Part shown: positions 1 to 64,000 of the stretch, piece by piece
Numbering within the stretch: the stretch's first letter is position 1
Layout: the number at the start of each line of letters is the position of its first letter
Origin: Planctomycetota bacterium
Lineage (GTDB): Bacteria > Planctomycetota > Planctomycetia > Pirellulales > PLA5
Length of the DNA stretch: 64,000 bases
Assembly: GCA_003576845.1 (NCBI GenBank)
Contig: QEVJ01000035.1
Coordinates: 1-64,000, forward strand
Direction: 5' to 3'
The notes under the pieces: generated by a model
Database searches by the model: none
The model's input: only the letters and a program-made list of their open reading frames with translations
Told to the model about the DNA's origin: nothing
Program-made: the position numbers and the translations under genes

Positions 1-447
1 ATGGTCAAAGACCCGGCGAAGGTGAACTTCAGTTATGGCGACAATCTGTGGCGCGGGTCGGACCTGCTTTGCTCCGGCGTGGCGAGCTTTGGGCACATTT
101 CGGGCGTGCACTACCAGAATCTCGACCAGTGGGGCGACTACATCGCGGCGCTCGATCGGGGCGAGTTGCCGCTGTTGCGCGGACTCGTGCCGACGCCGCA
201 CCAGCGCCTGGTGCGCGAGATGATTTTGCAAATGAAGAAGGGCCTGCTCGACGTGGGCTACTTCCGCGACAAGTTCGGCGTCGACATCATCGAGCACTGG
301 GCGGACGAATGGCGGCAGTATGCCGACGACGAGTACCTGTCGTTCGACGCAAATGAGGTGCGGCTTACGCGCGCCGGACTCTTGCGCGTCGATGGCCTGT
401 TGCCGGCGTTCTTCGAGCCGGAGCATCGGGGCGTGCGGTACACGTAG
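1..447 (+). CDS. C-terminal part of a HemN/HemW-like coproporphyrinogen III oxidase family protein (5' truncated)
   Basis: The reading frame is open from the first base. It resembles the C-terminal half of the oxygen-independent coproporphyrinogen oxidase family, with a segment like 'GVHYQNLDQWGDYIAALDRG' and a following winged-helix-like part ending in a 'RLTRAGLLRVDGLLPAFF' motif (HemN C-terminal domain). The family's radical SAM CxxxCxxC motif and barrel lie upstream of the window, so the ATG at base 1 is probably an internal methionine. Full-length members are roughly 400-460 residues and only 148 are present. Members act in heme biosynthesis or in heme insertion; the present part cannot decide which. 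The GcvH-like gene follows on the same strand after a repeat-bearing gap. Confidence 0.75.
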   Translation: MVKDPAKVNFSYGDNLWRGSDLLCSGVASFGHISGVHYQNLDQWGDYIAALDRGELPLLRGLVPTPHQRLVREMILQMKKGLLDVGYFRDKFGVDIIEHWADEWRQYADDEYLSFDANEVRLTRAGLLRVDGLLPAFFEPEHRGVRYT

Positions 448-448
448 C

Positions 449-590
449 ATCCGGGGTCGGGATCCGGGGGTCGGGGGTCAGGCACGAGCAGTTCGGAGCG
501 GTTTTGCGGCGAGTTGGCGAATGGCGAGAGCGCAACCATCCACAGAAGGCGTTTCTCCGTCTTCCCCTGACCCCCGATCCCTGACCGCCG
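449..590. repeat. Inverted pair of GAATCCC/CCCGACC-family repeats in the gap before the GcvH-like gene
   Basis: Positions 449-482 read as runs of GGGGTCGG and GGGGTCAGG. Positions 561-590 carry the opposite-strand version, with CCCCTGACCCCCGATCC. The two arms can pair across a loop of about 80 nt. The same motif family recurs at 701-772, 42003-42030, 42479-42528 and 58682-58755. Confidence 0.75.
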
Positions 591-610
591 AAGTCTGTCT
601 GACGTTCGCA

Positions 611-1123
611 ATGGGCAAGTACGAAGCCCGCATTCCGACGGACCGGCTATACGCCAGAAATCACATGTGGGCACAACGGCGCGAAGCCGGTCCATGCTCG
701 CATTCCCCGAATCCCGAATCCCAAATCCCGAATCCTTCCCCGACCCCCGACCCCCGTCCCCTGACCCCTGCCTTCCGCTTCGGCTTCTCCGCTTACGCCG
801 TCCGTTTGCTGCAAGACGTCTATTTTCTCGACTGGCATCTGTCCGCCCCGGCGGTGCTCGTCGAGAAGCAGGAAATCGGGGAGATCGAGAGCAGCAAGGC
901 CGAAAGCGCGCTCTACGCCCCCATGCCGGGCACGTTGACGCAGATCAACGCCGACTTGCTGGCCGATCCTTCCACGATTAACGTGGACAACTACGGGCGC
1001 GGGTGGCTGTTCGAGATGGAAGGCGATGGAGCGGGATTGCTGTCGCCGGACGAGTACCTGGTTCACCTCGAAGCCGCGTGGAAACTGGCGGAGCGGACGA
1101 TCAAGGGGCAGATGAACGAGTGA
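611..1123 (+). CDS. GcvH-like lipoyl-carrier protein with a repeat-encoded loop insert
   Basis: The 170-residue product has the GcvH fold signature: 'RNHMWAQ' (residues 16-22), 'FGFSAYAVRLLQDVYFLDW' (57-75), and the lipoylation site 'EIESSKAESALYAPMPG' with Lys96. In GcvH this lysine carries lipoate that shuttles the aminomethyl group in glycine cleavage; planctomycetes also have stand-alone GcvH-like proteins of unknown partner. Between the first conserved strand and 'FRFGFSAY' lies a Pro/Ser/Asn-rich stretch (about residues 23-54, including 'NPESQIPNPSPTPDPRP') that normal GcvH lacks. It is translated from the dispersed repeat at 701-772. I chose the ATG at 611 because the family start 'MGKYEARIPTDRLYARNH' follows it directly; the frame is open further upstream but only through repeat-like sequence. 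No P or T protein gene is nearby. Confidence 0.85.
   Translation: MGKYEARIPTDRLYARNHMWAQRREAGPCSHSPNPESQIPNPSPTPDPRPLTPAFRFGFSAYAVRLLQDVYFLDWHLSAPAVLVEKQEIGEIESSKAESALYAPMPGTLTQINADLLADPSTINVDNYGRGWLFEMEGDGAGLLSPDEYLVHLEAAWKLAERTIKGQMNE
701..772 (+). repeat. GAATCCC/CCCGACC dispersed repeat inside the GcvH-like coding region
   Basis: The first part carries CCGAATCCCGAATCCC with a variant AAATCCCGAATCC. The second part carries CCCCGACCCCCGACCCC and CCCCTGACCCCTG. The order (GAATCCC block, then CCCGACC block) is the same as at 58682-58755. The element stays in frame and encodes the loop insert. Confidence 0.85.
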
Positions 1124-1149
1124 TTCGAGCAATTGCTGAATGTTAATTG

Positions 1150-1398
1150 ATGAGCGAGGCGACCGTCATGTCGACAATCATCCCAGATACATCCGTGCAA
1201 GTGACCTTGCCGATTACGGTTTCGCAAGGTGTCGCGACGGAGATCGAGCGCGAAGCCGCTTCCTATGGACTTAATGTGTCGGCCTATCTCGTCCTGTTGC
1301 ACGCGATCTCGTCGGGACAAGTCCCGAAATCGTTTGGCGATAACATCAAGGAGATTTTTACGAAAGACCGCCGCATCCTCGAGGAACTGGCGAAGTGA
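1150..1398 (+). CDS. Putative antitoxin of a Doc-type toxin-antitoxin pair
   Basis: This 82-residue protein ends 21 nt before the Doc-like toxin, in the same frame. The segment 'SVQVTLPITVSQGVATEIEREAASYGLNVSAYLVLL' suggests a beta strand followed by two helices, as in ribbon-helix-helix DNA-binding antitoxins; I do not see a clear Phd/YefM fold. Position and size support the role of neutralising the toxin and repressing the operon. The start is uncertain: TTG 1147, ATG 1150 and ATG 1168 are all in frame. Naming it an antitoxin is inferred mostly from context. Confidence 0.6.
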   Translation: MSEATVMSTIIPDTSVQVTLPITVSQGVATEIEREAASYGLNVSAYLVLLHAISSGQVPKSFGDNIKEIFTKDRRILEELAK

Positions 1399-1419
1399 AC
1401 GCCGAGAATCCTCCGGTTC

Positions 1420-1800
1420 GTGACGCTCGCCGAGGTGTTATTTGCACATCGCCTGGCGATCATGCGGTATGGCGGCGTGGAAGGGCTGCGGGACTCGCGC
1501 CTCTTGGAGTCGGCAATGGCACAACCACAGGCAACGTTCGGCTGCGCTTTCCTGCACTCGACGATTGCCGAAATGGCCGGAGCGTATGCATACCATATTG
1601 CGAAGAATCATCCCTTTGTCGATGGGAACAAGCGCACGGCGTGGGCAACGATGCGCAACTTTCTACTGCACCAGGGATGGACTATTGACGTAGTCGACGA
1701 GGATGCCGTTGCGGTGATGAACGCCGTTTGCGAAGGAACCATTGATAAGCGCGAGTTGGCGAACTGGATTTCCGACCGAATGGTTTCGGCTGAAAAATAG
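1420..1800 (+). CDS. doc: Doc/Fic-family toxin (death-on-curing type)
   Basis: The 126-residue protein carries the Fic-fold motif 'HPFVDGNKRTA' (consensus HxFx[DE][AG]NKRTA of Doc) and the Doc-family N-terminus 'VLFAHRLAIMRYGGVEGLRDSRLLESA'. Doc proteins phosphorylate elongation factor Tu and block translation. The start is GTG 1420; no ATG occurs in frame near the 5' end, and 'RFVTLAEVL' fits the family N-terminus. It sits directly after the small antitoxin gene, the usual order for phd-doc. A HemN/GcvH-like pair and a ferredoxin-like gene flank it, and no other mobile genes are present, so it is probably a chromosomal module. Confidence 0.85.
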   Translation: MTLAEVLFAHRLAIMRYGGVEGLRDSRLLESAMAQPQATFGCAFLHSTIAEMAGAYAYHIAKNHPFVDGNKRTAWATMRNFLLHQGWTIDVVDEDAVAVMNAVCEGTIDKRELANWISDRMVSAEK

Positions 1801-1847
1801 GCCGTTGCGGCGTCCTCACCAAGGTTTAGTGCAATCGAGAGTACCGT

Positions 1848-2969
1848 ATGGCAAAGCGCATCACCGTCGTCGTCTCGCAGGGCCAAAGCCTGAATCCCGC
1901 CAAACGGAAGCTCGAGGAAGACCTCGTTGCGGCGCTGGTGATGCAGGGCGGGGTCGACGTGACCGTCGTGCCACATTTGTACGACCTTGCGCCCGACGGC
2001 ACCGGCATGTTGTGCCTGCAAGGCATCGCCGGCGACATGATCGTTTTGTCGTGGCTGTACCCGCGGGCTGCCCGGTGGACTCTCGACCGCAACGGAATCC
2101 ACGGGCAAGAGGGCCAGACGCTGCTCAAGGCGGCCGGCGAAGATGACGAGGACGATGAGGGCGACGAAGCGGACGCGACCGGCGACGATATGAGCGAAGC
2201 GAAGGGGCGGGTGATCGATCGCCGCGACATGCCCAGGCGGAAGATATATTGCCTCGACCTGCGGACGCACGCGGTCATCGATCCCTATCTTGCCGAAATT
2301 CGCCGGATTGCCGACGAGACGACGACGCAAACGGTCGACTTGCTCGGCTGGATCGGCGGCGCGCCCAAGAGCGAGCAGTTGGAGCGGTACCTCGATCCGA
2401 GCGGCAAGCATCACGCCGCGGCTCCGAGCGACGCGGCATTCCCCGGCCCGGTGAAGCTTTCATCGACGGCCGGCGCAGAGGAGACTACCGTCGCTACCGG
2501 CCCGACGATCGTGGCCGAAGAGCCGGCCCGCCGTTGGTATCCGGTAATCGACTACAGCCGTTGCACGAACTGCATGGAGTGCATCGACTTCTGCCTGTTC
2601 GGGGTGTACGGCCTCGACAGGGCGGACACGATCCTGGTCGAGCAGCCGGACAATTGCCGCAAGGGCTGTCCTGCGTGCAGCCGCGTTTGCCCGGAGAACG
2701 CGATAATCTTCCCGCAGCACAAGACGCCGGCCATCGCGGGCAGCGCGGAAGCGGTCGGCGGGATCAAGATCGACTTGTCGCTGCTGTTTGGCGGTGGATC
2801 GGGCCAGGACGCGTTGGCGACGGCCGTGAGCGAACGCGACGAGCAACTACTGCTAGCAGGCCGCGAGACCGTGGGCACAACTGTCGGCATCCCCAAACGC
2901 CAGGAAGGCAAACCGCAGCAGCCCAAGGACGACCTGGACAAGCTGATCGACGCGCTGGACGATTTTTGA
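1848..2969 (+). CDS. Ferredoxin-like protein with two [4Fe-4S] motifs and an acidic insert
   Basis: The 373-residue protein has eight cysteines in two clusters, C239-C242-C245-C249 and C270-C274-C277-C281, the second followed by a proline, as in bacterial 2[4Fe-4S] ferredoxin domains. The N-terminal 190 residues are not recognised. They include a run of Asp/Glu at about 98-114 that looks like a flexible acidic insert. The C-terminus is charged and ends 'PKDDLDKLIDALDDF'. There is no signal peptide, so it is probably a cytoplasmic electron-transfer protein. Its partner is unknown; it lies downstream of the HemN-like/GcvH-like pair, but the toxin-antitoxin genes come between. The ATG at 1848 is the natural start ('MAKRITVVVSQG'). 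Confidence 0.75.
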   Translation: MAKRITVVVSQGQSLNPAKRKLEEDLVAALVMQGGVDVTVVPHLYDLAPDGTGMLCLQGIAGDMIVLSWLYPRAARWTLDRNGIHGQEGQTLLKAAGEDDEDDEGDEADATGDDMSEAKGRVIDRRDMPRRKIYCLDLRTHAVIDPYLAEIRRIADETTTQTVDLLGWIGGAPKSEQLERYLDPSGKHHAAAPSDAAFPGPVKLSSTAGAEETTVATGPTIVAEEPARRWYPVIDYSRCTNCMECIDFCLFGVYGLDRADTILVEQPDNCRKGCPACSRVCPENAIIFPQHKTPAIAGSAEAVGGIKIDLSLLFGGGSGQDALATAVSERDEQLLLAGRETVGTTVGIPKRQEGKPQQPKDDLDKLIDALDDF

Positions 2970-3275
2970 TGCCACGACGCGCCGGCATTGCGGCCAACTG
3001 CCGTTGACCGTGCCGAGCGACTCGCTATGATCCGTCCCAGTTCCGGCGGCTGGCGGTGCGCTTGAGACATTTTGCGTGCCGTTTATCCGATTTGAATGGA
3101 ATTTGCCGGTCGTCCGGGTCGACATAGGAAAATGAAGCCTTGGCTCGCGCCCTCGCGGGGGTGGGCCAGATACGCCAATTCACTCGTGTCCTCAGGGAAG
3201 AGGGCCTCGGGCCGCCGGCACTCTGCCGCGCCCTGCGCTCCTCTCCCACCCGCCAACTTGCATAAAGGCCCGGCC
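2970..3275. other. Gap without a recognised gene
   Basis: About 300 bp between the ferredoxin-like gene and the lipoprotein. Reading frames here lack family features. It should hold the lipoprotein promoter, but I could not assign -10/-35 boxes. Confidence 0.5.
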
Positions 3276-4505
3276 ATGCGGAAATCTCTCGCGCGCACCA
3301 GCGTGCTTTGCGGGTCGCTCGTGATCCTGAGCGGTTGCTACAGCAACGGCAAATTTCACTCGCCCACGTGGAACGACATGGCCTGGTGGAAGAAAGACAA
3401 GGCCCCCGACACGTCGCTGGCCGCGGCGCCGAGCGTCGGCCGGCCGTCGGACGAAGCGCTCGCCGACAAGAACTCGCCCGGCGCCAAGGCCGCGGCCGCG
3501 CCGCCCTTTGAAGGCGCGACCGCCAGCTACAACACGCCCCCGGCCGGTGCAGGCTCGCGTTATCCCGACACCGCTTACCCCAACACGGGCTATCCCGACA
3601 CGGGATACGGTGCTCCAGCGGCCGGAACGGGCGGAACCAGTTGGTCTCCCAACGGCAACGCCGCCGCCAGCGTCGCCGCGAATCCGTACACAAAATCGGG
3701 CGGCGGCTACGACACCGGTAGTCGCTACGACACGGGGAGCCGCTACGACGCCGGCGCTGGGGCGTCCGGCGCCGCCCAAACTTCGCCCTACGACTCGAAC
3801 TATCCCGGATCGGCGAAACCGTATGTTTCGCCCAGCACCGGCTACGATGCCAATCGCTACGGCGCGCCAAGCGAGAACGGCGCGACCGGCGGCAACAACG
3901 CTGCGACGGGTACCTACGACAACCCGCACTATCGCTCGGCCGATCCGAGCGCGCCGGCGGCTGCCCCGCGTTACGACGACAGCCGCTACTCGGCGCCGGA
4001 CCGCTATGCTCCGCCGGCCAACACGGGCGCGACGAACGACAAGTACACCGCGCCGAACTACGCCACGCCGGAAGACGCGGCACGCCGCTACGACGCCGGC
4101 GGCTACCGCGACATGACCGGCGACCGCTACATGACCGACAGTCGGTCGGCGGCGTCGGGCGGTTCACCATCCGCGGCGCCTCTCGAATCGCGCACCGCCG
4201 ATTCGCGGAATGCCGCTCCGCGCACCGAGGCGAACGCCTACGACCCCGGCAGCACCGGCTATCAACCCGCCGGAGTTCCGAGCTACTCGACGCCGACGGA
4301 CGCCCGCGCGTCGACCGCGGCCGCCCCGTATCAACCCGGCGGCACGAGCCGCTACGAAGGCCCCGCGTCTTCGACGGCGGCCGGAAACGCGAACCGCACC
4401 GATGCCTCGGCATACGGCACGAACCCCTACGCCTCCGAGCCGCGGCCCGAAAACCGCTACCAGGAACCGCCGCTCAACAGCCGCGACGGCGCCGCCCGCT
4501 ATTAA
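3276..4505 (+). CDS. Low-complexity Tyr/Pro/Ser-rich lipoprotein
   Basis: The N-terminus 'MRKSLARTSVLCGSLVILSGC' is a lipoprotein signal with the lipobox ending at Cys21. The segment after it contains 'FHSPTWNDMAWWKKD'. From about residue 85 to the end the protein is low complexity, with repeated 'YPDTGY', 'YDTGSRYD' and 'RYDAGG' phrases, rich in Tyr, Pro, Ala, Ser and Asn. No catalytic domain is visible. A cell-envelope anchored, disordered protein is likely. The open frame extends upstream to 3096, but ATG 3276 starts the signal peptide and has AAAGG 8 nt upstream. Function unknown. Confidence 0.75.
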   Translation: MRKSLARTSVLCGSLVILSGCYSNGKFHSPTWNDMAWWKKDKAPDTSLAAAPSVGRPSDEALADKNSPGAKAAAAPPFEGATASYNTPPAGAGSRYPDTAYPNTGYPDTGYGAPAAGTGGTSWSPNGNAAASVAANPYTKSGGGYDTGSRYDTGSRYDAGAGASGAAQTSPYDSNYPGSAKPYVSPSTGYDANRYGAPSENGATGGNNAATGTYDNPHYRSADPSAPAAAPRYDDSRYSAPDRYAPPANTGATNDKYTAPNYATPEDAARRYDAGGYRDMTGDRYMTDSRSAASGGSPSAAPLESRTADSRNAAPRTEANAYDPGSTGYQPAGVPSYSTPTDARASTAAAPYQPGGTSRYEGPASSTAAGNANRTDASAYGTNPYASEPRPENRYQEPPLNSRDGAARY

Positions 4506-4627
4506 CGACCCGCGCGATGCGATTCCGTAGGACGCGATTCCGTTCGCCGACGGGCGCACGCGCTGGCTGGGTAGGCCCGGGTGTTGCGCTTCCTGCCATT
4601 TGGTGGCAGCCGGCATTCGTTCCGACA

Positions 4628-5659
4628 TTACTCGCGCGCCGCGCCTTGCGGTCGCTGTAAGCGTTCGATCGTCCGCTCCAGCTCTTCGACGCGGCGCGAC
4701 AGCGTTTCGACTTCTCGTTCGAGCGTCGCAATGCGGTCCGCTGCCGCTTGTGACTCCTTCTCCGGCCCTGGCGCCCGGTCTGCGGCGAAATGTTCGTCGC
4801 CGTCGGTCTCGTGTTTGTCACCGAGCACCAACCGCCGCCGGTAGTGTTCGCGCTTGTAGTAGTACGAAACCTCGACTTCCTGTCCCGGCTCGAACGTCGC
4901 AATCCGCCGCGCCAGGTCGGCCGGTCCCGACACGTTTTGCCCGTCGATCGCCACGACGACCGCCTGCAAGGGAATGCCCGCGACGTGGGCCGGCGAGCCT
5001 GCGGCAATCGACAACACGACCGCGCCGCGCAGATTCGGCAATCCGTGTTGGGCCTTGTCGAGCTCCGTCGGCGGCACCGTTCGAATTCCCAGCGACGCCC
5101 GTTCGGGCGTCGCCGGCGCGGGTAGATAGATTTCGCCTTGCGCCGGGCCGCGCGGAGCCGGGCCCGAACCGTGTGGCGCTGGCAAGGTCGCTTGCGGCCC
5201 ACCCGGAATCGGCAGCGGTTCGCCGATCACGCCAAAGCTGTGCTTGCGCTCCTCCGGCCCGGGTCGTTCGCCGAGCGTCACGTCGCGCTCCTTGAGCGCC
5301 CCCTCGCGGTCGATATAGAACCGCACCTCCGTGCCCGGGGGCATCCGCGACAACACCCGTCGCATATCGCGGCCGTTGCGGATTGGCTGGTCGTTGATCT
5401 TGTAGATCAAATCGCCTTCCTTGAGCATGCCCTGATCCGCCGGGCTGTCGCGGTCGATTTTGACGATCCGCACGCCACGACCACCTTCGCTGCGATCGTC
5501 GCCGATCAGACCCAGGAAACCCGGCTCGGCGTCGGCCGCGCTCTCCCGCGGATCGGGATTGGGCGGCGGTTCCGTTTGGGCAAACGCTGGGAACGCGCAG
5601 GAAGCCCCCAGCACCGCACCGATCAATCCGTTCCGCAATGCCCAACGACGTTCGGCCAT
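4628..5659 (-). CDS. Secreted protein with two PDZ domains and a C-terminal coiled coil
   Basis: The 343-residue protein has a signal peptide ('IGAVLGASCAFPAFAQ') and two PDZ domains. The first spans roughly residues 45-135 ('IVKIDRDSPADQGMLKEGDLIYKINDQPI'), the second roughly 185-275 ('SIAAGSPAHVAGIPLQAVVVAIDGQNV'). A charged helix at about 305-340 ('RIATLEREVETLSRRVEELE') looks like a coiled coil that may oligomerise it. There is no trypsin-like catalytic domain, so it is not a HtrA/DegP protease but a PDZ adaptor, probably periplasmic. It is transcribed toward the lipoprotein gene. Confidence 0.8.
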   Translation of the reverse strand: MAERRWALRNGLIGAVLGASCAFPAFAQTEPPPNPDPRESAADAEPGFLGLIGDDRSEGGRGVRIVKIDRDSPADQGMLKEGDLIYKINDQPIRNGRDMRRVLSRMPPGTEVRFYIDREGALKERDVTLGERPGPEERKHSFGVIGEPLPIPGGPQATLPAPHGSGPAPRGPAQGEIYLPAPATPERASLGIRTVPPTELDKAQHGLPNLRGAVVLSIAAGSPAHVAGIPLQAVVVAIDGQNVSGPADLARRIATFEPGQEVEVSYYYKREHYRRRLVLGDKHETDGDEHFAADRAPGPEKESQAAADRIATLEREVETLSRRVEELERTIERLQRPQGAARE

Positions 5660-5798
5660 TTCAAGTTACCTCGCGGTTGGGCGCTCGCGCGCGGCGAGGC
5701 CTTTTAGTGGCTATGTCCATTGTAGCTCGCGGGTGCAACGACGCGACGTGTAGCGAATTACCGTGACGCGGCCGTGTCCCTGCGGTATGTTACGCCCG

Positions 5799-6761
5799 AT
5801 GTCCCAGTATCCCGCCGATCACGTTCAGGTCGACGCGGCGTTGCCTTCCGAACGGCGCGCTGCGCTGGAACTTGCGCTGTCGTCGCGCGGAGAACCTCCG
5901 CCACCAGCCGTTATCGACCGCGCCTTGGAGGAGGCGCAACGCGACGCCGCCGAATGGCAGGGACTGCTGGTCGCAACGGTCGCGCCGGGGAACTCCAACG
6001 TGCCGCAGCGGCGTCTCGTCGGCGCGGTTTGGCTTCGATCCCTCCCCGGACGCGTCAGCTCCGTCACTTCGCCGCGAACCGCCGCCCTCGCCCCGTCCGA
6101 GACTGGGTCGGTGCTGCTACGGTCGGCCGCCGACCTGGCCCGCTCGCGGCAATCCGCGTTCGTGCAAGCCCTGGCCGAAGCCAACGACGTCCGCGCCGGC
6201 GCCGATTTTGCCGCCGCCGGGTTTGAGCATCCCGCCGACCTGCTGTTCCTCGTCGCCGATTGCGATTCACCGGGCGTCGACGACGGGCCCGCCAATCTCG
6301 AATGGGTTCCCTATCAGCCCGAACACCATTGCCGCCTCGCCAATCTCGTCGAGCGAACCTACGTCGAGAGCCGCGACTGTCCCGGACTCGACGGCGTTCG
6401 GGCAATTGACGACGTGCTCGCCGGCTACCGGGCGACGGGCCAGTTCGATCCAGACCGCTGGCTCATTGCGGTCGAGGACGGTCAGGACGTAGGGTGCCTC
6501 TTACTCGCCGACCATCCGGACGACGACCAATGGGAACTTGTCTATCTCGGCGTGGCGCCGGAGTTTCGTGGTCTGGGCTTGGGGCGAGCGCTGACTCAAC
6601 GGGCGTTGTCGATGGCTCGCGGCGCGGGTCGGGCGCGCGTCGTTCTCGCGGTCGACGCGGCCAACGCTCCTGCAATCGAAATCTACCGTCAGGCCGGATT
6701 CGAGGCGTGGGACCGCCGGGCTATCTTTTTGCGCCGATTTGACAATCCACGCGAAATGTAG
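5799..6761 (+). CDS. GNAT-family N-acetyltransferase
   Basis: The C-terminal half has a clear GNAT acetyl-CoA site: 'WELVYLGVAPEFRGLGLGRAL' (the V-x-P-x-x-R-G-x-G-x-G/A motif A), then 'ALSMARGAGRARVVLAVDAANAPAIEIYRQAGF', the RimI-like motif B. The N-terminal half (residues 1-160) is less conserved and may be a degenerate second GNAT lobe. The substrate cannot be inferred. The start is uncertain: GTG 5763, ATG 5787 and ATG 5799 are in frame, and I prefer 5799 ('MSQYPADHVQVD'). Confidence 0.8.
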   Translation: MSQYPADHVQVDAALPSERRAALELALSSRGEPPPPAVIDRALEEAQRDAAEWQGLLVATVAPGNSNVPQRRLVGAVWLRSLPGRVSSVTSPRTAALAPSETGSVLLRSAADLARSRQSAFVQALAEANDVRAGADFAAAGFEHPADLLFLVADCDSPGVDDGPANLEWVPYQPEHHCRLANLVERTYVESRDCPGLDGVRAIDDVLAGYRATGQFDPDRWLIAVEDGQDVGCLLLADHPDDDQWELVYLGVAPEFRGLGLGRALTQRALSMARGAGRARVVLAVDAANAPAIEIYRQAGFEAWDRRAIFLRRFDNPREM

Positions 6762-7323
6762 CGTGCCGTGGTCGCAGTAAACACAAGTTGTAGTCGCCGC
6801 CGAGAACCCCTTCGCAACGGGGTTGGTAAGCGAACGGCGCTAGCGCGACGTTTTTCGTTGATTGGCAACGGTTTACGACATGGGCCGCGTTAGCAATCCG
6901 TGTCCACCTCTGCGGCAAACACGTTTTCCGCCGCCGAGCCGTCGTTCCACTTGCGTCGATTGCGTGCACACGATCCTTTCCCCTGAGTCAAACGGCGCAA
7001 TGACTTACGTCGTTCGCGCGCGGACCCGCCGCATCGTAAGTTGGAGGCCAGTCTCAGGTATTTGACAGCCGTGCTAGCACAAGGCAGAATCCGCTCCTCA
7101 GGTGACGACGAGTCGACGCGTGCTGCGATGGGAATCGCTCGCGAGTCGATGGAGCTGATCGCGTTGGCATTTCTTTACCGTCCCGTCTCGTCCAATTCAT
7201 TCTCATCATAGGCGAGCGGACCGCGGCGACGGAAAGCGGGCGCGCAACTCGGCGACTCTTAAACTTTTGGCCGGCGCAAAACTTCTGCGTGGAGGTTGTG
7301 CGCCGAGGGGGGAGTAAACGGAA
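6762..7323. other. 560-bp gap upstream of dnaA without a recognised gene
   Basis: No reading frame with family features is present. Because dnaA genes often border oriC, I looked for DnaA boxes (TTWTNCACA) and AT-rich repeats and saw no convincing cluster. A purine-rich ribosome-binding region, GAGGGGGGAG, lies just before the GTG start at 7324. Confidence 0.5.
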
Positions 7324-8712
7324 GTGACCACGGACGAAAGGGACGTCGTGTCGGCCATGCGGGAGTCGCTGGCCGGCAAGGTCGGAAAGCAAAAATTCGA
7401 CCTCTGGTTCGCAGATGCCGCGTTCGTGCTCGCCACGGGCAAGGTCATCGTCGAAGCGCCGAACGAATTCAAGAAGGAAGTGCTCCGCACGAACTTCGCC
7501 GCGGAACTGCGCGCCGCCGCCGCTGCATTCGGCGATGGGGCGGTCATCGAGTTTCGCGTCAACCACGACCTCGCGCCGCGCCGCGTTTACGCGCGCGAGC
7601 CCGCTCGCGAAGCGCACGGGTCACCGGCGACGCCTGCCAAGCCCGCCGAACCGGCCGCTGCGCGAACCGGCCGCCGGTTCGCCGACTTTGCGTCGTTCGT
7701 CGTGGGAGCGGCGAATCGTCTGGCGTTTTCGGCCGCTCAAAACGCCGCCCAGTGGCACGGGGCCGCGCCCTGTGCGTCGCTCTTGCTCTACGGTCCCACG
7801 GGCGTTGGCAAAACGCACCTCGCCGAAGCGGTTTGGTCGACGGCCCGACGTAGCGCGCCCCAGCGCCGCCTCGTCTACCTGACCGCCGAGCAGTTCACCT
7901 CGCAGTTCGTCGACGCCGTCCGCGGCAGCGGACTGCCTAGTTTCCGCAACAAGGTCCGCGGCGCCGACCTGCTGATCGTCGACGACGTGCAATTCTTTGC
8001 GGGCAAGCGCGCCACGCTCGTCGAACTTTTGTACACGATCGACACGCTGCTCGCCGAAGGGCGTCGCATCGTGCTCACCGCCGATCGTCCTCCGGCGGAA
8101 CTGATCGCGCTCGGCCCGGAGCTGATCACCCGCTTATCGAGTGGGATGCTTTGCCGGATCGAGCCACCCGACTACCAGACGCGCTACGAGATCGCCCGCC
8201 GTGCCGCGTGCCACATCCGGTTCGAAGTGCGCGACGACGTGCTCGCACTGGTTGCCCGCCGAATTGCGGCGACGGCGCGGGAGATTGGCGGGGCGCTTTA
8301 CCGATTGCAGGCCATTGCGGTAATGACGGGCGAGCCGCCTTCCCGGGCGCTCGCGGAACAGTCGCTCGCCGACTTGTTTGCGGATCACGGCAGGACGATT
8401 CGCCTTGCGGACATCGAAGCGGCGGTGTGCGACGCGTTCGGTCTGGAGTCGGACGCCCTGAAGTCCGACTGCCGCTCGAAACATGCCAGCCACCCGCGGA
8501 TGCTGGCGATGTTTCTCGCCCGCAAGCACACCCGGGCCGCGTTGTCGGAAATCGGCCGGTACTTTGGGGGCCGCAAACACACGACCGTACTGTCGGCCCA
8601 AAAGACGGTCGAGCGCTGGCTTGCCCGTTCCGAGCGCGTCGCGCTTGCCGACCAGACGTGGCAAGTCGAGCAGGCGATCCGCCGGCTGGAAGACAAGCTG
8701 CGGGTGGGGTAG
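7324..8712 (+). CDS. dnaA: Chromosomal replication initiator DnaA (or close paralogue)
   Basis: The 462-residue protein has all DnaA parts: an N-terminal domain I (about 1-85), a short linker, an AAA+ domain entered by 'FVVGAANRLAFSAA', Walker A 'GPTGVGKT' (157-164), Walker B 'LLIVDDVQFF' (216-225), an arginine-bearing 'ELITRLSSG' segment, and the DNA-binding domain IV with 'MLAMFLARKHTRAALSEIGRYFGGRKHTTVLSAQK' (393-427), including the HTTV residues that read DnaA boxes. The start is GTG 7324 with a strong purine-rich site upstream. dnaN and recF are not adjacent; envelope polysaccharide genes follow instead. Planctomycetes can hold more than one DnaA-like gene, so this may not be the sole initiator. 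Confidence 0.9.
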   Translation: MTTDERDVVSAMRESLAGKVGKQKFDLWFADAAFVLATGKVIVEAPNEFKKEVLRTNFAAELRAAAAAFGDGAVIEFRVNHDLAPRRVYAREPAREAHGSPATPAKPAEPAAARTGRRFADFASFVVGAANRLAFSAAQNAAQWHGAAPCASLLLYGPTGVGKTHLAEAVWSTARRSAPQRRLVYLTAEQFTSQFVDAVRGSGLPSFRNKVRGADLLIVDDVQFFAGKRATLVELLYTIDTLLAEGRRIVLTADRPPAELIALGPELITRLSSGMLCRIEPPDYQTRYEIARRAACHIRFEVRDDVLALVARRIAATAREIGGALYRLQAIAVMTGEPPSRALAEQSLADLFADHGRTIRLADIEAAVCDAFGLESDALKSDCRSKHASHPRMLAMFLARKHTRAALSEIGRYFGGRKHTTVLSAQKTVERWLARSERVALADQTWQVEQAIRRLEDKLRVG

Positions 8713-9056
8713 TTGCGGCTCGCGAGCCGGTCGAATGGGTTTGCCTCCGCGCGGCGTTTCGGCTCGAATCCGACGGAACCGGGGACGAACCGTCGCGGCT
8801 CGGCGTGCGTATCGAGCTAAACGCTACAATCCGCCCAGTCGCCCGCCGTTGGCGGGTCGCGCTCGGTTTTTTGCGGGCACAGCTTCCGCGGCGCAGCTTC
8901 CGTTTCGTGTAGAATCGATACTATCGCGGTGTTTTATCGCGGCCGGCGCTCGAGCGTGTCGCCTTGCGAGCCGCGTCAGCGGGAGTGGGGGCTGTTCCGC
9001 CGATTCTCGCCTGGCGGTTGCGCGGCGTACAGCGCCAAGGCAGACCGAGGAAATCT
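8713..9056. other. Gap without a recognised gene
   Basis: About 340 bp between dnaA and the O-antigen-ligase-like gene. I see no gene, no DnaA-box cluster and no clear terminator. A purine-rich GAGGAAAT lies just before the downstream ATG. Confidence 0.45.
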
Positions 9057-10481
9057 ATGGCCACGTCCGGCGACCTTCCGATTCCACGAAACCTCTCGGC
9101 TGTCGGTCGCCCCTTGGCACCGGTCCTCCGCCGACCCGCGGCCGCCGCGTTGGCGAGAAAGTCGATTCTCGGCCTCGCGTCGTTTGCGCTCTTGATCGTG
9201 CTCTGCCTGTTCGACATGAATACGGTGGCGTACAACCTCTGGGGCGTGAATCAGGCGTTCTCGATCGTGATTCTCGTCCTCTGTATCGTCGTTTTGCTGC
9301 TTTACCGGCTTACCGTCTACCGCGATTTGGGAACTGCGGGCCGGCTCTACGTCTTGTTCTTCGTCGCGTTGGTCGCCATCGGAACCCCGATTGGTTTAAG
9401 CGCCGACCCCGAGGGTATCTTGGGCCGGTCGTTTCTGATTCGGCTGCTACTCGCGTCGCTGCTGATCGTGATGGCCGCCGCCGTTGCCGCGCGGAGCGTA
9501 TTTCTTGCCTACGGCGTGCGCTTTACGCTCGGTGGGTTGTTTCTCCTCGGTCTGGTTATCCCGCTGGGAATTTGGATCTCGTCCTACTACCCGGAATTCT
9601 ACCGCGTAAGAATCGGCGAATCGCGCGACCTGTCGCGTGCGACGGGCACCTACAACAACCCGAACGAAGCCGGCGCGGCAGTTTGCATGTTTGCCGCGAT
9701 GGTTTTTGCGTACATGATGTCCGGCCGTTCGAAACTGCTTTCGACGGTGCTGGTTGTCGGGGCGCTGATGATTTCCGCCTTGGCAATCCTATTGACGGCC
9801 TCGCGCGGCGCGTTCGTCGTCTTCGCGCTCGTCTCTCTCGCTCAAGTCGTAATCTCGCCCGGCTCCAAGAAGCTCGTGCTTTCCCTGGCGGCGGTCGCCG
9901 TGGTTGCCGGCATGGCCTACGCCGTATTCAGCTATTGGGTCGTGCGCGAAGCAACAGATCGCAGCCAAGTCGAACGCTTCGAGAGTCTCGGCCGAGTGAT
10001 TCGCGGCGAGGTTACGGACGAAACGACCGGCGGACGTTTCGAGCTCGCGATGAACGGTATCCGCGAGTGGCAGAAGAGCCCGTTGCTCGGCAACGGTTTG
10101 GGCACGCAGCGCCGCGTGGGAGCCGCCAACATCGGTCCTCACAACACGTATATCTTGATCGCCGGCGAAGCCGGGATCGTGCCGCTAGCTCTCTATTTGT
10201 TGATGATCGCCGCAATTGTGTGGCAGGGGTGGAAGTGTCCGGTTCCGGCGATTCGGACATTTGCCATGACCTTTGGTTTCGTGTTGGCACTGGGAAGCCT
10301 GACGGCACATGGCGTGCTGCAAAGCCGCGAATATGCGTTGATGATGGGACTGTGTTTCGGCTTCCTTTCCGCCGCGCACGAGCTAAAGGCGGCGGAAAGG
10401 TCGCGGCGACCGCCGCCACCCTTCAGGCCGCCCGTGCCGCGTCCACTGCCTTCACCTCCGCCTTCGCCTTCCGCTGCCTGA
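9057..10481 (+). CDS. O-antigen ligase/polymerase-like polytopic membrane protein (Wzy_C type)
   Basis: This 474-residue protein has about 10-12 hydrophobic segments. Its large extracytoplasmic part carries the O-antigen ligase pattern: 'GTYNNPNEAGAAVCMF', 'LTASRGAF' and 'KSPLLGNGLGTQRRV...HNTYILIAGEAGIVPLALYLL'. Members join or polymerise polysaccharide on undecaprenyl or lipid carriers at the membrane. The C-terminal tail is a short Pro-rich cytoplasmic stretch. I chose ATG 9057 because AGGAAAT lies before it; the frame runs up to 8964 without features. The GT4 gene starts 58 nt downstream, so the two probably form one polysaccharide operon. Confidence 0.8.
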   Translation: MATSGDLPIPRNLSAVGRPLAPVLRRPAAAALARKSILGLASFALLIVLCLFDMNTVAYNLWGVNQAFSIVILVLCIVVLLLYRLTVYRDLGTAGRLYVLFFVALVAIGTPIGLSADPEGILGRSFLIRLLLASLLIVMAAAVAARSVFLAYGVRFTLGGLFLLGLVIPLGIWISSYYPEFYRVRIGESRDLSRATGTYNNPNEAGAAVCMFAAMVFAYMMSGRSKLLSTVLVVGALMISALAILLTASRGAFVVFALVSLAQVVISPGSKKLVLSLAAVAVVAGMAYAVFSYWVVREATDRSQVERFESLGRVIRGEVTDETTGGRFELAMNGIREWQKSPLLGNGLGTQRRVGAANIGPHNTYILIAGEAGIVPLALYLLMIAAIVWQGWKCPVPAIRTFAMTFGFVLALGSLTAHGVLQSREYALMMGLCFGFLSAAHELKAAERSRRPPPPFRPPVPRPLPSPPPSPSAA

Positions 10482-10539
10482 CTCGCGATTGCTTCGCCGC
10501 GGCTCGCCCGTGCGCACCGCGCGCCCCCGCCGTCGACCC

Positions 10540-11733
10540 ATGCGACTTCTCTTCGTTATCGACTATCTCGGCGCAGGGGGGGCTCAGCGGCAGCTTACGA
10601 GCCTCGCCGTCGAGCTTGTGCGCCGCGGTCACGAAGTCGATTTGTTCGTCTATCACGACATCGATCACTTCGGCGACGAACTCCGCGCCGGCGGAGTCCG
10701 GATATTCTTGCATCGCAAGCGCCGCCGCTATTCGTTCTCGCCGGCGCGCGAGCTGCGAGAACGATTCCGCGAAGGCAACTATCAGGTCGCGCTCGCTTAC
10801 CTTTCCGTGCCGAACTTCTATTGCCTCGTCGCGGCCGCGGGACTAAGGCGCCGGCCCAAGATCGTCGTCTCCGAACGGTCCTTTCCGATCGGCGGCATCG
10901 TGGGCTTCAAGAAGGGGCTGCTCGAACGCTGCTATCCGTTCGCCGATCACATCACGACGAACGCTCACCACATGCGCGAGCACTATCGCCGCCGCTACGG
11001 CTGGGGCGACGATCGCGTGACGACGATCTGGAATGGCCTCGACCTCGAAAAGTTCTCCGCCCCGCCGCTCGTCCGCGCGCCCGGCGAACCGCTCAAGCTC
11101 CTCTGTATCGGTCGCGTCGACCGTAACAAGGCCTGGCACCTGATCGCCGAGGCCGCCGGCTTGCTCAAGGAGCGACACGGGACACGGTTTCGCGTCTCGG
11201 TCGTCGGCAGCAACAAGCCGGTCCTCGCCGACGAATTCAAGTACCGCGAGGAACTCCAAGCGGCACTGAAACGCCACGGACTCGAAGACAGTTGGGAATT
11301 CCTCGGCGCACGCAGCGACATCCCCGCGCTCTTCGCGGCGCACCACTCGCTCGTCCACCCGTCGATCGTCGAGGGGCTGTCGAACGTGGTCTGCGAAAGC
11401 CTCGCCTGTGGAAGACCCGTCATCGCGGCCGACGCCTTTGACCATCGGCAACTAATCCAGAATGGCGAAACGGGTTGGTTGTTCGCGCCGAGCAACGTCG
11501 AAAGCCTCGCCGACGCCTTGTACCGCCTCGACAGAACGCCGCCGGAGCAATTGGCCGCGATGGGCGCGAATGCCCGGAAATTTGCGGAACAACATCTAAC
11601 GGTCGCGCGGCTGGCAGACGAATACGAGGCTCTGTTCGAGCGGCTGCTTTCGGGTGGGCCTACCGGCGCAAAGCGCGATTCGTCGCCGCCGCGCGAATCC
11701 GCGGCCGTCGCCGAAGCGCCGCACGACGCGTAG
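10540..11733 (+). CDS. GT4-family glycosyltransferase
   Basis: The 397-residue protein starts 'MRLLFVIDYLGAGGAQRQLTSLA', the N-terminal Rossmann motif of GT4 glycosyltransferases. The donor-binding lobe has 'LLCIGRVDRNKAWHLIAEA' and 'HPSIVEGLSNVVCESLACGRPVIAADAF', with the GT4 E-x7-E motif (the two glutamates of 'EGLSNVVCE'). It transfers a sugar from a nucleotide donor, probably in surface polysaccharide synthesis together with the preceding O-antigen-ligase-like protein. ATG 10540 is chosen over the upstream in-frame 10489 because the Rossmann strand starts right after it. The last 30 residues are Pro/Ala-rich and not conserved. Confidence 0.88.
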   Translation: MRLLFVIDYLGAGGAQRQLTSLAVELVRRGHEVDLFVYHDIDHFGDELRAGGVRIFLHRKRRRYSFSPARELRERFREGNYQVALAYLSVPNFYCLVAAAGLRRRPKIVVSERSFPIGGIVGFKKGLLERCYPFADHITTNAHHMREHYRRRYGWGDDRVTTIWNGLDLEKFSAPPLVRAPGEPLKLLCIGRVDRNKAWHLIAEAAGLLKERHGTRFRVSVVGSNKPVLADEFKYREELQAALKRHGLEDSWEFLGARSDIPALFAAHHSLVHPSIVEGLSNVVCESLACGRPVIAADAFDHRQLIQNGETGWLFAPSNVESLADALYRLDRTPPEQLAAMGANARKFAEQHLTVARLADEYEALFERLLSGGPTGAKRDSSPPRESAAVAEAPHDA

Positions 11734-11803
11734 AATGATGGACGGTTGCATCGTCCCGGCACGCCGCACGTCTCGGTCTCGCCGCGCCCCAACGTCGTCG
11801 AAG

Positions 11804-12775
11804 ATGCCGCAGTCCTCCGCCCAGAACGACTCAGCCGAATCGCAGCCGGGCGTCAATCCGCGGCCGCTCGATCTCGTCGAACGCTGGATGCAGTCCGTCA
11901 TCACCCATCCCGCCGGCGTGGCCGCGGGCATTGCCAGCGACGCCGCCCAAGCCGCGATTCCGGTTTCCCCGGATGAAGTGGAGCGCGTCGTCACCCGCAG
12001 CCAGGCCCTCGACAGCATCGAACGCTTGGGCGTTTATGCGAACGCCTACTACGCGCGGCTGCTCGAATGCTTGCGCGACGTGTTCCCGATCGTCGCCCGA
12101 ACGCTCGGCGAGGAACTTTTCGACCATTTCGCGCTCGGCTATCTGCAGAAATACCCATCGCAAAGCTATACGCTTTGCGAGCTCGGCGCTCGCTTCGCCC
12201 AGTTTCTCGACGAGACTCGCCCGACCGAACCTGACGCGGCCGCGGCCGAAGCGGGACTATCCCCGGACTGGCCCCGGTTCGTCGTCGATCTTGCCCGGCT
12301 CGAATGGACCGTCGGCCAGGTTTACGATGGCCCGGGGATGGAGAACCGCCAAGGAGTCTTGGCCGACGCTCTCGCGGCGATTCCGCCCGACCGTTGGCTC
12401 GCCGCGCGGCTGCAACTGGCGCCGTGCGTGCGGCTCTTGCTGTTTCGCTACCCGGTGAACGACTTCTACACGAAAATGCGGGCGATCGACCGGGCGGACG
12501 ACGACGATCCGATCGAAGACGATCTGGCGATCCCGCGGCCGGAAGAAACCTACGTCGCCCTGTCGCGGCGAGATTACGTCGTCCGCCGCTATCCGCTGGC
12601 GAAACCGCAGTACGCACTGCTGGCTGCGTTTGAGTCCGGAGCGACGGTCGAAGCGGCGATCGCCGCCGCGGCCGCCGATTGCGATCTCAGTGACGACGAA
12701 CTCGCCGTGGCGCTCCATCGCTGGTTCGCCGACTGGACCGCGGATCAATTCTTCTTGAGCGTCGCGTTCGATTGA
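11804..12775 (+). CDS. HvfC/BufC-family protein (DUF2063), orphan
   Basis: The 323-residue protein has the DUF2063 pattern: 'RLGVYANAYYARLLECLRDVFPIVARTLGEELFDHFALGYLQKYPSQSYTLCELGARFAQFL' near the N-terminus and 'FVVDLARLEWTVGQVYDGPG' next. HvfC/BufC proteins pair with HvfB/BufB (DUF692) metalloenzymes that modify peptides, but no DUF692 gene is present nearby. I chose ATG 11804; the open frame reaches back into the GT4 gene. Its 3' end overlaps the oppositely transcribed GH32 gene by 31 nt. The C-terminal half (about 230-323) is a separate, less conserved part. Confidence 0.75.
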   Translation: MPQSSAQNDSAESQPGVNPRPLDLVERWMQSVITHPAGVAAGIASDAAQAAIPVSPDEVERVVTRSQALDSIERLGVYANAYYARLLECLRDVFPIVARTLGEELFDHFALGYLQKYPSQSYTLCELGARFAQFLDETRPTEPDAAAAEAGLSPDWPRFVVDLARLEWTVGQVYDGPGMENRQGVLADALAAIPPDRWLAARLQLAPCVRLLLFRYPVNDFYTKMRAIDRADDDDPIEDDLAIPRPEETYVALSRRDYVVRRYPLAKPQYALLAAFESGATVEAAIAAAAADCDLSDDELAVALHRWFADWTADQFFLSVAFD

Positions 12776-14928
12776 GCGCTCGTTGCTCGCCACGCCGAGC
12801 GAAGCTCGTAAACTTCCAGCGACTCGATCCGCGCGGCGCCGCCTTTGGCGACGAGCGACATTCCGCGTTCGTCTGCGGCGGGTCGATGGGACGCGGAAAT
12901 CGCCACGCTCCCGCCGCCGGCGAACAGTTCGACCGATCCGCGATCGACGAGCGCCCGAAGGGTGAGCTTACCTTCGTCGAGCGGCAGCAGCGCGGCGTAC
13001 TTCCCACAGGCGATCGTGCCCGCCGCGGCGTCGTAGACGATATCGAGACCGCGGAGCGCGAACTCGACGCGTTTGGCGTCGCCCAGGGAAATCGTCGCCG
13101 TCACGTCCACCAACTCGCCCTGCTTGCCCGCGAGCGCGTTCTTGCCCTCGGCCAAGTCGGCGTTCTTGACGCTGGCGATCGGCGGCGCGGTGCGCAGCGA
13201 TTCCAGTTCGGCCACCGGCTCGGCGAACATCCGCGGCCCGACTTTCGTCGACCGCAGCGTCAGTTGCACGGAGATGGTCATCTGCTGATTGAACGGCATG
13301 CCAGGAAACGCGACGTTGCGGCCCCAGCCGATCTGAACGCACCGCCCATCCGGCGAGTTGGTGAACGTCTGTGCGGCATAGAAATCGCCGTGCCATACCT
13401 GATGCTTGCCGGAGTCCTTGATGAATTTCTTGCCGTCGAAGTCGCCGACCAGATACTTGCCGTCCGCCGCGTAGAGCACCCACTTCGTCTTCCCCTTGTC
13501 GCCGTCGATCGGCAGCTCGACCAAATCGGGGCACTCGAAGAAGTCCGGCGTGCGGCTCTCGAACTTCCACTGCTTCAGGTCCGGCGACGAATAGAAGTCG
13601 ATCGTTTGGCCCTGGTTCTCGCCGTAGACCGCCATCACCCAGCGTTTCGTCAGCGCGTGCCACAACAATCGCGGATCGCGGCCCTTGTGCTTGACCACGG
13701 GATTGCCGTCGAACTCGTGCCACGTGCGGCCGCGGTCGTTGCTATAGGCGATGCATTCGCCGCGGCCGGTGCTCGTGTAAGCGAGCACCAACACGTCTTC
13801 CTTGCCGGTCTTGAAGCCCGACGTGTTGTCCTTGTCGACGACGGCGCTGCCGGAAAACGCCATGTCGCCGAGCGACCGCGGATAGAGTCCGATCGGCAAC
13901 TCTTCCCATTGCACCAGATCGCGGCTTACGGCGTGGCCCCAGTGCATGTTGCCCCAGTTCCAGCCGTACGGATTGTGTTGATAGAACAGGTGCCATTCGC
14001 CGTCGTAGTAGACCATTCCATTGGGATCGTTGAGCCAGCCGCGGCGCGAGGTGAAATGGAACTGCGGCCGCTGGGCTTCCGCATACATTGCGTCGGCGCT
14101 CGGTAGTGCGTCGGCGAGCTTCAAGCCGTCGAGCAGCTTCGAATCCGCCGGCAACACGGCTTCGATCGCCAGACGCTTGCCCGCGAGCGGCTGCAAGTCG
14201 AGGAACGCCCAGAAGTCGACTTCGCCAGCGTTCGCGTCGGCCAGCTCGATGTCGAAGTTGCGGACCATCGCCTCGCCTTCGCGGATCGTAATGACGCGCT
14301 TGACGGCGCCGTTTTTGACCGGCAAGTGCAGGTAGCGTTTGTCCGCGACGATTTCGCGCACGATCTTCGCCGCCCCGCGGCGCTTCTCGCTCTGCACGAT
14401 GTGGTCGACGTTGATATGCCCCCAGCCGCCGCGCTGTGCATCGACGATTTCGATCGTCGCCGACTTGCCGACGAACTCCTTCACGTCCCAACTATGCCAG
14501 TCGAGCCGCTCGCTGCCGCCGGGCCGATCGTTCGGACCGCTCGCCGTGCGGACCGTCTTGCCGTCGATGAGGAGATTGATGCAGGTCTTGCCGGGATGGT
14601 GGCCGCCGCCGAGCAGGAAGCACAGCCACGGCCGCTCGATTTCAAAGTCGGGCGAAGTCAACCGCCCCGTCGCGTCGTCGCCGCCCACGAACGAGTTGAC
14701 GAGTTGCTTGCCTTCGTAACCCTCGACGTGCATCTGCTCCGGCAGCGTTCCCTTGGCCGGCGCCGCGCCGAACGCCTTGCCCTCGACCTTCCACTTGCCG
14801 TAACTCTCGCCCTCAAAATCGGCGACGAGAAGATCGTCGGCGGCACGCGCTCCCGCGATGGCGAAGCCCAGCACGGCAATCGCGAAACTCAATGCGGCAA
14901 TGCGGACGGTGAGAACAAGGGAAGACAT
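12745..14928 (-). CDS. Secreted GH32 glycosidase (levanase/invertase type) with N-terminal accessory region
   Basis: The 727-residue protein has a signal peptide ending near residue 29. Its GH32 catalytic core has all three hallmark sites: 'WLNDPNG' with nucleophile Asp301, 'GRDPRLL' with Asp418 (transition-state stabiliser) and 'FFECPDL' with acid/base Glu465. The family hydrolyses beta-fructosides such as sucrose, levan or inulin. The first 270 residues form an extra beta-rich region ('LLVADFEGESYGKWKVEG'), seen in planctomycete members; the last 170 form the GH32 C-terminal beta-sandwich. It probably acts in the periplasm or outside the cell on fructans. No transporter gene is adjacent. 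Confidence 0.9.
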   Translation of the reverse strand: MSSLVLTVRIAALSFAIAVLGFAIAGARAADDLLVADFEGESYGKWKVEGKAFGAAPAKGTLPEQMHVEGYEGKQLVNSFVGGDDATGRLTSPDFEIERPWLCFLLGGGHHPGKTCINLLIDGKTVRTASGPNDRPGGSERLDWHSWDVKEFVGKSATIEIVDAQRGGWGHINVDHIVQSEKRRGAAKIVREIVADKRYLHLPVKNGAVKRVITIREGEAMVRNFDIELADANAGEVDFWAFLDLQPLAGKRLAIEAVLPADSKLLDGLKLADALPSADAMYAEAQRPQFHFTSRRGWLNDPNGMVYYDGEWHLFYQHNPYGWNWGNMHWGHAVSRDLVQWEELPIGLYPRSLGDMAFSGSAVVDKDNTSGFKTGKEDVLVLAYTSTGRGECIAYSNDRGRTWHEFDGNPVVKHKGRDPRLLWHALTKRWVMAVYGENQGQTIDFYSSPDLKQWKFESRTPDFFECPDLVELPIDGDKGKTKWVLYAADGKYLVGDFDGKKFIKDSGKHQVWHGDFYAAQTFTNSPDGRCVQIGWGRNVAFPGMPFNQQMTISVQLTLRSTKVGPRMFAEPVAELESLRTAPPIASVKNADLAEGKNALAGKQGELVDVTATISLGDAKRVEFALRGLDIVYDAAAGTIACGKYAALLPLDEGKLTLRALVDRGSVELFAGGGSVAISASHRPAADERGMSLVAKGGAARIESLEVYELRSAWRATSAQSNATLKKN

Positions 14929-15318
14929 TGCTCGACTCGCGGGCAGGAGGCAATAGAAGCAAGAGCGGTTCGACCGCTCGACAGCCTATGTGTTATGCCG
15001 AACCGCCGGGCGTTTCAAGATACCCGCACCGTGCCGAAGCGGGACGCCAATGCGATGCTCGTCGATGGGCAGGTCTACGGCAGGGCCGTGAACTGCGACT
15101 TCGCAACGAAAAGCCACGAGGATATGCCGCGCTATGTATTGCCAACGCCCCCACGCTTGTTCCCCGGGGATGATTCGTTGCGAATCGCGAAAGCGCGAAA
15201 GTGCGAAATCAGGAAAGTCCTTAAGGCGGCGCCAAGATACGGAGCGACCGCGGTCATTCTGCACTTTTCATTTTGCATTTTTCATTGTGCTTTCGGAAAC
15301 CGCAGGTCTGGGGGCGAC
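14929..15318. other. Gap without a recognised gene; holds repeats
   Basis: About 390 bp between the GH32 gene and the WD40 gene. It contains a CGCGAAAGCGCGAAAG stretch (15185-15216) related to one at 38725-38756, and an AT-rich TGCACTTTTCATTTTG repeat at 15258-15290 that recurs at about 54809-54848. Open frames here have no family features. Confidence 0.5.
15185..15290. repeat. Dispersed AT-rich and GCGAAAG-type repeats
   Basis: 15185-15216 carries GCGAAAGCGCGAAAGTGCG, related to 38725-38756. 15258-15290 carries TGCACTTTTCATTTTGC and a partial second unit, related to 54809-54848. Their AT content contrasts with the GC-rich flanks. Confidence 0.6.
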
Positions 15319-18300
15319 CTAGGGTCCGATCTCGAACAGCATCTTGTTGTCCTGCTGGCCGTTCCAGATTCGCAGCTTGCCGTCCTGGCCGCCGGTGACG
15401 ATCAGCTTGCCGTCTTCGCTCGTGGCCACGCCGTATTGAAACGCGCTCGTGCCGTAGTTCCGCACGTTGCCGCCGTCGCCGGCGCGGTGCACGCGGGCGG
15501 CGCCTTCGCCGTTGGCCGACACCAGCTCGTCGCCGTCGCCGATGAACGTAATCGAAACGACTTCCTTCTGCGCGTTGGCGATCGTGCGGACTTGTTCGCC
15601 GGTGAGGAAGTCCCAGATCTTGATCGCGTTGTCCGCGCCGCAACTGGCGAGCCGCCGGCCGTCGCTCTTCCACGTTACGCCCAGCACGTGTCCCGTGTGT
15701 CCTTCGAAGCCGCGAGCGAGTTTGCCCGCGGCCACGTCCCAGACTTTCATGAACCGATCGGCAGCGCAGGATGCCAGCGACTGTCCGTCGGGCGAGAAGT
15801 CGAGGGCGAAGATCGTATCGCTGTGGGCGTCGGCGAACTCGCGGACGAGCGCGCCGTCGGCGACGTTCCACAGCTTGAGCTGGCCGCTGCGCGAGGGTTG
15901 GCCGCTGCCCGTCGCCAGCGTCTTGCCGTCGGGACTCCAGGCGAGCGCGAGCACGCGGTCGACGAGCGTCACCGAGTCTTCCGGCTTGCCGATGGTTCGC
16001 TCGTGGATCCACTCGGGATTCACGTTCCAGCGGACGACCGCTTTCTCGGCCGCGCTGGCGAGCGATCCGTCGGCAAGAAACGCCACGGCGGCGACGGGCG
16101 CGGTGTGGCCCGCGAGCGTGTCGAGCGGGGTCCCGTTGTCGCCGCTGTAGAGGTGCACGACGTTGTCTTCGCCTGCCGCGGCGAGCCGGAGACCATCGGG
16201 GGAGAATGCCAGCGCTCGCCGCGGTTTTTCGGCCGAGGTTGCCGCCTGCTGCGCGGTTTGCAAGTCGGCCTCGGCCTGTTTGACTGTCGCCTCGGCGGCT
16301 TGCACGGCGGTTTGAGCCTTTGGCACGGCGTCGGCTGCTGTCTTGGCGGCGGCATCGGCGACTTCGATCGCCTTGACCGACGCCGTCACGGCCGACATCG
16401 CCGTCTGCACTTCGCCCTCGGCCTTCTGAAACACTTCGGTTGCCTGCTTGAGCTTCTGCTCGTTCTGCTTGACGGTGTTCTCGGCTTGGGGTACGGCTTG
16501 CGTGGCCTTCTGTTTGGCCTGTTCCGCGTCCTGACGGAGCTTCGTCGCGTCGGCGAGGGTTTTTTCGGCGGCGGTTTTGGCGTCTTGAGCCGCCTTGAGC
16601 GCGGCTGCGGCGTCGGTAGCGGTTTTTTCCGCGGCGGCGAACGCTTCTTGAGCCGCTTTGGCTTTCGCTTCCGCATCGAGCTTGGATTTCTCCGCCGCAG
16701 CGAGCGCGTCCTTGAGGCCGGCGTTATCCGGCTCCTTGTCGCTGGCGGCTTTGGCGGCGACGGCGGCATCGGCGGCTTGCTTGGCGGCATCGGCGGCCTG
16801 CTTGGATGCTTGCTCGGCGGCGGTCTTGGCCTGGGTCGCGTTGTTGGCGGCGGCTTGCGCGTCGGCGGCTGTCTTGTCGGCAGTTTGCTTCGCGGCTTGG
16901 GCCTTGTCGACGTTCGTTTTCGATTCGTCGAATGCTTTGTCGGCCGCTTCCTTGTCGGCGATCGCCTTCGTAACGGCGGCTTTCGCGTCGGCCAGCGCTT
17001 GTTCGGCCATCTGCTTGTCGGCGGTCGGTTTCTTGGCCGCTTCCTGTTTTTCGGCGAGCTGTTTTTCGGCGGCCGCCTTGCCTTCGGTCGCCTTCTTGAC
17101 GTTCTCCGCTTCCGTCTTGGCGAGCATTTCGGCCTGCGGCACCGCTTGCTTGCGCTCTTCGAGGCGAGCCTTCGTCGCCGCGACGACCCGGCCGGCCTTC
17201 TCGAACTGCAACTGAGTCCAAACGTGTCCCTTCACCTCGCCGAGCGATTGGTTGTTCTCCGCGTTCCACACGCGAACCGTGTTGTTTTCGCCGGCCGTGG
17301 CCAGCCGCTTTCCGTCGGGGCGCACGGCAATCGCGAGCACCGCCGCGCCATGGTTGAGGTTGCGAATCTCGTTTCCGCCCTCGACGTTCCAGACGCGCAG
17401 CGTTCCGTCGCGGCTGCCGGAGGCGAGTTGCTTCCCGTCGGACGACGCGAGGGCGAGCGCCGCGATCGGACCGCCGTGACCCTTAAGCTCCTTGACCGGC
17501 GCGGGCGGAGCGTCGGCTTTGATGTCGGCGGCCACGTCCCAGAGCCGGATTACGTTGTCGGCATGACCCGTCGCGAGTTGCTTGCCGCCGAGGACCAGGG
17601 CGACCGCCGTAATCGGCGCGGGCGTTTCCCAGTGAGCGATCTGGGCGCCGTCGGCCGCGTTCCAGATGCGAATCGTCTTGTCTTCGCTGCCGCTGTAGAG
17701 CTTGGCCCCGTCCGGCGCGATCGCCACGCCGGTGACGGCGGCCGCGTGTCCTGCGAGCGTGCGGACCGACTTCTTCTCTACGGCGTCGAGCCACTCGATC
17801 TTGCCGCTCGCTTCGCCGATCGCGAGCCACTTGCCGTCGGCGCTGGCGGCCATCGACCGGGCCGCATCGGCCGCGAGCGCGATTTCGCCCACGCGCACGT
17901 CGTGCTGCCGTCGCCAGATTTTCGCGGTTCGGAAGCCGCCCATCGCGATGCGTTCGCCGTCGGGGCTGAAGGCGAGCGATTGGATCAAATCGAGATCGGC
18001 CACGCCGGGCTGCGCGTAGACGCCGGTCTTCAAGAGTTCCGGATCGGTGAGCCGGCCTAGCTCGAGTCCGCTCAGTCCGTGGTACAGGTGAACTTGATTC
18101 GCGCGGCCCGCGGCGACGGTTTGTCCGTCACCGGTGATCGCGACGGCGAAGATCGGGTTCACGCCCGGCGGCAGCGGTTGCCATTTCGTCGGCCCGCGGC
18201 CTTTGACCTCGCCCTTGGCCCCCTGGTCGATCCAGAGCTTCAAGAGGGCGAGTTCTTCGGGCGAAAGCGGCTTCGCGCCGACCTTGTTGCCGGCGGGCGG

Positions 18301-18618
18301 CATGATCGTGTCGATCGTATGCGAGGCCGCCATGAACAGCCGGCTCTCGGCGCTCTTGCCCGGGGCGACGATCGGACCGTCCGCTCCGCCCTTGGCGATG
18401 GTTTGGGGTGTTTCGAGGACGACGTCGTATTCCGAGTCGGTTGCGTTGTGGCAAGCGAGGCAACTCCGCGTAAAGATCGGCAGCATTTCCTGCTCGAAGT
18501 CGACGGGCGTATCGCGCTTGAGTTCCGCGACGGGCAGCGGCGCGGGCTTGTCCTCGGAGCTCGAACGGCCCGCGAGGACGATGAGCAGCGCAAGCGTGGT
18601 GATTGGCGTTCGTTGCAT
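15319..18618 (-). CDS. Secreted c-type cytochrome/WD40 protein with an alanine-rich helical insert
   Basis: The 1099-residue protein starts with a signal peptide ('MQRTPITTLALLIVLAGRSS'), then a planctomycete-type cytochrome c domain with one heme site CLACH (53-57) and 'IMPPAGNKVGAKPLSPEELALLKLWIDQG'. Many WD40 repeats follow ('GHAAAVTGVAIAPDGAKLYSGSEDKTIRIWN'), then about 325 residues of Ala/Lys/Glu helix (DNA about 16225-17200), then a second WD40 block to the end. The protein probably lies in the periplasm or on the cell surface and carries heme. ATG 18618 is chosen because it starts the signal peptide; the frame is open to 18864 through repeat sequence. It follows the PPC and DUF1549 genes on the same strand. 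Confidence 0.85.
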   Translation of the reverse strand: MQRTPITTLALLIVLAGRSSSEDKPAPLPVAELKRDTPVDFEQEMLPIFTRSCLACHNATDSEYDVVLETPQTIAKGGADGPIVAPGKSAESRLFMAASHTIDTIMPPAGNKVGAKPLSPEELALLKLWIDQGAKGEVKGRGPTKWQPLPPGVNPIFAVAITGDGQTVAAGRANQVHLYHGLSGLELGRLTDPELLKTGVYAQPGVADLDLIQSLAFSPDGERIAMGGFRTAKIWRRQHDVRVGEIALAADAARSMAASADGKWLAIGEASGKIEWLDAVEKKSVRTLAGHAAAVTGVAIAPDGAKLYSGSEDKTIRIWNAADGAQIAHWETPAPITAVALVLGGKQLATGHADNVIRLWDVAADIKADAPPAPVKELKGHGGPIAALALASSDGKQLASGSRDGTLRVWNVEGGNEIRNLNHGAAVLAIAVRPDGKRLATAGENNTVRVWNAENNQSLGEVKGHVWTQLQFEKAGRVVAATKARLEERKQAVPQAEMLAKTEAENVKKATEGKAAAEKQLAEKQEAAKKPTADKQMAEQALADAKAAVTKAIADKEAADKAFDESKTNVDKAQAAKQTADKTAADAQAAANNATQAKTAAEQASKQAADAAKQAADAAVAAKAASDKEPDNAGLKDALAAAEKSKLDAEAKAKAAQEAFAAAEKTATDAAAALKAAQDAKTAAEKTLADATKLRQDAEQAKQKATQAVPQAENTVKQNEQKLKQATEVFQKAEGEVQTAMSAVTASVKAIEVADAAAKTAADAVPKAQTAVQAAEATVKQAEADLQTAQQAATSAEKPRRALAFSPDGLRLAAAGEDNVVHLYSGDNGTPLDTLAGHTAPVAAVAFLADGSLASAAEKAVVRWNVNPEWIHERTIGKPEDSVTLVDRVLALAWSPDGKTLATGSGQPSRSGQLKLWNVADGALVREFADAHSDTIFALDFSPDGQSLASCAADRFMKVWDVAAGKLARGFEGHTGHVLGVTWKSDGRRLASCGADNAIKIWDFLTGEQVRTIANAQKEVVSITFIGDGDELVSANGEGAARVHRAGDGGNVRNYGTSAFQYGVATSEDGKLIVTGGQDGKLRIWNGQQDNKMLFEIGP

Positions 18619-18691
18619 GATCAGGATCCAGTTCGTGAACGTGGCGCCGGAACGGAGAAGCGTCGTCCGAGAGTTCATACTCGATCGCGTA

Positions 18692-18751
18692 GTTGAGTTG
18701 GCTAATTTTTTAACGCAGAGGGCGCAGAGGTCTCGCAGAGGCCGCAGAGAA
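18692..18751 (+). repeat. CGCAGAGG-type dispersed repeat, copy 1
   Basis: GTTGAGTTGG is followed by a T-rich run and TTTTTTAACGCAGAG, then further GCGCAGAGG and CGCAGAG units. The same ordered string starts at 53907. It lies upstream of the cytochrome/WD40 gene, in the opposite orientation to that gene. Confidence 0.8.
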
Positions 18752-18878
18752 TTCAATGCGAGATTCGCGAGTTGGACGATGTTTTTGCGTGGGACTGCTA
18801 TGGTCTTCTCCGCGTACTCTGCGACAAAAAACCAAGCAACTTGTTTTTGTATCAAGCCGAGCATACTACGCGGCAGTA

Positions 18879-21800
18879 CTATTTGCTTTCTGCTTGCTTC
18901 TCGTTGATCACCACCGTAAACTCCGCTTTTTGGCGCAGGTCTTGGCCATTGAACTTGAGCCGTGCTTCGACCGTGAGTTTGCGTTCGCCGGGCTGGGCGT
19001 TCTTATCGGCCTTGAGCGCGAGCTTGCCTTCGTTCTGACCACCCGGAAGCTTGAGCGGATCGGCGCTTACGCCGCGGGCATTGTCGTTCGTCACGACCAA
19101 TTCGACTTCCTCGGTGAAACCGTAGAGCCGCGCGACCGACACGGGCAACTCCGCCTGGCCGCCTTGATCGACCGCCACGCTCGGCGACGGGAACGCGATC
19201 GTGACGGGCGTTTCGGCGATCTTGATGAGAATCGGCGTCGAGTAGATCGCCACGTTCACGTTTTTCGGTTTGGCCTGCTCGTTGATCTGGTTGAGCGTTT
19301 GATTTGCCTGTTGCTTGGCTTGCTCGGCGCGTTTCGACTTTTCGGCGGCGTCGCTCGCCGCCTTGTCGGCTGCGGTCTTCGCTTCGGCCATTTGCTGAGA
19401 CTTGGCGGCCGCTTCGGTCATCGCTTGGGCGGCGGCGTTCTTCTTTTCGGTGGCGGCCTGGACCTTTGCCGCCGCGTCGGCTGCGGTTTTTTCGGCCGTT
19501 TGTGCGGCGGCGGCGAGATTCGCGTCGTCGGCTTTGGCCATTGCCGCGTCCTTGGCGGCTTTGGCCGCGGCGGCTGCTTGATCGGCTTGCTGCCGGGCTT
19601 GCTTCAACTCCTGCTCGGCGGCGGCGAGGGCATCGGCTGCTTGCTTGGCCGCGGCCGCCGCGTCGTTCGCCGTCTTTTCGGCGTCTTGTTTGCGTTGCTG
19701 GGTCTGCTTGGCTTCGTCCGCGACTTGCTGCGCGATTTTGTCGAGCATCTCCTTGTCGTTCTTTGCCGCCTCGGCCGCCTCGGGATTGCGGCGATAGTTC
19801 GGCCACTGCGTCTGGCCCTTGAGCACGAACGCATAGATGCCCGGCTTGACGTTCTGGTTGATCGACAATTCGAGGTTGGCCGATGCCTGATCGCCATTGA
19901 CGTTCACGTTCGGCTTGCCCATGTTTTGCGGCAGGCCGTCGGCTTGCAGGTTGATCTGGCCCTTGAAGTCGCCGTGGCGCGTGACTTGGACGGGGATTTG
20001 CAGCTTGCCGCCGCGCGACGTTTCGAGCATCTTGCCTTCGCCGGCGCGAACGACCGCGGGGGCCGTTTCCGCCGCTGTCACGGCGAGCACCAGCGACCGC
20101 GCGAGCCGCGCCCGCGAGGTCTCGTTGCCGTTCTGTGCGGGCACGACGACCGCGCCGGTCCGGGCCGTGCGCGTCCGCACTTCCTCGCCGATCTTCGCCC
20201 TTCCCACGATCTTGATCTCGCCGACCCAATCGACGACGGACGGGTCCGCGACGAGCGTGACGACGCCCAGCGAATCGTCGCGGCCGATCATCGCCGGGGC
20301 GGCGGTCACGCCCATCGGCAAGCCTTCCACGGCCAGTTCGATCTCGCCCGCAAAGCCGTCGCGGCGAAATGCGAGCACGTCGAGCGCGATCGCGCCTCCT
20401 TTGCGCAACAGCGGCGGCGCGGCGGGAACGGCTTGCTGATCCTGCTGAGGCTCGTCCGGAAGCGAAACTACGGCGAGACGGAAGTCGGGCTGCTCCTGCC
20501 GAATCGCCAGGCGATACACGAACCGCGGATTGCCGCGATTGCGATAATAAAGGTCGCGAATCGTAATGCGATAGGCACCGTCGTCGGGCACGGCGAAGCG
20601 ATAGGCCGCGTCGCCGCTGCGCGTGCGAAAGCGGCGGTAGTTATTGCCACCGAGGTTCTCGCGATCATCGTCGAGCTCCTGGAGCACGGAAATCTCCTCC
20701 TCGCCCTTGTCGTTTTTCGTCACCCGCTCGACGAGCACGTAGGGATCGGCCGACGTGCCGAGCCGCTGGGCGAGGACTTCGATCCAATACACTTCGCCCT
20801 TCTTGGCCTCGAACGCCACGCGATCCACGTCGCCGCGGAGATGAAACTGCCCGACGAACTCGCACGGCAGCGCGATTTTCTGCGCGGCCGCGGCGTCGTT
20901 GTTCGGCTCTTGCTCGACGATTACCGGCGCGGACGCGAAGCCGATGAGCACGGGATTCGTCGGCCCGGCCGGCGTTGGGTGCTGATACGAGAACGCATCC
21001 AAGCCCGACTCTTCGGACTCGATGAGGCCGGGAATTGCCAGCGTCTGGCGCAGCGCGGGATCGGCGGGGATGTCGAGTTCGACCTCGATTTTTTCGAGTG
21101 GTCGCCCGCTTGTATTCAAGCCCTCGACGGGCGCGCCGCCGGGCAGGTTGCGGCCGTAGAGCGCGATCCGCTGCTTCTTGCCCGACTCGCCGCACGGCGG
21201 AAACGCGAAATCGACGACCGGCCCAGTGGTCGCCACGAGACGATAAGCAAACTCCTCGCCGCCGCGATACGTGTGATCGTGCAGCTTGACGAAGTAGTCG
21301 CCGTCGGCCGGCGCCGTGAAGTCGATTACCGGATCGCGGCGCACGCTATCGCGCGCCCGGGCGAGCTCGTTGCCGGCGGCGTCGAGCAACACGAGCGTGC
21401 CGTTGAGCTTTGTGTCGAGCCGATACGCTTGGCAGTCGAGCACGACGCGCTGATTTGCCTTGAGCGCGAGCTTGAAGACGTCGAAGTTTTCGCCGTCGGC
21501 CGTGCCGTAGACGACCGAATCGAGCGGCAAGGGTGTGGCCGTTGCCGCGTCGTTGTTCGGCTCTTTTTCGAGCGCGTCGGGCTGAGCCGCGACCACGAAC
21601 GCTTTCGGGTTGCTCGCGCCGTATTTGCCGACGACGCGAACGTCGTAAATCCCCGGCGGAACGTCGGCGGCGATCGAGACGGTAAACTGATTCGGCGACG
21701 GCCGCGGGGGCAGAAACTCGTTCGGCGGCGTCTCCTTCGCCTTGCCGGAAATGCCCGGATGCGAAAACCAGAGCCGGCTGGGCGGGTCGAGGTCTTTGCC

Positions 21801-21950
21801 GCCGATCGTCGCGTCGATTGTCGCCCCCGGGCGGCCGCCGAGCGGGAAAACGGTATTGAGCTGTGCGGTCGGAAGCTGCGCGACCGCGGGAGAGATCAGC
21901 AACGCGAAGATCACGAGCGCGGCGCAGGACTTGGAGCAGATCCACATCAT
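18879..21950 (-). CDS. Secreted protein with PPC domains and an alanine-rich helical insert
   Basis: The 1023-residue protein has a signal peptide ('ALVIFALLISPAVAQ'), an Ig-like N-terminal region ('VFPLGGRPGATIDATIGGKDLD'), and two bacterial pre-peptidase C-terminal (PPC) domains each announced by 'EPNNDAA'. A run of beta-sandwich segments follows, then about 180 residues of Ala/Lys/Gln helix (DNA about 19260-19790) and a terminal beta domain. There is no catalytic site, so it is likely a structural or binding partner outside the cytoplasm. The frame is open up to 23954, but that part is a shadow of the DUF1549 gene; ATG 21950 starts the signal peptide. It sits between the DUF1549 and cytochrome/WD40 genes on the same strand, suggesting joint function. 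Confidence 0.82.
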   Translation of the reverse strand: MMWICSKSCAALVIFALLISPAVAQLPTAQLNTVFPLGGRPGATIDATIGGKDLDPPSRLWFSHPGISGKAKETPPNEFLPPRPSPNQFTVSIAADVPPGIYDVRVVGKYGASNPKAFVVAAQPDALEKEPNNDAATATPLPLDSVVYGTADGENFDVFKLALKANQRVVLDCQAYRLDTKLNGTLVLLDAAGNELARARDSVRRDPVIDFTAPADGDYFVKLHDHTYRGGEEFAYRLVATTGPVVDFAFPPCGESGKKQRIALYGRNLPGGAPVEGLNTSGRPLEKIEVELDIPADPALRQTLAIPGLIESEESGLDAFSYQHPTPAGPTNPVLIGFASAPVIVEQEPNNDAAAAQKIALPCEFVGQFHLRGDVDRVAFEAKKGEVYWIEVLAQRLGTSADPYVLVERVTKNDKGEEEISVLQELDDDRENLGGNNYRRFRTRSGDAAYRFAVPDDGAYRITIRDLYYRNRGNPRFVYRLAIRQEQPDFRLAVVSLPDEPQQDQQAVPAAPPLLRKGGAIALDVLAFRRDGFAGEIELAVEGLPMGVTAAPAMIGRDDSLGVVTLVADPSVVDWVGEIKIVGRAKIGEEVRTRTARTGAVVVPAQNGNETSRARLARSLVLAVTAAETAPAVVRAGEGKMLETSRGGKLQIPVQVTRHGDFKGQINLQADGLPQNMGKPNVNVNGDQASANLELSINQNVKPGIYAFVLKGQTQWPNYRRNPEAAEAAKNDKEMLDKIAQQVADEAKQTQQRKQDAEKTANDAAAAAKQAADALAAAEQELKQARQQADQAAAAAKAAKDAAMAKADDANLAAAAQTAEKTAADAAAKVQAATEKKNAAAQAMTEAAAKSQQMAEAKTAADKAASDAAEKSKRAEQAKQQANQTLNQINEQAKPKNVNVAIYSTPILIKIAETPVTIAFPSPSVAVDQGGQAELPVSVARLYGFTEEVELVVTNDNARGVSADPLKLPGGQNEGKLALKADKNAQPGERKLTVEARLKFNGQDLRQKAEFTVVINEKQAESK

Positions 21951-21978
21951 GGAAGCTCGCATTCTGGTTGTAGCGGCG

Positions 21979-22082
21979 CAACGCAGGGGACATCGTTTTT
22001 TCCAAACGCAGAGGACGCGGAGGACGCAGAGAAGATTTGCATTCTCTGCGCTTCCTCTGCGTCCTCCGCATCCCCTGCGTTG
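21979..22082. repeat. Nested inverted repeat of the CGCAGAGG type between two genes of the module
   Basis: The outer arms are CAACGCAGGGGA (21979-21990) and TCCCCTGCGTTG (22071-22082), a perfect 12-bp match. Inside, GAGGACGC/ACGCAGAGAA units pair with TTCTCTGCG/CTCTGCGTCCTC. The whole can fold into a long hairpin in the 185-bp gap after the DUF1549 gene and before the PPC gene. Confidence 0.85.
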
Positions 22083-22135
22083 AATCCATCGACTCGACCT
22101 CGCGAGTGCGCCGCGATCGAGCCGTCCGCCGTGTT

Positions 22136-24649
22136 CTAGTGGTTGAATTGGAATTGTTTGGTATTGATGACGACCCAGATCAGGTCTTCGTAGGCTTGCT
22201 TGAGCTTTCCCTCGTCGTCGCCGGCTTTGGCGAGGTGGGCTTTGGCGATTTCGAGCTCTTGCGCGTCGGGAGCGCGGGAGAACGCGGTCAAATACAATTC
22301 CTTGATCCGCTCCTCGTGCGAGCGGTCTTTCGCCCGTGTGAGCTGCGCCGCGCGGCCTTCGCCCGACGAAATCTTCCCCTGCAAGTCGCCGGAGTTGAGC
22401 AAGTGCAGGCTTTGGGCGAGGTTGGCGTCGCCGGAGCGCTCGCATTCGCAGGCGCTCGAACCTTCGGGTTTGCCGAAGACGGTGAGGAAGTACGAATTGA
22501 AGGCGTTGTCCGGAAGCTGGACCGCGCGGGTGCCGGCGGGGACGCCGCCAAAGCGCGTGGTCGAAGCCGTCACGCGATCGATCGAGTCGAGTAGCACTTC
22601 GGCCGGCATCCGCTTGGGATAGTAGCGCGAAAAATTCTGCTTGTCCTTCGCGTTGTAGGCGTTCGGCAGCGAACTGAGCTGGTACGTCGTCGACGTGCAG
22701 ATCGTCTTGAGCAGGGCCTTCGTATCGAACTTGCCGTCGACGAAGTGCTTGGCGAGCGCGTCGAGCAGCGCGGGATTCGACGCGGGGTTCGTGATCCGCA
22801 TGTCGTCTTCCGGATCGACCAGGCCGCGCGAGAAGAAATGCTTCCAATAGCGATTTACTAGCGACTTGGCGAAGAACGGATTGTCGGGCTGCGTCATCCA
22901 ATCGACGAGGGCGTGCCGCGGATCGTCGTCCGGCGAAAGCTGCATGGGATTGCTGCCCAAACCGGTCGGCGGAACGTCCTGATTCGTTTTGGGATTCTTC
23001 GCCGAAGCGGCGCCGCGGCGGTGAAAGATGCGGTCCTCTTCGCGCTCCTCGCCGGGCTTGCGGCCGACCTGCGAGAAGAACGCCGCGAAGCCGTAATAAT
23101 CCTGCTGGCTCCACTTCTCGAACGGATGGTGATGGCAGCGTGCGCACTGGATGCGCAGGCCCAGAAAGAGTTGCGCGGTGTCTTCGAGTTGCTGCGTCGA
23201 GTCCTTGACTTCGCGATACCAGGCGACCGGCGGGTTTTCGCCGACCTCGCCCGAGGCAGCGATAACGTCGCGGACGAACTCGTCGTAGGGCTTGTTCTCG
23301 TAGATGCTCTGGCGAATCCAATCGTGGAACGCGAAGGTCGAGTTCTTGTGCTGCTCTTGCGTGCGGCGGTTGCGGAGGATCGCGTTCCATTTGTTGGCGA
23401 AGTAGTCGGCATAGTCGCCGCTGGAGAGCAGGCGGTCGACGAGCTTGTCGCGTTTGGCGGCGTCGGTGTCGGCGAGGAAGGCTTGCGATTCTTCGAGCGT
23501 GGGCAAGCGGCCGGCGAGATCGAGCGTCACGCGGCGCATGTAGGTCGCGTCGTCGCAAACTTCCGACGGCGGCAGACCGAGCACCTTGAGCTTGGCGAAC
23601 ACGAGTTCGTCGACGAAGTTCTTGGCCGGCGGGAGCGAGGCGATGTCGATTCCCAGCGGGATCGTCGCCCGGAACACCGCGACCTGACCCTGGAACCGGG
23701 CCATGACGGCGACGTCGCCCGTAAGCTGATTCGTCTTTACCAATCCCGTCGGACTGATCTCGGCCATTTCCGTGTCGTTCGCGTCGAATTGCGCGATTTG
23801 CGTCACGTCCTCGGTCGAGCCGTCGGTGTAAAACGCGGTAACTTGAAGTTGCTGTTCGCCGCCGGCGACCATCGTTCGCTCGTGCGGGAAAACTTCGATC
23901 CGCGTGATCTTGGGGTCTTCGGGCTTGCCGTAGGGCATGCCTTGCTCGATCCACCGGCGGATGATCCGGTGGTTGTAGGAATCTTCGACGATGCGGGCGC
24001 CGCCGCCGTGCGGCACGCGGCCGATTCCCTTTTCGATCAGCAAGCTTCGATCGGGCGCGGCCGGGAACAACCGTCGGCCGCGGGCTTCATTCACGAGGTG
24101 CTCGTAGTCTTCCCTCGGTTCGAAGCCGAGCAGCGACAGCCGAAAACCGTTTTGGCCGCTCGCCTTGCCGTGGCAACCACCGCCGTTGCAACCGAGCTTT
24201 GTGAAGATCGGCACGACCTGGTTCGGAAAATTGACGGGAAGGTCTGCCTGGATGTTGCTGACGCTCACCTTCACGCTGGCGCTGACACCGGCGGGATGCG
24301 AAATGCTGATCGTCGCTTCCCCTTCGGCGACAGGGCGAATGAAGCCCGTTTCGCTCACGCTGACGATGCCTTCGGGAGTGGCCTTGTATTTGACGACGCG
24401 GGTTGCGTCGCGGGTTTGGCCGCTTTGGAACCTGGCGGCGACGACGAGTTGTTGTTGGGCATCGCGACCGGCGAGCTTGAAGCCGCCGTCGGCGATTCGC
24501 CCGTTTTCGAGCACGATTTCGGTGACCTGGCCCAGGTCTTGCCCGGCGTCATTCGCCCGCATCTCGCCCGCGGCAGATGCCAGCACGGCAGCGGCGGCCG
24601 CGAGAAAACCACGCCATCGTAGCCAACGCGAGATCGTCGTTCGTCGCAT
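22136..24649 (-). CDS. DUF1549/DUF1553 planctomycete protein with Big2-like domains and heme-type motifs
   Basis: The 837-residue protein has an N-terminal signal segment ('FLAAAAAVLASAAGEMRA') and two Big2-like Ig domains (about 45-132 and 245-335). A cytochrome-like motif 'LGCNGGGCHGKASGQ' falls at 152-166. The DUF1549 domain has a CARCH heme motif ('QCARCHHHPFEKWSQQDYYGFAAFF'), and the DUF1553 domain fills the C-terminal third ('SLVNRYWKHFFSRGLVDPEDD'). These families are expanded in Planctomycetes and often sit beside other secreted cytochrome-like proteins; their function is not firmly known. Usually a DUF1501 gene is adjacent; here the PPC and cytochrome/WD40 genes follow instead. It starts the minus-strand run. 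Confidence 0.9.
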   Translation of the reverse strand: MRRTTISRWLRWRGFLAAAAAVLASAAGEMRANDAGQDLGQVTEIVLENGRIADGGFKLAGRDAQQQLVVAARFQSGQTRDATRVVKYKATPEGIVSVSETGFIRPVAEGEATISISHPAGVSASVKVSVSNIQADLPVNFPNQVVPIFTKLGCNGGGCHGKASGQNGFRLSLLGFEPREDYEHLVNEARGRRLFPAAPDRSLLIEKGIGRVPHGGGARIVEDSYNHRIIRRWIEQGMPYGKPEDPKITRIEVFPHERTMVAGGEQQLQVTAFYTDGSTEDVTQIAQFDANDTEMAEISPTGLVKTNQLTGDVAVMARFQGQVAVFRATIPLGIDIASLPPAKNFVDELVFAKLKVLGLPPSEVCDDATYMRRVTLDLAGRLPTLEESQAFLADTDAAKRDKLVDRLLSSGDYADYFANKWNAILRNRRTQEQHKNSTFAFHDWIRQSIYENKPYDEFVRDVIAASGEVGENPPVAWYREVKDSTQQLEDTAQLFLGLRIQCARCHHHPFEKWSQQDYYGFAAFFSQVGRKPGEEREEDRIFHRRGAASAKNPKTNQDVPPTGLGSNPMQLSPDDDPRHALVDWMTQPDNPFFAKSLVNRYWKHFFSRGLVDPEDDMRITNPASNPALLDALAKHFVDGKFDTKALLKTICTSTTYQLSSLPNAYNAKDKQNFSRYYPKRMPAEVLLDSIDRVTASTTRFGGVPAGTRAVQLPDNAFNSYFLTVFGKPEGSSACECERSGDANLAQSLHLLNSGDLQGKISSGEGRAAQLTRAKDRSHEERIKELYLTAFSRAPDAQELEIAKAHLAKAGDDEGKLKQAYEDLIWVVINTKQFQFNH

Positions 24650-24999
24650 CTACGGGTCTCCTTCCGCAATAGCGCAACCGCAAGCATTCGCCAGGGATGC
24701 TCAGGGGACAATTGGGTCGGCGGGTAACCGCAGGGGGCTGTTCCCGGCGCTCGAGGGCCTTCGGCCGGGGGCAGGGTCAGGGGCGATTATCCCATCTGCG
24801 CGCGCTGATTGCAATAACATGTAGGTAGCTGTTGATGGGTTACGCGAGGGTGGCCCGACCGTTGATTCGCGAAAGGGGGGATAACTGATATTTGCGGGAC
24901 CTGGCGGATTTGGTAGTGATACGCGGACGAGCCGCTGCGCCGATGGACCGGCCTGGCGGCGGCTCGGGCATCTCTCGCACAACGTTCGGGAAGGATCCC
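24650..24999. other. Divergent intergenic region, no gene seen
   Basis: 350 bp between the divergent DUF1549 and DUF11-type genes, so it should hold both promoters. I could not assign boxes. AGGATCC lies just before ATG 25000. Confidence 0.5.
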
Positions 25000-27306
25000 A
25001 TGAAACGTCTCGTCGTTCGGCTCGTCGTGCTGTCGTCGCTCGCCGTGTTGGGAATGTTTGCGATTGCCCAGGCCCAGCGGCTTTCCGCCGAGAGCGAGGG
25101 GGAATCGCCGGTCGTGGTGAGCCGGTTTTCCGCGGCCGACGACGCGGACGCCGCCGAGGCGAGCGATGTGCCCGCCGACCCGCTTGCTCGCCGCGGGGCG
25201 TTGGGTGTCGATCCGAGGGTTCGCGTGATTCGCGATAACGACGCCGTGCCGGCCGTCTATCGCGGGCGCAAGGGCGAAGGCGTGATTCCGGCTGCGCACG
25301 ACGAATCGGCCGGCGACGACGCGACCGGCGCGGGTGCAAGCGACGGCGGCAGCGAAGGCGCGACCGTCGTCGTTTCGGCGGGCGATGCTTCTGTTGATGC
25401 GACCGCCGGAGAACCGCATCCGGACGCCCCGCCGACGTCCGCGTCCGGCGCAACCAATTCAGCGCCCCGAAACTACGGCGCCGCGGCCCGCCGCTATGCC
25501 GACGAAATCCCAGCAGCCGACCATACCTCCGACCATACCTCCGACCATTCCTCCGGTCATTCCTCCGACCGAACCGCGACGACCGAGCCATCGACCGCCC
25601 GGACAACCGCTCCCGGCGTCCCTTCTCGGCCGGAAACGATCCGCGAAGCAACCGACGCAATCGACGCGGCGGTCGCCGCACGATTGGGTCGCGGCGGGCG
25701 CGAGAATCCGGCGCGAAACTCCGCCGAGGCCAAGCCCGACGTTCATACCAGCTCCGGCGAATCCACTTTGCCGCGCGCCGCCGCGCCGCGAACGCCAACG
25801 ACGACTACGCCCCGCGACACGGCCGGGCAACCGGCCACGATGCCCGCGGCCACGGCGACGCCGGTCGCGTCGCCGACGACCATCGTTCCGCAAGGCGCCG
25901 GCCCGCAAGGCACTGGCACGCCCGGCGGCCAGGACCTCGAAGGTCCGCAGTCTCCGAGCCTTGCGATCGAGAAGGCCGTGCCCGCCGAAATCCAAGTCGG
26001 AAAAACGGCGACGTTCGAGATTCGCGTGCAGAACACGGGCCGCAGCGTCGCCCGCGACTTGCAAGTCGTCGATCAGGTCCCGCAAGGCACGCGGCTGGTC
26101 AACACCGAACCGCGAGCCGATCTCGGCGAACGCGGCGAATTGATTTGGAATCTCGCGGCGTTGGAACCGGGTGCGACCGCCGTGGTGCGGGTCGAACTCG
26201 TCCCGTTGGTCGAAGGCCAAGTCGGCAGCGTGGCGCGGGTCCGGTTCGCGGCGGACGTTTCGGCCCGCACGACCGTCACGAAGCCGCAATTGTCGATCGA
26301 AGTCATCGGCGACGAGCGGGTGATGATCGGCGATGAAGCGGTGCTGGTGATCACGGTGGCGAATCCCGGCAGCGGCGAAGCGACCGACGTCATTTTGGAA
26401 GCGGACATTCCGGCGAACTTCAAGCATCCCGCCGGGAGCGAGCTCGAGTTCGAAGTCGGCACGTTGCGTCCGAACGAATCGCGGCGGCTGGAGCTTAACC
26501 TGGCGGCGATCAAGCAAGGATCGGCCGCGCCGACGCTCGTTGTCCGTGCGGCGGGGGTGCCTGCGGTGGAAAAGACGATGCCGCTCGAAGTCGTCGCTCC
26601 GAAGCTGGAAGTCGGCGTGGAAGGGCCGAAGCGGCGGTTCCTCGACCGCAAATCAACGCACGTGCTGACGGTGTCCAACCCCGGCACCGCGGCGGCGACC
26701 GACGTCGAACTCGTCGCGTATTTGCCGCCCGGCATGAAGTTCGTGGAAGCCAATAACCAGGGCACATACGACGCGCGGCAGCACGCGGTGTACTGGAGCC
26801 TCGCCGAACTTCCCGCCCAACGCAGCGGCGATGTGCAGCTCGTTACGCTGCCCACGGAGTCCGGCGAACAGGTGCTCAAGGTCGAGGGCCGCGCCACGCG
26901 GGGACTGGCCGACGAATACGTCGAGACGATCTCGGTCGAAGGCGTCGCGGCGTTGTCGTTCCAGATTTCGGATCTCGCCGATCCGCTGGCGGTCGGCGGT
27001 CAGGCGAGCTACGAAGTCCGCGTCATAAACACGGGTTCGAAGTCGGCGAGTAATGTCCAAGTCGTCGCCGTGCTCCCGGCGGAGATGGCCGCCATCGACG
27101 CCAAAGGCCCGACGGGTTCGAGCCTCAAGGACGGGAAGATCGTGTTTCAACCGATCAGCCGCCTCGCGCCCAAGGAGCAGCAGGTCTTTCAATTCCGCGC
27201 CGAAGCGACCAAGGCCGGAGACCTCCGCGTGCGCGTGCAACTGACGAGCGACGAGATCACGACGCCGATCACGCAGGAAGAAAGCACGCGGGTGTTTGCC
27301 GATTGA
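25000..27306 (+). CDS. Secreted DUF11/CARDB-type repeat protein
   Basis: The 768-residue protein starts 'MKRLVVRLVVLSSLAVLGMFAIAQAQ', a signal peptide. Residues 30-325 are low complexity, rich in Ala, Thr, Pro and Asp, with a 'HTSDHTSDHSSGHSSD' repeat. From about 330 on there are four Ig-like DUF11 units, each with a phrase such as 'IQVGKTATFEIRVQNTGRSVARDLQVVDQVPQGTRLV' or 'VGGQASYEVRVINTGSKSASNVQVVAVLPAEM'. DUF11 proteins are large planctomycete surface proteins without known enzymatic role. ATG 25000 is chosen over the upstream in-frame 24892 for the signal peptide and the AAGGATCC site before it. Confidence 0.85.
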   Translation: MKRLVVRLVVLSSLAVLGMFAIAQAQRLSAESEGESPVVVSRFSAADDADAAEASDVPADPLARRGALGVDPRVRVIRDNDAVPAVYRGRKGEGVIPAAHDESAGDDATGAGASDGGSEGATVVVSAGDASVDATAGEPHPDAPPTSASGATNSAPRNYGAAARRYADEIPAADHTSDHTSDHSSGHSSDRTATTEPSTARTTAPGVPSRPETIREATDAIDAAVAARLGRGGRENPARNSAEAKPDVHTSSGESTLPRAAAPRTPTTTTPRDTAGQPATMPAATATPVASPTTIVPQGAGPQGTGTPGGQDLEGPQSPSLAIEKAVPAEIQVGKTATFEIRVQNTGRSVARDLQVVDQVPQGTRLVNTEPRADLGERGELIWNLAALEPGATAVVRVELVPLVEGQVGSVARVRFAADVSARTTVTKPQLSIEVIGDERVMIGDEAVLVITVANPGSGEATDVILEADIPANFKHPAGSELEFEVGTLRPNESRRLELNLAAIKQGSAAPTLVVRAAGVPAVEKTMPLEVVAPKLEVGVEGPKRRFLDRKSTHVLTVSNPGTAAATDVELVAYLPPGMKFVEANNQGTYDARQHAVYWSLAELPAQRSGDVQLVTLPTESGEQVLKVEGRATRGLADEYVETISVEGVAALSFQISDLADPLAVGGQASYEVRVINTGSKSASNVQVVAVLPAEMAAIDAKGPTGSSLKDGKIVFQPISRLAPKEQQVFQFRAEATKAGDLRVRVQLTSDEITTPITQEESTRVFAD
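25519..25566 (+). repeat. Four 12-bp tandem repeats within the DUF11-type gene
   Basis: Units GACCATACCTCC (twice), GACCATTCCTCC and GGTCATTCCTCC follow one another and encode the HTSD/HSSG run. Confidence 0.85.
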
Positions 27307-27336
27307 GTTCGGTCGTTATTCAGCCCGCGGCGATGC

Positions 27337-27368
27337 AATTTAGCCCCCGGTGAATACACCGGGGGCAA
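27337..27368 (+). repeat. 32-nt palindromic element between the DUF11-type gene and the lipoprotein
   Basis: The stem GCCCCCGGTG (27343-27352) pairs with CACCGGGGGC (27357-27366) around an AATA loop. With its AATTTA and AA flanks it matches the reverse complement of 35544-35575 at 31 of 32 positions. It has no T tail, so it is not a standard terminator. Confidence 0.9.
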
Positions 27369-27393
27369 ACCGCGGTGTTCTCGCGAGAGGACG

Positions 27394-28053
27394 ATGCTCT
27401 CAGGACCCCAACTACGCGTCGCCGTTGCGAGCCTCGCCGCCGTGTGCTTTTGCGGGTGCCCTTGGTCGCGGTGGGCGCTCAAGGATCCGGACTACGCCGC
27501 CAAATACGACGCGCCGCCCGAGGCGCTCGATGTCGCCACACAGGCGAAGCAGTCGGTCGACGCCCGATTCGTCGAAGGTAAATCGGGTTGGTACGTCGCC
27601 GGCGCCGGGCACGCGGACCCGGACGCGGCCGGCGGCGAAATCGGCGGTTTCGTGTATCCGCAATCGTGGCTGTCGGCGCATGCCGGCCTGGCGCTTTTGG
27701 GCGGAACCGGCGCGGACGACGTGTTCGTTGGCCTCAACGGCGGCCTGCGCATTCAACCGCCGAGCCGACTCGCTCCGTTCGCGGGCGTCGGCATGTTCCA
27801 CGGTTACAGCGAGCACGAGTATCTCGCCCAGCGCGACTGGCGCGACAACGATTCCGACGGCAGCATCGACGAACTCGGCGAAACGGGAACGGAGTACGGC
27901 TGGCTCTCGGCCGTTTACCCGGAGATCGGCGTCCACTACTGGCTTAATTCGAGCGTCCGTGCGACGGCGAGCGGCGCGTACTACGTGACGACCGAGGGCC
28001 GCGACAGCGACTTCTGGTTCTACGGGGCGTCGCTATCGTTCTTGCAGAATTGA
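27394..28053 (+). CDS. Predicted envelope protein (lipoprotein signal, outer-membrane-like)
   Basis: The 219-residue protein has a hydrophobic N-terminus 'VAVASLAAVCFCGCPWS' with cysteines that fit a lipobox. The remainder alternates polar and hydrophobic residues, with many Gly and aromatic residues ('WYVAGAGHADPDAAGGEIGGFVYP', 'AFAG'-like glycine strands, terminal 'WFYGASLSFLQN'), as in small outer-membrane barrels. The C-terminal aromatic-ending strand supports this. No family name can be given. It follows the DUF11 gene on the same strand after the palindromic repeat. Confidence 0.65.
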   Translation: MLSGPQLRVAVASLAAVCFCGCPWSRWALKDPDYAAKYDAPPEALDVATQAKQSVDARFVEGKSGWYVAGAGHADPDAAGGEIGGFVYPQSWLSAHAGLALLGGTGADDVFVGLNGGLRIQPPSRLAPFAGVGMFHGYSEHEYLAQRDWRDNDSDGSIDELGETGTEYGWLSAVYPEIGVHYWLNSSVRATASGAYYVTTEGRDSDFWFYGASLSFLQN

Positions 28054-28091
28054 TGTCGCGCAATAGACTGGAATCGTCGTTGGCGCGTCGC

Positions 28092-31000
28092 TCAATTCCC
28101 ACGGCGGCCGGACGCGACTTCGCCGACATCGTTCGCCGCGCGATATGCGCGCAGCGCCGCATTGAGTTCCTCCGCGGCGGCGACGAGCGCGCTGAGCAAG
28201 CTTGCTGCGTCGGCAAGGTGTTGGTCTTCCGCCATCGTTTCGATCGCCAGGGCCAACTCGCCGACGCGGGCGGCGCCGAACATTCGGACGACGCCGCGCA
28301 GCGTATGTGCGGCCTCGGCGAGCGAACCTGCGTCGCCGCGATCGGCCGCGGCGCGAATCTCGCCGAGGATCTTCACACCGTCGCTGAGATAGAGATCGAT
28401 CAATTCGGCCAGGATTGCCTCGTCCCCGCCGGCCCGTTCGAGGGCGCCGTCGGCATCGAACACGATCGCCGCGCCGAGCGGCTTCCGCGGCGGCGGTTCC
28501 GCGCTTTCATGCGACACTTCGGCGGGCGCGAGTTCGTCGGCCGACACGAGCCGTTCGATCGTCCGAAACAACAGGGCCGGTTCGAGCGGCTTGGCCAAAT
28601 AGCCGTCCATTCCGGCCGCGAGAAATCGCTCGCGGTCCCCTTTCATCGCATGGGCCGTCATCGCGACAATCGGCAACCGCTTTCCAGTGGGCGCTTCCCG
28701 CTCGCGGATTTTTGCCGTTGCCGTGAGGCCGTCCATTTTGGGCATTTCGCCGTCCATCAGCACGACGTCGAACGGTTCTTTCTCGATGGCCGCGAGTGCT
28801 TCGTCGCCGTTGGCGGCCAGTTTAGGCCGGTGTCCGCGCTTTTCGAGCAATCGCATCGCCAGCCGCTGGTTGACCACGCTGTCTTCGACCACGAGCACCC
28901 GCAGCGACCGGGCGGCCTTGCCGATGCCGGACGCGGCATAGCTTCCCGAATCGCCGGTCCGCGCGGTGCTCAGTCCGAGAGCGCGGAGAACGGCCCGTTG
29001 CAGCTCGCGGCGGCGAATCGGTTTGACGAGCGTCGCGTTGACTCCCACGGTGCGACAACGCTGGGCTTCGCGCCGGCGGTCGGGCGTCATGAGCATCATC
29101 AGCACCGCGAGCGGCGATTGGCTCGCGTGCCGCAATCGCTCGACCAAGCTCCAACCGCGTCCGTTCGGGAGGTTGCCGTCGACGATCACGAGTTGAATCG
29201 GCTCTGCGGCGTGCTGGCCCGCGGCGAACCGCGCGAGTGCATCCTCTTCGTTCGCGGCCAGAATCGGGTTCATCCCCCAGCCCGACAGGGTTTCGTGCAG
29301 GATTTGGCGATTTGTGGCGTTATCGTCAACGGCGAGCACGCGGACGCTGCGCAGCGCCGATAGATCGTCGCTCGCAGACCCCAAGGAGCGGTCCGACCGA
29401 GCGAATTGTGCGGTGAAGTGGAACGTGCTCCCCTGGCCGACGCGGCTTTCGACCCAGATTCTCCCGCCCATCATTTCGACGAGCCGCGACGAGATGGCCA
29501 ATCCCAAGCCGGTGCCGCCGAATCGCCGGGTGGGCGACGCGTCGACCTGCCGGAACGCCTCGAAGAGGCCGGCTTGCTGGTGCGGCGCGATGCCGATGCC
29601 GGTGTCTTCGACTTCGAAGTGCAGCCCGACTTGCCGACGCGCGGAGGCGGCGTGCGGTTCGCTGCGGACGCGAACGACGACCTGGCCGGCGTCGGTGAAC
29701 TTGATCGCGTTGCCGATGAGGTTGACCAGGACTTGGCGGAGCCGTTCGGCGTCGCCAACGAGATTTTCCTCGACGTCGGCGGCCACGCGACAGGCAAGTT
29801 CCAGTCCCTTCTCGTGCGCCGCGAGTGCCAACGAGGCCAGGGTATCGTCGGCGATCGCCGGCAGGTAGAAATCGTCGATCGCCAGGTCGAGCTTGCCCGC
29901 TTCGATTTTCGAGAAATCGAGAATGTCATTGACGACGACGAGCAGATGGTCCGCGGACTTACGGACCATCGTCAGATACTCGCGTTGCTCGGCGGACAGG
30001 GGCGTGTCGAGGGCGAGATCCGTCATGCCGATGATGCCGTTCATCGGCGTGCGGATTTCGTGGCTCATGTTGGCGAGGAATTGGCCTTTGGCGCGATTGG
30101 CGGCCTCCGCTTCGCGGCGGGCCTGGTCCAACTCGGCGGTCCGCTGTGCGACGAGCGACTCGACCTGGGCCGTGCGATGGAGCGTTCCGCGGAGATAAGC
30201 AATCGCGAGCGCGGTCATCAACAATCCGCCCAACAGGACGCCATGCGGCGTCCAGGATGTGCGTGCGGCGATGAAGGCGGGAGTGGCTTCGCACCTTAGC
30301 CGCCAGCGGCGACCGCCCATATCGATCCATTCGGAGTCGCCGATACGGACTTCGCCGCTTTCTTCGTGAGCGTCGATCAGATGCCAACCCGGCGATAGGT
30401 AAAGCAATCGGTCGCGTCCATGGACGCCGTCGGCGCGAACGCGAAACTGGAGTGTGCCGCCGTCGTCGAGACCCGCGAGCGCATTTTCGATCATCGTCGG
30501 CACGCGGATGAGCGCGACGATGAATCCTTCTTCGGTGTAACGAAAATCGGTGCGCCGCACGGCGAAAGGCGGCGCTCGCTCCTGCCGCAGATAGATCGGC
30601 AGCGCTACGACGCTGCCCATGACGTGTGGCTCGTCCGACAAGCGCGTCATTTGCACGACGGTTGGGCGGCCGGCATCGCGAACGTGTTCTAGGACCGATG
30701 GATTGTCGGCCAGCGCACGGCGAATGATCTCGCGCGCGTCGGAACGGATTACGGCGGCGGGTTCGGCCGCCGACGTATCGCCGCGTGCGACTTGTTCGAC
30801 GTAGTATTGGACGCGCGGTGGCGTTTCGGGAGCCGCGTTCACCCAGGCCAGCGCATCGATTCCATGCTGGTTTTCGAGCAGCTCTTTAGTGAATTTGTCG
30901 AACTCCTGCTTCTCGACCTCCTTGGAGGCATGAAAGAACGCGCCGACCGATTCGATTGCAGCGTTGTGGAGATCGACGCTGGTCCTGATGTCGCTCGCGC

Positions 31001-31202
31001 CGCGGAGCGTGATGCGATCGATTTCCTGGCGAAGGCGTTCGGTTTCGCCGACGTGCACGAGATAGCAAGCGGTCGCCGACAGGGCAATCCCGCCGATCGC
31101 GGTGATCGCGATCGGCGTGAAGCGGCGGATGCCTGGCGTGCGCTCTTCGGCTAGCTCGCGCTCGTCGGCTCGTGACGGGTCTGCGCCGATCATGGGTGGC
31201 AC
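28092..31202 (-). CDS. Hybrid sensor histidine kinase: CHASE, HisKA, HATPase, two REC, Hpt
   Basis: The 1036-residue protein has two membrane segments (about 29-49 and 321-338) around an extracytoplasmic CHASE domain (about 70-300), then HisKA with the phospho-acceptor His381 in '[10 protein letters not shown]'. HATPase follows with N-box 'NLIGNAIKF' and 'DTGIGI'. Two receiver domains keep their acceptor Asp ('[10 protein letters not shown]' and '[13 protein letters not shown]') and conserved Lys ('VKPI', 'AKPL'), and a C-terminal Hpt domain carries 'AHTLRG'. This is a complete multistep phosphorelay in one protein; the output regulator is elsewhere. The CHASE ligand is unknown. It ends 38 nt past the convergent lipoprotein gene. 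Confidence 0.92.
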
Positions 31203-31322
31203 AGCGGTGAGAGATGGCGAGGCAGGCCGACCTCGCCCGCGCCGGAGTGGGGTGCCGGCGCTAGTCTCCTTCCATTGTAACCCCGCCGCAGTTGGGGTAC
31301 CAGCCTTTCCGGCGGGATTTTT

Positions 31323-33032
31323 TTAGGCCGTTTCCGCCACCGTTAGCCCCAACTCCTCGATCATCTGCTCGCGAATCTTGAACTTTTGAATCTTTCCAGT
31401 GACCGTCTGCGGGAATGCGTCCACAAAGCGGATGTACTTGGGCGCCTTGAAATAGGCCAGTTTCGCTCGGCAAAGCTCGCGGATTTCGTCTTCAGAGGCC
31501 GTGGCCCCGGCCTTGAGGCGAATCCAGGCGCAGAGTTCCTCGCCATATTTGCGATCCGGCACGCCCACGACCGCCGCTTGTTCGATGGCCGGATGCTCGA
31601 ACAGGAACTCCTCGATCTCGCGGGGATAAATGTTTTCGCCGCCGCGAATGACCATGTCCTTGATGCGGCCGGTGATGCGGAAGTATCCGTTCGGCAGGCG
31701 CACGGCCAGATCGCCCGTGTGCAACCAACCCTCCGGGTCGATGGCGGCGGCGGTGGCTTCGGGTTGGTTGTAATAGCCGAGCATCACGACGTGCCCCCGG
31801 GCGCAGAGTTCGCCTTGCTGATTGTCGGGCAGCGTTGCGCCCGTGGCCGGATCGACGATCTTCACCTCGACGTTGGGAATTGCCCGCCCGACCGTTTCGA
31901 CGCGGAGCTTGAGCGGGTCGTCGGTCCGCGTTTGGGTGATGATCGGCGAGGCTTCCGTCTGGCCGTAGCCGATCGTGACCTCGCGGCAGCCCATCCGGTC
32001 GACGACTTGCTTCATGACTTCGATCGGACAAGGACTGCCGGCCATGATTCCGGTGCGCAACGACTTTAGATCGCGGCGGGCGAACGATTCGTGTTCGAGT
32101 TGGGCGATGAACATCGTCGGCACGCCGTAGAGCACGGTCGCCCGCTCGCGTTCGATGGCGTCGAGCGTATCGCCAGGGTTGAAGTATTCGGCCGGCACGA
32201 CCATCGCCGCGCCGTACACCGCCGCGCAAAGCGTTCCCAGCACACAGCCGAAACAATGATAAAAGGGGACGGGAATACATATCCGGTCTTGTTCGGCGAG
32301 CGCGAGACACGCGCCGACGTAGTACACGTTGAGCAGCAGGTTCCGGTGGCTGAGCGTCGCCGCCTTGGGAAAGCCCGTTGTGCCGGAGGTGTACTGAATG
32401 TTGATCGGATCGCCGGGATTGAGCGTTTTGGCGATTTCGTCGAGCCGCGTCGGCGGCACTGACTTGCCCTCTTCGAGCATCGCGCGCCACGTGCTTGCGC
32501 CCGCCGGGGGTTCCTCTCCGAACGCGACGACGTGCCGCAGCTTGGGATACTCCGCCGAACGCAACCCGCCCGGAGCCGTCGTCGCCAGCTCCGGGCAGAC
32601 TTCGGCGAGCATCGCGTAATAATCCGAGGTCTTGAATTCGCGCACGAGGAACAGCGCGACCGCATCGCTTTGACGCAAGACGTACTTGAGCTCAAACGGG
32701 CGATATGCCGGATTGATCGTGACCAGGACCGCGCCGATTTTTGCGGACGCAAACTGCAGCACGACCCATTCGGGCACGTTCGTCGCCCAGATGGCCACGT
32801 GTTCGCCGGGCCGGATGCCGAGCGCGAGCAACCCGCGTGCGGCGGCATCGACCTGGGCCGCGAACTGGGCATAGCTCGCCTTGAGTCCTAGCTTGGGAAA
32901 CGCGAGCGCATCGCGGTCGCCGTGGCGATCGACCGACGCGGCGAGCATCGAGCCGATCGTGTGCCCTTCGACCCACGGCACTTCTCCTGCCCACACGCCG
33001 CCGCTCTTCGCCGAACTGTTGCCCCGAGACAT
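31323..33032 (-). CDS. Acyl-CoA synthetase (AMP-binding)
   Basis: The 569-residue protein carries the ANL-family P-loop '[18 protein letters not shown]', 'YGQTEASP', 'GWLHTGDLA', '[24 protein letters not shown]' and the C-terminal catalytic lysine in '[14 protein letters not shown]'. It activates a carboxylic acid as acyl-AMP and passes it to CoA; the best fit is a medium- or long-chain fatty acyl-CoA synthetase. ATG 33032 is chosen over the frame's first methionine because GGAGAG precedes it. It is transcribed alone, away from the DUF983 gene on the same strand. Confidence 0.9.
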
Positions 33033-33152
33033 AGCATCTCTCCGCCGCACGAGTCGCAACCCGCGGCCAATGGGGCAAACCGCGTGCGCAGACCCCGACC
33101 GCGATCGAAGTTTAGCCAAATCCAACCGCCGGGGCCAACGCCAATGCCGCCG

Positions 33153-33575
33153 TTAGGGCGCCGCGCGACCGTCCGCGCGTTTGGTCGCGTCCGTGCCCGG
33201 CGTCCGCGACACCGGATCGTAGAAATGATCGAACGCCATCCAGAAGCTCCGGGCGTAGCGAAAGAACCACACGGGGAACAGCAGGCTAAACGCCAAGAGC
33301 ACGGCGAACGCCGTCGATTGCGGCACGATTTCGGTGAAGAAGAACACCAAAAACGCCGCGACTACGAGGATGGTCGTCGCGCCGTAATTGAAATAGATCG
33401 ACCCAAGAAAATAACCTGGGGCTCGCTCGTACTTGAGACCGCAATGGTCGCAATGGGAGTGCATCGCGATCCAGTTGCGAAAGAGGCGTCCCTGGCCGCA
33501 AACGGGGCATCGCAACCTCAGCCCGCGCCACATGGCCGTTGTGAGCCGCCGGTTTGTCCGATTGACATTGGGCAT
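33153..33575 (-). CDS. DUF983 family membrane protein with zinc-ribbon-like N-terminus
   Basis: The 140-residue protein has an N-terminal CPVC (23-26) and a CDHC motif, which together resemble a zinc ribbon. 'YERAPGYFLGSIYFNYG', the DUF983 signature, and two transmembrane segments (about 60-80 and 85-105) follow. DUF983 proteins are small membrane proteins of unknown function, often near heme or respiratory genes. It is transcribed upstream of the acyl-CoA synthetase gene on the same strand, about 120 bp away. Confidence 0.8.
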   Translation of the reverse strand: MPNVNRTNRRLTTAMWRGLRLRCPVCGQGRLFRNWIAMHSHCDHCGLKYERAPGYFLGSIYFNYGATTILVVAAFLVFFFTEIVPQSTAFAVLLAFSLLFPVWFFRYARSFWMAFDHFYDPVSRTPGTDATKRADGRAAP

Positions 33576-33794
33576 CGAAGGCCCCGCCGGGGCGGGTGGT
33601 GAAACTGGTCAAGTGCAAGGGGCCGAATGCGCGGGTAATTGGCCTCGCATAGGCATTCTATTCGGTTGAGCGCGTCGGTCGAAGCGGTTGCCCGCCGCGG
33701 GCTACGAGCGTGGTGCGCGTAGCCGCCCGCGCCGCGTTGTGGCGGGAATCCGCTTGCGGTTATTTCCGGGACAAATGCACGGGTTTGCGTGCGG

Positions 33795-35165
33795 ATGCAA
33801 TTGGCGACCCGGTCCCCAGGCGACAATAATAGTAACGTGAAGACTCCCGATGAAACCGTCGTCGACAAAGCAAAGGCCACTCGCTCGGCGTCGGAGCCGT
33901 CCGCGGGCGCCGGCGCCGCACCGACGGTTTCGGGCAAGTCAACGGTGGGACAGTCCGCTCAGGGGCAGGCCACAACGGGTAAGACCTCGCTCGGGGAGCG
34001 CGTTCAATCGCTGCGTCTGCCGGATCGCGCCAATGGCCGCTCCTCGTCGGCGAAGTTGGCGTGGTTCCTGTGTCTCGTGTTGGCGGGCACGACCGGCTAT
34101 CTGGCATGGCGGCAGTACGGGCGTCCGCAAAGCGAGAACGCCGACTCGGCTGCGGCCGCCAACAACGCTCCGGACCGGCCTAAACCGGCCGCGACGCGCC
34201 AGACGGCACTGGAAAGCGAACTGGCCCTGGAATCGAAGGGCTACATCACGCCGACGCATCGGATTCTAGTAAGCCCGAAGGTCAGCGGCATCGTGGTCGA
34301 GCTGAACATCGAAGAAGGCCAGCGCGTGGCCAAGGACGCGATCCTCGCCCGCATCGAAGACACCGACTATCAGACGGATTACGATCGGGCGGTTGCGACG
34401 CACCGGCTTGCGGAAGAGCGGCTGGGCGAGCTGGAAACGGGCAATCGCCCCGAAGAGATTTCTCAGGCGAAGGCGGAATTGGAAGAAGCGGTCATCCTCG
34501 CGGAAAAGTACGCCGCCGATTTGCAACGCGCCACCGACCTGCATCGCCGCCGGGCGATCAGCGACGGCGAATTCCAAGACTTCCAGAGCAAGCACGACGC
34601 TCAACGGCGCCGCGTCGAGAAGCTCAAATACGCTTTCGAGCTGATGGACGAAGGTCCCCGCGCCGAACGGATCCGCGCCGCTCAGGCCGAAGTCCGCCAG
34701 GCCCAGGCCGAGGTCGCCAAAGCGAAGTGGCGGCTGGACAACTGCATCGTCCGCGCTCCGATCAGCGGCACGATCCTTACGAAAGAGGCGGAAGAGGGCA
34801 ATCTCGTCAACCCAATCGCCTTTAGCGGCTCGCGGAGCCTGTGCGAGATGGCCGACCTGTCGAGTCTGGAAGTCGACCTGAGCATCGTCGAGCGCGACAT
34901 TGCGAAGGTGTTCAAGGGTCAGAAGTGCGTCGTCAAGGCGGAAGCTTATCCGGACCGCGAATATCGCGGCGTGGTTTCGCGGCTGATGCCGATTGCGGAT
35001 CGCGCGAAAGGCGCGGTCTCGGTTCGCGTGCTGCTTACGGTGCCGGCCGAGGAAGAAGGGGTTTATCTCAAGCCGGAAATGAGCGCCCGCGTCACGTTTC
35101 TCAAAGACGCGGCCGCAGCGAACAACGGATCGGCCTCTGGCCGCGCGACGAACGGCGAACGATGA
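33795..35165 (+). CDS. HlyD-family periplasmic adaptor protein (membrane fusion protein)
   Basis: The 456-residue protein has a disordered N-terminus, one membrane anchor ('LAWFLCLVLAGTTGYLAW', about 85-102) and the adaptor architecture: 'GYITPTHRILVSPKVSGIVVELNIEEGQRVAKDAILARIED' (lipoyl-like half), a long coiled coil (about 205-310), the second half 'APISGTILTKEAEEGNLV', and a beta-barrel. Such adaptors serve ABC or RND exporters. The usual next genes, an ABC ATPase and a MacB-like permease, are absent; ubiX follows. The start is uncertain: GTG 33789, ATG 33795 and GTG 33837 are in frame. Confidence 0.85.
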   Translation: MQLATRSPGDNNSNVKTPDETVVDKAKATRSASEPSAGAGAAPTVSGKSTVGQSAQGQATTGKTSLGERVQSLRLPDRANGRSSSAKLAWFLCLVLAGTTGYLAWRQYGRPQSENADSAAAANNAPDRPKPAATRQTALESELALESKGYITPTHRILVSPKVSGIVVELNIEEGQRVAKDAILARIEDTDYQTDYDRAVATHRLAEERLGELETGNRPEEISQAKAELEEAVILAEKYAADLQRATDLHRRRAISDGEFQDFQSKHDAQRRRVEKLKYAFELMDEGPRAERIRAAQAEVRQAQAEVAKAKWRLDNCIVRAPISGTILTKEAEEGNLVNPIAFSGSRSLCEMADLSSLEVDLSIVERDIAKVFKGQKCVVKAEAYPDREYRGVVSRLMPIADRAKGAVSVRVLLTVPAEEEGVYLKPEMSARVTFLKDAAAANNGSASGRATNGER

Positions 35166-35264
35166 TCGGATAGCGATTCGAGGTTTCCGTTCGTTCCTCG
35201 TGCCTCGTTCCCGAGGCATTACTCACCACTGCCACGAGTTCTTCGGCAAATCGAGTTCGCCCCT

Positions 35265-35963
35265 ATGCCTTCATCCCCAACCTCTAGCCCCCGGTCCCGC
35301 GTCCCGGTTCTCGTGCTGGCGGTTACCGGCGCGAGCGGGGCTTTGTATGCGCGGCGGCTGCTCGGCGTGTTGCTCGGCGCGGGGTGCGAAGTGCATCTTT
35401 CGATCAGTCCGGCGGGGCGGGCGGTGATTGCGCACGAGTTGGGCATCGAGTTGGATTTGGAGTCGTTCGATGCGGCACGGTTGCTTGGCGGCGGGGCGCG
35501 GGCGGCGGACGGGAACGCGAGCGGCGATGCGGTGGAGAGCACATTGCCCCCGGTGTGTTCACCGGGGGCTAAATTGGTTTATCACCACCATTGCGACTTG
35601 ATGGCGCCGATCGCTAGCGGGTCGTTTCTGACGAATGGGATGGTGATTTGTCCCTGCTCCGGCGGAACGTTGAGCGCCGTCGTGCACGGCGCGTCGACGG
35701 GATTGATTCATCGCGCTGCCGACGTGCACCTCAAGGAGCGGCGAAAGCTGATTCTCGTCCCGCGCGAAACGCCGCTGTCGCTCGTGCAGCTCGACAACAT
35801 GCGGCGGGCGGCCGAGGTGGGCGCGATCGTGCTGCCGGCGTCACCGGGGTTCTATCACGAACCGCAGTCGATTGAGGATCTAGTCGATTTCGTCGTGGCG
35901 CGGATTTGCGATCAGCTCGGCATCGCGCATCGGTTGATGCGGCGGTGGGGAGCGATAGAATGA
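35265..35963 (+). CDS. ubiX: Flavin prenyltransferase UbiX with an in-frame palindrome insert
   Basis: The 232-residue protein has the UbiX N-terminus 'VLAVTGASGALYARRLLGVLL' (flavin-binding), 'MAPIASGSFLTNGMVICPCSGGTLSAVVHGAS' and 'RAADVHLKERRKLILVPRETPLSLVQLDNMRRAAEVGA'. UbiX adds dimethylallyl to FMN to make the prenyl-FMN cofactor of UbiD decarboxylases. Compared with the family it carries an extra loop, 'GGGARAADGNASGDAVESTLPPVCSPGAKLVY', before 'HHHCDLMAPIASGS'. The end of this insert is translated from the 35544-35575 palindrome. No ubiD gene is in the window. The 5' end 'MPSSPTSSPRSRVPVLVLAV' is short and Ser/Pro-rich. Confidence 0.9.
   Translation: MPSSPTSSPRSRVPVLVLAVTGASGALYARRLLGVLLGAGCEVHLSISPAGRAVIAHELGIELDLESFDAARLLGGGARAADGNASGDAVESTLPPVCSPGAKLVYHHHCDLMAPIASGSFLTNGMVICPCSGGTLSAVVHGASTGLIHRAADVHLKERRKLILVPRETPLSLVQLDNMRRAAEVGAIVLPASPGFYHEPQSIEDLVDFVVARICDQLGIAHRLMRRWGAIE
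35544..35575 (-). repeat. 32-nt palindromic element inside ubiX, inverted twin of 27337-27368
   Basis: The stem is GCCCCCGGTG (35546-35555) and CACCGGGGGC (35560-35569) with a TGTT loop. Its reverse complement matches 27337-27368 at 31 of 32 positions. The length and frame leave ubiX open. Confidence 0.9.
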
Positions 35964-36024
35964 CGACTTGGGCGCGACGGCCCGATCGCAGGGAAAACGA
36001 GCCGCCGGTGCGGAATGTTAGACG

Positions 36025-36030
36025 AAGGAG
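36025..36030 (+). promoter_or_regulatory. Ribosome-binding site deciding the cupin start
   Basis: AAGGAG lies 8 nt before ATG 36039, which favours this start over the upstream ATG 36015. Confidence 0.7.
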
Positions 36031-36038
36031 ACGGGGCC

Positions 36039-36368
36039 ATGGCCATACATCACGCAGCTCCCGGTGAAGTGGTCGACGTGCGCCCGCTGGGATCGAGGCT
36101 TGCCGACGCGAAAACGACGACGCTATTGAAGACGGAACACCTCGAAGTCGTCCGCGTCGTGATGGCATCCGGCAAGGAGATTTCGACGCACGAGGCGCCG
36201 GGGGAGATCGTCGTGCAATGTCTGGAGGGGAAGATCGTCGTTTCGGCGCTGGGCAAGGATCGGGAACTCGAAGCTGGGATGCTCCTTTACCTGGCCGCCG
36301 AAGTGCCACATGCCGTGCGGTGCGTCGAAGATGCGTCGTTCTTGTTGACGATTCTGCTCGATCGCTGA
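36039..36368 (+). CDS. Small single-domain cupin protein
   Basis: The 109-residue protein is a one-domain cupin: 'EVVRVVMASGKEISTHEAPGEIVVQCLEGKIVVSALGKDRELEAGMLLYLAAEVPHAVRCVEDASFLLTILLD' covers both cupin motifs, with one His (TH) and Glu in motif 1 and 'VPHAV' in motif 2 as likely metal ligands. The fold can be an enzyme or a sensor; the substrate is unknown. The start at 36039 is backed by AAGGAG. It lies 76 nt after ubiX on the same strand and may be cotranscribed with it. Confidence 0.8.
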   Translation: MAIHHAAPGEVVDVRPLGSRLADAKTTTLLKTEHLEVVRVVMASGKEISTHEAPGEIVVQCLEGKIVVSALGKDRELEAGMLLYLAAEVPHAVRCVEDASFLLTILLDR

Positions 36369-36416
36369 TGCGGGCGTTTGCGGCGTGCGGTTCAATCGGG
36401 AACGTCGCGCCGCGGG

Positions 36417-36692
36417 TTACGTTTTTTGTTTCTTGGGCCGCTGTTTGAGCCGCGCGCCTCCTTCGAACTCCGCGCCCGGGGCTTCGGCGAGCAGATAGCC
36501 GATTTCGTCGAGGCTTTGCCGCTTCTTGCCGACGAGCTCGACCCGCTTCATCACCGAAATCAGCTCTTTGTCGGGGACGAGTTTGATCTTCAAGTCGTTC
36601 GCGCGGGCGAAGTCCTTCCAGTCCGGAAGCTGGCGATCCCAAATCTTGAAACGATACGAAGAGGTTAGCTTTTCGAGGTCGAAGACTTTCAT
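36417..36692 (-). CDS. Small hypothetical protein
   Basis: The 91-residue protein 'MKVFDLEKLTSSYRFKIW...' has no family I recognise. It has a mixed alpha/beta look and a basic tail ('RLKQRPKKQKT'). There is no signal peptide or membrane segment. Its codon pattern and clean ATG support that it is a real gene. Confidence 0.55.
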   Translation of the reverse strand: MKVFDLEKLTSSYRFKIWDRQLPDWKDFARANDLKIKLVPDKELISVMKRVELVGKKRQSLDEIGYLLAEAPGAEFEGGARLKQRPKKQKT

Positions 36693-36903
36693 AGGCGTCT
36701 CGATTCGGCAACGAACGCGGCCGGGCGGCGATCGGCAAGCGTAAAAGAAGCGTGGGACAATGCGTCAGCTTGGATACGAGGCCGGGCGGTGTCAACGGGG
36801 TAGGCCCCTGGCGCGGAGCGGACCCCCGGCCGCGCCATGCGTGCGAAGGCAACGATTACGCTTCGAGAGGCTGTCGTCGGACGCCGTCGGGTTAGAAGGG
36901 AAA

Positions 36904-37353
36904 TCATTCGGGCGGTTCTTCCACGATGCGATCGAACCGCAGCACGCCGAATTCGATGAACTGGTCGATGTTTCCGGACTGGATATGGGCCCGGGGGCGC
37001 AGCTCGAGTACGTCGCCGGCGAACCGAACGTAGGCCCTCATCATCGGGTCGCGATTCATGCCGGGCGGCATCCACCGTGGTCGCCAGGGGTTACCCTCGG
37101 GAAAACGAAACCGCATCTCGACGTTCGCGTCGTCGAGGAATCGGTACTCGCCGCCGATCGCGTCGCGCTTTCGCTGGCCGGCGATTCGGAGCGACCCGTC
37201 GGCGCGAAACTCAAACGTGTCCTGCCCTTGGTCCACGTTGCTCCACTTGCCCACGAGGGCCGCGGAAAGCGATTCGTCGCGCGAACAACCGGACAAGCTC
37301 GCCGAGAGCGTTGCCGCCAGGATTGCGGCAGAAAACAACCAATGCCGTTGCAT
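36904..37353 (-). CDS. Small lipoprotein of unknown function
   Basis: The 149-residue protein begins 'MQRHWLFSAAILAATLSASLSGC', a lipoprotein signal with Cys23. The mature part has the look of a small beta-barrel binding protein: 'LVGKWSNVDQGQDTFEFRADGSLRI' and 'GEYRFLDDANVEMRF'. This 'GKW' start is typical of lipocalin-like small domains, but I cannot name a family. It is probably anchored in the cell envelope. Confidence 0.7.
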   Translation of the reverse strand: MQRHWLFSAAILAATLSASLSGCSRDESLSAALVGKWSNVDQGQDTFEFRADGSLRIAGQRKRDAIGGEYRFLDDANVEMRFRFPEGNPWRPRWMPPGMNRDPMMRAYVRFAGDVLELRPRAHIQSGNIDQFIEFGVLRFDRIVEEPPE

Positions 37354-37539
37354 GGCCGCGACCTCCGCGAGGGCCAGCTAATGGGCGAGCCCGGGAACTG
37401 GGAGTTTGGCCCGTCCCCTATCGAAAGCATAGGTCACCGGGCGGATCGTCGGTGGCCGGTGGACTATCTTTGGGAAGACGACCGCCGCTCGGGCGGCCGC
37501 GGGGAAGTCGTCGCGGCGCATTTGCCGAGAATTTGTGGG

Positions 37540-38565
37540 TCAGAACCCGCGGTCCGCGCGGATATCGTCGAAGTCGCGCAGGTGATAGTCGATACCCGCG
37601 TAATCGAGCACGCGGCAGAGACTCCGCAGGGCCACGCCGAAGCCATCGGGTCCGCTGAAGCCGCCGAATTGCCCACCGCCCTTGACGTGCGGCTCCAAGT
37701 CGAGGAACACGCCGGGGATGCCGCGCTTTTTGAGTTTCCGTTCGAGCTTTGGCAGGAGGTCGCGAAAGTCGCGGAGAATGGCCTCGTGGGCGGCTTCGCC
37801 CAGGTCGGCGGGCACGAAATTCTTCAGGGCGTCTTCGTCGACTTGGCCCTTTTGGGCCGCGTCGCGGCTCGCGGGGTCGGGATGGCGATAGTCCTTGATG
37901 TGCATCCAACCGAGTCCCGGCTTCATTGCCTGGTATTGCTCGAAGGCTTCGGCCGGCGTGTATCCCTGACAAATCACATTGCCGGCGTCGAAGATCAGCG
38001 CAAGGGCGGGATGGTTCACCTGCCGGTAGATTTCGGCCATGAGTTGCCCGGTGCGGCCGACGAGATTCGCTTCGATTTCCAACCCGAAGGTCAGATCGCT
38101 GCGGTGGCAGGCTTCGCAGATGTGGCCGATCTGATCGACGGTTTGCGGCAGATGGTCGACGGGATCGCTGCCCTTCGGCGGGTAAAATGAAAACCCGCGG
38201 ATCAGCTTGGTCTCGAAAGCGTGCGCGATTTCGCACGCCCGCTTCACGTCGCCGGCGAGGTACTTGTTGAAGGGCACGAACGGGTTCTTGGAGCCGTCGT
38301 TGGCATCGACGAGCTTTACCTTGCCGATGGGCGAGCCGATCGACGAGACGTTGAGTCCGTAGGCGTCCTCCAGGTGACGGATTTTAGTAATCTCGCCGCG
38401 GGTGAGCTTCATCACGTTCTTCACGCCCTCGCCGACGTCGATGAAGCGGATGCTGTAGTATTCCAGGCCGAGCGCCGCAAACGCGGCAAACTGCTGCTCG
38501 GCCCGTTTGTCGATCGCCGATTCGTCGGCAAATCCGCTTAAGATGACGGCGGGGTTGTCGGCCAT
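37540..38565 (-). CDS. Sugar phosphate isomerase/epimerase-like TIM-barrel protein
   Basis: The 341-residue protein has the AP-endonuclease-2/xylose-isomerase-like TIM barrel: 'SGFADESAIDKRAEQQFAAFAALGLEYYSIRFID' at the start, 'LTFGLEIEANLVGRTG' and 'LALIFDAGNVICQGYTPAE' in the middle, and 'LGWMHIKDYRHPD' later. The residues E, D, H and E of these segments fit the divalent metal site. It could isomerise or epimerise a sugar or inositol; the substrate is unknown. No sugar operon is adjacent. Confidence 0.8.
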   Translation of the reverse strand: MADNPAVILSGFADESAIDKRAEQQFAAFAALGLEYYSIRFIDVGEGVKNVMKLTRGEITKIRHLEDAYGLNVSSIGSPIGKVKLVDANDGSKNPFVPFNKYLAGDVKRACEIAHAFETKLIRGFSFYPPKGSDPVDHLPQTVDQIGHICEACHRSDLTFGLEIEANLVGRTGQLMAEIYRQVNHPALALIFDAGNVICQGYTPAEAFEQYQAMKPGLGWMHIKDYRHPDPASRDAAQKGQVDEDALKNFVPADLGEAAHEAILRDFRDLLPKLERKLKKRGIPGVFLDLEPHVKGGGQFGGFSGPDGFGVALRSLCRVLDYAGIDYHLRDFDDIRADRGF

Positions 38566-38912
38566 GAAGGATGCTCGTCGGTGCGATTGAACGTGGGTGG
38601 AACGATGGTTTTGCCCAACAGTTTACCCTAAGGAAGGAACCAGCCACAGATTGCCGAGCGGGGCCTGCGGCGGCAAGCGAGTTGGCTTGAGTGGACGGTG
38701 GGCGGTGGGCAGTTGTTATTTCAATCACGAAAGCGCGACAGTATGAAATCACGAAACATACACATTGAGGAACGGCGGCAGTGCGGCAATGGCATGCTGG
38801 AAACGGGAGTCCGCGGTGATGCTGCGGGCTTCATTACAGAGACGCGGAGTCCTGGAATACGCAACTGCCCACTCGAGGCGAACTCGCCTTGTGACCAACG
38901 GCCGGCCGGCGA
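38566..38912. other. Gap without a recognised gene; repeat stretch at 38692-38756
   Basis: About 350 bp between the isomerase and the DtxR gene. It has a purine-rich GGACGGTGGGCGGTGGGCAG and a CACGAAAGCGCGACAG stretch (38725-38756) like 15185-15216. I see no gene. Confidence 0.5.
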
Positions 38913-39626
38913 TTACGGCTGCGACACGAGCAGTTTTCCCGCCGCTTCGCGTCCGAGCGTCGCGACTTTGCCGTCGACCTCGATCGCCACGATGCCGGCC
39001 TCGACGTGGTTCGCGGTGACGACGCCCGTCGCCCCGAGCGGCAATCCACTCTCGGATAAATACCGCAAGAACTCGGGCGACTGATTGACGACGCGGGCGA
39101 GGCGAAATTGCTGCCCGACGCCGCAGTCCACCAGCGAGCGGCTTTCCGGAGCGTCGAACGAGCCGTCCGCCCGCGGAATCGGGTCGCCGTGGGGATCGGC
39201 CGCGGGATAGCCTAAGAAGGCGTCGATCCGGTCGATCAAGAGGTCGCTTACGGCGTGTTCGATGTGCTCGGCCTCTTCGTGCACCTGGTCCCAGGTCAAA
39301 TCGAGTGTCCGCGACAAGAACAACTCGATGAGCCTGTGCCGCCTTAGCATCCGCAAGGCCAGGCGGTTGCCGGACCGAGTTAGCTTCGCCCCCTCATACG
39401 GCGTGTACGTCGCCAGGTCGCCCTCGCCGAGCGTCTTGAGCATGGCGGTCACGGTTCCGGGCGAAACGCCGAGGGCTGCCGCGACTCGCCCGGTCGCCGC
39501 CGGTCCACCGCCCTGATCCGCCGAGATCAGATAGATCGTTTTTACGTAGTTTTCCACCGTCAAACTTGCCACGGCCGACCTCCTCAAGTTCCCCAGCATT
39601 CTATGCGACACTAGGACAACCGTCAT
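38913..39626 (-). CDS. DtxR/MntR-family metal-dependent regulator
   Basis: The 237-residue protein has the DtxR N-terminal winged helix ('VENYVKTIYLISADQGGGPAATGRVAAALGVSPGTVTAMLKTLGEGDLATYTPYEGAKLT'). The dimerisation/metal region follows with 'WDQVHEEAEHIEHAVSDLLIDRIDAFLG', 'HGDPIP' and acid/His ligands, then a C-terminal FeoA/SH3-like domain (about 165-235). It should repress or activate metal transport genes with Mn2+ or Fe2+; its targets are not visible here. The start may be ATG 39626 or ATG 39599; the extra ten residues lack features. Confidence 0.88.
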   Translation of the reverse strand: MTVVLVSHRMLGNLRRSAVASLTVENYVKTIYLISADQGGGPAATGRVAAALGVSPGTVTAMLKTLGEGDLATYTPYEGAKLTRSGNRLALRMLRRHRLIELFLSRTLDLTWDQVHEEAEHIEHAVSDLLIDRIDAFLGYPAADPHGDPIPRADGSFDAPESRSLVDCGVGQQFRLARVVNQSPEFLRYLSESGLPLGATGVVTANHVEAGIVAIEVDGKVATLGREAAGKLLVSQP

Positions 39627-39971
39627 CGCGCCACGAAACGCTCGATAACGTGGTCGTCATCGCTCCGCGCGATGGGAATCGCCGGGCGACGCTACCGGCA
39701 AGACCGACCCTCGCGAACTACGATCGCCCAGGCCGACCATTTGCAACTCGATAAATGCTTGCGAAATCTCGCCGCATAAGCCAGAATTTCGATGCCGGCC
39801 GCACTCCACTCGCGCCGGCCGCGCCGCTATAATCCCGCGTGTTCGACACGAGCATCGCGCGGATTCTTTTCCGGCGGCCGTGGGGGTTTGCGATGCCCGA
39901 GCGCGTCGCGAACCGGATATCCTTCGACGACCATCGTCTACAGTCATTCCTCCAACAAAAGGATCCAACCA
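39627..39971. other. Gap upstream of infC; no gene or clear promoter seen
   Basis: About 345 bp. The IF-3 frame is open through most of it, but the part upstream of 39963 is Arg/Ser-rich without IF-3 similarity. A leader that regulates infC could lie here; none was recognised. Confidence 0.45.
39957..39963 (+). promoter_or_regulatory. Ribosome-binding site for infC with an AUC start
   Basis: AAAAGGA ends 8 nt before ATC 39972. No ATG or GTG is in frame between this site and the conserved 'RINEQIR' segment. Confidence 0.6.
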
Positions 39972-40472
39972 ATCGAGCGCCAACAACGCATCAATGAACA
40001 AATCCGCATTTCGCCGGTGCGCGTCATCGGAGCGGAAGGAGAGCAACTTGGCATCATACCAACCGACGAAGCCATGGCCCGGGCGCGCGAGGCCGGACTC
40101 GATCTGGTCGAAGTCGCTCCGCAGGAGCGACCGCCGGTCGTCCGGATCATGGACTTCGGCAAGTTCAAATACCAACAGAAGAAGCGCCAGCACAAGGGGC
40201 AGGTCCACCACAGCAAGATCAAGGAAATCCGCCTGCGCCCGAAGATCGGCGACCACGATCTCGACTTCAAGCTGATGCACGCCCGCGAGTTTCTCGAGCA
40301 TCGCGACAAGGTGACCGTTGCCGTCGTGTTCCGCGGCCGCGAGATCGCGCACATCGACGAAGGCCGCCGCGTGATCGATCGGGTCATCGCCAAGCTCGAC
40401 GACATTGCCAAGATCGAGCAGCCGCCGATGCACCAGGGGCGGCGGATCGTGTGTACGTTGGCGCCGAAGTAG
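39972..40472 (+). CDS. infC: Translation initiation factor IF-3
   Basis: The 166-residue product has both IF-3 domains: the N-domain 'RINEQIRISPVRVIGAEGEQLGIIPTDEAMARAREAGLDLVEVAPQERPPVVRIMDFGKFKYQQ' and the C-domain 'EIRLRPKIGDHDLDFKLMHAREFLEHRDKVTVAVVFRGREIAH'. It binds the 30S subunit and checks initiator tRNA and start codon. The only nearby start is the ATC at 39972 behind AAAAGGA; a second in-frame ATC at 39963 is possible. Rare AUU/AUC starts are known for infC, where IF-3 represses its own synthesis. rpmI and rplT do not follow, unlike in many bacteria. Confidence 0.85.
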   Translation: MERQQRINEQIRISPVRVIGAEGEQLGIIPTDEAMARAREAGLDLVEVAPQERPPVVRIMDFGKFKYQQKKRQHKGQVHHSKIKEIRLRPKIGDHDLDFKLMHAREFLEHRDKVTVAVVFRGREIAHIDEGRRVIDRVIAKLDDIAKIEQPPMHQGRRIVCTLAPK

Positions 40473-40509
40473 AATTGAGGATTGAGGATCGAGGCGGGAG
40501 GTTAGAACC

Positions 40510-41376
40510 TTGCGACGCCCCAGTTCGCTTGCATTCGTCGCTGCCGTCGCGATCATTACCGCGATATGCGCGACGACGGTTGCCACTGCGGCCGAACCGG
40601 ACGCCCATCTTGCGATCCGCTGGAAGGACAACTATCTGACCATCGCCGGGCCGGACGTTCCGGGCGGGGACGTGCAGATTCTCTATCTCGAAGCCTATTG
40701 CCGCCCCGGCTCGACCGACCGCGATTGGGGCGAAACCGTCATCGGCCACAAGACGGAGCTCGTCTCGGCCGAACCTGCCGACAATCCGCGGATCATCAAG
40801 CTCCGCGACGTTCTCCGCGACGGCGTGACGGTCGAGCATACGATTACCGCCGGCAAGGACGAGGTCGACTTCCGTCTCGTCGCCCACAATCCGACTAAGA
40901 CCGCGTCCGAAGCCCACTGGGCACAGCCGTGTATTCGCCTCGACAAGTTCACGGGCACGGACCCCGCCAAGGCCCGCGAACTGCACCCGCCCTACATACG
41001 CAACTGCTTTCTGTTCGTCGACGGCAAGCTGACGCGCCTCCCGACCGAGCCGTGGGCGAAAGGTGCCCGTTACACGCCCGGCCAGGTCTACGTCCCCAAG
41101 GGCATCGACCGCAACGACGTCAATCCCCGCCCGCTCAGCAAGCTCGTTCCGTCGAGCGGCCTGTGCGGCTGCTTCTCGGCCGATGGCAAGCGGATACTCG
41201 CGGTCGCCTGGGAGCCTTACCAGGAAATCTTTCAGGGCGTCATCACCTGCCTGCACAGCGACTTCCGCTTAGGCGGCCTGAAACCGGGCGAAACCAAGCA
41301 AGTCCGCGGCAAGATTTATATCACCGACGCCAACGTCGAGCGGCTCGTAGCGCGGCACGCCCGCGACTTCCCATAA
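40510..41376 (+). CDS. Secreted protein of unknown function
   Basis: The 288-residue protein has a signal peptide ('LAFVAAVAIITAICATTVATAAEP') and a beta-rich body with 'LEAYCRPGSTDRDWGETVIGHKTE', 'GVTVEHTITAGKDEVDFRLVAHN' and 'GQVYVPKGIDRNDVN'. It looks like a secreted beta-sandwich seen in planctomycete genomes, but I cannot name its role. The start is TTG 40510 behind a purine-rich GGGAGG. It follows infC after 37 nt; cotranscription is possible but the roles do not match. Confidence 0.65.
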   Translation: MRRPSSLAFVAAVAIITAICATTVATAAEPDAHLAIRWKDNYLTIAGPDVPGGDVQILYLEAYCRPGSTDRDWGETVIGHKTELVSAEPADNPRIIKLRDVLRDGVTVEHTITAGKDEVDFRLVAHNPTKTASEAHWAQPCIRLDKFTGTDPAKARELHPPYIRNCFLFVDGKLTRLPTEPWAKGARYTPGQVYVPKGIDRNDVNPRPLSKLVPSSGLCGCFSADGKRILAVAWEPYQEIFQGVITCLHSDFRLGGLKPGETKQVRGKIYITDANVERLVARHARDFP

Positions 41377-41421
41377 GGAAACAGGTTCCGCCGCCTGTCT
41401 TGCGACCCACCGACCCATGGC

Positions 41422-41739
41422 CTAATACGTCCACATCTCGCCGGTTTGCCACCAGGTTTCGTAGTGGTTGCTGTAGTCCCACGAACCACCCCAGCCACCC
41501 CAGCCGCCTCCCCAACCGCCGACACCGCCGTGAAGATTGCGATAGCCGCCGCGGTAGTAGCCGCCGTATTGCGGCGAGTAATAGGGTCCGCGGGTGAAGC
41601 GATTCGCGCCGAATTCCTGGCCGGAGCGCGGGCTGTAGCTGTAGGCCGAGCCGCGGAACATCCAGTCGTCGGCCCGGGCTGCGCCGCAGGTGAACGCGAC
41701 GAAGAGGAACGCGGCGAATAGGGGCGAGCGACGAAGCAT
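41422..41739 (-). CDS. Small secreted Gly/Tyr/Trp-rich protein
   Basis: The 105-residue protein begins 'MLRRSPLFAAFLFVAFTCGAARADD', a signal peptide. The rest is rich in Gly, Tyr, Trp and Arg ('GPYYSPQYGGYYRGGYRNLHGGVGG'). It is probably an extracytoplasmic low-complexity protein. ATG 41739 is chosen over the upstream in-frame methionine at 42039, whose first residues are translated from the 42003-42030 repeat. Confidence 0.6.
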   Translation of the reverse strand: MLRRSPLFAAFLFVAFTCGAARADDWMFRGSAYSYSPRSGQEFGANRFTRGPYYSPQYGGYYRGGYRNLHGGVGGWGGGWGGWGGSWDYSNHYETWWQTGEMWTY

Positions 41740-42002
41740 CGTGACGAGCACGCCAAGGTGGCGGGGAATAAGGCGCTCAATGCCGACACGCTCTTGGTCG
41801 ACGGTCGTCGCTGGCGGAAGCGGAGCGAGTATCGGTAAGCCCACTTGGGGCAACCTTTGTGCCACGCTGCCGCTCCCGCGCGACGGGCCGAAAACCGGTT
41901 GAATTCCGCTGAAGGCGGCAGTATCGCGAATCCGCGACGTTGCGAAATGGCAACGCGGCAGGCCATTAGGCGAGGCGATTCGGCAACATCGCGCGTTTCC
42001 CT

Positions 42003-42030
42003 GAATCCCGAATCCCGAATCCCGAATCCC
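42003..42030 (+). repeat. Four GAATCCC tandem units next to the 42032-42478 gene
   Basis: Four exact GAATCCC units in a row, directly beside the TAG stop codon (minus strand, bases 42032-42034) of the neighbouring gene. It is part of the dispersed repeat family also at 701-772, 42479-42528 and 58682-58755. Confidence 0.9.
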
Positions 42031-42031
42031 G

Positions 42032-42478
42032 CTATCCAATCTCGCGCAAAAAGCTCGCCAACATGGCGTCGAACACGGCTTTGATTTCGGCCAGTTCGCG
42101 ATCTTCGGATTGATAGTACACGACGTAAGTCGCCCGCGGCGTGTGGAGCGCGCGGACGGACGCGGTATTGGTGAGGTCGAGATAGATGAAGTTCATGTCG
42201 TAGCCGACGAGGTCCTGGCCTTCGACGGCTTCGGTCACTGTGGCCACGTCCATATCCTGATACTCGCCGCGGAGCGCGCGCATGACTTCGGCGGCCAGAT
42301 CGGTCGGTGTTTGGTTTGGCGGATAGATCGCCAGCGACCAGAACGCGCCGCCGGGACTGTAAATCGAGACGCTGTTTTGCTTCTCGTCGGGGCCGGCTTC
42401 GTCGTCCGTGCCGTCGTCGAGCGTCCAGTTCTCTGGATACAGGAAGCGGACGCCGAGAGAGTCGTAAACGGCGGGCAT
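42032..42478 (-). CDS. Conserved hypothetical protein flanked by dispersed repeats
   Basis: The 148-residue protein 'MPAVYDSLGVRFLYPENWTLDDG' starts like proteins that describe a 'YPENW' motif, common in small PsbP/DUF1795-like domains. It is alpha/beta, with 'GGAFWSLAIYPP' and 'VGYDMNFIYLDLTN'. There is no signal peptide. The stop touches the GAATCCC array and the start is next to another copy of the same repeat family on the opposite side. Its function is unknown. Confidence 0.65.
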   Translation of the reverse strand: MPAVYDSLGVRFLYPENWTLDDGTDDEAGPDEKQNSVSIYSPGGAFWSLAIYPPNQTPTDLAAEVMRALRGEYQDMDVATVTEAVEGQDLVGYDMNFIYLDLTNTASVRALHTPRATYVVYYQSEDRELAEIKAVFDAMLASFLREIG

Positions 42479-42528
42479 GGATCAGGGGTCGGGGATCGGG
42501 GGTCAGGGGTCGGGAGGGGATTCGGGAA
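42479..42528 (-). repeat. GAATCCC/CCCGACC dispersed repeat directly before the start codon
   Basis: On the minus strand this reads CCCGAATCCCCTCCCGACC, then CCTGACCCCCGATCCCC and CGACCCCTGATCC, ending at ATG 42478. The order is the same as at 701-772 and 58682-58755. Confidence 0.8.
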
Positions 42529-42695
42529 AATCGCGCGAGTCCCGTCGTGAATTATCCGTGCTTGGCCAAGGGTGAACAATGGGCGATGGCACGGATCCGT
42601 GCGTTGCTGGCGGGGACATTTCGGGCCGATTAAACTGGCGACCGAACCCCCTACGCACCATCCCACCCCATCTCGTTCTTCCCAGAGGTTCGATC

Positions 42696-44867
42696 ATGAA
42701 TCGCACTCCACGGTTCACGTTGCCCGTCGTCGCCTTCGTCGCGACTTCGTGGATTCTATTGGCAGCACCCTGCTTTGCCGCCGCTCCGCGCGTCGTGCCG
42801 CAAGGGGAAAAGCTCGACGATCCGCGGCTGGGCGAGCTGAAGAACTTGGACAGTTATTTTCCGTTCACGCCGAGTGCTACGCCGGAGGCTTGGAAAGAGC
42901 GGGCGGAGTACGTGCGGCGGCAGATTCTCGTCGCTTGCGGGCTGTGGCCGATGCCGACGCGAGCGCCGCTTAAGCCGGTGATTCACGGCCGCGTCGAGCG
43001 CGACGATTTTACGGTCGAGCGCGTGTATATGGAGACGTTTCCGGGGTTGTATCTGACGGGGAGCTTGTATCGCCCCAAGGGGAAGAGCGGCAAACTGCCG
43101 GGCGTGCTCTGTCCGCACGGGCACTGGGCGAACGGCCGGTTCTACGACGCGGGCAAGGGGATCGAGGGCGAGCTTAAGAGCGGCGCGGAGAAATTCGAGT
43201 TGTCCGGACGGTTTCCGCTGCAAGCGCGGTGCGTGCATCTGGCGCGGATGGGCTGCGTCGTGTTTCATTACGACATGCTCGGGTATGCGGACAGCGTTCC
43301 GCTTACGCAGCAACTCGTCCACGGATTTGCCAAACAGCGGCCGAACTTGAACGCGGCGGATCGCTGGGGGTTCTTCAGCGCCCAGGCGGAGTTGCGGCTG
43401 CAAAACGTGATGGGGTTGCAGACGTTCAATTCGATTCGGGCGCTCGACGGCGGGACACAGACGTTCATTCTCGCGGCGATCGACGAGCGGCCCGCCGCGG
43501 CGTTTCCGGCCGTGATGGTTTCGACCGCGATGCAGGGCGGCTGCACGTGCGAGAATGCTTGTTATCTGCGCGTCGGGACGGGCAATATCGAGTTCGCCGC
43601 GCTGTGCGCGCCGCGGCCGCTCGCCATGAGCGCGGCGAATGACTGGACCGTCGAGATCATGACCAAAGGCTATCCGGAACTCAAGCAGCATTACGCCATG
43701 CTCGGCGCGCCGAACAACGTGCTCGCCAAGCACTTCGAGTTCGGGCACAACTACAATTTTCCGAGCCGGGCGATGATGTATGCCTGGTTCAAGGAACACC
43801 TCAAGCTGGGCGACGCATCGACCGAAGAGCGCGACTTCAAGCCGCTCAGTGTCGAGGAACTGACCGTCTGGAGCGCCGAGCATCCGAAGCCGAAGATGGA
43901 CGAAGACGCCGAAGTCGCGCTTGCCAAGGCGCTCGACGCCGATTCGCGAAAGCAGCTCGACGCGCTTAAGCCGAAGGACGAAAAGTCGCTGGCCGAGTAT
44001 CGCCGCGTGGTCGGCGGCGGTTGGGATGCGATTATCGGTCGGCGATTGGCGAACGCGGGCGAAGTCGAGCAGGAAGCGCTGCCGGTGAAGATCGACCGCG
44101 GCGAGTATTGGGAGTTTGGGTCGCTCCTGCACAACAAGACCTACAACGAGCGCGTGCCGGCGGCGTTTTTCATGCCCAAGAAGTGGAACGGCGACGTCGT
44201 CGTCTGGATCGACGGGGCGGGCAAGTCGGCGCTGTACGACGGAGAGAAACCGCGGGCCGAGGTCAAGAAACTGCTCGATGCCGGCATGTCGGTAGCGGGA
44301 GCGGACCTCTTGTATCAGGGCGAATCGCTCGCGGACGGCAAACCACTCGCGGAAGCCCGCCGCGTGGCGAACAACAACCGGGAGTTCGCGGGATACACGC
44401 TGGGCTACAACCATCCACTGTTCTGCCAGCGGGTTCACGACGTGCTGACGCTCGTCGCGTTTATCAAGAACCACGAGCTGCACCCGCCGAAGCGGATTCA
44501 CCTGATGGGCGTCAACGGCGGCGGGCATTTTGCAGCGGCGGCCGCGGCGCAGAGCGGCGAGGCGATCGACCGGCTGGCGATCGACATGGCCGGTTTCAGC
44601 TTCGGCGAGAAGGCCAACATCCGCGACGTGGATTTCGTGCCGGGGGCGGTGAAGTATGGCGGACTGCCGGGGTTGATGTCGATATACGCACCGCGACCGA
44701 TGTATGTGTTTGCAGACGAAGCGACCGTCAAGAATCCGCCAGGCGTCGTGGGTTCTGTCTTCGTGGCATCGAAGGTAAATATCGAACGCCTGATTTGGGC
44801 CTACACGTCGGATGGCGACGTCGAATTCGATAGCGTCCGGGCGTTTCTAACGACTAAGGACTTCTGA
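42696..44867 (+). CDS. Secreted tandem alpha/beta-hydrolase-fold protein lacking the nucleophile elbow
   Basis: The 723-residue protein has a signal peptide ('LPVVAFVATSWILLAAPCFAA') and an acetylxylan-esterase-like hydrolase fold: 'GKLPGVLCPHGHWANGRF', 'VVFHYDMLGYADS', 'NVMGLQTFNSIRALD' and 'RPAAAFPAVMVSTAMQGGCTCENACYLR'. In relatives the run after 'NSIRALD' continues for about 20 residues and contains the serine elbow GASGGGTQT; here it goes straight to 'GGTQTF' (DNA near 43448). The second half is a second hydrolase-like fold whose elbow reads GVNGGG, with Asn instead of Ser. So no obvious catalytic serine remains. It may be a substrate-binding or inactive enzyme, or the gap may be a mutation in this strain. 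Confidence 0.8.
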   Translation: MNRTPRFTLPVVAFVATSWILLAAPCFAAAPRVVPQGEKLDDPRLGELKNLDSYFPFTPSATPEAWKERAEYVRRQILVACGLWPMPTRAPLKPVIHGRVERDDFTVERVYMETFPGLYLTGSLYRPKGKSGKLPGVLCPHGHWANGRFYDAGKGIEGELKSGAEKFELSGRFPLQARCVHLARMGCVVFHYDMLGYADSVPLTQQLVHGFAKQRPNLNAADRWGFFSAQAELRLQNVMGLQTFNSIRALDGGTQTFILAAIDERPAAAFPAVMVSTAMQGGCTCENACYLRVGTGNIEFAALCAPRPLAMSAANDWTVEIMTKGYPELKQHYAMLGAPNNVLAKHFEFGHNYNFPSRAMMYAWFKEHLKLGDASTEERDFKPLSVEELTVWSAEHPKPKMDEDAEVALAKALDADSRKQLDALKPKDEKSLAEYRRVVGGGWDAIIGRRLANAGEVEQEALPVKIDRGEYWEFGSLLHNKTYNERVPAAFFMPKKWNGDVVVWIDGAGKSALYDGEKPRAEVKKLLDAGMSVAGADLLYQGESLADGKPLAEARRVANNNREFAGYTLGYNHPLFCQRVHDVLTLVAFIKNHELHPPKRIHLMGVNGGGHFAAAAAAQSGEAIDRLAIDMAGFSFGEKANIRDVDFVPGAVKYGGLPGLMSIYAPRPMYVFADEATVKNPPGVVGSVFVASKVNIERLIWAYTSDGDVEFDSVRAFLTTKDF

Positions 44868-44875
44868 GAGCGAAC

Positions 44876-45086
44876 AAAGACTCCTGTCCCCTTATTTCGG
44901 CCCCCCCACGGCGTCGCATTGCCGGTCGAAATGGAGAGATTGGTGGGCACAGCCCACCCTAGATGAATTCATCCGTGCCCATCGGTGTCATCCGTGGTTG
45001 GGCGTACCACGGATTTCACGGATGGGCACGGATTGGGAGCGGACTTCGGCGGGGACGAAATAAAGACTCCCGTCCCCTTATTTCGG
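44876..45086. repeat. Composite repeat region: two GTCCCCTTATTTCGG copies around hairpins
   Basis: Copies AAAGACTCCTGTCCCC/TTATTTCGG (44876-44900) and AAAGACTCCCGTCCCC/TTATTTCGG (45062-45086) differ at one base. Between them lie GGTGGGC-ACA-GCCCACC (44942-44958) and a nested hairpin with arms ATCCGTGCCCAT (44971-44982) and ATGGGCACGGAT (45022-45033), inner ATCCGTGGT/ACCACGGAT. Confidence 0.9.
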
Positions 45087-45133
45087 ACCCACGCAGATGG
45101 GCGCGGATGAAGCCCGACACACGGTTTGCGAAA

Positions 45134-45502
45134 ATGGATTGGGAGTTCATCCTGAGCTTTGTTGCAATGGCGGCATTTTTCGCAGCGTTCGTGGTGTGCT
45201 GCGGCGCGTTCGAGCGATGGCGGCTTCGCAGGGCTCGCAGCGCGTGGTTTTCGTCGCGTGCCGGGAACGCCGAACCGGACGCGAGCCTTGCGAGTCTCGC
45301 GAGCGATCCTGATGCCGCCGAGATCGTTGCGTCGATTGCCGAAAATGCCGATCTTCCGGCTTACATGTTGCGGGCCACGTGGAAAGGACAGGTCGGCGGG
45401 CGGAGCCGGTCCTGCGAATCTGCTTTACCTAAGTTGCCGAAGTGGCAATTTGGGCTGTTGTCAAGGGCAGGTTTTCTCACCCTTGTTGTGCGTTTCACGT
45501 GA
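45134..45502 (+). CDS. Small membrane-anchored hypothetical protein
   Basis: The 122-residue protein starts 'MDWEFILSFVAMAAFFAAFVVCCGAF', one transmembrane segment, followed by a charged cytoplasmic part ('ERWRLRRARSAWFSSRAG'). The rest is unrecognised. The start is ATG 45134; the frame upstream is repeat sequence. Whether it is expressed is unclear, since half of the ORF is translated from or near repeats. Confidence 0.4.
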   Translation: MDWEFILSFVAMAAFFAAFVVCCGAFERWRLRRARSAWFSSRAGNAEPDASLASLASDPDAAEIVASIAENADLPAYMLRATWKGQVGGRSRSCESALPKLPKWQFGLLSRAGFLTLVVRFT

Positions 45503-45575
45503 AACGTTGTGCAAACGAAGTGCATTTAGTGGCCGTCGCCGTGGCAGCCGTCGTCGGGATTTGCGTTCGCCGCAG

Positions 45576-46271
45576 TCAATCCTCGGTTTTCTCGAATCGC
45601 AAGAAATACGATTCCTTGAGCAGGTCTTTCTTTTCCTCGACTTGCTTGAATCCGGCGTCGGTGATTTCTTTTGCGAAGACTTCTTGGCCCGCGCGGACGT
45701 GGTTCATTACCCAGTCGGTGCTTTTGCCTTGGACGCGGTGGAAGTCGATGAGGACGACCTGGCCTTTCGGCTTGAGCGCCTTGTGGATCGAGCGCATGGT
45801 CTTTTCCGGAAATTCGAAGTGGTGGTAGGTGTCGCAAATGAACACGAGATCGACGGACGCCGGCGGGAGCTTGACCGAATCGGCGGTGCAGACGACGCCC
45901 GCGATGTTCTTCATACCTTGCTCCTCGGCGAGCTTTTCGACGTGGGCGACGAACTCGTCGGAGATGTCGACGGCGTAAACCTTGCCGGCGTCGCCGACGA
46001 GCGGCGAGAACATGCGGGTGAAGAGGCCGGTTCCGGCGCCCACGTCGGCCACGGCCATGCCCTGCTTGAGACTGAGGACGGCGACGACCTCCTTGCGGCG
46101 ATCGAAGACGTCTCGGCCTTCCTTCTCGAACCGCTCGATGAATTCCGGCACGCGCGGATTCTCGAAACTCTTGTTGATGCCCGGATTGACGCTCTTGTCT
46201 TGCGCGACAAGCGACAGGGCGGTCGAGGCGAGGAGCAGAATGGCGACGGCGGGAATTGTACGACGGGGCAT
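45576..46271 (-). CDS. Class I SAM-dependent methyltransferase with signal peptide
   Basis: The 231-residue protein begins 'MPRRTIPAVAILLLASTALSLVAQ', a signal peptide, followed by the methyltransferase core: 'LSLKQGMAVADVGAGTGLFTRMFSPLVG' (motif I, SAM-binding), 'VYAVDISDEFV', 'VDLVFICDTYHHF' and 'LKPKGQVVLIDFHR'. Methyltransferases need cytoplasmic SAM, so export is odd. The gene shows a clean core, no frame break and no C-terminal extension. Similar leader-bearing methyltransferases occur in planctomycetes and other bacteria. The start could also be ATG 46283. Confidence 0.75.
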   Translation of the reverse strand: MPRRTIPAVAILLLASTALSLVAQDKSVNPGINKSFENPRVPEFIERFEKEGRDVFDRRKEVVAVLSLKQGMAVADVGAGTGLFTRMFSPLVGDAGKVYAVDISDEFVAHVEKLAEEQGMKNIAGVVCTADSVKLPPASVDLVFICDTYHHFEFPEKTMRSIHKALKPKGQVVLIDFHRVQGKSTDWVMNHVRAGQEVFAKEITDAGFKQVEEKKDLLKESYFLRFEKTED

Positions 46272-46509
46272 AGTGGATACCATGTCGATGAGATGGAAGG
46301 ACTCGTCAGCTTGCATTTTACCGCCGCCGGGGTGAGGCGTCGCATGGAAAACCGTGGAATCCTCGTCCGGGCGACAGTTGAGAATCTGGGCGATATTTTG
46401 GACGTGCTGATCGGTAATCCGGAACGCGGCGGCGAGCATGTGATTGAAATGTATTGATTGTGTCCGCGCCGACGATCGCGCGTCGCGTTTGCGAGCGGAG
46501 TCGATCTTC

Positions 46510-47388
46510 ATGCGCATTCCTCGCTACTGGGCAAAAGGCGAATTCCAGGTCGCCGACGCGCGGGGCAACCCAACCGCTTTCGACGGCTGGGGCTGGTCGT
46601 TTCATTCGGTCGACGAAGCGCGGGCGAACGGACGCGAGCAGGCCAGGCGAATTGCCGAGTTCGTTGCGTCGGGGCGCGATCCGGGGCGGTTCGGTTACTC
46701 CGGCTACGGCGACCGGCCAATTCGCGAGGAGATCAAGGAGGCGCTCGTTCACTGCGGCCAGGAGATCGGCCTGATTACGCGGAATGCTTACGGCTCGCTG
46801 GTGCTCAATTCGCCGTGCGTGCTGTTTGCGGATCTCGACTTCCCGACGGTCGTCGAACCGCCGCCGGGGTTCGTGAATCGGCTCAAGTTTGCGTTCTCGC
46901 CGCGGTTCCGGCGGGCGTGTCGGCGGACGGATGAGCAAGCAGTGTGGAACCGCGTCCGCGCGTGGGCGGAAGCCAATCCCGACCGCGCGTTCCGCCTGTA
47001 TCGAACGCCGAGCGGGATGCGGCTGTTGATGACGGACCGGCAATACGAACCGACGGCGGCGGAAACGATCGCCTTGCTCGAAACGCTGGGATCGGACCCG
47101 CTGTACGTACGGCTCACGAAGAATCAGGAGTGTTTTCGGGCGCGGCTGACCCCGAAGCCGTATCGCTGCGGGTTGCGGCCGCCCGAACGGCATTTCCCGT
47201 TCCACACGCCCGAAGTCGAGGCGCGATTCCGCAAGTGGGAGGCCGATTACGACGCGCGCTCGCGAAGCCATCGCGCGTGCGAACTCGTCGGCGAATTCGG
47301 CACGGCCTCGAGCGACGAGATTATCGCCCAGATTGTCCGGCTTCACGACGAACGGGCGTGTCAGCCGGCGGGCGCGCCGTTGGCGTGA
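46510..47388 (+). CDS. First gene of the helicase operon; family not recognised
   Basis: The 292-residue protein starts 'MRIPRYWAKGEFQVADARGNPT'. I recognise no family. Features: 'SPCVLFADLDFPTVV', 'RLYRTPSGMRLLMTDRQYEPTAAETIALL' and 'DPLYVRLTKNQECFRARLTPKPYRCG'. The acidic DLD motif, the 'RTPSGMRLL' segment and the later Arg/Lys-rich strand are weakly like archaeo-eukaryotic primase-fold proteins, but this is speculative. Its last codons overlap the next start as GTGA, so it is translationally coupled to the helicase gene. Confidence 0.65.
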   Translation: MRIPRYWAKGEFQVADARGNPTAFDGWGWSFHSVDEARANGREQARRIAEFVASGRDPGRFGYSGYGDRPIREEIKEALVHCGQEIGLITRNAYGSLVLNSPCVLFADLDFPTVVEPPPGFVNRLKFAFSPRFRRACRRTDEQAVWNRVRAWAEANPDRAFRLYRTPSGMRLLMTDRQYEPTAAETIALLETLGSDPLYVRLTKNQECFRARLTPKPYRCGLRPPERHFPFHTPEVEARFRKWEADYDARSRSHRACELVGEFGTASSDEIIAQIVRLHDERACQPAGAPLA

Positions 47389-49418
47389 GCGGCCGATTAC
47401 TTGCGTCGCGCCGCGAGTCGCGGCAGAATCTGGTCAGCGCGGCGCGAGAGAAGCGACTCGCGGTGCGCGAAGGATCGTGGCAGGAGAATGGAATCGTGAT
47501 CGAACTCGCGGCGCAAGAGACGGCGGGATTTGCCGAGAGCGGCTCGGGTGAGGTTTGGCGGTCGCCGGGCGGAATTCCCGTGCGATTTCGCGACGTGCCC
47601 GCGGATTTGGCGCGTGTCACCGGAGACGCGGCGGCGCTGCGGCTGCATCTGGAATACTGGCAGTTGCGGCTGCTGCGCGACTTCGACCAGTTGCTGTGTC
47701 TGGAAGGCCTGACGGGCGTCGAGCACCTGCCGCACCAGATCGAAACGGTTCGCAAAGTGCTCCGCCGCTTTCACGGGCGCGTGCTGCTCGCCGACGAGGT
47801 CGGTCTGGGTAAGACGATCGAAGCCTGCTTGCTGTTGCGCGAATACTTGCTCCGCGGGCTGGCGCGTCGCGTGCTGATTCTCGTGCCCACACCGCTCGTT
47901 TCGCAGTGGCGCGAGGAGCTGGCGACGAAGTTTCACCTCGACTTCGCCACGCCGCCGCGGACCGTTGCGGCCGACCGCGCCGAATGGTGGGCCCAGCACG
48001 ATCGCGTGCTGGCGTCGCTGGCCTTCGCCAAGAGCCGCAAACGGGCCGACGCCGTGGCCTCCGTTCCGTGGGATTTGGCGATCGTCGACGAGGCCCACCA
48101 TTGCAAGAACCGGGCGACGCAAAACTGGCGGCTCGTCAATGCGCTCAAACGGCGGCACCTGTTCCTGCTCAGCGCCACGCCGGTTCAGAACAACCTGCTC
48201 GAACTGTACAACCTGCTCACGTTGCTCGAACCGGGACATCTCAAGACCGAGTCGGACTTCAAGCGGCAGTACGTTCGCCGCGGCAATCCGCGCGACCCGC
48301 GAAACCGCGAACGATTGCGGTCGCTCTTAGGCGAAGTGATGGTCCGCAACACGCGAAGCCTCGTGCAGATGGACTTGCCGTCGCGATACGCTCATACGAT
48401 CCTCGCCGAGCCGACGGGAGAGGAAGCCGAGCTCTATCGGCGTCTCAACGAATACCTGCGGCGGCGGAAGTGCGCCGGAGGCGGACCCGCGGGCTTGGGC
48501 TTGCCGGGGGACGACGCGGACGAGCACGCGGAGCCTTCGCACGAGGAGTTCTCGCTTTCCGGCGAAAGCCCGCAGGCCTCGGAAGCGGCCGAATACTCTA
48601 ACGTCGACTCCGGCGTCGACGCTACTGGCTCACTACCTCCGCTGGGACGGCGGCAGCTCGGCGCGCTTCTGTTAGCGGCGGGCAGCCACGTCGGGGCGCT
48701 CGCCCAGTCGCTCGAAAACATCGTCGGAGACGATCCGGCGGCGCGGGACATCATCGCGCTCGCGCGGCGCGTCGAGCGGACTGCCAAAGACCGCCGCCTG
48801 GTCGAGTTACTACGCCAGAGCCGCGGCGAGAAGGTGCTGATCTTCGCGTCGTTCCGCCGCACGCTCGAACACATCCAGCAACTTCTCGCGGCCGAGAAAC
48901 TCGAATACGCCACGTACAGCGGCGCGGAGAGCGAGGCGGAGGAGGACGCCGCCGTGGCCGCGTTTCGCGACCGCGTGAGCGTGCTGCTCTGCTCGCAATC
49001 GGGCGGGGAAGGCCGCAATCTTCAGTTCGCCAATACGCTGGTCAACTTCGATTTGCCGTGGAATCCGATGCAGATCGAACAGCGCGTCGGCCGCATCCAT
49101 CGCATCGGGCAGACGCGGGACGTGTTCATTTTCAACTTGTGCACGGCCGGTTCGCTCGAAGCCCGGCTGTTGAATCTGCTCGAAGAAAAAATCCGCATGT
49201 TCGAGTTGGTCGTCGGCGAAGTCGGGTCGATCCTCGGCAACCTCCAGGGCGGCGAGGAGTTCGAATCGCTCGTGCTCGATCTGTGGCTGAAGTCGCGCGA
49301 CGATCGCGAGCTCGACGCCTCGTTCGACACGCTCGGGGCGACGTTGCTCGACGCGCAGGAAGAGTATTTGAAGGCCAAGGAACTAGACGAAGCCCTGTTC
49401 GGCGAGGAATTTCAATGA
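47385..49418 (+). CDS. SNF2-family helicase, RapA-like
   Basis: The 677-residue protein has a complete superfamily 2 SNF2 core: 'LLADEVGLGKTIEA' (Walker A, Lys143), 'VDEAHH' (235-239), 'LLSATPVQNN', and motif VI 'QRVGRIHRIGQ'. The 'DEVGLGKT' and 'RIHRIGQ' forms resemble RapA/HepA, an RNA-polymerase recycling ATPase, and SNF2 proteins of defence islands. An acidic, low-complexity insert separates the two lobes (about residues 365-425). The start is GTG 47385, overlapping the previous stop by 4 nt, and the stop overlaps the next start by 4 nt (ATGA). It is the centre of a three-gene operon. Confidence 0.88.
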   Translation: MSGRLLASRRESRQNLVSAAREKRLAVREGSWQENGIVIELAAQETAGFAESGSGEVWRSPGGIPVRFRDVPADLARVTGDAAALRLHLEYWQLRLLRDFDQLLCLEGLTGVEHLPHQIETVRKVLRRFHGRVLLADEVGLGKTIEACLLLREYLLRGLARRVLILVPTPLVSQWREELATKFHLDFATPPRTVAADRAEWWAQHDRVLASLAFAKSRKRADAVASVPWDLAIVDEAHHCKNRATQNWRLVNALKRRHLFLLSATPVQNNLLELYNLLTLLEPGHLKTESDFKRQYVRRGNPRDPRNRERLRSLLGEVMVRNTRSLVQMDLPSRYAHTILAEPTGEEAELYRRLNEYLRRRKCAGGGPAGLGLPGDDADEHAEPSHEEFSLSGESPQASEAAEYSNVDSGVDATGSLPPLGRRQLGALLLAAGSHVGALAQSLENIVGDDPAARDIIALARRVERTAKDRRLVELLRQSRGEKVLIFASFRRTLEHIQQLLAAEKLEYATYSGAESEAEEDAAVAAFRDRVSVLLCSQSGGEGRNLQFANTLVNFDLPWNPMQIEQRVGRIHRIGQTRDVFIFNLCTAGSLEARLLNLLEEKIRMFELVVGEVGSILGNLQGGEEFESLVLDLWLKSRDDRELDASFDTLGATLLDAQEEYLKAKELDEALFGEEFQ

Positions 49419-50461
49419 CGGCCGTCGCGGAGCAACTTCACGGTTTCGCCGCGGCGCTGTTGGAACGCCGCGGTGCCGCGGTGGACTGGCCGCCCGGCGA
49501 AGCGACCGGGGTGGCGCTCTTGCCGCCGGACGTCGCCCGCGTCATCGGGCTGGCGAGCGACGAGGTTCGCCTCGGCGGCGACGTCGGCAGTGGTGCCGGC
49601 GGGCAAGGGCTTGCGGTCAATCTGGCCGGCGACTTTCTCGAATGGACGGGCAAGCTGCTCGACGAAGAGCCGTGCGTCGGCGCGTTTCGCGTTCGCGAGG
49701 CGTATCTGAAGCGCAAGGACGTCGAAGAGGCCGTCGGCCGCGCGTTCGCGTGGCTGAACGCGAAGGTGAAGTATCGCGAATCGCGCGAAATGAGCGTCGA
49801 GTATCACACGTGGTGGTTCCACGGTGCGATCGCATCGGAGGATCGCTGGGAGACGCGGTTCTCGTTCTCGCTCAACGCCGAGACGGGCGTGGAACTCGAT
49901 TTGCCCGATCCGCTGTCGCTGTGGGAACTCGAACCGGCCGGGCAGGCGGCGTCTCAGGCAGAAGCGCCGCCCGCCACGGCCCCGCGAGCGCTCGGCATCG
50001 CGCGGCGACGGCTGTGGACGGTGGCAGAACCGTTCATAGCCCGCATGGACGACCGTCTGGCTCGCGACCGAAAACGGCTCAACGACTATTACCGCGCTCT
50101 GGTCCGCGAATCGGAGAAGAAGAAGGGCCGCGCCGGCGCTCCGCCCGATCCGGAGAAGATCGAGTCGACGAAGCGCGCCGTCGATCTGGAGCTACGCCGC
50201 AAGCTGGGGGAACTCGACGAGCGGTATGCGATGGAGGCGACGCTGCGGCCGGTGGCCCTCATTCGGACGCGGGTTCCGGTGCTCGCGGCCGACCTGTCCG
50301 TGTTCCGCAAACAAGCCCACCGCGTGCATCGGGTGTATTGGAACCCGCTAATCAAGCACTTCGAGCCGCTCGCGTGCAGCCGGTGCGGCGTCGGGACGTT
50401 TACCGTCGCGTTCGAGAACGAAAGCGTCGCGCCGCTCTGCGGAATATGCTTCCAGAAATAA
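49415..50461 (+). CDS. Third gene of the helicase operon: coiled coil and C-terminal zinc ribbon
   Basis: The 348-residue protein has no family name I can give. It has an N-terminal globular part (1-165), a long charged helix with 'RDRKRLNDYYRALVRESEKKKGR' (about 205-275) that looks like a coiled coil, and a C-terminal zinc ribbon with C321-x2-C324 and C342-x2-C345. The zinc ribbon suggests nucleic-acid or protein contact. The ATG overlaps the helicase stop by 4 nt. Since it shares a tightly overlapping operon with a SNF2 helicase, it is likely a functional partner. Confidence 0.75.
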   Translation: MTAVAEQLHGFAAALLERRGAAVDWPPGEATGVALLPPDVARVIGLASDEVRLGGDVGSGAGGQGLAVNLAGDFLEWTGKLLDEEPCVGAFRVREAYLKRKDVEEAVGRAFAWLNAKVKYRESREMSVEYHTWWFHGAIASEDRWETRFSFSLNAETGVELDLPDPLSLWELEPAGQAASQAEAPPATAPRALGIARRRLWTVAEPFIARMDDRLARDRKRLNDYYRALVRESEKKKGRAGAPPDPEKIESTKRAVDLELRRKLGELDERYAMEATLRPVALIRTRVPVLAADLSVFRKQAHRVHRVYWNPLIKHFEPLACSRCGVGTFTVAFENESVAPLCGICFQK

Positions 50462-50744
50462 CCGATCGTGCGCTGCGAACCGTTCGACGGGGCTGAGGCG
50501 GTCATTGCGGGTTTCGCCAAGGCTCCTACAACCGGTCGCTGCCGGCGGGAAGCGGCCGGAGGGTGCGGTCCTTCGCGGTGCAATGCTTCGGCGGCGCGGA
50601 ATGTCCCCAATCGGACCGCCGCTTGCTTGGACGCGCGCCGTTCGTTGAATTATGCTTTAGCTGCCGACGGCGGGCGAAGCCGGCGGCGGTTCGGACCGGC
50701 TCGCCGCGATCGAGCGGTTCTCACTTCACGCGAGGAACTTGACG

Positions 50745-52043
50745 ATGCACCAACCGACGACCTGCTTTCCTTGCCGATACGCCCGGTTCGCCGCGCATCT
50801 GGCGGCGACGGCGATGTTTCTTGCTGGGACCGCGGCACGAGCGGCCGATCCGACGATTGCGACGCACGCGCGGTGGGTGACCGCCGTTGCGTTCACGCCC
50901 GACGGGGCGACGCTCGTGACGACCGGCGGCGAGAGCTTGCTGTATCGGCCGGGCGACGTGGTCGTGTGGGACGTGGCGACCGGCAAGCAGAAATCGAAGC
51001 TCGCGGGCCACGAAACGTGCGTGGGGTCGCTCGCCATTTCGCCCGACGGCGCGACGCTGGCAACCGGCGGCATCGACGGAGCGATACGCCTGTGGGACCT
51101 CGCAAGCGGACAAGAGAAAGCCAAGCTCGACAAGCACAAGTTGTGGGTGCGGTCGCTCGCGTTCTCGCCCGATGGGGCGCGGCTGGCTTCGGGAAGCGAA
51201 GACGGAACGGTCGTGATCTGGGACGTTGCCGCCGCGAACGAAGACAAGACGATCAAGGCCCACGAGGGAACGGTGTATTGCGTCGCCTATTCGCCGGACG
51301 GAGCAAAGCTCGCGTCGGCCGGCGGAGAAAAGCTCGTGAAGTTCTGGAATCCGGCCGACGGTGCAGAGACGGGCAAGCTCGAAGGACACGGCGACACGGT
51401 GTGGCGCGTAGCGTTCACGCGCGACGGTTCGAAGATCGTCACCAGCAGCGCCGATCGGACCGTGAAAGTCTGGGACGCGGCCGGCAAGGAACTGTTCACG
51501 CTCGCGGGGCACAAGGATTGGGTCACGTCGTTTGCGATTTCGCCGGACGGCAAGACGCTCATCACCGGCAGCTTTGATCGGACGGTGCGGCAGTGGGATC
51601 TCGAAACGGCGCCGCAATCGGCGCCGTCGGTTGCAGCGGCGATCGCCGCCGAACAAGCGGCTCGACAAGCAGCCATCGCGGCCGACGGCGACGCGGCGAC
51701 GGCGGCCAAGACCGTCGAAACGGCGAAAATGGCCCTGAAGGATGCGGGCGAAGACGCGGCCAAGAAAGAAGCGGCTCAAAAAATGCTCACCGAAGCGGAA
51801 GCCGCGGCAAAGACGGCGAACGATAAGAAGGCGGAAGCCGATAAAGCCGCTGCAGATGCGAAGGCCAAGCTCGACGAGGCGCAGGCCGCGCTGTCCACGG
51901 TGCTCGCCACACTCAAATCGACGATTTGGTCCGTCGCCCTCTCGCCGGACGGCGGAACGCTCGCGGTCGGGAGCCACGCCGAATCGATTCGGATGTGGAA
52001 ACAAGGCGCCTGGCAGCCGATTCATGCCCCGGCGACGCCGTGA
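50745..52043 (+). CDS. Secreted WD40 protein with an alanine-rich helical insert
   Basis: The 432-residue protein has a signal peptide ('HLAATAMFLAGTAARAA') and at least six WD40 blades, each like 'HKLWVRSLAFSPDGARLASGSEDGTVVIWD'. Between the sixth blade and the last partial blade is an Ala/Lys/Glu-rich helix (DNA about 51625-51910, 'AAIAAEQAARQAAIAADGDAATAAKTVETAK'). It is like the insert in the 15319-18618 WD40 protein, but has no cytochrome domain. The start is ATG 50745, with TTG 50739 as an alternative. It is probably extracytoplasmic. Confidence 0.82.
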   Translation: MHQPTTCFPCRYARFAAHLAATAMFLAGTAARAADPTIATHARWVTAVAFTPDGATLVTTGGESLLYRPGDVVVWDVATGKQKSKLAGHETCVGSLAISPDGATLATGGIDGAIRLWDLASGQEKAKLDKHKLWVRSLAFSPDGARLASGSEDGTVVIWDVAAANEDKTIKAHEGTVYCVAYSPDGAKLASAGGEKLVKFWNPADGAETGKLEGHGDTVWRVAFTRDGSKIVTSSADRTVKVWDAAGKELFTLAGHKDWVTSFAISPDGKTLITGSFDRTVRQWDLETAPQSAPSVAAAIAAEQAARQAAIAADGDAATAAKTVETAKMALKDAGEDAAKKEAAQKMLTEAEAAAKTANDKKAEADKAAADAKAKLDEAQAALSTVLATLKSTIWSVALSPDGGTLAVGSHAESIRMWKQGAWQPIHAPATP

Positions 52044-52105
52044 TCGTCTCGGCGCCGACGGCGAGTCGACCCTGCGAACGGTTTTTCAGCAAGGCGATCG
52101 GACCC

Positions 52106-53215
52106 ATGCACAACCTCGACGCCCAGACCGCGACCGCGATTCGCGATGGACTCGCGTGGTTGGCCGAGCAGCAAGGCGACGACGGCGGCTGGCATTCGGC
52201 GACGTATGGCGCGATGCGCGGCGGCGCGGCGATCACGGCGCTCGTGCTGTATGCGGCGAGTTGCGTTAACGAGCAACTTCGAGGCGTACACGGAGCGCGG
52301 TGGCGGCGGGGCGGCGAGTTTCTCGCCCGCGGCGTCGACGACGACGGCTGCCCGCGGAATCCCGACAAGTCCGTCGACTTCCCGACGTATGCGGCCGCGC
52401 TTTTGTTGCTCGCAGCGCCGCGGTTGAAGCTCGACTTGCCGCGGGCGAAGCGGCAGAAGCTCGTCGATTACCTGCTGGCGACGCAGATCGCCGACGCCCG
52501 CGGTTTCGGGCCGAAGGGTCCGCATTACGGCGGCTGGGACCTGACCGGCGACGTGCGGATGCGCGGATTCACGACGGGGGCGAACGTCTCCGTCGTGTGC
52601 TTCGTGCTCGAAGCGCTCGCGGCGGAAAAGACCGACGCAGCCGACGCGGCCCGCAAGGACGCCCTCGCGTGGGTCGCGCGCTGTCAGAACCTGCCGGGCG
52701 AGAACCGCGCTAGCGACGGCGGCTTCTTCTTTCAGGCCGACCGGAACAACGATGCCAACAAGGCCCAGTGGACCGACGAGCGCCACGAATCGCCGCGGTC
52801 GTATGGATCGGCGACGGCGGATGGGTTGCGAGCGCTTGTGGCGACGATCGGCGACGAGGAACAAGTGCGGAAGGACGAGCGCGTCGTGGCGGCGGCGGCG
52901 TGGCTCGATAAGCACACGGAATTGACCGTCGTGCCGGGCTTTCCGCCGCCGCCCGCGGCCGATCCCAAGACGGGCGAAGTCGAGCCGTTCGTCCAATGGC
53001 CGCTGGCGCTGCGGTTTTACTACTACGCATCGCTTGCGCGGACGATCGGCTTCCTGCCGGCCGAATCGCGCGACAAACGACGCGCGGAACTGCGAACGCA
53101 CGTCGTTTCCCTCCAACGGAACGACGGCCGCTGGGAGAACGAAGCACATCACATGCGCGAGAACGATCCGCTGATTGCAACGAGCTTGGCGCTCGTGGCA
53201 CTGGCGGATTCATAA
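52106..53215 (+). CDS. Terpene-cyclase/prenyltransferase-fold (alpha-alpha toroid) protein
   Basis: The 369-residue protein has the alpha-alpha barrel repeat: 'AIRDGLAWLAEQQGDDGGWHSA', 'GPHYGGWDLTGDVRMRGFTTGANVSVVCFVLEALAAEKT', and 'RNDGRWENE', each with the QxxDGxW-type phrase of squalene-cyclase-like enzymes. It lacks the DXDD acid motif of squalene-hopene cyclases that I would expect, so its reaction is unknown. There is no signal peptide. ATG 52106 is chosen; GTG 52040 overlapping the WD40 stop is an alternative. The B3/4 gene follows after 6 nt. Confidence 0.65.
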   Translation: MHNLDAQTATAIRDGLAWLAEQQGDDGGWHSATYGAMRGGAAITALVLYAASCVNEQLRGVHGARWRRGGEFLARGVDDDGCPRNPDKSVDFPTYAAALLLLAAPRLKLDLPRAKRQKLVDYLLATQIADARGFGPKGPHYGGWDLTGDVRMRGFTTGANVSVVCFVLEALAAEKTDAADAARKDALAWVARCQNLPGENRASDGGFFFQADRNNDANKAQWTDERHESPRSYGSATADGLRALVATIGDEEQVRKDERVVAAAAWLDKHTELTVVPGFPPPPAADPKTGEVEPFVQWPLALRFYYYASLARTIGFLPAESRDKRRAELRTHVVSLQRNDGRWENEAHHMRENDPLIATSLALVALADS

Positions 53216-53221
53216 GGAGTC

Positions 53222-53857
53222 GTGCGCGTGCTCGACGTTTCTCCGCATCCCCTGCTCGATCTCGCGGCGTTCACGGCCGAGCTTCCTCGGCCGCTCGGCG
53301 AGATCGAATCGTCCCCCGAGTTGCTCGCCCTGTTTATGCCGGGCGCGACCGGGCCGATGTCGTCGAGCGACACGGTGCGCGAGGCGGTGCGAAAGCTCCT
53401 GCGGCACGGCGGGTTTCGCCCGACGGGCCGGAGTAAACCGGCTTCCGAGTATTTGATCAAGGCGGTCGCCGAGGGGTTGCTGCGGCCGATCAATCTCGCC
53501 GTCGACGCCTGCAACGCCGTGTCGCTGCACAGCGGCATGCCGATCAGCGTTGTCGACCTGGACAAGGCCGTCGCGCCGCTTTCGGTGAGCATCGCGCCCG
53601 AGGGAGCAAAGTACGTCTTCAACGCCTCGGGACAGGAGATCGACTTGGGCGGGCTGCTGTGCCTCTGCGACGCGGCGGGGCCGTGCGCGAACGCCGTCAA
53701 GGACGCCCAACGAACCAAGGTCGACGCCAACACGCGACGAACGCTGTCGATCGTCTGGGGCACAAACGCTCTCCCAGGTCGGGCGGCGGAAACGGCGCGA
53801 TGGTATCGGGAGATACTCGAACGGCACGGCGTCGTTACGCACGATGCCCTGGTCTGA
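53222..53857 (+). CDS. Stand-alone B3/4-domain protein (phenylalanyl-tRNA synthetase beta-like)
   Basis: The 211-residue protein matches the B3/B4 tRNA-synthetase-like domain family: 'RPINLAVDACNAVSLHSGMPISVVDLDKA' and 'NALPGRAAETARWYREILERHGV'. In PheRS this domain edits mischarged tRNA, but stand-alone proteins have no known reaction. The start is GTG 53222 with GGAGTCG upstream. It is 6 nt after the terpene-cyclase-fold gene, so they are probably cotranscribed. Confidence 0.75.
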   Translation: MRVLDVSPHPLLDLAAFTAELPRPLGEIESSPELLALFMPGATGPMSSSDTVREAVRKLLRHGGFRPTGRSKPASEYLIKAVAEGLLRPINLAVDACNAVSLHSGMPISVVDLDKAVAPLSVSIAPEGAKYVFNASGQEIDLGGLLCLCDAAGPCANAVKDAQRTKVDANTRRTLSIVWGTNALPGRAAETARWYREILERHGVVTHDALV

Positions 53858-53906
53858 ATCTGCTTTCATTCGGCGGCTTGCTCGACTAATCTGGGCGGAC
53901 GGGAAG

Positions 53907-53966
53907 GTTGAGTTGGTTACTTTTTTAACGCAGAGGCCGCGGAGGTTGCGCAGAGGGCGCAGAGAA
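53907..53966 (+). repeat. CGCAGAGG-type dispersed repeat, copy 2
   Basis: GTTGAGTTGG followed by TTTTTTAACGCAGAG and GCGCAGAGG-type units, as at 18692-18751. It lies upstream of the DUF1080 gene. Confidence 0.8.
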
Positions 53967-54092
53967 GAACGATACCGATGCGGTCCGCAGATGGCTCAGA
54001 TGTGCGCCGATTCGTCAGCGCTACTCGGCTCGCCGATATCAGTTCATTATAGGAATGCCTTTCCATCGTTATTCGCATCGAGGAGCGCTATT

Positions 54093-54728
54093 ATGTTGTT
54101 GCGTGCTTTTGCATTGGTCCTGGTATTGATTTCTTCCGGCTTCGTTCGCGCGGCCGACGATGAGAAGCCCGTCGCCCTGTTCGACGGCAAGTCGTTCGAC
54201 GGTTGGGAGGGGAACCTCGACGTGTTTCGGATCGAAGACGGGGCGATCGTCGGCGGGTCGCTGAAGAAGGACGTCGCCCGCAACGAGTTCCTATGCACCA
54301 AAAAGGAATACGGCGACTTCGACTTGCGGCTCAAGTTCAAGCTGCTCGGCAAAGGCGCGAACGCCGGCGTGCAGATTCGCACCAAGCGGATTCCCAATCA
54401 CCACGAAGTCAGCGGCTATCAGGCCGATCTCGGCGACGGCTACTGGGGCGCACTCTACGACGAATCGCGGCGGAACAAGATTCTCGCCGCGCCCAAGCAG
54501 GGAACGCTCGACAAGGCGCTCAAGCGCGACGACTGGAACGACTACCGCATCCGCTGCGAAGGCAAACGGATTCAGCTTTGGGTCAACGGCGTCCAGACGG
54601 TCGATTACACGGAGCAGGACAAGGACATCGCCGAACGTGGCGTAATCGCCGTCCAAATCCACGGCGGCCCGCCGAGCGAAGCGTGGTACAAGGACATCGC
54701 GCTCGTCGAACTGCCGGCAGACAAGTGA
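54093..54728 (+). CDS. Secreted DUF1080 protein (3-keto-disaccharide hydrolase family)
   Basis: The 211-residue protein has a signal peptide ('ALVLVLISSGFVRA') and the DUF1080 jelly-roll: 'ALFDGKSFDGWEG', 'WLGKGANAGVQIRTKRIPNHHEVSGYQADLGDGYWG' style text, 'GTLDKALKRDDWNDYRIRCEGKRIQLWVNGVQTVDY' and a closing 'GVIAVQIHGGPPSEAWYKDIAL'. DUF1080 proteins are very common in planctomycetes; some hydrolyse 3-keto-disaccharides. ATG 54093 follows AGGAGCGCT. The start is preceded by a CGCAGAGG repeat. It is probably periplasmic or secreted. Confidence 0.88.
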   Translation: MLLRAFALVLVLISSGFVRAADDEKPVALFDGKSFDGWEGNLDVFRIEDGAIVGGSLKKDVARNEFLCTKKEYGDFDLRLKFKLLGKGANAGVQIRTKRIPNHHEVSGYQADLGDGYWGALYDESRRNKILAAPKQGTLDKALKRDDWNDYRIRCEGKRIQLWVNGVQTVDYTEQDKDIAERGVIAVQIHGGPPSEAWYKDIALVELPADK

Positions 54729-54746
54729 TTAGGAAATTCAAAAGGC

Positions 54747-54848
54747 AGAATGAAAAATGAAGAATGAAGCAGGCGGGCGACGCCGAACCCGCGCGGTAGC
54801 CGGCTGATGCTTTACATTTTGCACTTTTCATTTTGTATTCTTCATTCT
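54747..54848. repeat. Inverted AT-rich repeat between the DUF1080 gene and its convergent neighbour
   Basis: GGCAGAATGAAAAATGAAG (54747-) and, on the far side, TTTTGCACTTTTCATTTTG ending in TTCTTCATTCT (54809-54848) can pair. The right side relates to 15258-15290. It sits in the gap between the two convergent genes and may end transcription from either side. Confidence 0.75.
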
Positions 54849-55885
54849 CGCGTGTCGGCCGCGCCCGGCGGTTTACTAAGGATCGTCCGCATTTCATCGA
54901 GGATCCGCGGCGTTTTGACGTCCGTCTCGCCGGTGACGAGCAGCACGAAGTTGTCGGCGAGGATTTCCTCCGCGTGGATGATGTAGCCCGTGTTCCGGCC
55001 GATCTTGTCGTGATACGACGGCGTTTTGGCGGGGTCGAGAAGCTGCGGTTTGCCGTCGACGAGCCGCGCGGCGAACTTGCCCCCGGCGGTTTTTTCGACG
55101 GCGATCAAGCGGAACTGCATGTGGGCGAAGAACTCCTTGCCCCCGGCGGCATCGTACTTCGCGGAGTCGGCCAAGAGAATCGGCACGACCAGCACCGGCT
55201 TATCGTCGACCGCGATTCCCACCGCATGTTCGAGCGTCGGCGCGTCGGGATTCGTAATCCTGCGCGCGGCCAACTCCTCGCGCAGCATCACCGCGCCACA
55301 CCGCGAGAAACCGACGACCGCATAGAGCCGTTCGCGGAGTTCTTCGTTGTGGCTCGAAAGAATGTGAAACAGCTCGTGCAACAACAACCGTTCGAGCGAT
55401 TCGCCGCCGCGGCCGCCGACGATGTTCCGCGGTAGGACAATGGCGTTCTGCCGGCAATACGCGGCGCGGCCTTCTTCCTTGCCGGTCGTTTGGATCAAGA
55501 GAATCTCCCGCGGCCAGGGAAGCTTCCACGGCCGCAACCGTTCGCGAACTTTTTCGAGCGCGGCGGCGAGTTTCTGGCGATCGGCGTCGCTCCAGGTGAT
55601 CGCTTCGCCGGCCGCGAACTTGAGATACTCGTCGACGGAAACGTCGCGGTCGGTCTTGAGGCGCGCCTGCCGATCCCACGGGCTTTGGGCGTCGACGAAC
55701 CGGTCGCGCTTGCCGAGCACCGCCTGGCCTTGCTCGTCGGTGGCGAAGCGAATGCTCGTATCGGCCGCGATCGGCACGACCGCGTTTGCCGAGTCGTCGC
55801 CGACTGCGATCGAACCGCCGAGCAGCGCAACGCCGATCGCCGCGGCAGCGACGCAACACGGCGCGTTCACTCGCCCAACACCCAT
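54842..55885 (-). CDS. Secreted HExxH-motif protein (putative zinc metallopeptidase)
   Basis: The 347-residue protein has an N-terminal signal segment ('CCVAAAAIGVALLGGSIAVGDDS'), and the zinc-binding motif 'LLLHELFHILSSHNEELRERLY', with HELFH as the catalytic helix. The rest is alpha/beta without further peptidase signature, so it could be a peptidase or an inactive relative. It is the last gene of a four-gene minus-strand run; its start overlaps the HAD gene by 19 nt. Confidence 0.7.
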   Translation of the reverse strand: MGVGRVNAPCCVAAAAIGVALLGGSIAVGDDSANAVVPIAADTSIRFATDEQGQAVLGKRDRFVDAQSPWDRQARLKTDRDVSVDEYLKFAAGEAITWSDADRQKLAAALEKVRERLRPWKLPWPREILLIQTTGKEEGRAAYCRQNAIVLPRNIVGGRGGESLERLLLHELFHILSSHNEELRERLYAVVGFSRCGAVMLREELAARRITNPDAPTLEHAVGIAVDDKPVLVVPILLADSAKYDAAGGKEFFAHMQFRLIAVEKTAGGKFAARLVDGKPQLLDPAKTPSYHDKIGRNTGYIIHAEEILADNFVLLVTGETDVKTPRILDEMRTILSKPPGAADTRE

Positions 55886-56706
55886 CGCACCACCTCCACG
55901 AGTCCGTCGTCGTCGTGCGTCGGCGCGATCCGGTCGGCCGCCGCTTTGAGTTCCGGCACGGCGTTTCCCATCGCGACGCCCAAGCCCGCGCCACGGATCA
56001 TCGGCAGATCGTTCACGTCGTCGCCGACGGCACAAATCTCTTCCGCGGCGATGTTCCAGGATTCCGCCAGCCACATCACGCCCGACCATTTGGTCATTTC
56101 GCGAGCCGCGATCTCGCACATGAAGCCTTCGTACCGCGGGCTGCGCAGGACGTGTATGTATAGCTCGCCCGGCAGCCGCGCGTCGAGCTGCTCGTGCATC
56201 GCGAACATCTCTTCGCGCGTGCCGATTGCAAATCCCGCAAACGCGCCCTCGGGCGGAGCGGCGACTAGGTCGGGCGTGTGCCGCCCGTTCGTCGGATTCA
56301 AGCGAATGAACTGCGCGAGCTCGCTTCGCCGCGGCGGGTCTACCGGGAAGTGATACTCGTAGCCCGCCGTGAACGTGTCGGTATACACGACCGGATCGTA
56401 CCCGGCGTCGTGAACGGTGGTGAGCACTTCGCCCAGTACATGGCGGGGAAAGTCGGCGCGAAACAGCGTGCGATGGTCGCTCGGCCGCTTGATGAGCGAA
56501 CCGCACGAAGAAACGATCGGCGTGTCCAGGCCAAGCTCGACGGCCAGCGGCCGCGAACGGCCATACTGCCGGCCAGTCACGAGAACGACGCGCACGCCAG
56601 CGGCCGCGGCACGCCGCACGGCCTCGGCGACCGCGGGCGTAAGCTCGTCGCGGCTATTGACCAGCGTGCCGTCGATGTCAACGGCTAGGAGACGATAGTT
56701 GGGCAA
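55867..56706 (-). CDS. HAD-superfamily (Cof-type) hydrolase
   Basis: The 279-residue protein has all HAD motifs: 'LLAVDIDGTLVNSRDELTPAV' (motif I, DxD), 'VVLVTGRQYG' (motif II), and 'ICAVGDDVNDLPMIRGAGLGVAMGNAVPELKAAAD' (motifs III/IV). It removes phosphate from a small metabolite, probably a sugar phosphate; the substrate is unknown. The start is probably TTG 56706, since the upstream frame overlaps the membrane-protein gene. It overlaps the neighbouring genes on both sides. Confidence 0.85.
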   Translation of the reverse strand: MPNYRLLAVDIDGTLVNSRDELTPAVAEAVRRAAAAGVRVVLVTGRQYGRSRPLAVELGLDTPIVSSCGSLIKRPSDHRTLFRADFPRHVLGEVLTTVHDAGYDPVVYTDTFTAGYEYHFPVDPPRRSELAQFIRLNPTNGRHTPDLVAAPPEGAFAGFAIGTREEMFAMHEQLDARLPGELYIHVLRSPRYEGFMCEIAAREMTKWSGVMWLAESWNIAAEEICAVGDDVNDLPMIRGAGLGVAMGNAVPELKAAADRIAPTHDDDGLVEVVRWVLGE

Positions 56707-57505
56707 AGGGAGTCTTCTCAATGAGCAAGTAGAGACAGAGCGAACCGAGCGCGGCAACAAGCAGGATCGAAAGCGGCAACGCGGAAAAGTAAAGCGTAAG
56801 TGCCAGCATTGAGAATGTTGCAAGGCACGTTGTAAGGCCGTAAGTGTTCGCCAAGGTGCGGCAACCTCGCGCGCAAAAGTACGCAATCATGCCGATGATC
56901 GTGGTCAGCGCCACCGGCTCAATGATGTCCACTCCCAAGCCGGCACGAATTGCTTCGATCCATCGCAACATCACTAGCATCCCGATAGGGATTGCGAAAC
57001 ATGCCAGCGCGGCGAGCGATACGCGGCGCCAGACTATACGCTGGCCGTTACGAGCTCGCCATGCTGCGAATGCGGCGACGATGAGCGATACGTTGACCGT
57101 GTAGGCTACCCAGTGCTCCTTGATCGCGACAGCAAACGCGAGGGGAATGTGCGCGAAGTCGTCCGCGGGAACGAGTTCACCCGATTCGATCCACCACGCT
57201 CGATGGTAAAACACGTTCCACGGCGAGGCGGTGAATGCGATCCCGCGATCGTCGGACGTCCGAGTCACCACCAGATTGCGGCGATACTCGGTTTCTGCGA
57301 GTACCTCACCGTCGGGCTTGCGGAGAATCAGTTTAACTGGATCGGTAAACACTATGCCATCAGTCCAATGCTGAACGACTTCGAACGGTTCGCCGTTGGG
57401 CGCGGTGAGCGTGGTTTCGACGTGCTCATAATCCTCATGTGCGAGCGTCTGCGTCGGCACACCGACCGCAAACACACCAAACGTAATGAAAGCGATCAAT
57501 CGCAT
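56678..57505 (-). CDS. Membrane protein of unknown function in the ABC-ATPase operon
   Basis: The 275-residue protein has an N-terminal signal segment ('FITFGVFAVGVPTQTLA'), an extracytoplasmic beta-rich part ('HVETTLTAPNGEPFEVVQHWTDGIVFTDPVKLILRKPDGEVL', about 25-140), and five or so transmembrane helices from about residue 145. I recognise no family. Its ATG 57505 overlaps the end of the ABC-ATPase gene by 10 nt, and its 3' end overlaps the HAD gene by 29 nt, so the three are translationally coupled. Confidence 0.65.
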   Translation of the reverse strand: MRLIAFITFGVFAVGVPTQTLAHEDYEHVETTLTAPNGEPFEVVQHWTDGIVFTDPVKLILRKPDGEVLAETEYRRNLVVTRTSDDRGIAFTASPWNVFYHRAWWIESGELVPADDFAHIPLAFAVAIKEHWVAYTVNVSLIVAAFAAWRARNGQRIVWRRVSLAALACFAIPIGMLVMLRWIEAIRAGLGVDIIEPVALTTIIGMIAYFCARGCRTLANTYGLTTCLATFSMLALTLYFSALPLSILLVAALGSLCLYLLIEKTPFAQLSSPSR

Positions 57506-58644
57506 AGTCGGTCCGCGAAGGGATTCGCCTCGTACAGTGTGGCTTTCCAGCACGCCACCAAATGCTCCTCGCCGATCAACCGCTGCGGCTCCTCGCGGCA
57601 CCTCGCTTCCACCAGCGGACACCGATCCGCAAACGGGCAGCCCACCGGCTCGTACTCCGGCGAGCCGATCTCGCCTTGTAATACGATCCGCTCGCGGGTT
57701 CGTTCGCGCACCGGGTCGGGAACCGGTGCGGCGGAGAGGAGGGCTTGCGTGTAGGGATGCCGCGGGTTGCGGTATAGCTCGGCGGCGTCGGCTAGCTCGA
57801 CGATCCGGCCCAGGTACATCACGCCGACGCGGTGCGAAATGTGCCGCACCACCGCCAGATTGTGGGCGATGAACAGATACGCGAGGCCAAACTGCTGCTG
57901 CAAGTCCATCAGCAGGTTGATGACTTGGGCCTGAATCGACACGTCGAGGGCCGAGACCGGTTCGTCGCAGACGATCAGTTCCGGACCCGCCGCGAGCGCC
58001 CGAGCGATGCCGATCCGCTGCCGCTGCCCGCCGGAAAACTCGTGCGGATAGCGATTGAGAAACCGCGGGTTGAGGCCGACCAACTCCATCAGCCGCAGCG
58101 TTTCAAGCTGCCGCGTCCGCCGGTCGTAGAGGCCGAAAATCTTCATCGGCTCGGTGATCGTGCGTCCGACGGTCATCCGCGGATTGAGCGACGCCATCGG
58201 GTCTTGAAACACCATTTGCATCCGCCGGCGATAGGGAAGTATCGCCTTCGCCGAAAGTCGGTCAATCCGCGCGCCGTCGAGGAGCACTTCGCCCGCGGTC
58301 GGCGGTACAAGGTTCACGATCGCCCGAGCGGTGGTCGACTTGCCGCAGCCCGACTCGCCGACCAATCCCAGCGTCTCGCCGGGCCGAACAGAAAACGAAA
58401 CGCCATCCACCGCCCGCACCACCCGCTCCCGCCGCCGCCACGGCGGACCATGCCACGACGAGAAATGCACGGCCAGTTCGCGCACTTCCAGCAGCGGCAC
58501 GGGCAGACCGCAGGCCGGAGGCGCGAGACCGGTGGATTGGGCGGTTGTTGTGGCGATGGCGAGGCTTCCGGCAGAGTGGTGAGACCATTCGGTCGACCAA
58601 ATGGCACGGTCGGGAGACCGTGCCATAACGCGAGCGCGACGCAT
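57496..58644 (-). CDS. Peptide/nickel ABC transporter ATPase (DppF/OppF type)
   Basis: The protein has the ABC signature: Walker A '[20 protein letters not shown]', '[18 protein letters not shown]' signature, Walker B '[12 protein letters not shown]', and the OppF C-terminal cysteine-bearing '[19 protein letters not shown]'. It should energise peptide uptake, but no permease or binding-protein gene is present. The conserved core starts near '[12 protein letters not shown]'. Its first 48 codons are repeat-derived (including the palindrome 58601-58626), so the true start may be GTG 58500 rather than ATG 58644 or 58623. It begins a minus-strand run of four overlapping genes. Confidence 0.85.
58601..58626. 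repeat. Palindrome ATGGCACGGT/ACCGTGCCAT at the 5' end of the ABC-ATPase frame
   Basis: Arms of 10 bp (58601-58610 and 58617-58626) around CGGGAG. It lies in the N-terminal codons of the ABC-ATPase frame ('[10 protein letters not shown]'). Confidence 0.9.
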
Positions 58645-58681
58645 CTTTTACAATACGTGAAAGACCACACGTCGCCCACCG

Positions 58682-58755
58682 TGAATCCCCGAATGCCGAA
58701 TCCCGAATCCCGACGTCCGCATTCCCCGACCCCCGACCCCCGACCAACGATCCCC
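58682..58755 (+). repeat. GAATCCC/CCCGACC dispersed repeat supplying the RuvX N-terminus
   Basis: It reads GAATCCCCGAATGCCGAATC, then GACCCCCGACCCCCGACC, in the same order as 701-772. It contains the possible start codons GTG 58681 and ATG 58693. Confidence 0.85.
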
Positions 58756-59229
58756 GGCCGCGTCGTCGCCGTCGACTACGGCACGGTCCGCATCGGGCTG
58801 GCGATCAGCGACCCTGCGCGGACGCTGGCCAGCCCGCTGTCGATCTACGCGCGGCGCGATAAAATAACGGATGCGGCGTTCTTCAAGCGGCTCGCGGCGG
58901 AAGAGCGCGTCGCGCGGTTCGTGGTGGGCTTGCCGGTGCACAACGACGGACGCGAGAGCCAAAAATCGTTCGAGGCCCGCGAGTTCGGCCGCTGGCTCGG
59001 CGAGACGACGAACGTGCCGGTCGACTACTTCGACGAACGGTTCACCACGGCCCAAGCGGAAGAGCACCTGCTCGCCGCGGGACTGACCAAGAAGCGCCGC
59101 AAGGAGCGTCTCGACAAGCTCGCCGCGCAGATCCTCTTGGCGGCCTATCTCGAAGCCGGCTGCCGGAGCGACGAAGCGCCGCAAGGTCTCGAAGATCGCC
59201 GCGAAGTTCGGCGGGAGCAAGGGCCATGA
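58693..59229 (+). CDS. ruvX: Putative pre-16S rRNA nuclease/Holliday-junction resolvase RuvX (YqgF)
   Basis: The core 'GRVVAVDYGTVRIGLAISDP' carries the YqgF fold and its first acidic residue; 'RFVVGLPVHNDG' and 'VDYFDERFTTAQAEEHL' carry the next acids; 'RLDKLAAQILLAAYLE' ends the fold. YqgF matures the 16S rRNA 5' end in E. coli. The first 20-25 residues ('PNPESRRPHSPTPDPRP') come from the repeat at 58682-58755 and have no counterpart in the family. The start may be GTG 58681 or ATG 58693. Its TGA overlaps the SDR ATG (ATGA). Confidence 0.88.
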   Translation: MPNPESRRPHSPTPDPRPTIPGRVVAVDYGTVRIGLAISDPARTLASPLSIYARRDKITDAAFFKRLAAEERVARFVVGLPVHNDGRESQKSFEAREFGRWLGETTNVPVDYFDERFTTAQAEEHLLAAGLTKKRRKERLDKLAAQILLAAYLEAGCRSDEAPQGLEDRREVRREQGP

Positions 59230-60128
59230 AACTCGTCATCGGCTGCGGGTACTTGGGCCTGCGCGTGGCGCGATTGTGGCGCGACGCCGGAGAAGTTGTA
59301 GCGACGCTCACGCGCAGCGCCGCCCGCGCAGAAACGCTCGCCGGCGAAGGTTTCGTGCCAATTGTCGGCGACGTGGCGCATCGCCACACGCTCGGCGCCT
59401 TGCCCGCGGTCGACGCGGTGCTTTTCGCCGTGGGCTACGATCGCGCGTGCGGCCTGACGCATCGCCAGGTATATGTCGGCGGACTCGATAACGTGCTCGC
59501 GACGCTGGCTCAGTCTCCACACGCCGACGCGCTGCGAAGGTTTCTCTACATCAGCACGACCGGCGTCTACGCGGCGAACGATCGCGACGAGGTCGATGAA
59601 GACGCCGCGTGCGAACCGATCACGCCGGGAGCGCAAGCCCACTGGCAGGCCGAACGGGCCCTCGCGGCAAGCGGTTTCGCCGACCGGGCGATCGTGCTCC
59701 GCATGGCCGGTCTTTACGGCTGCGAGCGGATTCCTCGGCTCGACGATCTTCGGGCATGCCGACCCATCGCCGCCGCGAGCGAAGGGTACGTCAACTTGAT
59801 TCACGTCGACGACGCGGCCGCCGTCGTGCTCGCCGCCGAAGCGCGGGCCGCCCCGCCGCGCGTGTACAACATCGCCGATGGGAGTCCGGTGAATCGGCGG
59901 GAGTACCTGGACGAGGTGGCGCGATTGGTTCACGCGCCGCCGCCGCAGTTCGTCGAAGCGGCCGTTGAAGGGCCAGCGTTGCGCGGTTCCGCGAGCAAGC
60001 GCATCGGCAACCGGCGGATGGCTTTCGAGTTGGCGCCGGTATTCCGATATCCTTCATTTCGTGAGGGCCTCGCTGCGGCGCTCGGCGACGCCGCAACCTT
60101 GGCAGAAGAGAGCGTCACCGCGCGCTAG
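59226..60128 (+). CDS. NAD(P)-dependent SDR/epimerase-like protein (YeeZ type)
   Basis: The 300-residue protein has a Rossmann motif 'MKLVIGCGYLGLRVARLW' (GxGYLG), 'FLYISTTGVYAANDRDEVDEDA', and 'VNLIHVDDAAAVVLAA', as in short extended SDRs of the YeeZ kind. It probably acts on a nucleotide sugar or similar compound, but it lacks the YxxxK of classical members in this segment. The start overlaps the RuvX stop by 4 nt (ATGA). Confidence 0.8.
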   Translation: MKLVIGCGYLGLRVARLWRDAGEVVATLTRSAARAETLAGEGFVPIVGDVAHRHTLGALPAVDAVLFAVGYDRACGLTHRQVYVGGLDNVLATLAQSPHADALRRFLYISTTGVYAANDRDEVDEDAACEPITPGAQAHWQAERALAASGFADRAIVLRMAGLYGCERIPRLDDLRACRPIAAASEGYVNLIHVDDAAAVVLAAEARAAPPRVYNIADGSPVNRREYLDEVARLVHAPPPQFVEAAVEGPALRGSASKRIGNRRMAFELAPVFRYPSFREGLAAALGDAATLAEESVTAR

Positions 60129-60348
60129 CGAGGCGATATGCCAGGACGAACCCGCGGCCGGCGCCGCTGGTAGAGCGGCGTGCCCTGCCCCCAAGGGCCT
60201 TGGCGGCGAGCGCAGTTTGCCACTGGATTCGCCGCGGGCGTTAGGCAAGAATGGAGGCTTGTCGCGTCGGCGAGTAGACCTCTCCGGTGGTTCGGTATGC
60301 GGCCGCTGCCGGGTCCGCCGGGAACGCGCCTCCTAGTTGCAGGGCGAA

Positions 60349-61011
60349 ATGGACAGAATCGCCATCGTCGGCTCGTCGGGCCACGCCAAAGTCGTCATCG
60401 ACATCGTCGAACGCGAAGGTCGCTTCGCGATCGCCGGGCTCGTCGACCGCTATCGCGAGGCGGGCGAATCGGCCCTCGGCTATCGGATTCTGGGCACCGA
60501 AGACGACCTCCCCCGGCTCGCCGAAGAACTGCACATTGCCGGCGCCATCGTCGCCATCGGCGACAACTTCGTCCGCTCGCAAGTGGTCGAGCAGGTCCGC
60601 CAGCTTTGCCCCGGTCTCGCGTTCGTCACCGCGATTCATCCACACGCTACCATCGGCCGCGACGTCTCGATCGGCGAGGGCACGGTCATTGCGGCGGGCG
60701 TGGTCGTCAACCCCTGCTGCACGATCGGCCGGCACGCTATCCTCAACACGAACGCCTCGCTCGACCACGACTCGACAATGGGCGACTTTTCGAGCCTCGC
60801 CCCGCGGGCCGCCACCGGCGGAACGTGCCAAATCGGCGATTTCGCCGCCATCGGCATCGGCGCGGTCCTCCTGCATGGCATCTCCGTGGGCGAACACACG
60901 GTCATCGGCGCCGGCGCCACGGTGCTCAGAAACGTCGGGCCATACTGCGTCGCCTACGGCGCCCCCGCCCGCGAAATTCGCAAGCGCGCGGCCGGCGACC
61001 GATACCTGTAA
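60349..61011 (+). CDS. NeuD/PglD-family sugar O- or N-acetyltransferase
   Basis: The 220-residue protein starts 'MDRIAIVGSSGHAKVVIDIVEREG' (a NeuD-family nucleotide-sugar binding domain) and ends in a left-handed beta-helix with hexapeptide repeats ('IGRDVSIGEGTVIAAGVVVNPCCTIGRHAILNTNASLDHDSTMGDF', 'SVGEHTVIGAGATVLRNV'). These proteins acetylate sugars in glycan synthesis. ATG 60349 is chosen; TTG 60337 lies just upstream. It is near the SDR gene but not overlapping. Confidence 0.85.
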   Translation: MDRIAIVGSSGHAKVVIDIVEREGRFAIAGLVDRYREAGESALGYRILGTEDDLPRLAEELHIAGAIVAIGDNFVRSQVVEQVRQLCPGLAFVTAIHPHATIGRDVSIGEGTVIAAGVVVNPCCTIGRHAILNTNASLDHDSTMGDFSSLAPRAATGGTCQIGDFAAIGIGAVLLHGISVGEHTVIGAGATVLRNVGPYCVAYGAPAREIRKRAAGDRYL

Positions 61012-61177
61012 CGGTCCCCGATTCGGTGGCCGAGCTTTCGGTATCCCGCCTTTCGGCGATGCAGTTTTCGGAAGGCGGACGCGAAGCCCCAAAAGGCCAG
61101 AAAACAGGTCAGGAAATCGCCGGCGCAGGACGGATTGTCAACGCGCCGCAAGGGGCTATAATTCGGGACTCACCGTT

Positions 61178-61251
61178 GGCCCGGTAGCTCAATTGGTTAG
61201 AGTACTGGACTGTCGATCCAGTGGTTGCGGGTTCGAGTCCCGTCCGGGTCG
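61178..61251 (+). tRNA. tRNA-Asp (GTC anticodon)
   Basis: The acceptor stem GGCCCGG pairs with CCGGGTC (one G-T pair). The D-arm is GCTC...GAGT, the anticodon arm is CTGGA-CTGTCGA-TCCAG with anticodon GTC, and the T-arm is GCGGG-TTCGAGT-CCCGT. Discriminator is G. The CCA end is not encoded. A T-run follows at 61252-61256. Confidence 0.95.
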
Positions 61252-61449
61252 TTTTTGTCTTTTGCCGCGAGAATCCACGCTTCCCGATTAGGCCAGGCGA
61301 CGCGCGGCTTTCTGTTTTCGCGAACCTTGCCGCGTGCTGGGCTGGTTGACCACCTCCACATATTGTGTGTCGTACGGCCACTTGGGGACCGCGTAGAGCG
61401 GCCCGGCTTCGCGTGGTTTTCCTGGCGCGACGTACCGTCGAGCAGTTCG

Positions 61450-61944
61450 CTACAAGAACCGCTCCAGCGCCCGCCGGCTGTAGGCATCCAGCGCGCGCGT
61501 GTCGTCGATCACATAGCGAATGCCGTGCGAATCGACGACGATCGCCCGCCGCGCGTCGAGCCGTCGCACGTCGTCGTCGTTCTTGACGACGAATTGGGTC
61601 CGCCCGCGGTCCGTTTCGACGTCCCATTGCGAAGGCTCCGTCGCCGAGTGGACGCGATGAATCCGCACGATCCGGGGCACGAACTCGATCTCGGCAAACG
61701 CCGCTTCGAGCTGGGCGCGGAGCGTCGCCGGCGCTGCGTCGAGCCGCGGGACCCACGCTAACTCCGCCCCGTTCTCGTCGACGATCGCTACGCCCCCGAG
61801 CGGATCCGTCAGGGGAAACGCCCGCACCGGCGAAACATCGACGTGCTCCGCGCCCGCCACGTCGACGAGCACCAATCGCCCCCAAGCATCGCGGCGGAGC
61901 GAGACACCGTTCAAGGAACCAGCAGCAGCGGGAGCGTTCGTCAT
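61450..61944 (-). CDS. DUF1854 protein
   Basis: The 164-residue protein shows the DUF1854 pattern: 'FPLTDPLGGVAIVDENGAELAWV', 'PRIVRIHRVHSATEPSQWDVETDRGRTQFVVKNDDDVRRLDARRAIVVDSHGIRYVIDDTRALDAYSRRALERFL'. This family occurs beside ABC transporters or cyanophycin genes in other bacteria; no such genes are here. It is probably cytoplasmic. Confidence 0.8.
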   Translation of the reverse strand: MTNAPAAAGSLNGVSLRRDAWGRLVLVDVAGAEHVDVSPVRAFPLTDPLGGVAIVDENGAELAWVPRLDAAPATLRAQLEAAFAEIEFVPRIVRIHRVHSATEPSQWDVETDRGRTQFVVKNDDDVRRLDARRAIVVDSHGIRYVIDDTRALDAYSRRALERFL

Positions 61945-62047
61945 GCGCGGAAAGCAAAAGGCGGAATTGAAAATCGTAAATGGCGAATTGCGAATGGTAA
62001 ACGACGCGCCCTTCGGCTCCTGTGACTCGCGTTATCCGAATTCGGCA

Positions 62048-62094
62048 TTGAGCCTTGAGCCTTCCTTGAGCATTGAGCCTTGGTCCTTGAGCAT
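62048..62094 (+). repeat. TTGAGC-type tandem repeat
   Basis: Repeated GCCTTGAGC and GCATTGAGC units form a 47-bp low-complexity stretch, between the DUF1854 and DinB genes. Confidence 0.75.
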
Positions 62095-62099
62095 TCGCC

Positions 62100-62600
62100 C
62101 TACGCGCCCGTTGCCTTGTAAAGATTGAGCGTAATATGCGCCTGTCCCTGATGGTGCGCCTCGTGCCAACCGAGAATGTACAGCACGTCCTGAATCGTCA
62201 GCTTTCGCTCGGCGAGGGCGGCCGGTATCTCGCCCAAATGCTCGTCGCCGATCCGCGACAGCGTGTCGAGCAAGTTCGCCCTCGTAACCGCTAACGTTTC
62301 GCGAATCGTCTCGACCGACGGCACGTCGTCGTCCGGCGTGCTGCCGAATCGAAATCGCGGCCACAGTTCCGCGACAACGCCCTTCTTCTCCGGCGCCAAC
62401 CGCTCGGACGCGAATAGGTCTTCGGTAATCGCCACGTGCATCAACTGCCAGCCGATGTGCGCCCGCCCATGTCCCGGCCGCCAGCCAAGTACCCGCCGCG
62501 GGTCCGCCTCTGCCGCCACCTTGTCCAGCGTCGAGAGCGTGCGGACGCGGTAGAATTGGTAACTCTTAACGAACGATTCGACCTGCGACAAAGACCCCAT
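62100..62600 (-). CDS. DinB-family four-helix protein
   Basis: The 166-residue protein has DinB-family metal-ligand His residues in 'GWQLMHVAITEDLF' and 'LGWHEAHHQGQAHITLNLY'. DinB/YfiT proteins bind a divalent metal and some are thiol transferases; the reaction here is unknown. It ends near the TTGAGC repeat. Confidence 0.8.
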   Translation of the reverse strand: MGSLSQVESFVKSYQFYRVRTLSTLDKVAAEADPRRVLGWRPGHGRAHIGWQLMHVAITEDLFASERLAPEKKGVVAELWPRFRFGSTPDDDVPSVETIRETLAVTRANLLDTLSRIGDEHLGEIPAALAERKLTIQDVLYILGWHEAHHQGQAHITLNLYKATGA

Positions 62601-62767
62601 CTTCCATCAATCTCCGTATCGGCAACGTGCGAATTCCCCCCACCACCGACTCGCAAAAACCGCAAAGCAGCAGAGAAGCAAACGCGCGCCACATAAAAAA
62701 GCTCGGACCCAGCGCCTCATCTTGCCTTCTGCATTCTGCCGTCTGCATTTCCTCCGCACCTTTGCTC

Positions 62768-62801
62768 CTTTGCGGTTAAGCGGACTTTGCGGTTAAGCGG
62801 A
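62768..62801 (+). repeat. Perfect 17-bp tandem duplication
   Basis: CTTTGCGGTTAAGCGGA occurs twice in a row, just past the 3' end of the FGE-like gene. Confidence 0.9.
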
Positions 62802-62805
62802 CTCG

Positions 62806-64000
62806 CTACTCCTCCGACGCCTCCGCCCCGCCGTACTTCTCCTTGAGCACGTCGAGCTCCTTGGAGAGCGCCTCGACCTGCTTCAAGAGTTCCGGCATGT
62901 CGGCCGTGACCATCTCGACCGTCCCGCGCTGGTTTACCTTGATCCGGTGGGTCGTGTCTTGCACCACGTCCGGCACGTCAGCATCCCAACACTTCGCAAG
63001 GCCGCACTTGCTCGGCGCCGCGAGCGGACGCACCAGCCGCATCCCCACCGCCCGCGCCGCGTCCTCGGTATACCACCACGGACTCAGCGGCCGGTTCGGG
63101 TCGCTGGCCTTCCAATCTTCATCCTCCGACGGCATTCGCGCCGCGCTGCGGCAGCGTTCCGGATCGGAATCCCAGCCGCCGCCCCGCGCTACGCGATGCT
63201 TGACCTGATCCGGCCACCGCACCGCGTCCCACGCTTTGATCGCCTTCCCGCCGGACTTCTCCGCCAGCTTGGCATAATGGTCTTTAACCAGTTGATCGAG
63301 CACCCATTCGCCCGCATTGCCGTGCATGTCGTACAAGCCCCAGGGATTCGGCTTCTTCCCGCCGACCACGTGCGACTTGTCGTCCGAGTTATCGTAAGTC
63401 CAGGCGTATTCGCCCAACTTCGCCGGATCGTCGCCGAACGAATAGGCCGTCGTCGTTCCCGCGCGGCAAGCATATTCCCACTCCGCTTCCGTCGGCAAGC
63501 GATACATCGCGCCCGAAAGCTTCGAGAGCCACTTCGTATACTGCCGGGCGGCAAAGTGCGACATCGTCACCGCCGGCTGCCGCTTGTCTTCCACGTCGGT
63601 ATACGTCTGGTCCGGATCGTACAGCTTCGTCGGCGCGGTCACGGCGTCGACGTCGTTGAGCTCCTGCTTCTGCCCAAGCTGCTTGGCGAGCAGCGCGAAT
63701 TCCGGCTTCTTGAGGGCCGCCTTCACGACGTCCTGCTGCTTGGCGAACAATAGCAGCGTCGACACCTGGAGCTTGTCCGCGTTGCTCAGCGTCGCCAATG
63801 CCGCCTCGTCCGCCCGCACCTTGTCGAACAGCGGCTTGAGCTTGTCGCGAATCGCCTTCTTGTCGTCGTCGATGTTGAGGGTCTTCTCGTCGAACGCCAG
63901 CACGTTCCGCATCCCTTCCAGGTCCTTGAATGGCTTATAGGCGTCCATGTACCGCTCGTACTCGTTCCACGTCACTTCATACTTGCCCATCCAGAACGGC
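62806..64000 (-). CDS. FGE-sulfatase (SUMF1-like) family protein, 5' end beyond the window
   Basis: The frame is open to the window edge and its start lies outside. The visible part begins 'FWMGKYEVTWNEYERYM', as in formylglycine-generating enzyme-like proteins. Then comes a charged helical stretch of about 110 residues ('TLNIDDDKKAIRDKLKPLFDKVRADEAALATLSNADKL'), then the rest of the fold: 'VTMSHFAARQYTKWLSKLSGAMYRLPTEAEWEYACRAGTTTAYSFGDD', 'GLYDMHGNAGEWVLD' and 'RVARGGGWD'. The helical insert is larger than in typical members. True FGE oxidises a cysteine in sulfatases; many planctomycete relatives have other or unknown roles. Confidence 0.85.
   Translation of the reverse strand, partial: PFWMGKYEVTWNEYERYMDAYKPFKDLEGMRNVLAFDEKTLNIDDDKKAIRDKLKPLFDKVRADEAALATLSNADKLQVSTLLLFAKQQDVVKAALKKPEFALLAKQLGQKQELNDVDAVTAPTKLYDPDQTYTDVEDKRQPAVTMSHFAARQYTKWLSKLSGAMYRLPTEAEWEYACRAGTTTAYSFGDDPAKLGEYAWTYDNSDDKSHVVGGKKPNPWGLYDMHGNAGEWVLDQLVKDHYAKLAEKSGGKAIKAWDAVRWPDQVKHRVARGGGWDSDPERCRSAARMPSEDEDWKASDPNRPLSPWWYTEDAARAVGMRLVRPLAAPSKCGLAKCWDADVPDVVQDTTHRIKVNQRGTVEMVTADMPELLKQVEALSKELDVLKEKYGGAEASEE

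Follow-up and report, generated by a model that had tools for sequence, protein, structure and literature searches.

Arrays of tandem seven-base units stand at common positions in two planctomycete species of one genus, and comparison of the two sequences shows that the units written at these positions mostly differ between the species. The arrays are real and akin to known heptamer repeats, and their most interesting trait is that addresses are kept while units are replaced. We consider it likely that array positions are inherited while their content is replaced by lineage-specific units, the arrays forming a genome-wide family whose coding members survive in tolerant loops. The comparison involves the genome under study (G000) and its only available congener (G001), both of them draft assemblies. 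The window, a stretch of 64 000 nucleotides from G000, contains the array that drew attention to the family, located in a gene for a GcvH-like lipoyl-carrier protein (Table 1).

Table 1. Arrays and host gene located in the 64 000-nucleotide window of G000
Position	Strand	Feature	Basis
454..476	-	G-rich arm (C-rich on the minus strand) of an inverted array pair, directly past the stop of the hemN-like ORF	Pairs with 565-586 in predicted RNA fold
565..586	+	C-rich arm of the inverted pair 454-476/565-586, directly upstream of the gcvH-like start	Predicted RNA fold
611..1123	+	GcvH-like lipoyl-carrier gene, 170 aa, Lys96 kept	PF01597, Lys96 alignment, predicted H-protein fold
704..772	+	In-frame heptamer array; CCCGAAT block at about 704-735, then CCCCCGA/CCCCTGA block at about 737-772; translated SPNPESQIPNPSPTPDPRPLTP	Repeat scan; loop length against relatives
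40474..40501	-	Heptamer array, CAATCCT/CGATCCT kind	Array scan
41997..42037	+	Heptamer array, CCCGAAT units	Array scan
42482..42526	-	Heptamer array, CCCGAAT then CCCCTGA/CCCCGAT units	Array scan
58685..58753	+	Composite heptamer array, CCCGAAT block then CCCCCGA block	Array scan

The 170-aa product of the ORF at 611-1123 matches the GCV_H family of Pfam (PF01597; E 1.2e-14, 54.7 bits versus a gathering score of 22.2), and relatives align with it from residue 1, which confirms its start and frame. Lys96, the lipoylation lysine, is invariant across an alignment of 40 sequences, so that the first-pass annotation was right to describe a GcvH-like protein that keeps this residue. Against TIGR00527, the NCBIfam equivalog model of true GcvH, the protein scores 56.2 bits and does not reach the cut-off of 115.85, and we therefore use only the name GcvH-like. 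The fold and the lipoyl-lysine motif are common to this protein and to GcvH, the glycine cleavage H protein. Unlike GcvH, it falls below the equivalog cut-off and its gene adjoins hemN-like and ferredoxin-like genes.

Within this gene, the array measures 69 bp and consists of (CCCGAAT)n, a short link, and CCCCCGA/CCCCTGA units. The loop between the NHMW and RFGF motifs is 35 aa long here and 29 aa in G001, whereas 49 of the 75 sequences measurable by the pattern have 8-9 aa, so that the excess over the usual length is about 27 aa. The repeat-derived insert of ‘about 30’ residues reported from the first reading of the DNA is thus present, and the heptamer insert is absent at this site from relatives outside the genus. 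That the frame is kept and the insert falls in a loop also agrees with our results: the ORF is open, and an AlphaFold model (mean pLDDT 87.8) places the insert between the strands at residues 19-23 and 54-59. Ten-residue means of pLDDT fall to 61-78 across residues 21-50, in contrast to values mostly above 90 in the rest of the protein, and the nearest PDB matches are GcvH structures such as 1onl and 3a7l. The model supports a low-confidence loop in an H-protein fold that is otherwise predicted to be intact, and the protein presumably still works with its insert. Other relatives lengthen the same loop too, with 20-26 aa and no heptamer pattern in four of them.

The array belongs to a family that extends throughout the genome. 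The 7.05-Mb genome contains 159 copies of CCCGAATCCCGAATCC, a 16-mer of the main unit (78 and 81 on the two strands), and 0 of its reversed control, an abundance far beyond chance. In the window, the repeat recurs as originally described, at 565-586, 41997-42037 and 58685-58753 on the plus strand and at 454-476 and 42486-42526 on the minus strand. While genome-wide totals are from pattern searches, array statistics are from about 0.45 Mb only, comprising the window and 20 further stretches that were mostly picked for CCCGAAT arrays, which biases densities. This sample yielded a list of 56 arrays, with unit families that include CCCGAAT, CCCC(C/T)GA, CCCCCAG, AACCTC(C/T), CAATCCT/CGATCCT, CCCCTCG and others. 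The reversed pattern is an unclean control for AACCTCY and CCCCCAG, as the reversed letters resemble related units. Across the order, CCCGAAT arrays are patchy, being found in 8 of 197 genomes surveyed for this unit.

Neighboring arrays on opposite strands show a G-arm followed by a C-arm in 18 cases versus 1 in the reverse order, with both genomes pooled. The arms of the pair that precedes the gcvH-like gene in the window pair with each other in a predicted RNA fold (z -1.8). A matching inverted pair lies upstream of the gcvH-like gene in the congener, where both arms have other units and are also predicted to pair (z -4.4). Inspected by eye, composite arrays in G000 (for example window 704-772 and those of stretches L189 and L184) usually have the CCCGAAT block before CCCCCGA/CCCCTGA or CCCCCAG on the C-strand, and rarely the reverse. 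This polarity might mark the end where new units join.

Direct reading of the gcvH-like genes of G000 and G001 finds an array in frame in both, with CATCCCCCATCCCCCATCCCCCAGCCCCCAGCCCC at the same site in G001. At UvrA site 1, AANPESRIPNPSPTPDPRPLTPDLALSAH in G000 stands against AANPESPAPSPQPPTPDLALSAH in G001, and the MetG site has AACCTCC units in G000 and AAGCCTC units in G001. These vocabularies are specific to each genome: AACCTCY arrays have 305 matches in G000 and 0 in G001, and AAGCCTC arrays have 5 matches in G001 and 0 in G000. For a systematic comparison, we used as segments the divergent stretches inside 116 kb of aligned G000/G001 DNA, and called arrays at 17 out of 21 lag-7 matches in G000 and at 14 in G001. 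An array was found in G001 in 14 of 31 segments with a G000 array versus 4 of 234 segments without one (odds ratio 47, p 9e-12), and 12 of the 14 segments with arrays in both genomes have them in the same orientation. The remaining 17 of the 31 have no counterpart in G001. With the threshold of 17 applied to both genomes, the counts become 6/31 versus 2/234 (p 4e-5). A control using the gaps between alignments yielded just 8 gaps because gapped alignments ran through the arrays, and divergent segments were used instead. A random-window test agrees, with 18 of 30 sites at p < 0.05.

Of 16 shared addresses, two have an identical consensus unit and 14 have units that differ in 2-3 of the 7 bases, some of the G001 arrays being degenerate so that their consensus is rough. 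Orthologous arrays resemble each other scarcely more than arrays taken from unrelated addresses do (permutation p 0.07). Because an array is also present at this gcvH site in the congener, and replacement of units is frequent in the DNA compared, the gcvH array is probably older than the separation of the two species, with its present sequence written later. For the same reasons, the model of insertion by repeat movement or copying that the first-pass annotation put forward is incomplete: the insert is repeat-derived and absent outside the genus, but more is involved than one mobile copy entering one gene. The comparison with close relatives that it proposed finds the insert absent outside the genus and, in G001, an array of other units at the same site. 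Nor did we find the same insert in relatives with no repeat elsewhere, since the insert of the congener differs and its units recur in its own genome.

The search for repeat copies inside open frames, also proposed at the outset, shows that at least 15 of the 56 arrays are in frame inside genes, based on conserved protein sequence on both sides or on codon usage. In addition to the array in the GcvH-like protein, there are four in a 2453-aa double UvrA, one inside the tRNA-synt_1g domain of MetG, several with conserved flanks in two ketoacyl-synthase proteins, and one in an FG-GAP-like protein (named by eye) that was assigned by codon usage only. The unit CCCGAAT has no stop in any frame of either strand and, whatever the frame, encodes the heptapeptide PESRIPN from the C-strand and SGFGIRD from the G-strand, and some other units carry a stop, for example AACCTCT. 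One G001 protein, with DUF7133 and HEAT repeats, contains a whole inverted pair in frame (SGFGIQDSGF ... PNPKSRIPN). The segment of MetG that houses the array is 43 aa long in most genomes outside the genus, 61 and 59 aa in the two congeners, and 63-67 aa without heptamers in one family (f18). The UvrA linker in other genera has 45-90 non-heptameric residues, with at most 14 of 21 lag-7 matches versus 20-21 in the two congeners. Since these outgroup lengths vary without heptamers, the arrays occupy sites that tolerate insertions anyway. At about 2450 aa, the UvrA itself (L189:134-7492, G000:C199) is a fused double protein that has an additional part at its C-terminus, and open frames of similar length exist in most relatives searched. 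In another genus (L298, G032:C96), its linker contains the peptide SLASPRPNPLPEGEG, which looks like a different dispersed repeat in translation, and the linker may collect unrelated kinds of repeats.

Two shared sequences bear on how units reach their addresses. The two blocks of the gcvH array meet at a 17-mer junction, GAATCCTTCCCCGACCC, of which the genome has just two copies, one in this array and one in a UvrA array, and the 16-mer CCCCCAGCCCCCAGCC has 7 matches in G001, two of which are within the gcvH-like and UvrA genes. This sharing is suggestive of copying between loci but not proof of it, because the vocabulary of units is small. We infer the order of events and the copying mechanism as follows. 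An array would arise in, or be copied into, a tolerant loop or a gene border. Its address would persist over long periods, with the units there being overwritten by those dominant in the lineage. The gcvH array would have settled between strands 1 and 2 of the protein in an ancestor of the genus, tolerated since the loop there accepts extra residues. At the DNA level, the probable cause is template switching, slippage during replication or conversion, acting on arrays with G/C runs at distant loci and perhaps on the two paired arms of a single locus. Correction of one arm by the other in an inverted pair is weakly supported, with a permutation p of 0.04 in G000 and 0.25 in G001.

The shared addresses could instead have been produced by independent insertions, if mobile arrays with the locally dominant unit struck the same tolerant loops and gene borders, which could be insertion hot spots, separately in each species. 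Such a history would suit the differing units at 14 of 16 shared sites, the 17 of 31 arrays without a G001 counterpart, and the finding that coding array sites are tolerant loops that relatives lengthen with unrelated sequence. We nevertheless regard it as unlikely, given that very strong strand-biased hot spots would be needed to produce an odds ratio of 47 with matching orientation in 12 of 14 segments, and that 2 of the 16 sites retain an identical unit. Selection at the protein level, in which a Pro-rich flexible linker is useful and the heptamers are a product of local slippage within linkers, is more doubtful still. Arrays between genes consist of the same units on both strands, the G-strand is the sense strand of some coding arrays and gives SGFGIRD, nearly all relatives have a short GcvH loop, and lineage-specific units are common to unrelated loci. 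What such selection would explain is that coding arrays read as Pro-rich, disorder-like peptides, that all four UvrA arrays have the C-strand as sense, and that other genera have a long, variable UvrA linker with no heptamers in it.

It is very improbable that the arrays spread by transposition as MITE-like or REP-like elements composed of a G-arm, a spacer and a C-arm, even though the prevailing order of the arms (18 versus 1) and the inverted pair in frame in a G001 gene would both be expected of such elements. Spacers range from 7 to 185 bp without a common core, and a conserved internal MITE sequence was not found in 14 spacers, which have no similarity beyond a 10-bp chance match. Moreover, many arrays are single, including the gcvH array, and units vary by site. 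An assembly or binning artefact has a negligible chance of accounting for the results: misassembly is a common risk with repeats and the two genomes are drafts, but the gcvH array with its 69 bp is below the usual read length, frames are open in many genes, and the gcvH site also has an array in a second assembly. Inherited positions with replaced content remain our preferred reading.

Heptamer repeats that form G-quadruplexes have been described in Xanthomonas (GGGAATC) and Nostoc (GGGGA(C/T)T), with one consensus unit per genome and under-representation on the coding strand of ORFs. Between two Xanthomonas species, 83% of the heptamer repeats are in the same gene context, with variation noted in length and sequence (PMC4692102). 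The arrays studied here are similar in having seven-base tandem units with G/C runs that are dispersed on both strands near gene ends, and in forming convergent pairs (18 versus 1 in G-then-C order). They differ in that several unit families coexist, that positions are kept between congeners while their units are replaced, and that core proteins contain in-frame arrays. Neither of the two published units is matched, as the main G-strand unit here is GGGATTC, accompanied by several other families. Rickettsia palindromic elements, about 150 bp in length, are found in frame in many unrelated genes and are translated with a conserved encoded peptide (reviewed in PMC10969869). Our arrays are likewise in frame in unrelated genes, but they have no conserved core or peptide; only the heptamer units are common, differing by site and species, and the spacers are unrelated. 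The TAACTGA direct repeats of Beggiatoaceae and cyanobacteria have one fixed unit with forward stops and are mostly intergenic, with related heptamers rarely repeated (PMC4679880). They are also dispersed heptamer direct repeats, the spreading mechanism of TAACTGA being unexplained, whereas the main unit CCCGAAT is stop-free in every frame.

We found no description of heptamer arrays of this sort in planctomycetes in the literature searched, although absence is not proven thereby. Such arrays in bacteria have so far been described mainly as intergenic and without a known mechanism, whereas here positions are kept with exchanged units between sister species and some arrays are in frame in UvrA, MetG and a lipoyl carrier. 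If confirmed in more species, this would represent a repeat-copying process that rewrites loops of unrelated essential proteins together, and species pairs with the same address and different units offer a natural route to how arrays get copied. We are nearly evenly divided, leaning slightly to the skeptical side, on the broadest claim: that many fixed addresses, some in frame in essential proteins, are rewritten genome-wide by lineage-specific units in a bacterial parallel to the concerted evolution of satellites, with copying at the DNA level altering unrelated core proteins together.

The surroundings of the gcvH-like gene add some further observations. Between it and the ferredoxin-like gene (window 1147-1800) are an 83-aa ORF in an antitoxin-like position, matched in the congener only, and an ORF for a Fic/Doc death-on-curing toxin (TIGR01550, PF02661) without a match in 80 loci. 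The order hemN-like, GcvH-like, ferredoxin-like (373 aa, with 4Fe-4S motifs) in window 1-2969 is widely kept in related planctomycetes. Among 80 planctomycete loci, some of which are too short to tell, 77 have a hemN-like part and 59 a ferredoxin-like gene no more than 3.5 kb from the gcvH-like gene. Judged from these sequence comparisons the neighborhood is old, and the kept gene order suggests a shared function for this GcvH-like protein.

Follow-up and report, generated by a model that had tools for sequence, protein, structure and literature searches.

A REP/REPIN-type hairpin within the ubiX reading frame of a planctomycete: a probable mobile element tolerated in a variable loop

How a palindrome can lie inside the reading frame of a conserved enzyme and leave the protein whole is the question raised by ubiX in the window analysed here, a stretch of 64,000 nucleotides from a Planctomycetota bacterium. 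The original prediction was that a 32-nt palindrome in this gene has an inverted twin 8 kb away with the same perfect stem, that the twin lies between genes, and that both are copies of a REP- or MITE-like element. The twin exists as described: positions 35544-35575 are identical to the reverse complement of 27337-27368 at 31 of 32 positions, a repeat search extends the match to 33 nt (97%), the perfect 10-bp stem GCCCCCGGTG/CACCGGGGGC is present in both copies, and the second copy is indeed intergenic (Table 1). The window has 4 occurrences of the stem's 10-mer where 0.23 would be expected, and 0 of 100 shuffles reached 4; the near-palindrome pattern gives 2 matches against 0.00 expected. When the search suggested for the 32-mer was extended to the genome (7.05 Mb in 289 contigs), further copies were found: the exact 24-nt core GCCCCCGGTG-N4-CACCGGGGGC is present 65 times, its reversed control 0 times, and a longer pattern, with 3 mismatches allowed, returned 98 rows, one of which is a second reading of the same site. 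With 4 mismatches allowed, about 98 copies are found in the fetched loci, and 48 of these are identical to the 30-nt consensus. Coincidence, both for the palindrome and for its match 8 kb away, has no favourable evidence; it is ruled out by this copy number and retains next to no probability.

Table 1. Positions in the window of ubiX, the two copies of the hairpin and the associated segments
Feature	Position	Strand	Description
ubiX (flavin prenyltransferase), 232 aa	35265..35963	+	ORF; Pfam Flavoprotein 7.1e-40; predicted model
Twin copy	27337..27368	+ (element orientation plus)	Intergenic; stop codon at 27304-27306, ATG at 27394
Hairpin core	35544..35573	- (element orientation minus)	TTTAGCCCCCGGTGAACACACCGGGGGCAA; encodes part of TLPPVCSPGAKLV, residues 93-105
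Degenerate 3' tail of the ubiX copy	35516..35543	-	TGTGCTCTCCACCGCA... in element orientation; end of tail approximate
Segment holding the net 60-nt gain	35496..35580	+	Pairwise nucleotide and protein alignment with the same-genus ubiX; approximate bounds

The copies in this genome are a near-identical sequence set in unrelated flanks, with the consensus CA-TTTA-GCCCCCGGTG-AAYA-CACCGGGGGC-AA-T. When folded, it forms a stem that has CATT/AATG at its foot and a two-nucleotide TA bulge (the 5' half of the foot reads YCATTTA and the 3' half AAT), and the core in ubiX folds with the same TA bulge at -15.3 kcal/mol (z -6.3). Conservation stops 2-3 nt beyond the hairpin on the left, and on the right a degenerate tail can be traced for about 25 nt, the first 16 nt of which in the ubiX copy are identical to the tail of the copy at locus L078. 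Ten inverted pairs stand head-to-head with 59-125 nt between their cores, and most copies are single. We therefore see a short dispersed palindrome in about 98 copies, few of them with coding sequence on both sides, which bears out the predicted REP- or MITE-like nature in its REP-/REPIN-like form. No autonomous parent was evident between inverted copies 0.3-3 kb apart in the genome's copy list. Copies are unevenly spread, with about 16, including six head-to-head pairs, on the 65-kb contig C203 (L050, L051, L052), far above the genome average; partial left arms similar to TTAGCCCCCGG lie about 20 nt upstream of full copies at L056, L065, L080, L082 and L105, and half-units are repeated in tandem at L147. 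The window contains other repeats as well: a dispersed repeat of AACGCAGAGG...GCGCAGAG units at 22005-22081, 18692-18751 and 53907-53966, once as an inverted pair; an inverted repeat ATCCGTGCCCATCGGTGTCATCCGTGGT / ACCACGGATTTCACGGATGGGCACGGAT at 44971-45033, 89% complementary with a 7-nt spacer; and low-complexity tracts of the CCCGAATCCCGAATCCC / CCCCGACCCCCGA type at 704-776, 41998-42037 and 58686-58739.

Comparison of the host gene with ubiX of a same-genus relative showed a net excess of 60 nt, or 20 codons, in frame. The claim that the element adds part of an in-frame loop is thus correct, as it encodes part of TLPPVCSPGAKLV within this gain. The insertion is larger than the 32 nt of the palindrome, since the element has a degenerate 3' tail. 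Because the tail of the ubiX copy blends into the flanking sequence, part of the 60-nt gain could be ordinary loop drift. The affected segment, which runs from the DLxxF helix to the YHHxxDLMAPIASGS motif, differs greatly in length among 30 UbiX relatives of the order, and the alignment of relatives called for in the original prediction shows that the loop is not common to all of them, the same-genus protein being without it. The prediction had named a lack of further copies together with the same loop in all relatives as signs of a chance palindrome, and we found neither. In the predicted model, residues 77-89 have a pLDDT below 50, the next block is uncertain and most of the core exceeds 90, so the loop segment is predicted to be disordered. 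The protein was also expected to keep its catalytic segments, and the Pfam match, the invariant columns and residues of the family, all kept, and the alignment of the model to solved UbiX structures (4zav and others) agree on this; as far as sequence and model can tell, fold and conserved motifs are intact.

Frame survival needs no special trick, since three of the six frames of the element are stop-free, in 95-98 of the 98 copies. Two further in-frame copies were found in recognisable genes: that at L123 immediately precedes the kinase domain of a Ser/Thr kinase, and that at L072 lies upstream of a Secretin_N domain, both outside recognised domains, as in ubiX. A copy was counted as coding when it was flanked by coding signal on each side and accompanied by a Pfam domain, and by this rule three genes among about 98 copies are secure, a small minority; four further copies (L090, L093, L073 and L110) may be coding and fall below this standard, the codon-model gene calls on 1-kb loci being crude. 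If a typical coding density is assumed, random insertion into a genome so rich in genes would give more coding copies than are seen, and the loss of insertions that fell in closed frames or folded segments would explain their rarity. The original prediction called such an entry into a coding frame unusual. The in-frame copy in ubiX is real, but it has precedents in the REPs recorded within genes (PMC3733652) and in the Rickettsia palindromic elements (RPEs), which enter frames often (PMC10969869), and three open frames make it less surprising.

The intergenic position of most copies would also suit RNA regulatory structures (terminators, mRNA stabilisers or translation control) selected at each site, with the ubiX copy regulating ubiX. 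Several copies lie a short way from a start codon, as at L059 ahead of its argS-like gene; at L121 a sulfotransferase-like gene upstream of truA ends at a stop codon provided by the copy; and the stems covary, as described below. However, regulation selected site by site does not account well for near-identical copies in unrelated flanks or for their absence from the same-genus relative; the flanks of the copies have no U-tract after the stem, no Rfam family matches (the scan of the window returned a tRNA only), so that neither an intrinsic terminator nor a known structured RNA is recognised, and a mid-gene copy makes a poor terminator. We consider this explanation improbable as an origin of the family, though it is partly compatible with a REP-type element, given that REPs may be mobile first and gain RNA roles later.

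The distribution of the hairpin is uneven. The exact core is absent from the sampled same-genus genome, and among 55 other relatives a single core was found in one only, with different framing. The exact 26-mer is absent from 391 other sampled Planctomycetota, and is present in eleven stretches of seven Planctomycetota MAGs from another collection, where copies are often paired and the interior is conserved. When four stem positions per side were left free, the pattern turned up in seven more genomes out of 395 of the order, with stems that differ and yet are complementary in nearly every listed copy. The covariation score was 0.191 against 0.050 for shuffles, 0 of 500 of which scored as high, over 34 distinct variants gathered from the matches of the genome comparisons. 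Judging from these variants, the hairpin fold is conserved, and some relatives keep the framing with compensatory changes in the stem. Pairs are regular in other genomes, and in G488, G624 and G480 they consist of two hairpins with unlike stems. At L098, L144 and L210-L227 the paired hairpins regularly have two stems unable to pair with each other, L144 belonging to a MAG titled Phycisphaeraceae.

Many of the pairs in G480 and G624 lie within a larger unit (L240, L242, L245, L246) that is about 135 nt long, is bounded by the outer inverted repeats AGAACGTGTTTTGAAAT / GAGCGTGTCC and has apparent TTA-type flanks; it resembles an IS5-type MITE with a nested REPIN. Such units raise the possibility that the hairpin is a decayed piece of a larger IS5-like MITE and moves only within it. 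The copies of the present genome, however, have no outer repeats, their left conservation ending so close to the hairpin, and the copies of G488 and other MAGs have none either, which makes this origin improbable.

An exact empty site was not recovered from the same-genus genome (at ubiX, the twin site, the kinase and argS) or from the comparison of G624 with G480; the spacers compared were too diverged or occupied by another repeat. At the orthologous gene pair of the twin site, the same-genus relative has a 79-nt spacer without the element, and where L219 of G624 was set against L234 of G480, the orthologous spacer in G480 holds a different inverted repeat (GGGTGGGTCGAGCGCAGCGAGCCCCACC...). 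As for a mobilising enzyme, Y1_Tnp genes were searched for in this genome and 11 others, three of these being duplicates: this genome has 4, other copy-bearing genomes searched have them too, and the same-genus genome yielded none. No copy lies near 64 Y1/RAYT locus records of this and other genomes (about 52 distinct, and part of all matches) in fetched flanks of up to about 1.5 kb. A linkage to RAYT was rejected, as a RAYT (Y1_Tnp) gene flanked by the repeat was not seen at any fetched locus.

The hairpins of REP and IS200/IS605 elements are recognised as folded strands (PMC6006769). Here the strand CATTTA-GCCCCCGGTG-AAYA-CACCGGGGGC-AATG folds into a bulged stem-loop, and by analogy this fold would be recognised by a putative transposase acting in trans; the shared hairpin, the bulge, the compensatory changes and the uneven presence all fit a non-autonomous mobile element recognised by its fold. 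The hairpin has reached about 98 sites in this genome, presumably after the split from the same-genus relative, and one copy with its tail would have entered ubiX at a loop that differs in length between members of the order. With a gain whose net length is divisible by three and a frame free of stops, the protein would have stayed whole; insertions that hit closed frames or folded segments would not have persisted. Since the fold and motifs of UbiX are intact, the insertion was most likely tolerated as a nearly neutral change. We put the probability of this account, in which a non-autonomous mobile hairpin of REP/REPIN type has its ubiX copy tolerated in a variable loop, at roughly 85%. A wider proposal is offered tentatively, and we think it rather doubtful: that the element belongs to an unnamed planctomycete hairpin superfamily, TTAGCC-N4-GTG-AAYA-CAC-N4'-GGCAA, with freely covarying stems and unlike-stem pairs, which would be moved by an enzyme other than the classical RAYT and would now and then add short peptides to loops or linkers of host proteins.

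Among known systems, the element is close in form to the REP, BIME and REPIN repeats with their RAYT (TnpA-REP) transposases (PMC3733652, PMC6006769), being a palindrome in the range of 20-40 nt, high in copy number, mostly intergenic, single or head-to-head, uneven among species and in some copies located in genes or giving stop codons. Unlike them, it has no GTAG/GTGG or CGTC tag at the foot of the hairpin and no RAYT gene beside any copy in the loci examined, and its paired hairpins often have two different stems. REPs inside genes have been recorded in several species, REPs of the GTAG and CGTC families are known to donate stop codons, and tolerated inserts may sit in flexible linkers or loops (PMC3733652). 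The intragenic GTAG REPs of Opitutus terrae, also a member of the PVC superphylum, are thought to be tolerated in this way, but they belong to another repeat family with another tag and lie in other genes, such as uvrA (PMC3733652). The atypical repeats of the class 3 Y1 transposases of Planctomycetes share the phylum, atypical secondary structures and high copy number; their foot is CnGA, whereas that of the present element is TTTA, with no linked transposase gene found (PMC6006769). RPEs, which according to PMC10969869 (citing Ogata 2000 and 2002) frequently insert into reading frames, are likewise mobile palindromes tolerated in frame in unrelated genes, but at about 150 bp they are longer and often in coding frames, while coding copies are rare here. 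Our search of the literature on REPs and Planctomycetes, a weak test of limited coverage, found no description of the family.

In-frame insertion of mobile palindromes is thus already known and is not a new phenomenon, and it is as a variant that this family looks new, untagged, unlinked to RAYT in the loci examined and with pairs of unlike stems. To the REP/REPIN world it contributes, in Planctomycetota, a palindrome family whose stems covary and which apparently has no tag. The present genome and its same-genus relative provide a case with and without the insertion, in which a probable mobile repeat lengthens the loop of a conserved enzyme, and the genomes with many copies and those with none form a set in which the mobilising enzyme may be sought.

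What the first reader, a model, noticed from the sequence alone, without database searches (positions are those of the whole stretch)
46510..50461. Three-gene operon around a SNF2/RapA-like helicase with two unrecognised partners
Three genes overlap by exactly 4 nt at both junctions (GTGA at 47385, ATGA at 49415), which implies coupled translation and probably fixed stoichiometry. The middle one is an intact SNF2 helicase with RapA-like motifs and an acidic linker between its lobes. The last has a coiled coil and a C-terminal zinc ribbon (C321/C324/C342/C345). The first has no family I recognise. No methylase, nuclease or phage gene is beside them, so neither DISARM nor a restriction system fits as seen. 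This is the best candidate in the window for an undescribed multi-protein system, for example in transcription recycling, DNA repair or defence.
Basis: partly seen in the sequence, partly recalled or inferred. Interest (0 to 1): 0.72.

Follow-up and report, generated by a model that had tools for sequence, protein, structure and literature searches.

The report
Split RapA-like DNA motor gene pair
Two of the three genes form a widespread, unnamed pair that encodes, as two separate proteins, the motor half and the tail half of a machine built like the E. coli protein RapA; the third gene is an unrelated neighbour, and the pair lacks most of the surface that RapA uses to grip RNA polymerase.

Summary
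The three-gene reading does not hold; a two-gene one does. Gene 1 (46510-47388) is an orphan family that occurs elsewhere without the other two: none of 33 other loci read around it holds the helicase or its partner, and none of 80 loci of the pair holds gene 1. The '4-nt overlap' between genes 1 and 2 is probably not a translation junction: homology to the two nearest helicases begins at a conserved GAATGGAATCGTG, so the helicase most likely starts at GTG 47496. Genes 2 and 3 are a real unit: partner directly downstream in 72 of 78 loci, nearby in the other 6, across about ten phyla and on cyanobacterial plasmids; 40 of 78 keep the 4-nt overlap. The helicase matches E. coli RapA up to residue 680. 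The partner, which matches no Pfam or NCBIfam family, matches RapA 709-967 by predicted fold (Z 9.1) and by profile comparison (score 46.8; shuffled controls at most 17.7), and adds a zinc ribbon. The pair is thus a split RapA architecture. RapA's RNA-polymerase-contact residues are not conserved, so RapA-type polymerase recycling is unlikely. No recurrent defence partner was found. Best reading: an undescribed two-subunit SNF2 DNA translocase; its biological role is unproven.

The parts
46510..47388 (+). Gene 1: orphan 292-aa family, not part of the conserved unit; predicted fold weakly like archaeo-eukaryotic primases
   Evidence: family real (full-length homologs, 28-46% identity) but never beside the pair elsewhere
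47389..47495 (+). Probable intergenic leader between gene 1 and the helicase, with a 15-nt inverted repeat (47407-47421 / 47453-47467)
   Evidence: not conserved; homology starts at 47496; fold -49.8 kcal/mol, z -1.7, not significant
47496..49418 (+). SNF2 helicase/translocase (about 640 aa; ORF open from 47385); equivalent of the RapA ATPase core, RapA residues about 108-690
47793..47816 (+). Walker A motif DEVGLGKT
   Evidence: invariant in alignment
48084..48101 (+). DEAH-box motif VDEAHH
   Evidence: conserved in alignment
48507..48629 (+). Acidic, variable linker between the two RecA lobes
49415..49418 (+). ATGA stop/start overlap that couples helicase and partner
   Evidence: same kind of overlap in 40 of 78 loci
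49415..50461 (+). Partner protein (348 aa): RapA Spacer + C-terminal-domain equivalent encoded as a separate subunit, plus a C-terminal zinc ribbon
49415..49714 (+). Spacer-like alpha+beta domain of the partner (residues 1-100, about RapA 709-800)
49763..50344 (+). CTD-like beta sheet with coiled-coil insertion (residues 117-310; coiled coil 205-270)
   Evidence: matches the published description of the RapA/BrxHII C-terminal domain (PMC12839542)
50375..50449 (+). Zinc ribbon C321/C324...C342/C345

Best explanation
Genes 2 and 3 encode one two-subunit SNF2-type double-stranded DNA translocase, a RapA architecture split into two proteins. The helicase supplies the ATPase core. The downstream protein supplies in trans what RapA carries at its C terminus (Spacer plus coiled-coil-bearing CTD) and adds a zinc ribbon that RapA lacks. 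Translational coupling and conserved order suggest that the two are made together and form a stable complex (inferred). The motor probably moves along DNA and remodels or strips bound protein; the partner probably positions or regulates it and helps to grip DNA or target (inferred from family knowledge). Because RapA's RNA-polymerase-contact patch is missing, the target is probably not the RapA site on RNA polymerase. It is a patchy accessory gene pair, sometimes carried on mobilizable plasmids. Gene 1 is not part of it.
For: Linkage: a genome scan with the helicase C terminus found 574 relatives; of 80 kept, 78 have the partner on the same strand downstream (72 within about 320 bp, 6 further, up to 3.5 kb), one contig ends at the gene, one lacks it, and none has gene 1. 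In the phylum sample the helicase lies directly upstream in 16 of 19 partner homologs. Four-nt overlap in 40 of 78. Split RapA: the helicase aligns to RapA 155-342 and 494-680; the partner's model aligns over residues 1-289 to RapA 709-967, Z 9.1, 228 aligned, and of the listed PDB matches only RapA entries span so much. Profile-profile score 46.8, P 8.8e-6, collinear (partner 6-217 on RapA about 710-915); 60 column-shuffled controls reach 17.7 at most. The secondary structure fits the published RapA/BrxHII C-terminal domain (PMC12839542). Not RapA-type: 5 of 6 flap-tip-helix contacts (PMC8501970) are hydrophobic in all or nearly all gamma RapAs and in 0-25% of 20 pair helicases; the sixth in 30%. 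Single origin: the pair helicases form one group, 93/91.
Against: The partner-RapA link is remote: 13% identity, rmsd 6.3, Foldseek alone gave no significant hit, and the RapA_C Pfam model does not match it. No physical interaction, ATPase or DNA activity was tested. Which complex it acts on is unknown. Loss of the E. coli contact residues does not exclude another way of binding RNA polymerase.
Confidence: 0.66

Rival explanations
1. The pair is a true RapA equivalent: it binds RNA polymerase and recycles or removes stalled polymerase, with the zinc ribbon replacing the lost N-terminal domain as the polymerase contact.
For: RapA domain order in two pieces. RapA_C was found above its cut-off in only 1 of 57 related genomes, so most lack a RapA by that test.
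Against: RapA's polymerase-contact residues are not conserved. The pair is patchily distributed (8 of 57 and 20 of 294 genomes), unlike a housekeeping factor. The window's own genome also holds a full-length RapA-like helicase with a RapA_C match. No RapA-type N-terminal domain is evident.
Confidence: 0.15
2. The pair is a stand-alone anti-phage or anti-plasmid defence system: the translocase senses or processes foreign DNA, as DrmD, BrxHII and ArmA are thought to do inside larger systems.
For: The helicase is nearer to DrmD-type than to E. coli RapA on the tree and scores best against DrmD models. Patchy, sometimes on mobilizable plasmids beside PIN, RelE and Uma2 genes. A variant in G053 has a protein-kinase domain fused to the helicase.
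Against: No nuclease or methylase in the unit. Of 177 neighbour proteins only scattered ones match defence models, and none recurs; neighbours are mostly housekeeping. Genome neighbours next to the pair differ from locus to locus.
Confidence: 0.27
3. The three genes are one operon and one complex.
For: They are contiguous on one strand here, with at most about 107 nt between genes 1 and 2; co-transcription here is possible.
Against: Gene 1 homologs in 33 other loci have no helicase or partner nearby; 0 of 80 pair loci have gene 1. Both families share a genome as often as chance predicts: 2 of 294 against 1.6 expected.
Confidence: 0.03

Closest known systems
E. coli RapA (HepA), RNA-polymerase-associated Swi2/Snf2 ATPase
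   Same: SNF2 core, and a Spacer plus coiled-coil-bearing C-terminal domain in the same order
   Different: Two proteins instead of one; added zinc ribbon; no evident tandem-Tudor N-terminal domain; polymerase-contact residues lost
DISARM DrmD
   Same: Best-scoring helicase family (263 bits) and nearest group on the tree
   Different: Far below the curated cut-offs (950 and 610); no drmA, drmB or methylase next to it; DrmD-type relatives are single chains of 920-1100 aa
BREX BrxHII (type 3) and ARMADA ArmA helicases
   Same: RapA-parallel architecture: Swi2/Snf2, inactive REase-like domain, C-terminal alpha+beta domain with coiled-coil insert (PMC12839542, PMC12458937)
   Different: BrxHII is a single chain with a Tudor domain; both sit inside BREX or ARMADA operons, and none of those genes is here
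DISARM DrmA/DrmB
   Same: Precedent for a helicase whose C-terminal module became a separate adjacent gene (PMC12458937)
   Different: YprA family with OB/DUF1998, not a RapA-type Spacer/CTD

Membership tests
RapA (NCBIfam NF003426) | Score over the equivalog cut-off (576 bits) | tested here: not met
   232.6 bits
RapA (NCBIfam NF003426) | SNF2 ATPase core with intact motifs | tested here: met
RapA (NCBIfam NF003426) | Spacer + C-terminal domain after the core | tested here: met
   Supplied by the separate partner protein; (remote, structure and profile)
RapA (NCBIfam NF003426) | N-terminal tandem Tudor-like domain | tested here: inconclusive
   Only about 40-80 non-conserved residues precede the core here; N termini differ between clades; no fold made of the N terminus
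RapA (NCBIfam NF003426) | RNA-polymerase contact residues (flap-tip-helix patch, alpha/beta salt bridges) | tested here: not met
   sites from PMC8501970
RapA (NCBIfam NF003426) | Binds RNA polymerase and stimulates its recycling | not testable with these tools
   needs biochemistry
DISARM (DrmD) | DrmD score over cut-off (950 / 610 bits) | tested here: not met
   263 and 234 bits
DISARM (DrmD) | Linked drmA, drmB and a DNA methylase | tested here: not met
   absent from the immediate flanks in the window and not recurrent in 80 loci
BREX (BrxHI/BrxHII) | Linked pglZ, brxC and pglX | tested here: not met
   none in the immediate flanks in the window and none recurrent beside the pair
Dpd (DpdE) | DpdE score over cut-off (500 bits) | tested here: not met
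   228 bits
Archaeo-eukaryotic primase (gene 1 only) | Catalytic-domain fold and motifs | tested here: inconclusive
   Best solved matches are primases, but only Z 5.5 and below; invariant DxD at 108/110, the usual motif-II histidine position looks like R171

The most novel reading that the evidence does not exclude
A stand-alone two-subunit DNA translocase, found in about ten phyla and on mobilizable plasmids, took the RapA body plan, lost the RNA-polymerase grip, moved its C-terminal half to a separate zinc-ribbon subunit, and now acts on other DNA-bound targets (invading DNA, or repair and replication roadblocks), as an unnamed system whose two parts are still annotated 'SNF2-related protein' and 'hypothetical protein'.
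Probability: 0.45. Interest if true: 0.7.

Novelty: new variant of a known kind. Interest (0 to 1): 0.52.

Why it matters
RapA-type C-terminal domains had been reported to have no homologs outside RapA/BrxHII helicases (PMC12839542). A widespread split form turns an unannotated protein family into a testable motor subunit. It lets the Spacer/CTD be added to or withheld from the motor in a tube, and helps sort RapA-like proteins that serve RNA polymerase from those that do not.

Tried and rejected
Three-gene system: rejected. Pfam, NCBIfam, PADLOC and PHROGs on genes 1 and 3: no family; Pfam and NCBIfam on other partner homologs: none over a cut-off. PDB by sequence: nothing for gene 1; only chance-level zinc-finger matches for the partner. 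Foldseek on both models: nothing significant. The partner against E. coli RapA alone by HMM or HHalign was marginal (E 0.002 at best); it became clear only with planctomycete RapA-like C termini in the template. Genome scan with the wide partner alignment failed for lack of a conserved stretch, so the helicase C terminus was used; that scan kept the 80 best of 574, so it is not a census. Viral contigs and phage records: no copy. Defence-island test: no recurrent defence neighbour, but only two neighbours a side were scanned, with no matched control set. Conserved neighbour for gene 1: none. Stem-loop before the helicase: not better than shuffles (z -1.7). Synteny with the congener G001: flanks scattered over contigs, uninformative.
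Full report
OBSERVATION. The window is a planctomycete-like contig. Three same-strand ORFs are present. The middle one is an intact SNF2 helicase. The third ends in a four-cysteine ribbon and carries a helical hairpin. The second junction (ATGA, 49415-49418) is real. The first (GTGA, 47385) is a string match but probably not a start: the N-terminal 37-53 residues of that ORF are not conserved. Against the two nearest relatives, DNA homology begins at GAATGGAATCGTG, i.e. at GTG 47496; in L120 that GTG is the first start codon of the ORF. It also has the better Shine-Dalgarno match. Codon usage does not separate the two starts, so this stays an inference. The helicase then begins 107 nt after gene 1 stops.

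WHICH GENES BELONG TOGETHER. Gene 1 homologs occur in 13 of 57 order-level relatives and 23 of 294 phylum-level genomes, patchily. No helicase or partner homolog lies in the neighbourhoods read: up to about 10 kb a side in 11 relatives plus one partial copy, and 1.5 kb a side in 22 loci (one of them a repeat of those eleven). Their neighbours are assorted housekeeping genes. The partner family occurs in 8 of 57 and 20 of 294 genomes. In seven relatives it lies directly behind a close helicase homolog, and in 16 of 19 phylum loci the helicase is directly upstream. Genomes with both gene 1 and the partner number 2 of 294, against about 1.6 expected by chance. A scan of 84,980 species genomes with the helicase's C-terminal signature gave 574 relatives; of the 80 best, 78 carry the partner downstream (72 within about 320 bp, 6 further off, up to 3.5 kb), one contig ends there, one lacks it, and none has gene 1. 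Record titles span Planctomycetota, Elusimicrobiota, Hydrogenedentota, Deltaproteobacteria and other Pseudomonadota, KSB1, Eisenbacteria, Cyanobacteriota, Chloroflexota, Nitrospirota and Acidobacteriota. The unit is therefore a two-gene pair.

WHAT THE PAIR IS. BLASTP aligns the helicase with E. coli RapA 155-342 and 494-680; it then stops. The partner's AlphaFold model (mean pLDDT 89) has an N-terminal alpha+beta domain, then a beta sheet with a long coiled-coil hairpin inserted before its last strands, then the zinc ribbon. A structural second look puts RapA first: 228 residues aligned, model 1-289 on RapA 709-967, Z 9.1, rmsd 6.3. Nearly all other high rows cover little more than the coiled coil. 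Z values near 8 can be chance, so profiles were used as an independent test. The partner family against an alignment of gamma RapA and planctomycete RapA-like C termini scores 46.8 (P 8.8e-6), collinear with the fold match; 60 column-shuffled templates reach at most 17.7. That the one multi-domain match is to the missing half of the very protein that the neighbouring gene resembles makes coincidence unlikely. A 2026 study describes RapA and BrxHII C termini as an inactive REase-like domain followed by a five-stranded sheet with a coiled-coil insert, the latter with no homologs elsewhere (PMC12839542); the partner fits that description. The pair is thus a split RapA architecture with a zinc ribbon added.

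DOES IT WORK LIKE RapA? E. coli RapA holds RNA polymerase by a hydrophobic patch for the beta flap tip helix (L216, V217, L220, L229, I540, I541) and by salt bridges (PMC8501970). In 20 pair helicases five of these positions are hydrophobic in 0-25% and the sixth (229) in 30%; the basic and acidic partners are also mostly lost, as in DrmD-like single-chain helicases. No RapA-type N-terminal domain is evident; N termini vary by clade (short in cyanobacteria, about 200 aa longer in deltaproteobacteria). So the mechanism most likely shared with RapA is ATP-driven movement on double-stranded DNA, not RNA polymerase binding at the same site. On the tree the pair helicases form one group (93/91; 95% of bootstrap trees), nearer to DrmD-type helicases than to RapA, with long branches that advise caution. 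One group fits a single ancient split.

CONTEXT. The pair usually stands alone: few neighbours are close enough to share an operon. Neighbour proteins (177, two a side) show only scattered defence-model matches, none recurrent, and mostly housekeeping families. Six plasmids carry the partner gene, five of them cyanobacterial; four records are mobilizable, and in the four looked up it lies behind a gene annotated 'SNF2-related protein' (once 'type III restriction enzyme res subunit') and is itself called 'hypothetical protein'. No phage or viral contig carried it. An accessory role is likely; defence is possible but not shown.

STEPS SHOWN AND INFERRED. Shown here by computation: linkage of the pair, independence of gene 1, conserved zinc ligands, RapA-like split, loss of the RNA polymerase patch. 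Inferred: complex formation, DNA translocation, the partner's regulatory or gripping role, the helicase start. Unknown: the target and the biological purpose. Five literature searches of the held library found no description of the pair; subscription papers are not covered.

GENE 1. Its model (pLDDT 93) best matches archaeo-eukaryotic primase catalytic domains, but only at Z 5.5 and below, so this is a lead only. It keeps an invariant D108/D110, R210/R212, H279-D280 and a C-terminal alanine in a mostly conserved (L)PLA tail.

Noticed in passing
window 53892-53971: A dispersed 60-80 bp repeat (AACGCAGAGGCCGCGGAGGTTGCGCAGAG core) with about 25-30 copies at 80-92% identity in the congener genome G001; one copy in this window.
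   Followed up: partly
L210:1204-4341 and L210:4338-6713 (genome G053): A variant of the pair: the helicase carries an N-terminal Ser/Thr-kinase domain, and the 791-aa partner has a large extra C-terminal part. It hints at a signalling or defence version.
   Followed up: no
L214:159-2978 (own genome, contig C263): The window's genome also encodes a full-length (939 aa) RapA-like helicase with a RapA_C match over the cut-off.
   Followed up: partly
window 46510-47388 family (e.g. L026, L027, L028): One branch of the gene 1 family has about 40 hydrophobic residues inserted after the FADxDF motif, apparently a membrane hairpin, and nearly all members end in (L)PLA.
   Followed up: no
L192, L193, L197, L166, L194 between helicase and partner: In some cyanobacteria one to three genes lie between the two (23S-IVP-like four-helix-bundle protein, glycosyltransferase, EamA transporter, or an opposite-strand gene), while the pair stays in the same neighbourhood.
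   Followed up: partly
window 45576-46511: Divergent SAM-dependent methyltransferase (Methyltransf_11) with a likely signal sequence inside its ORF, so its true start is probably downstream of 46511 on its own strand.
   Followed up: no
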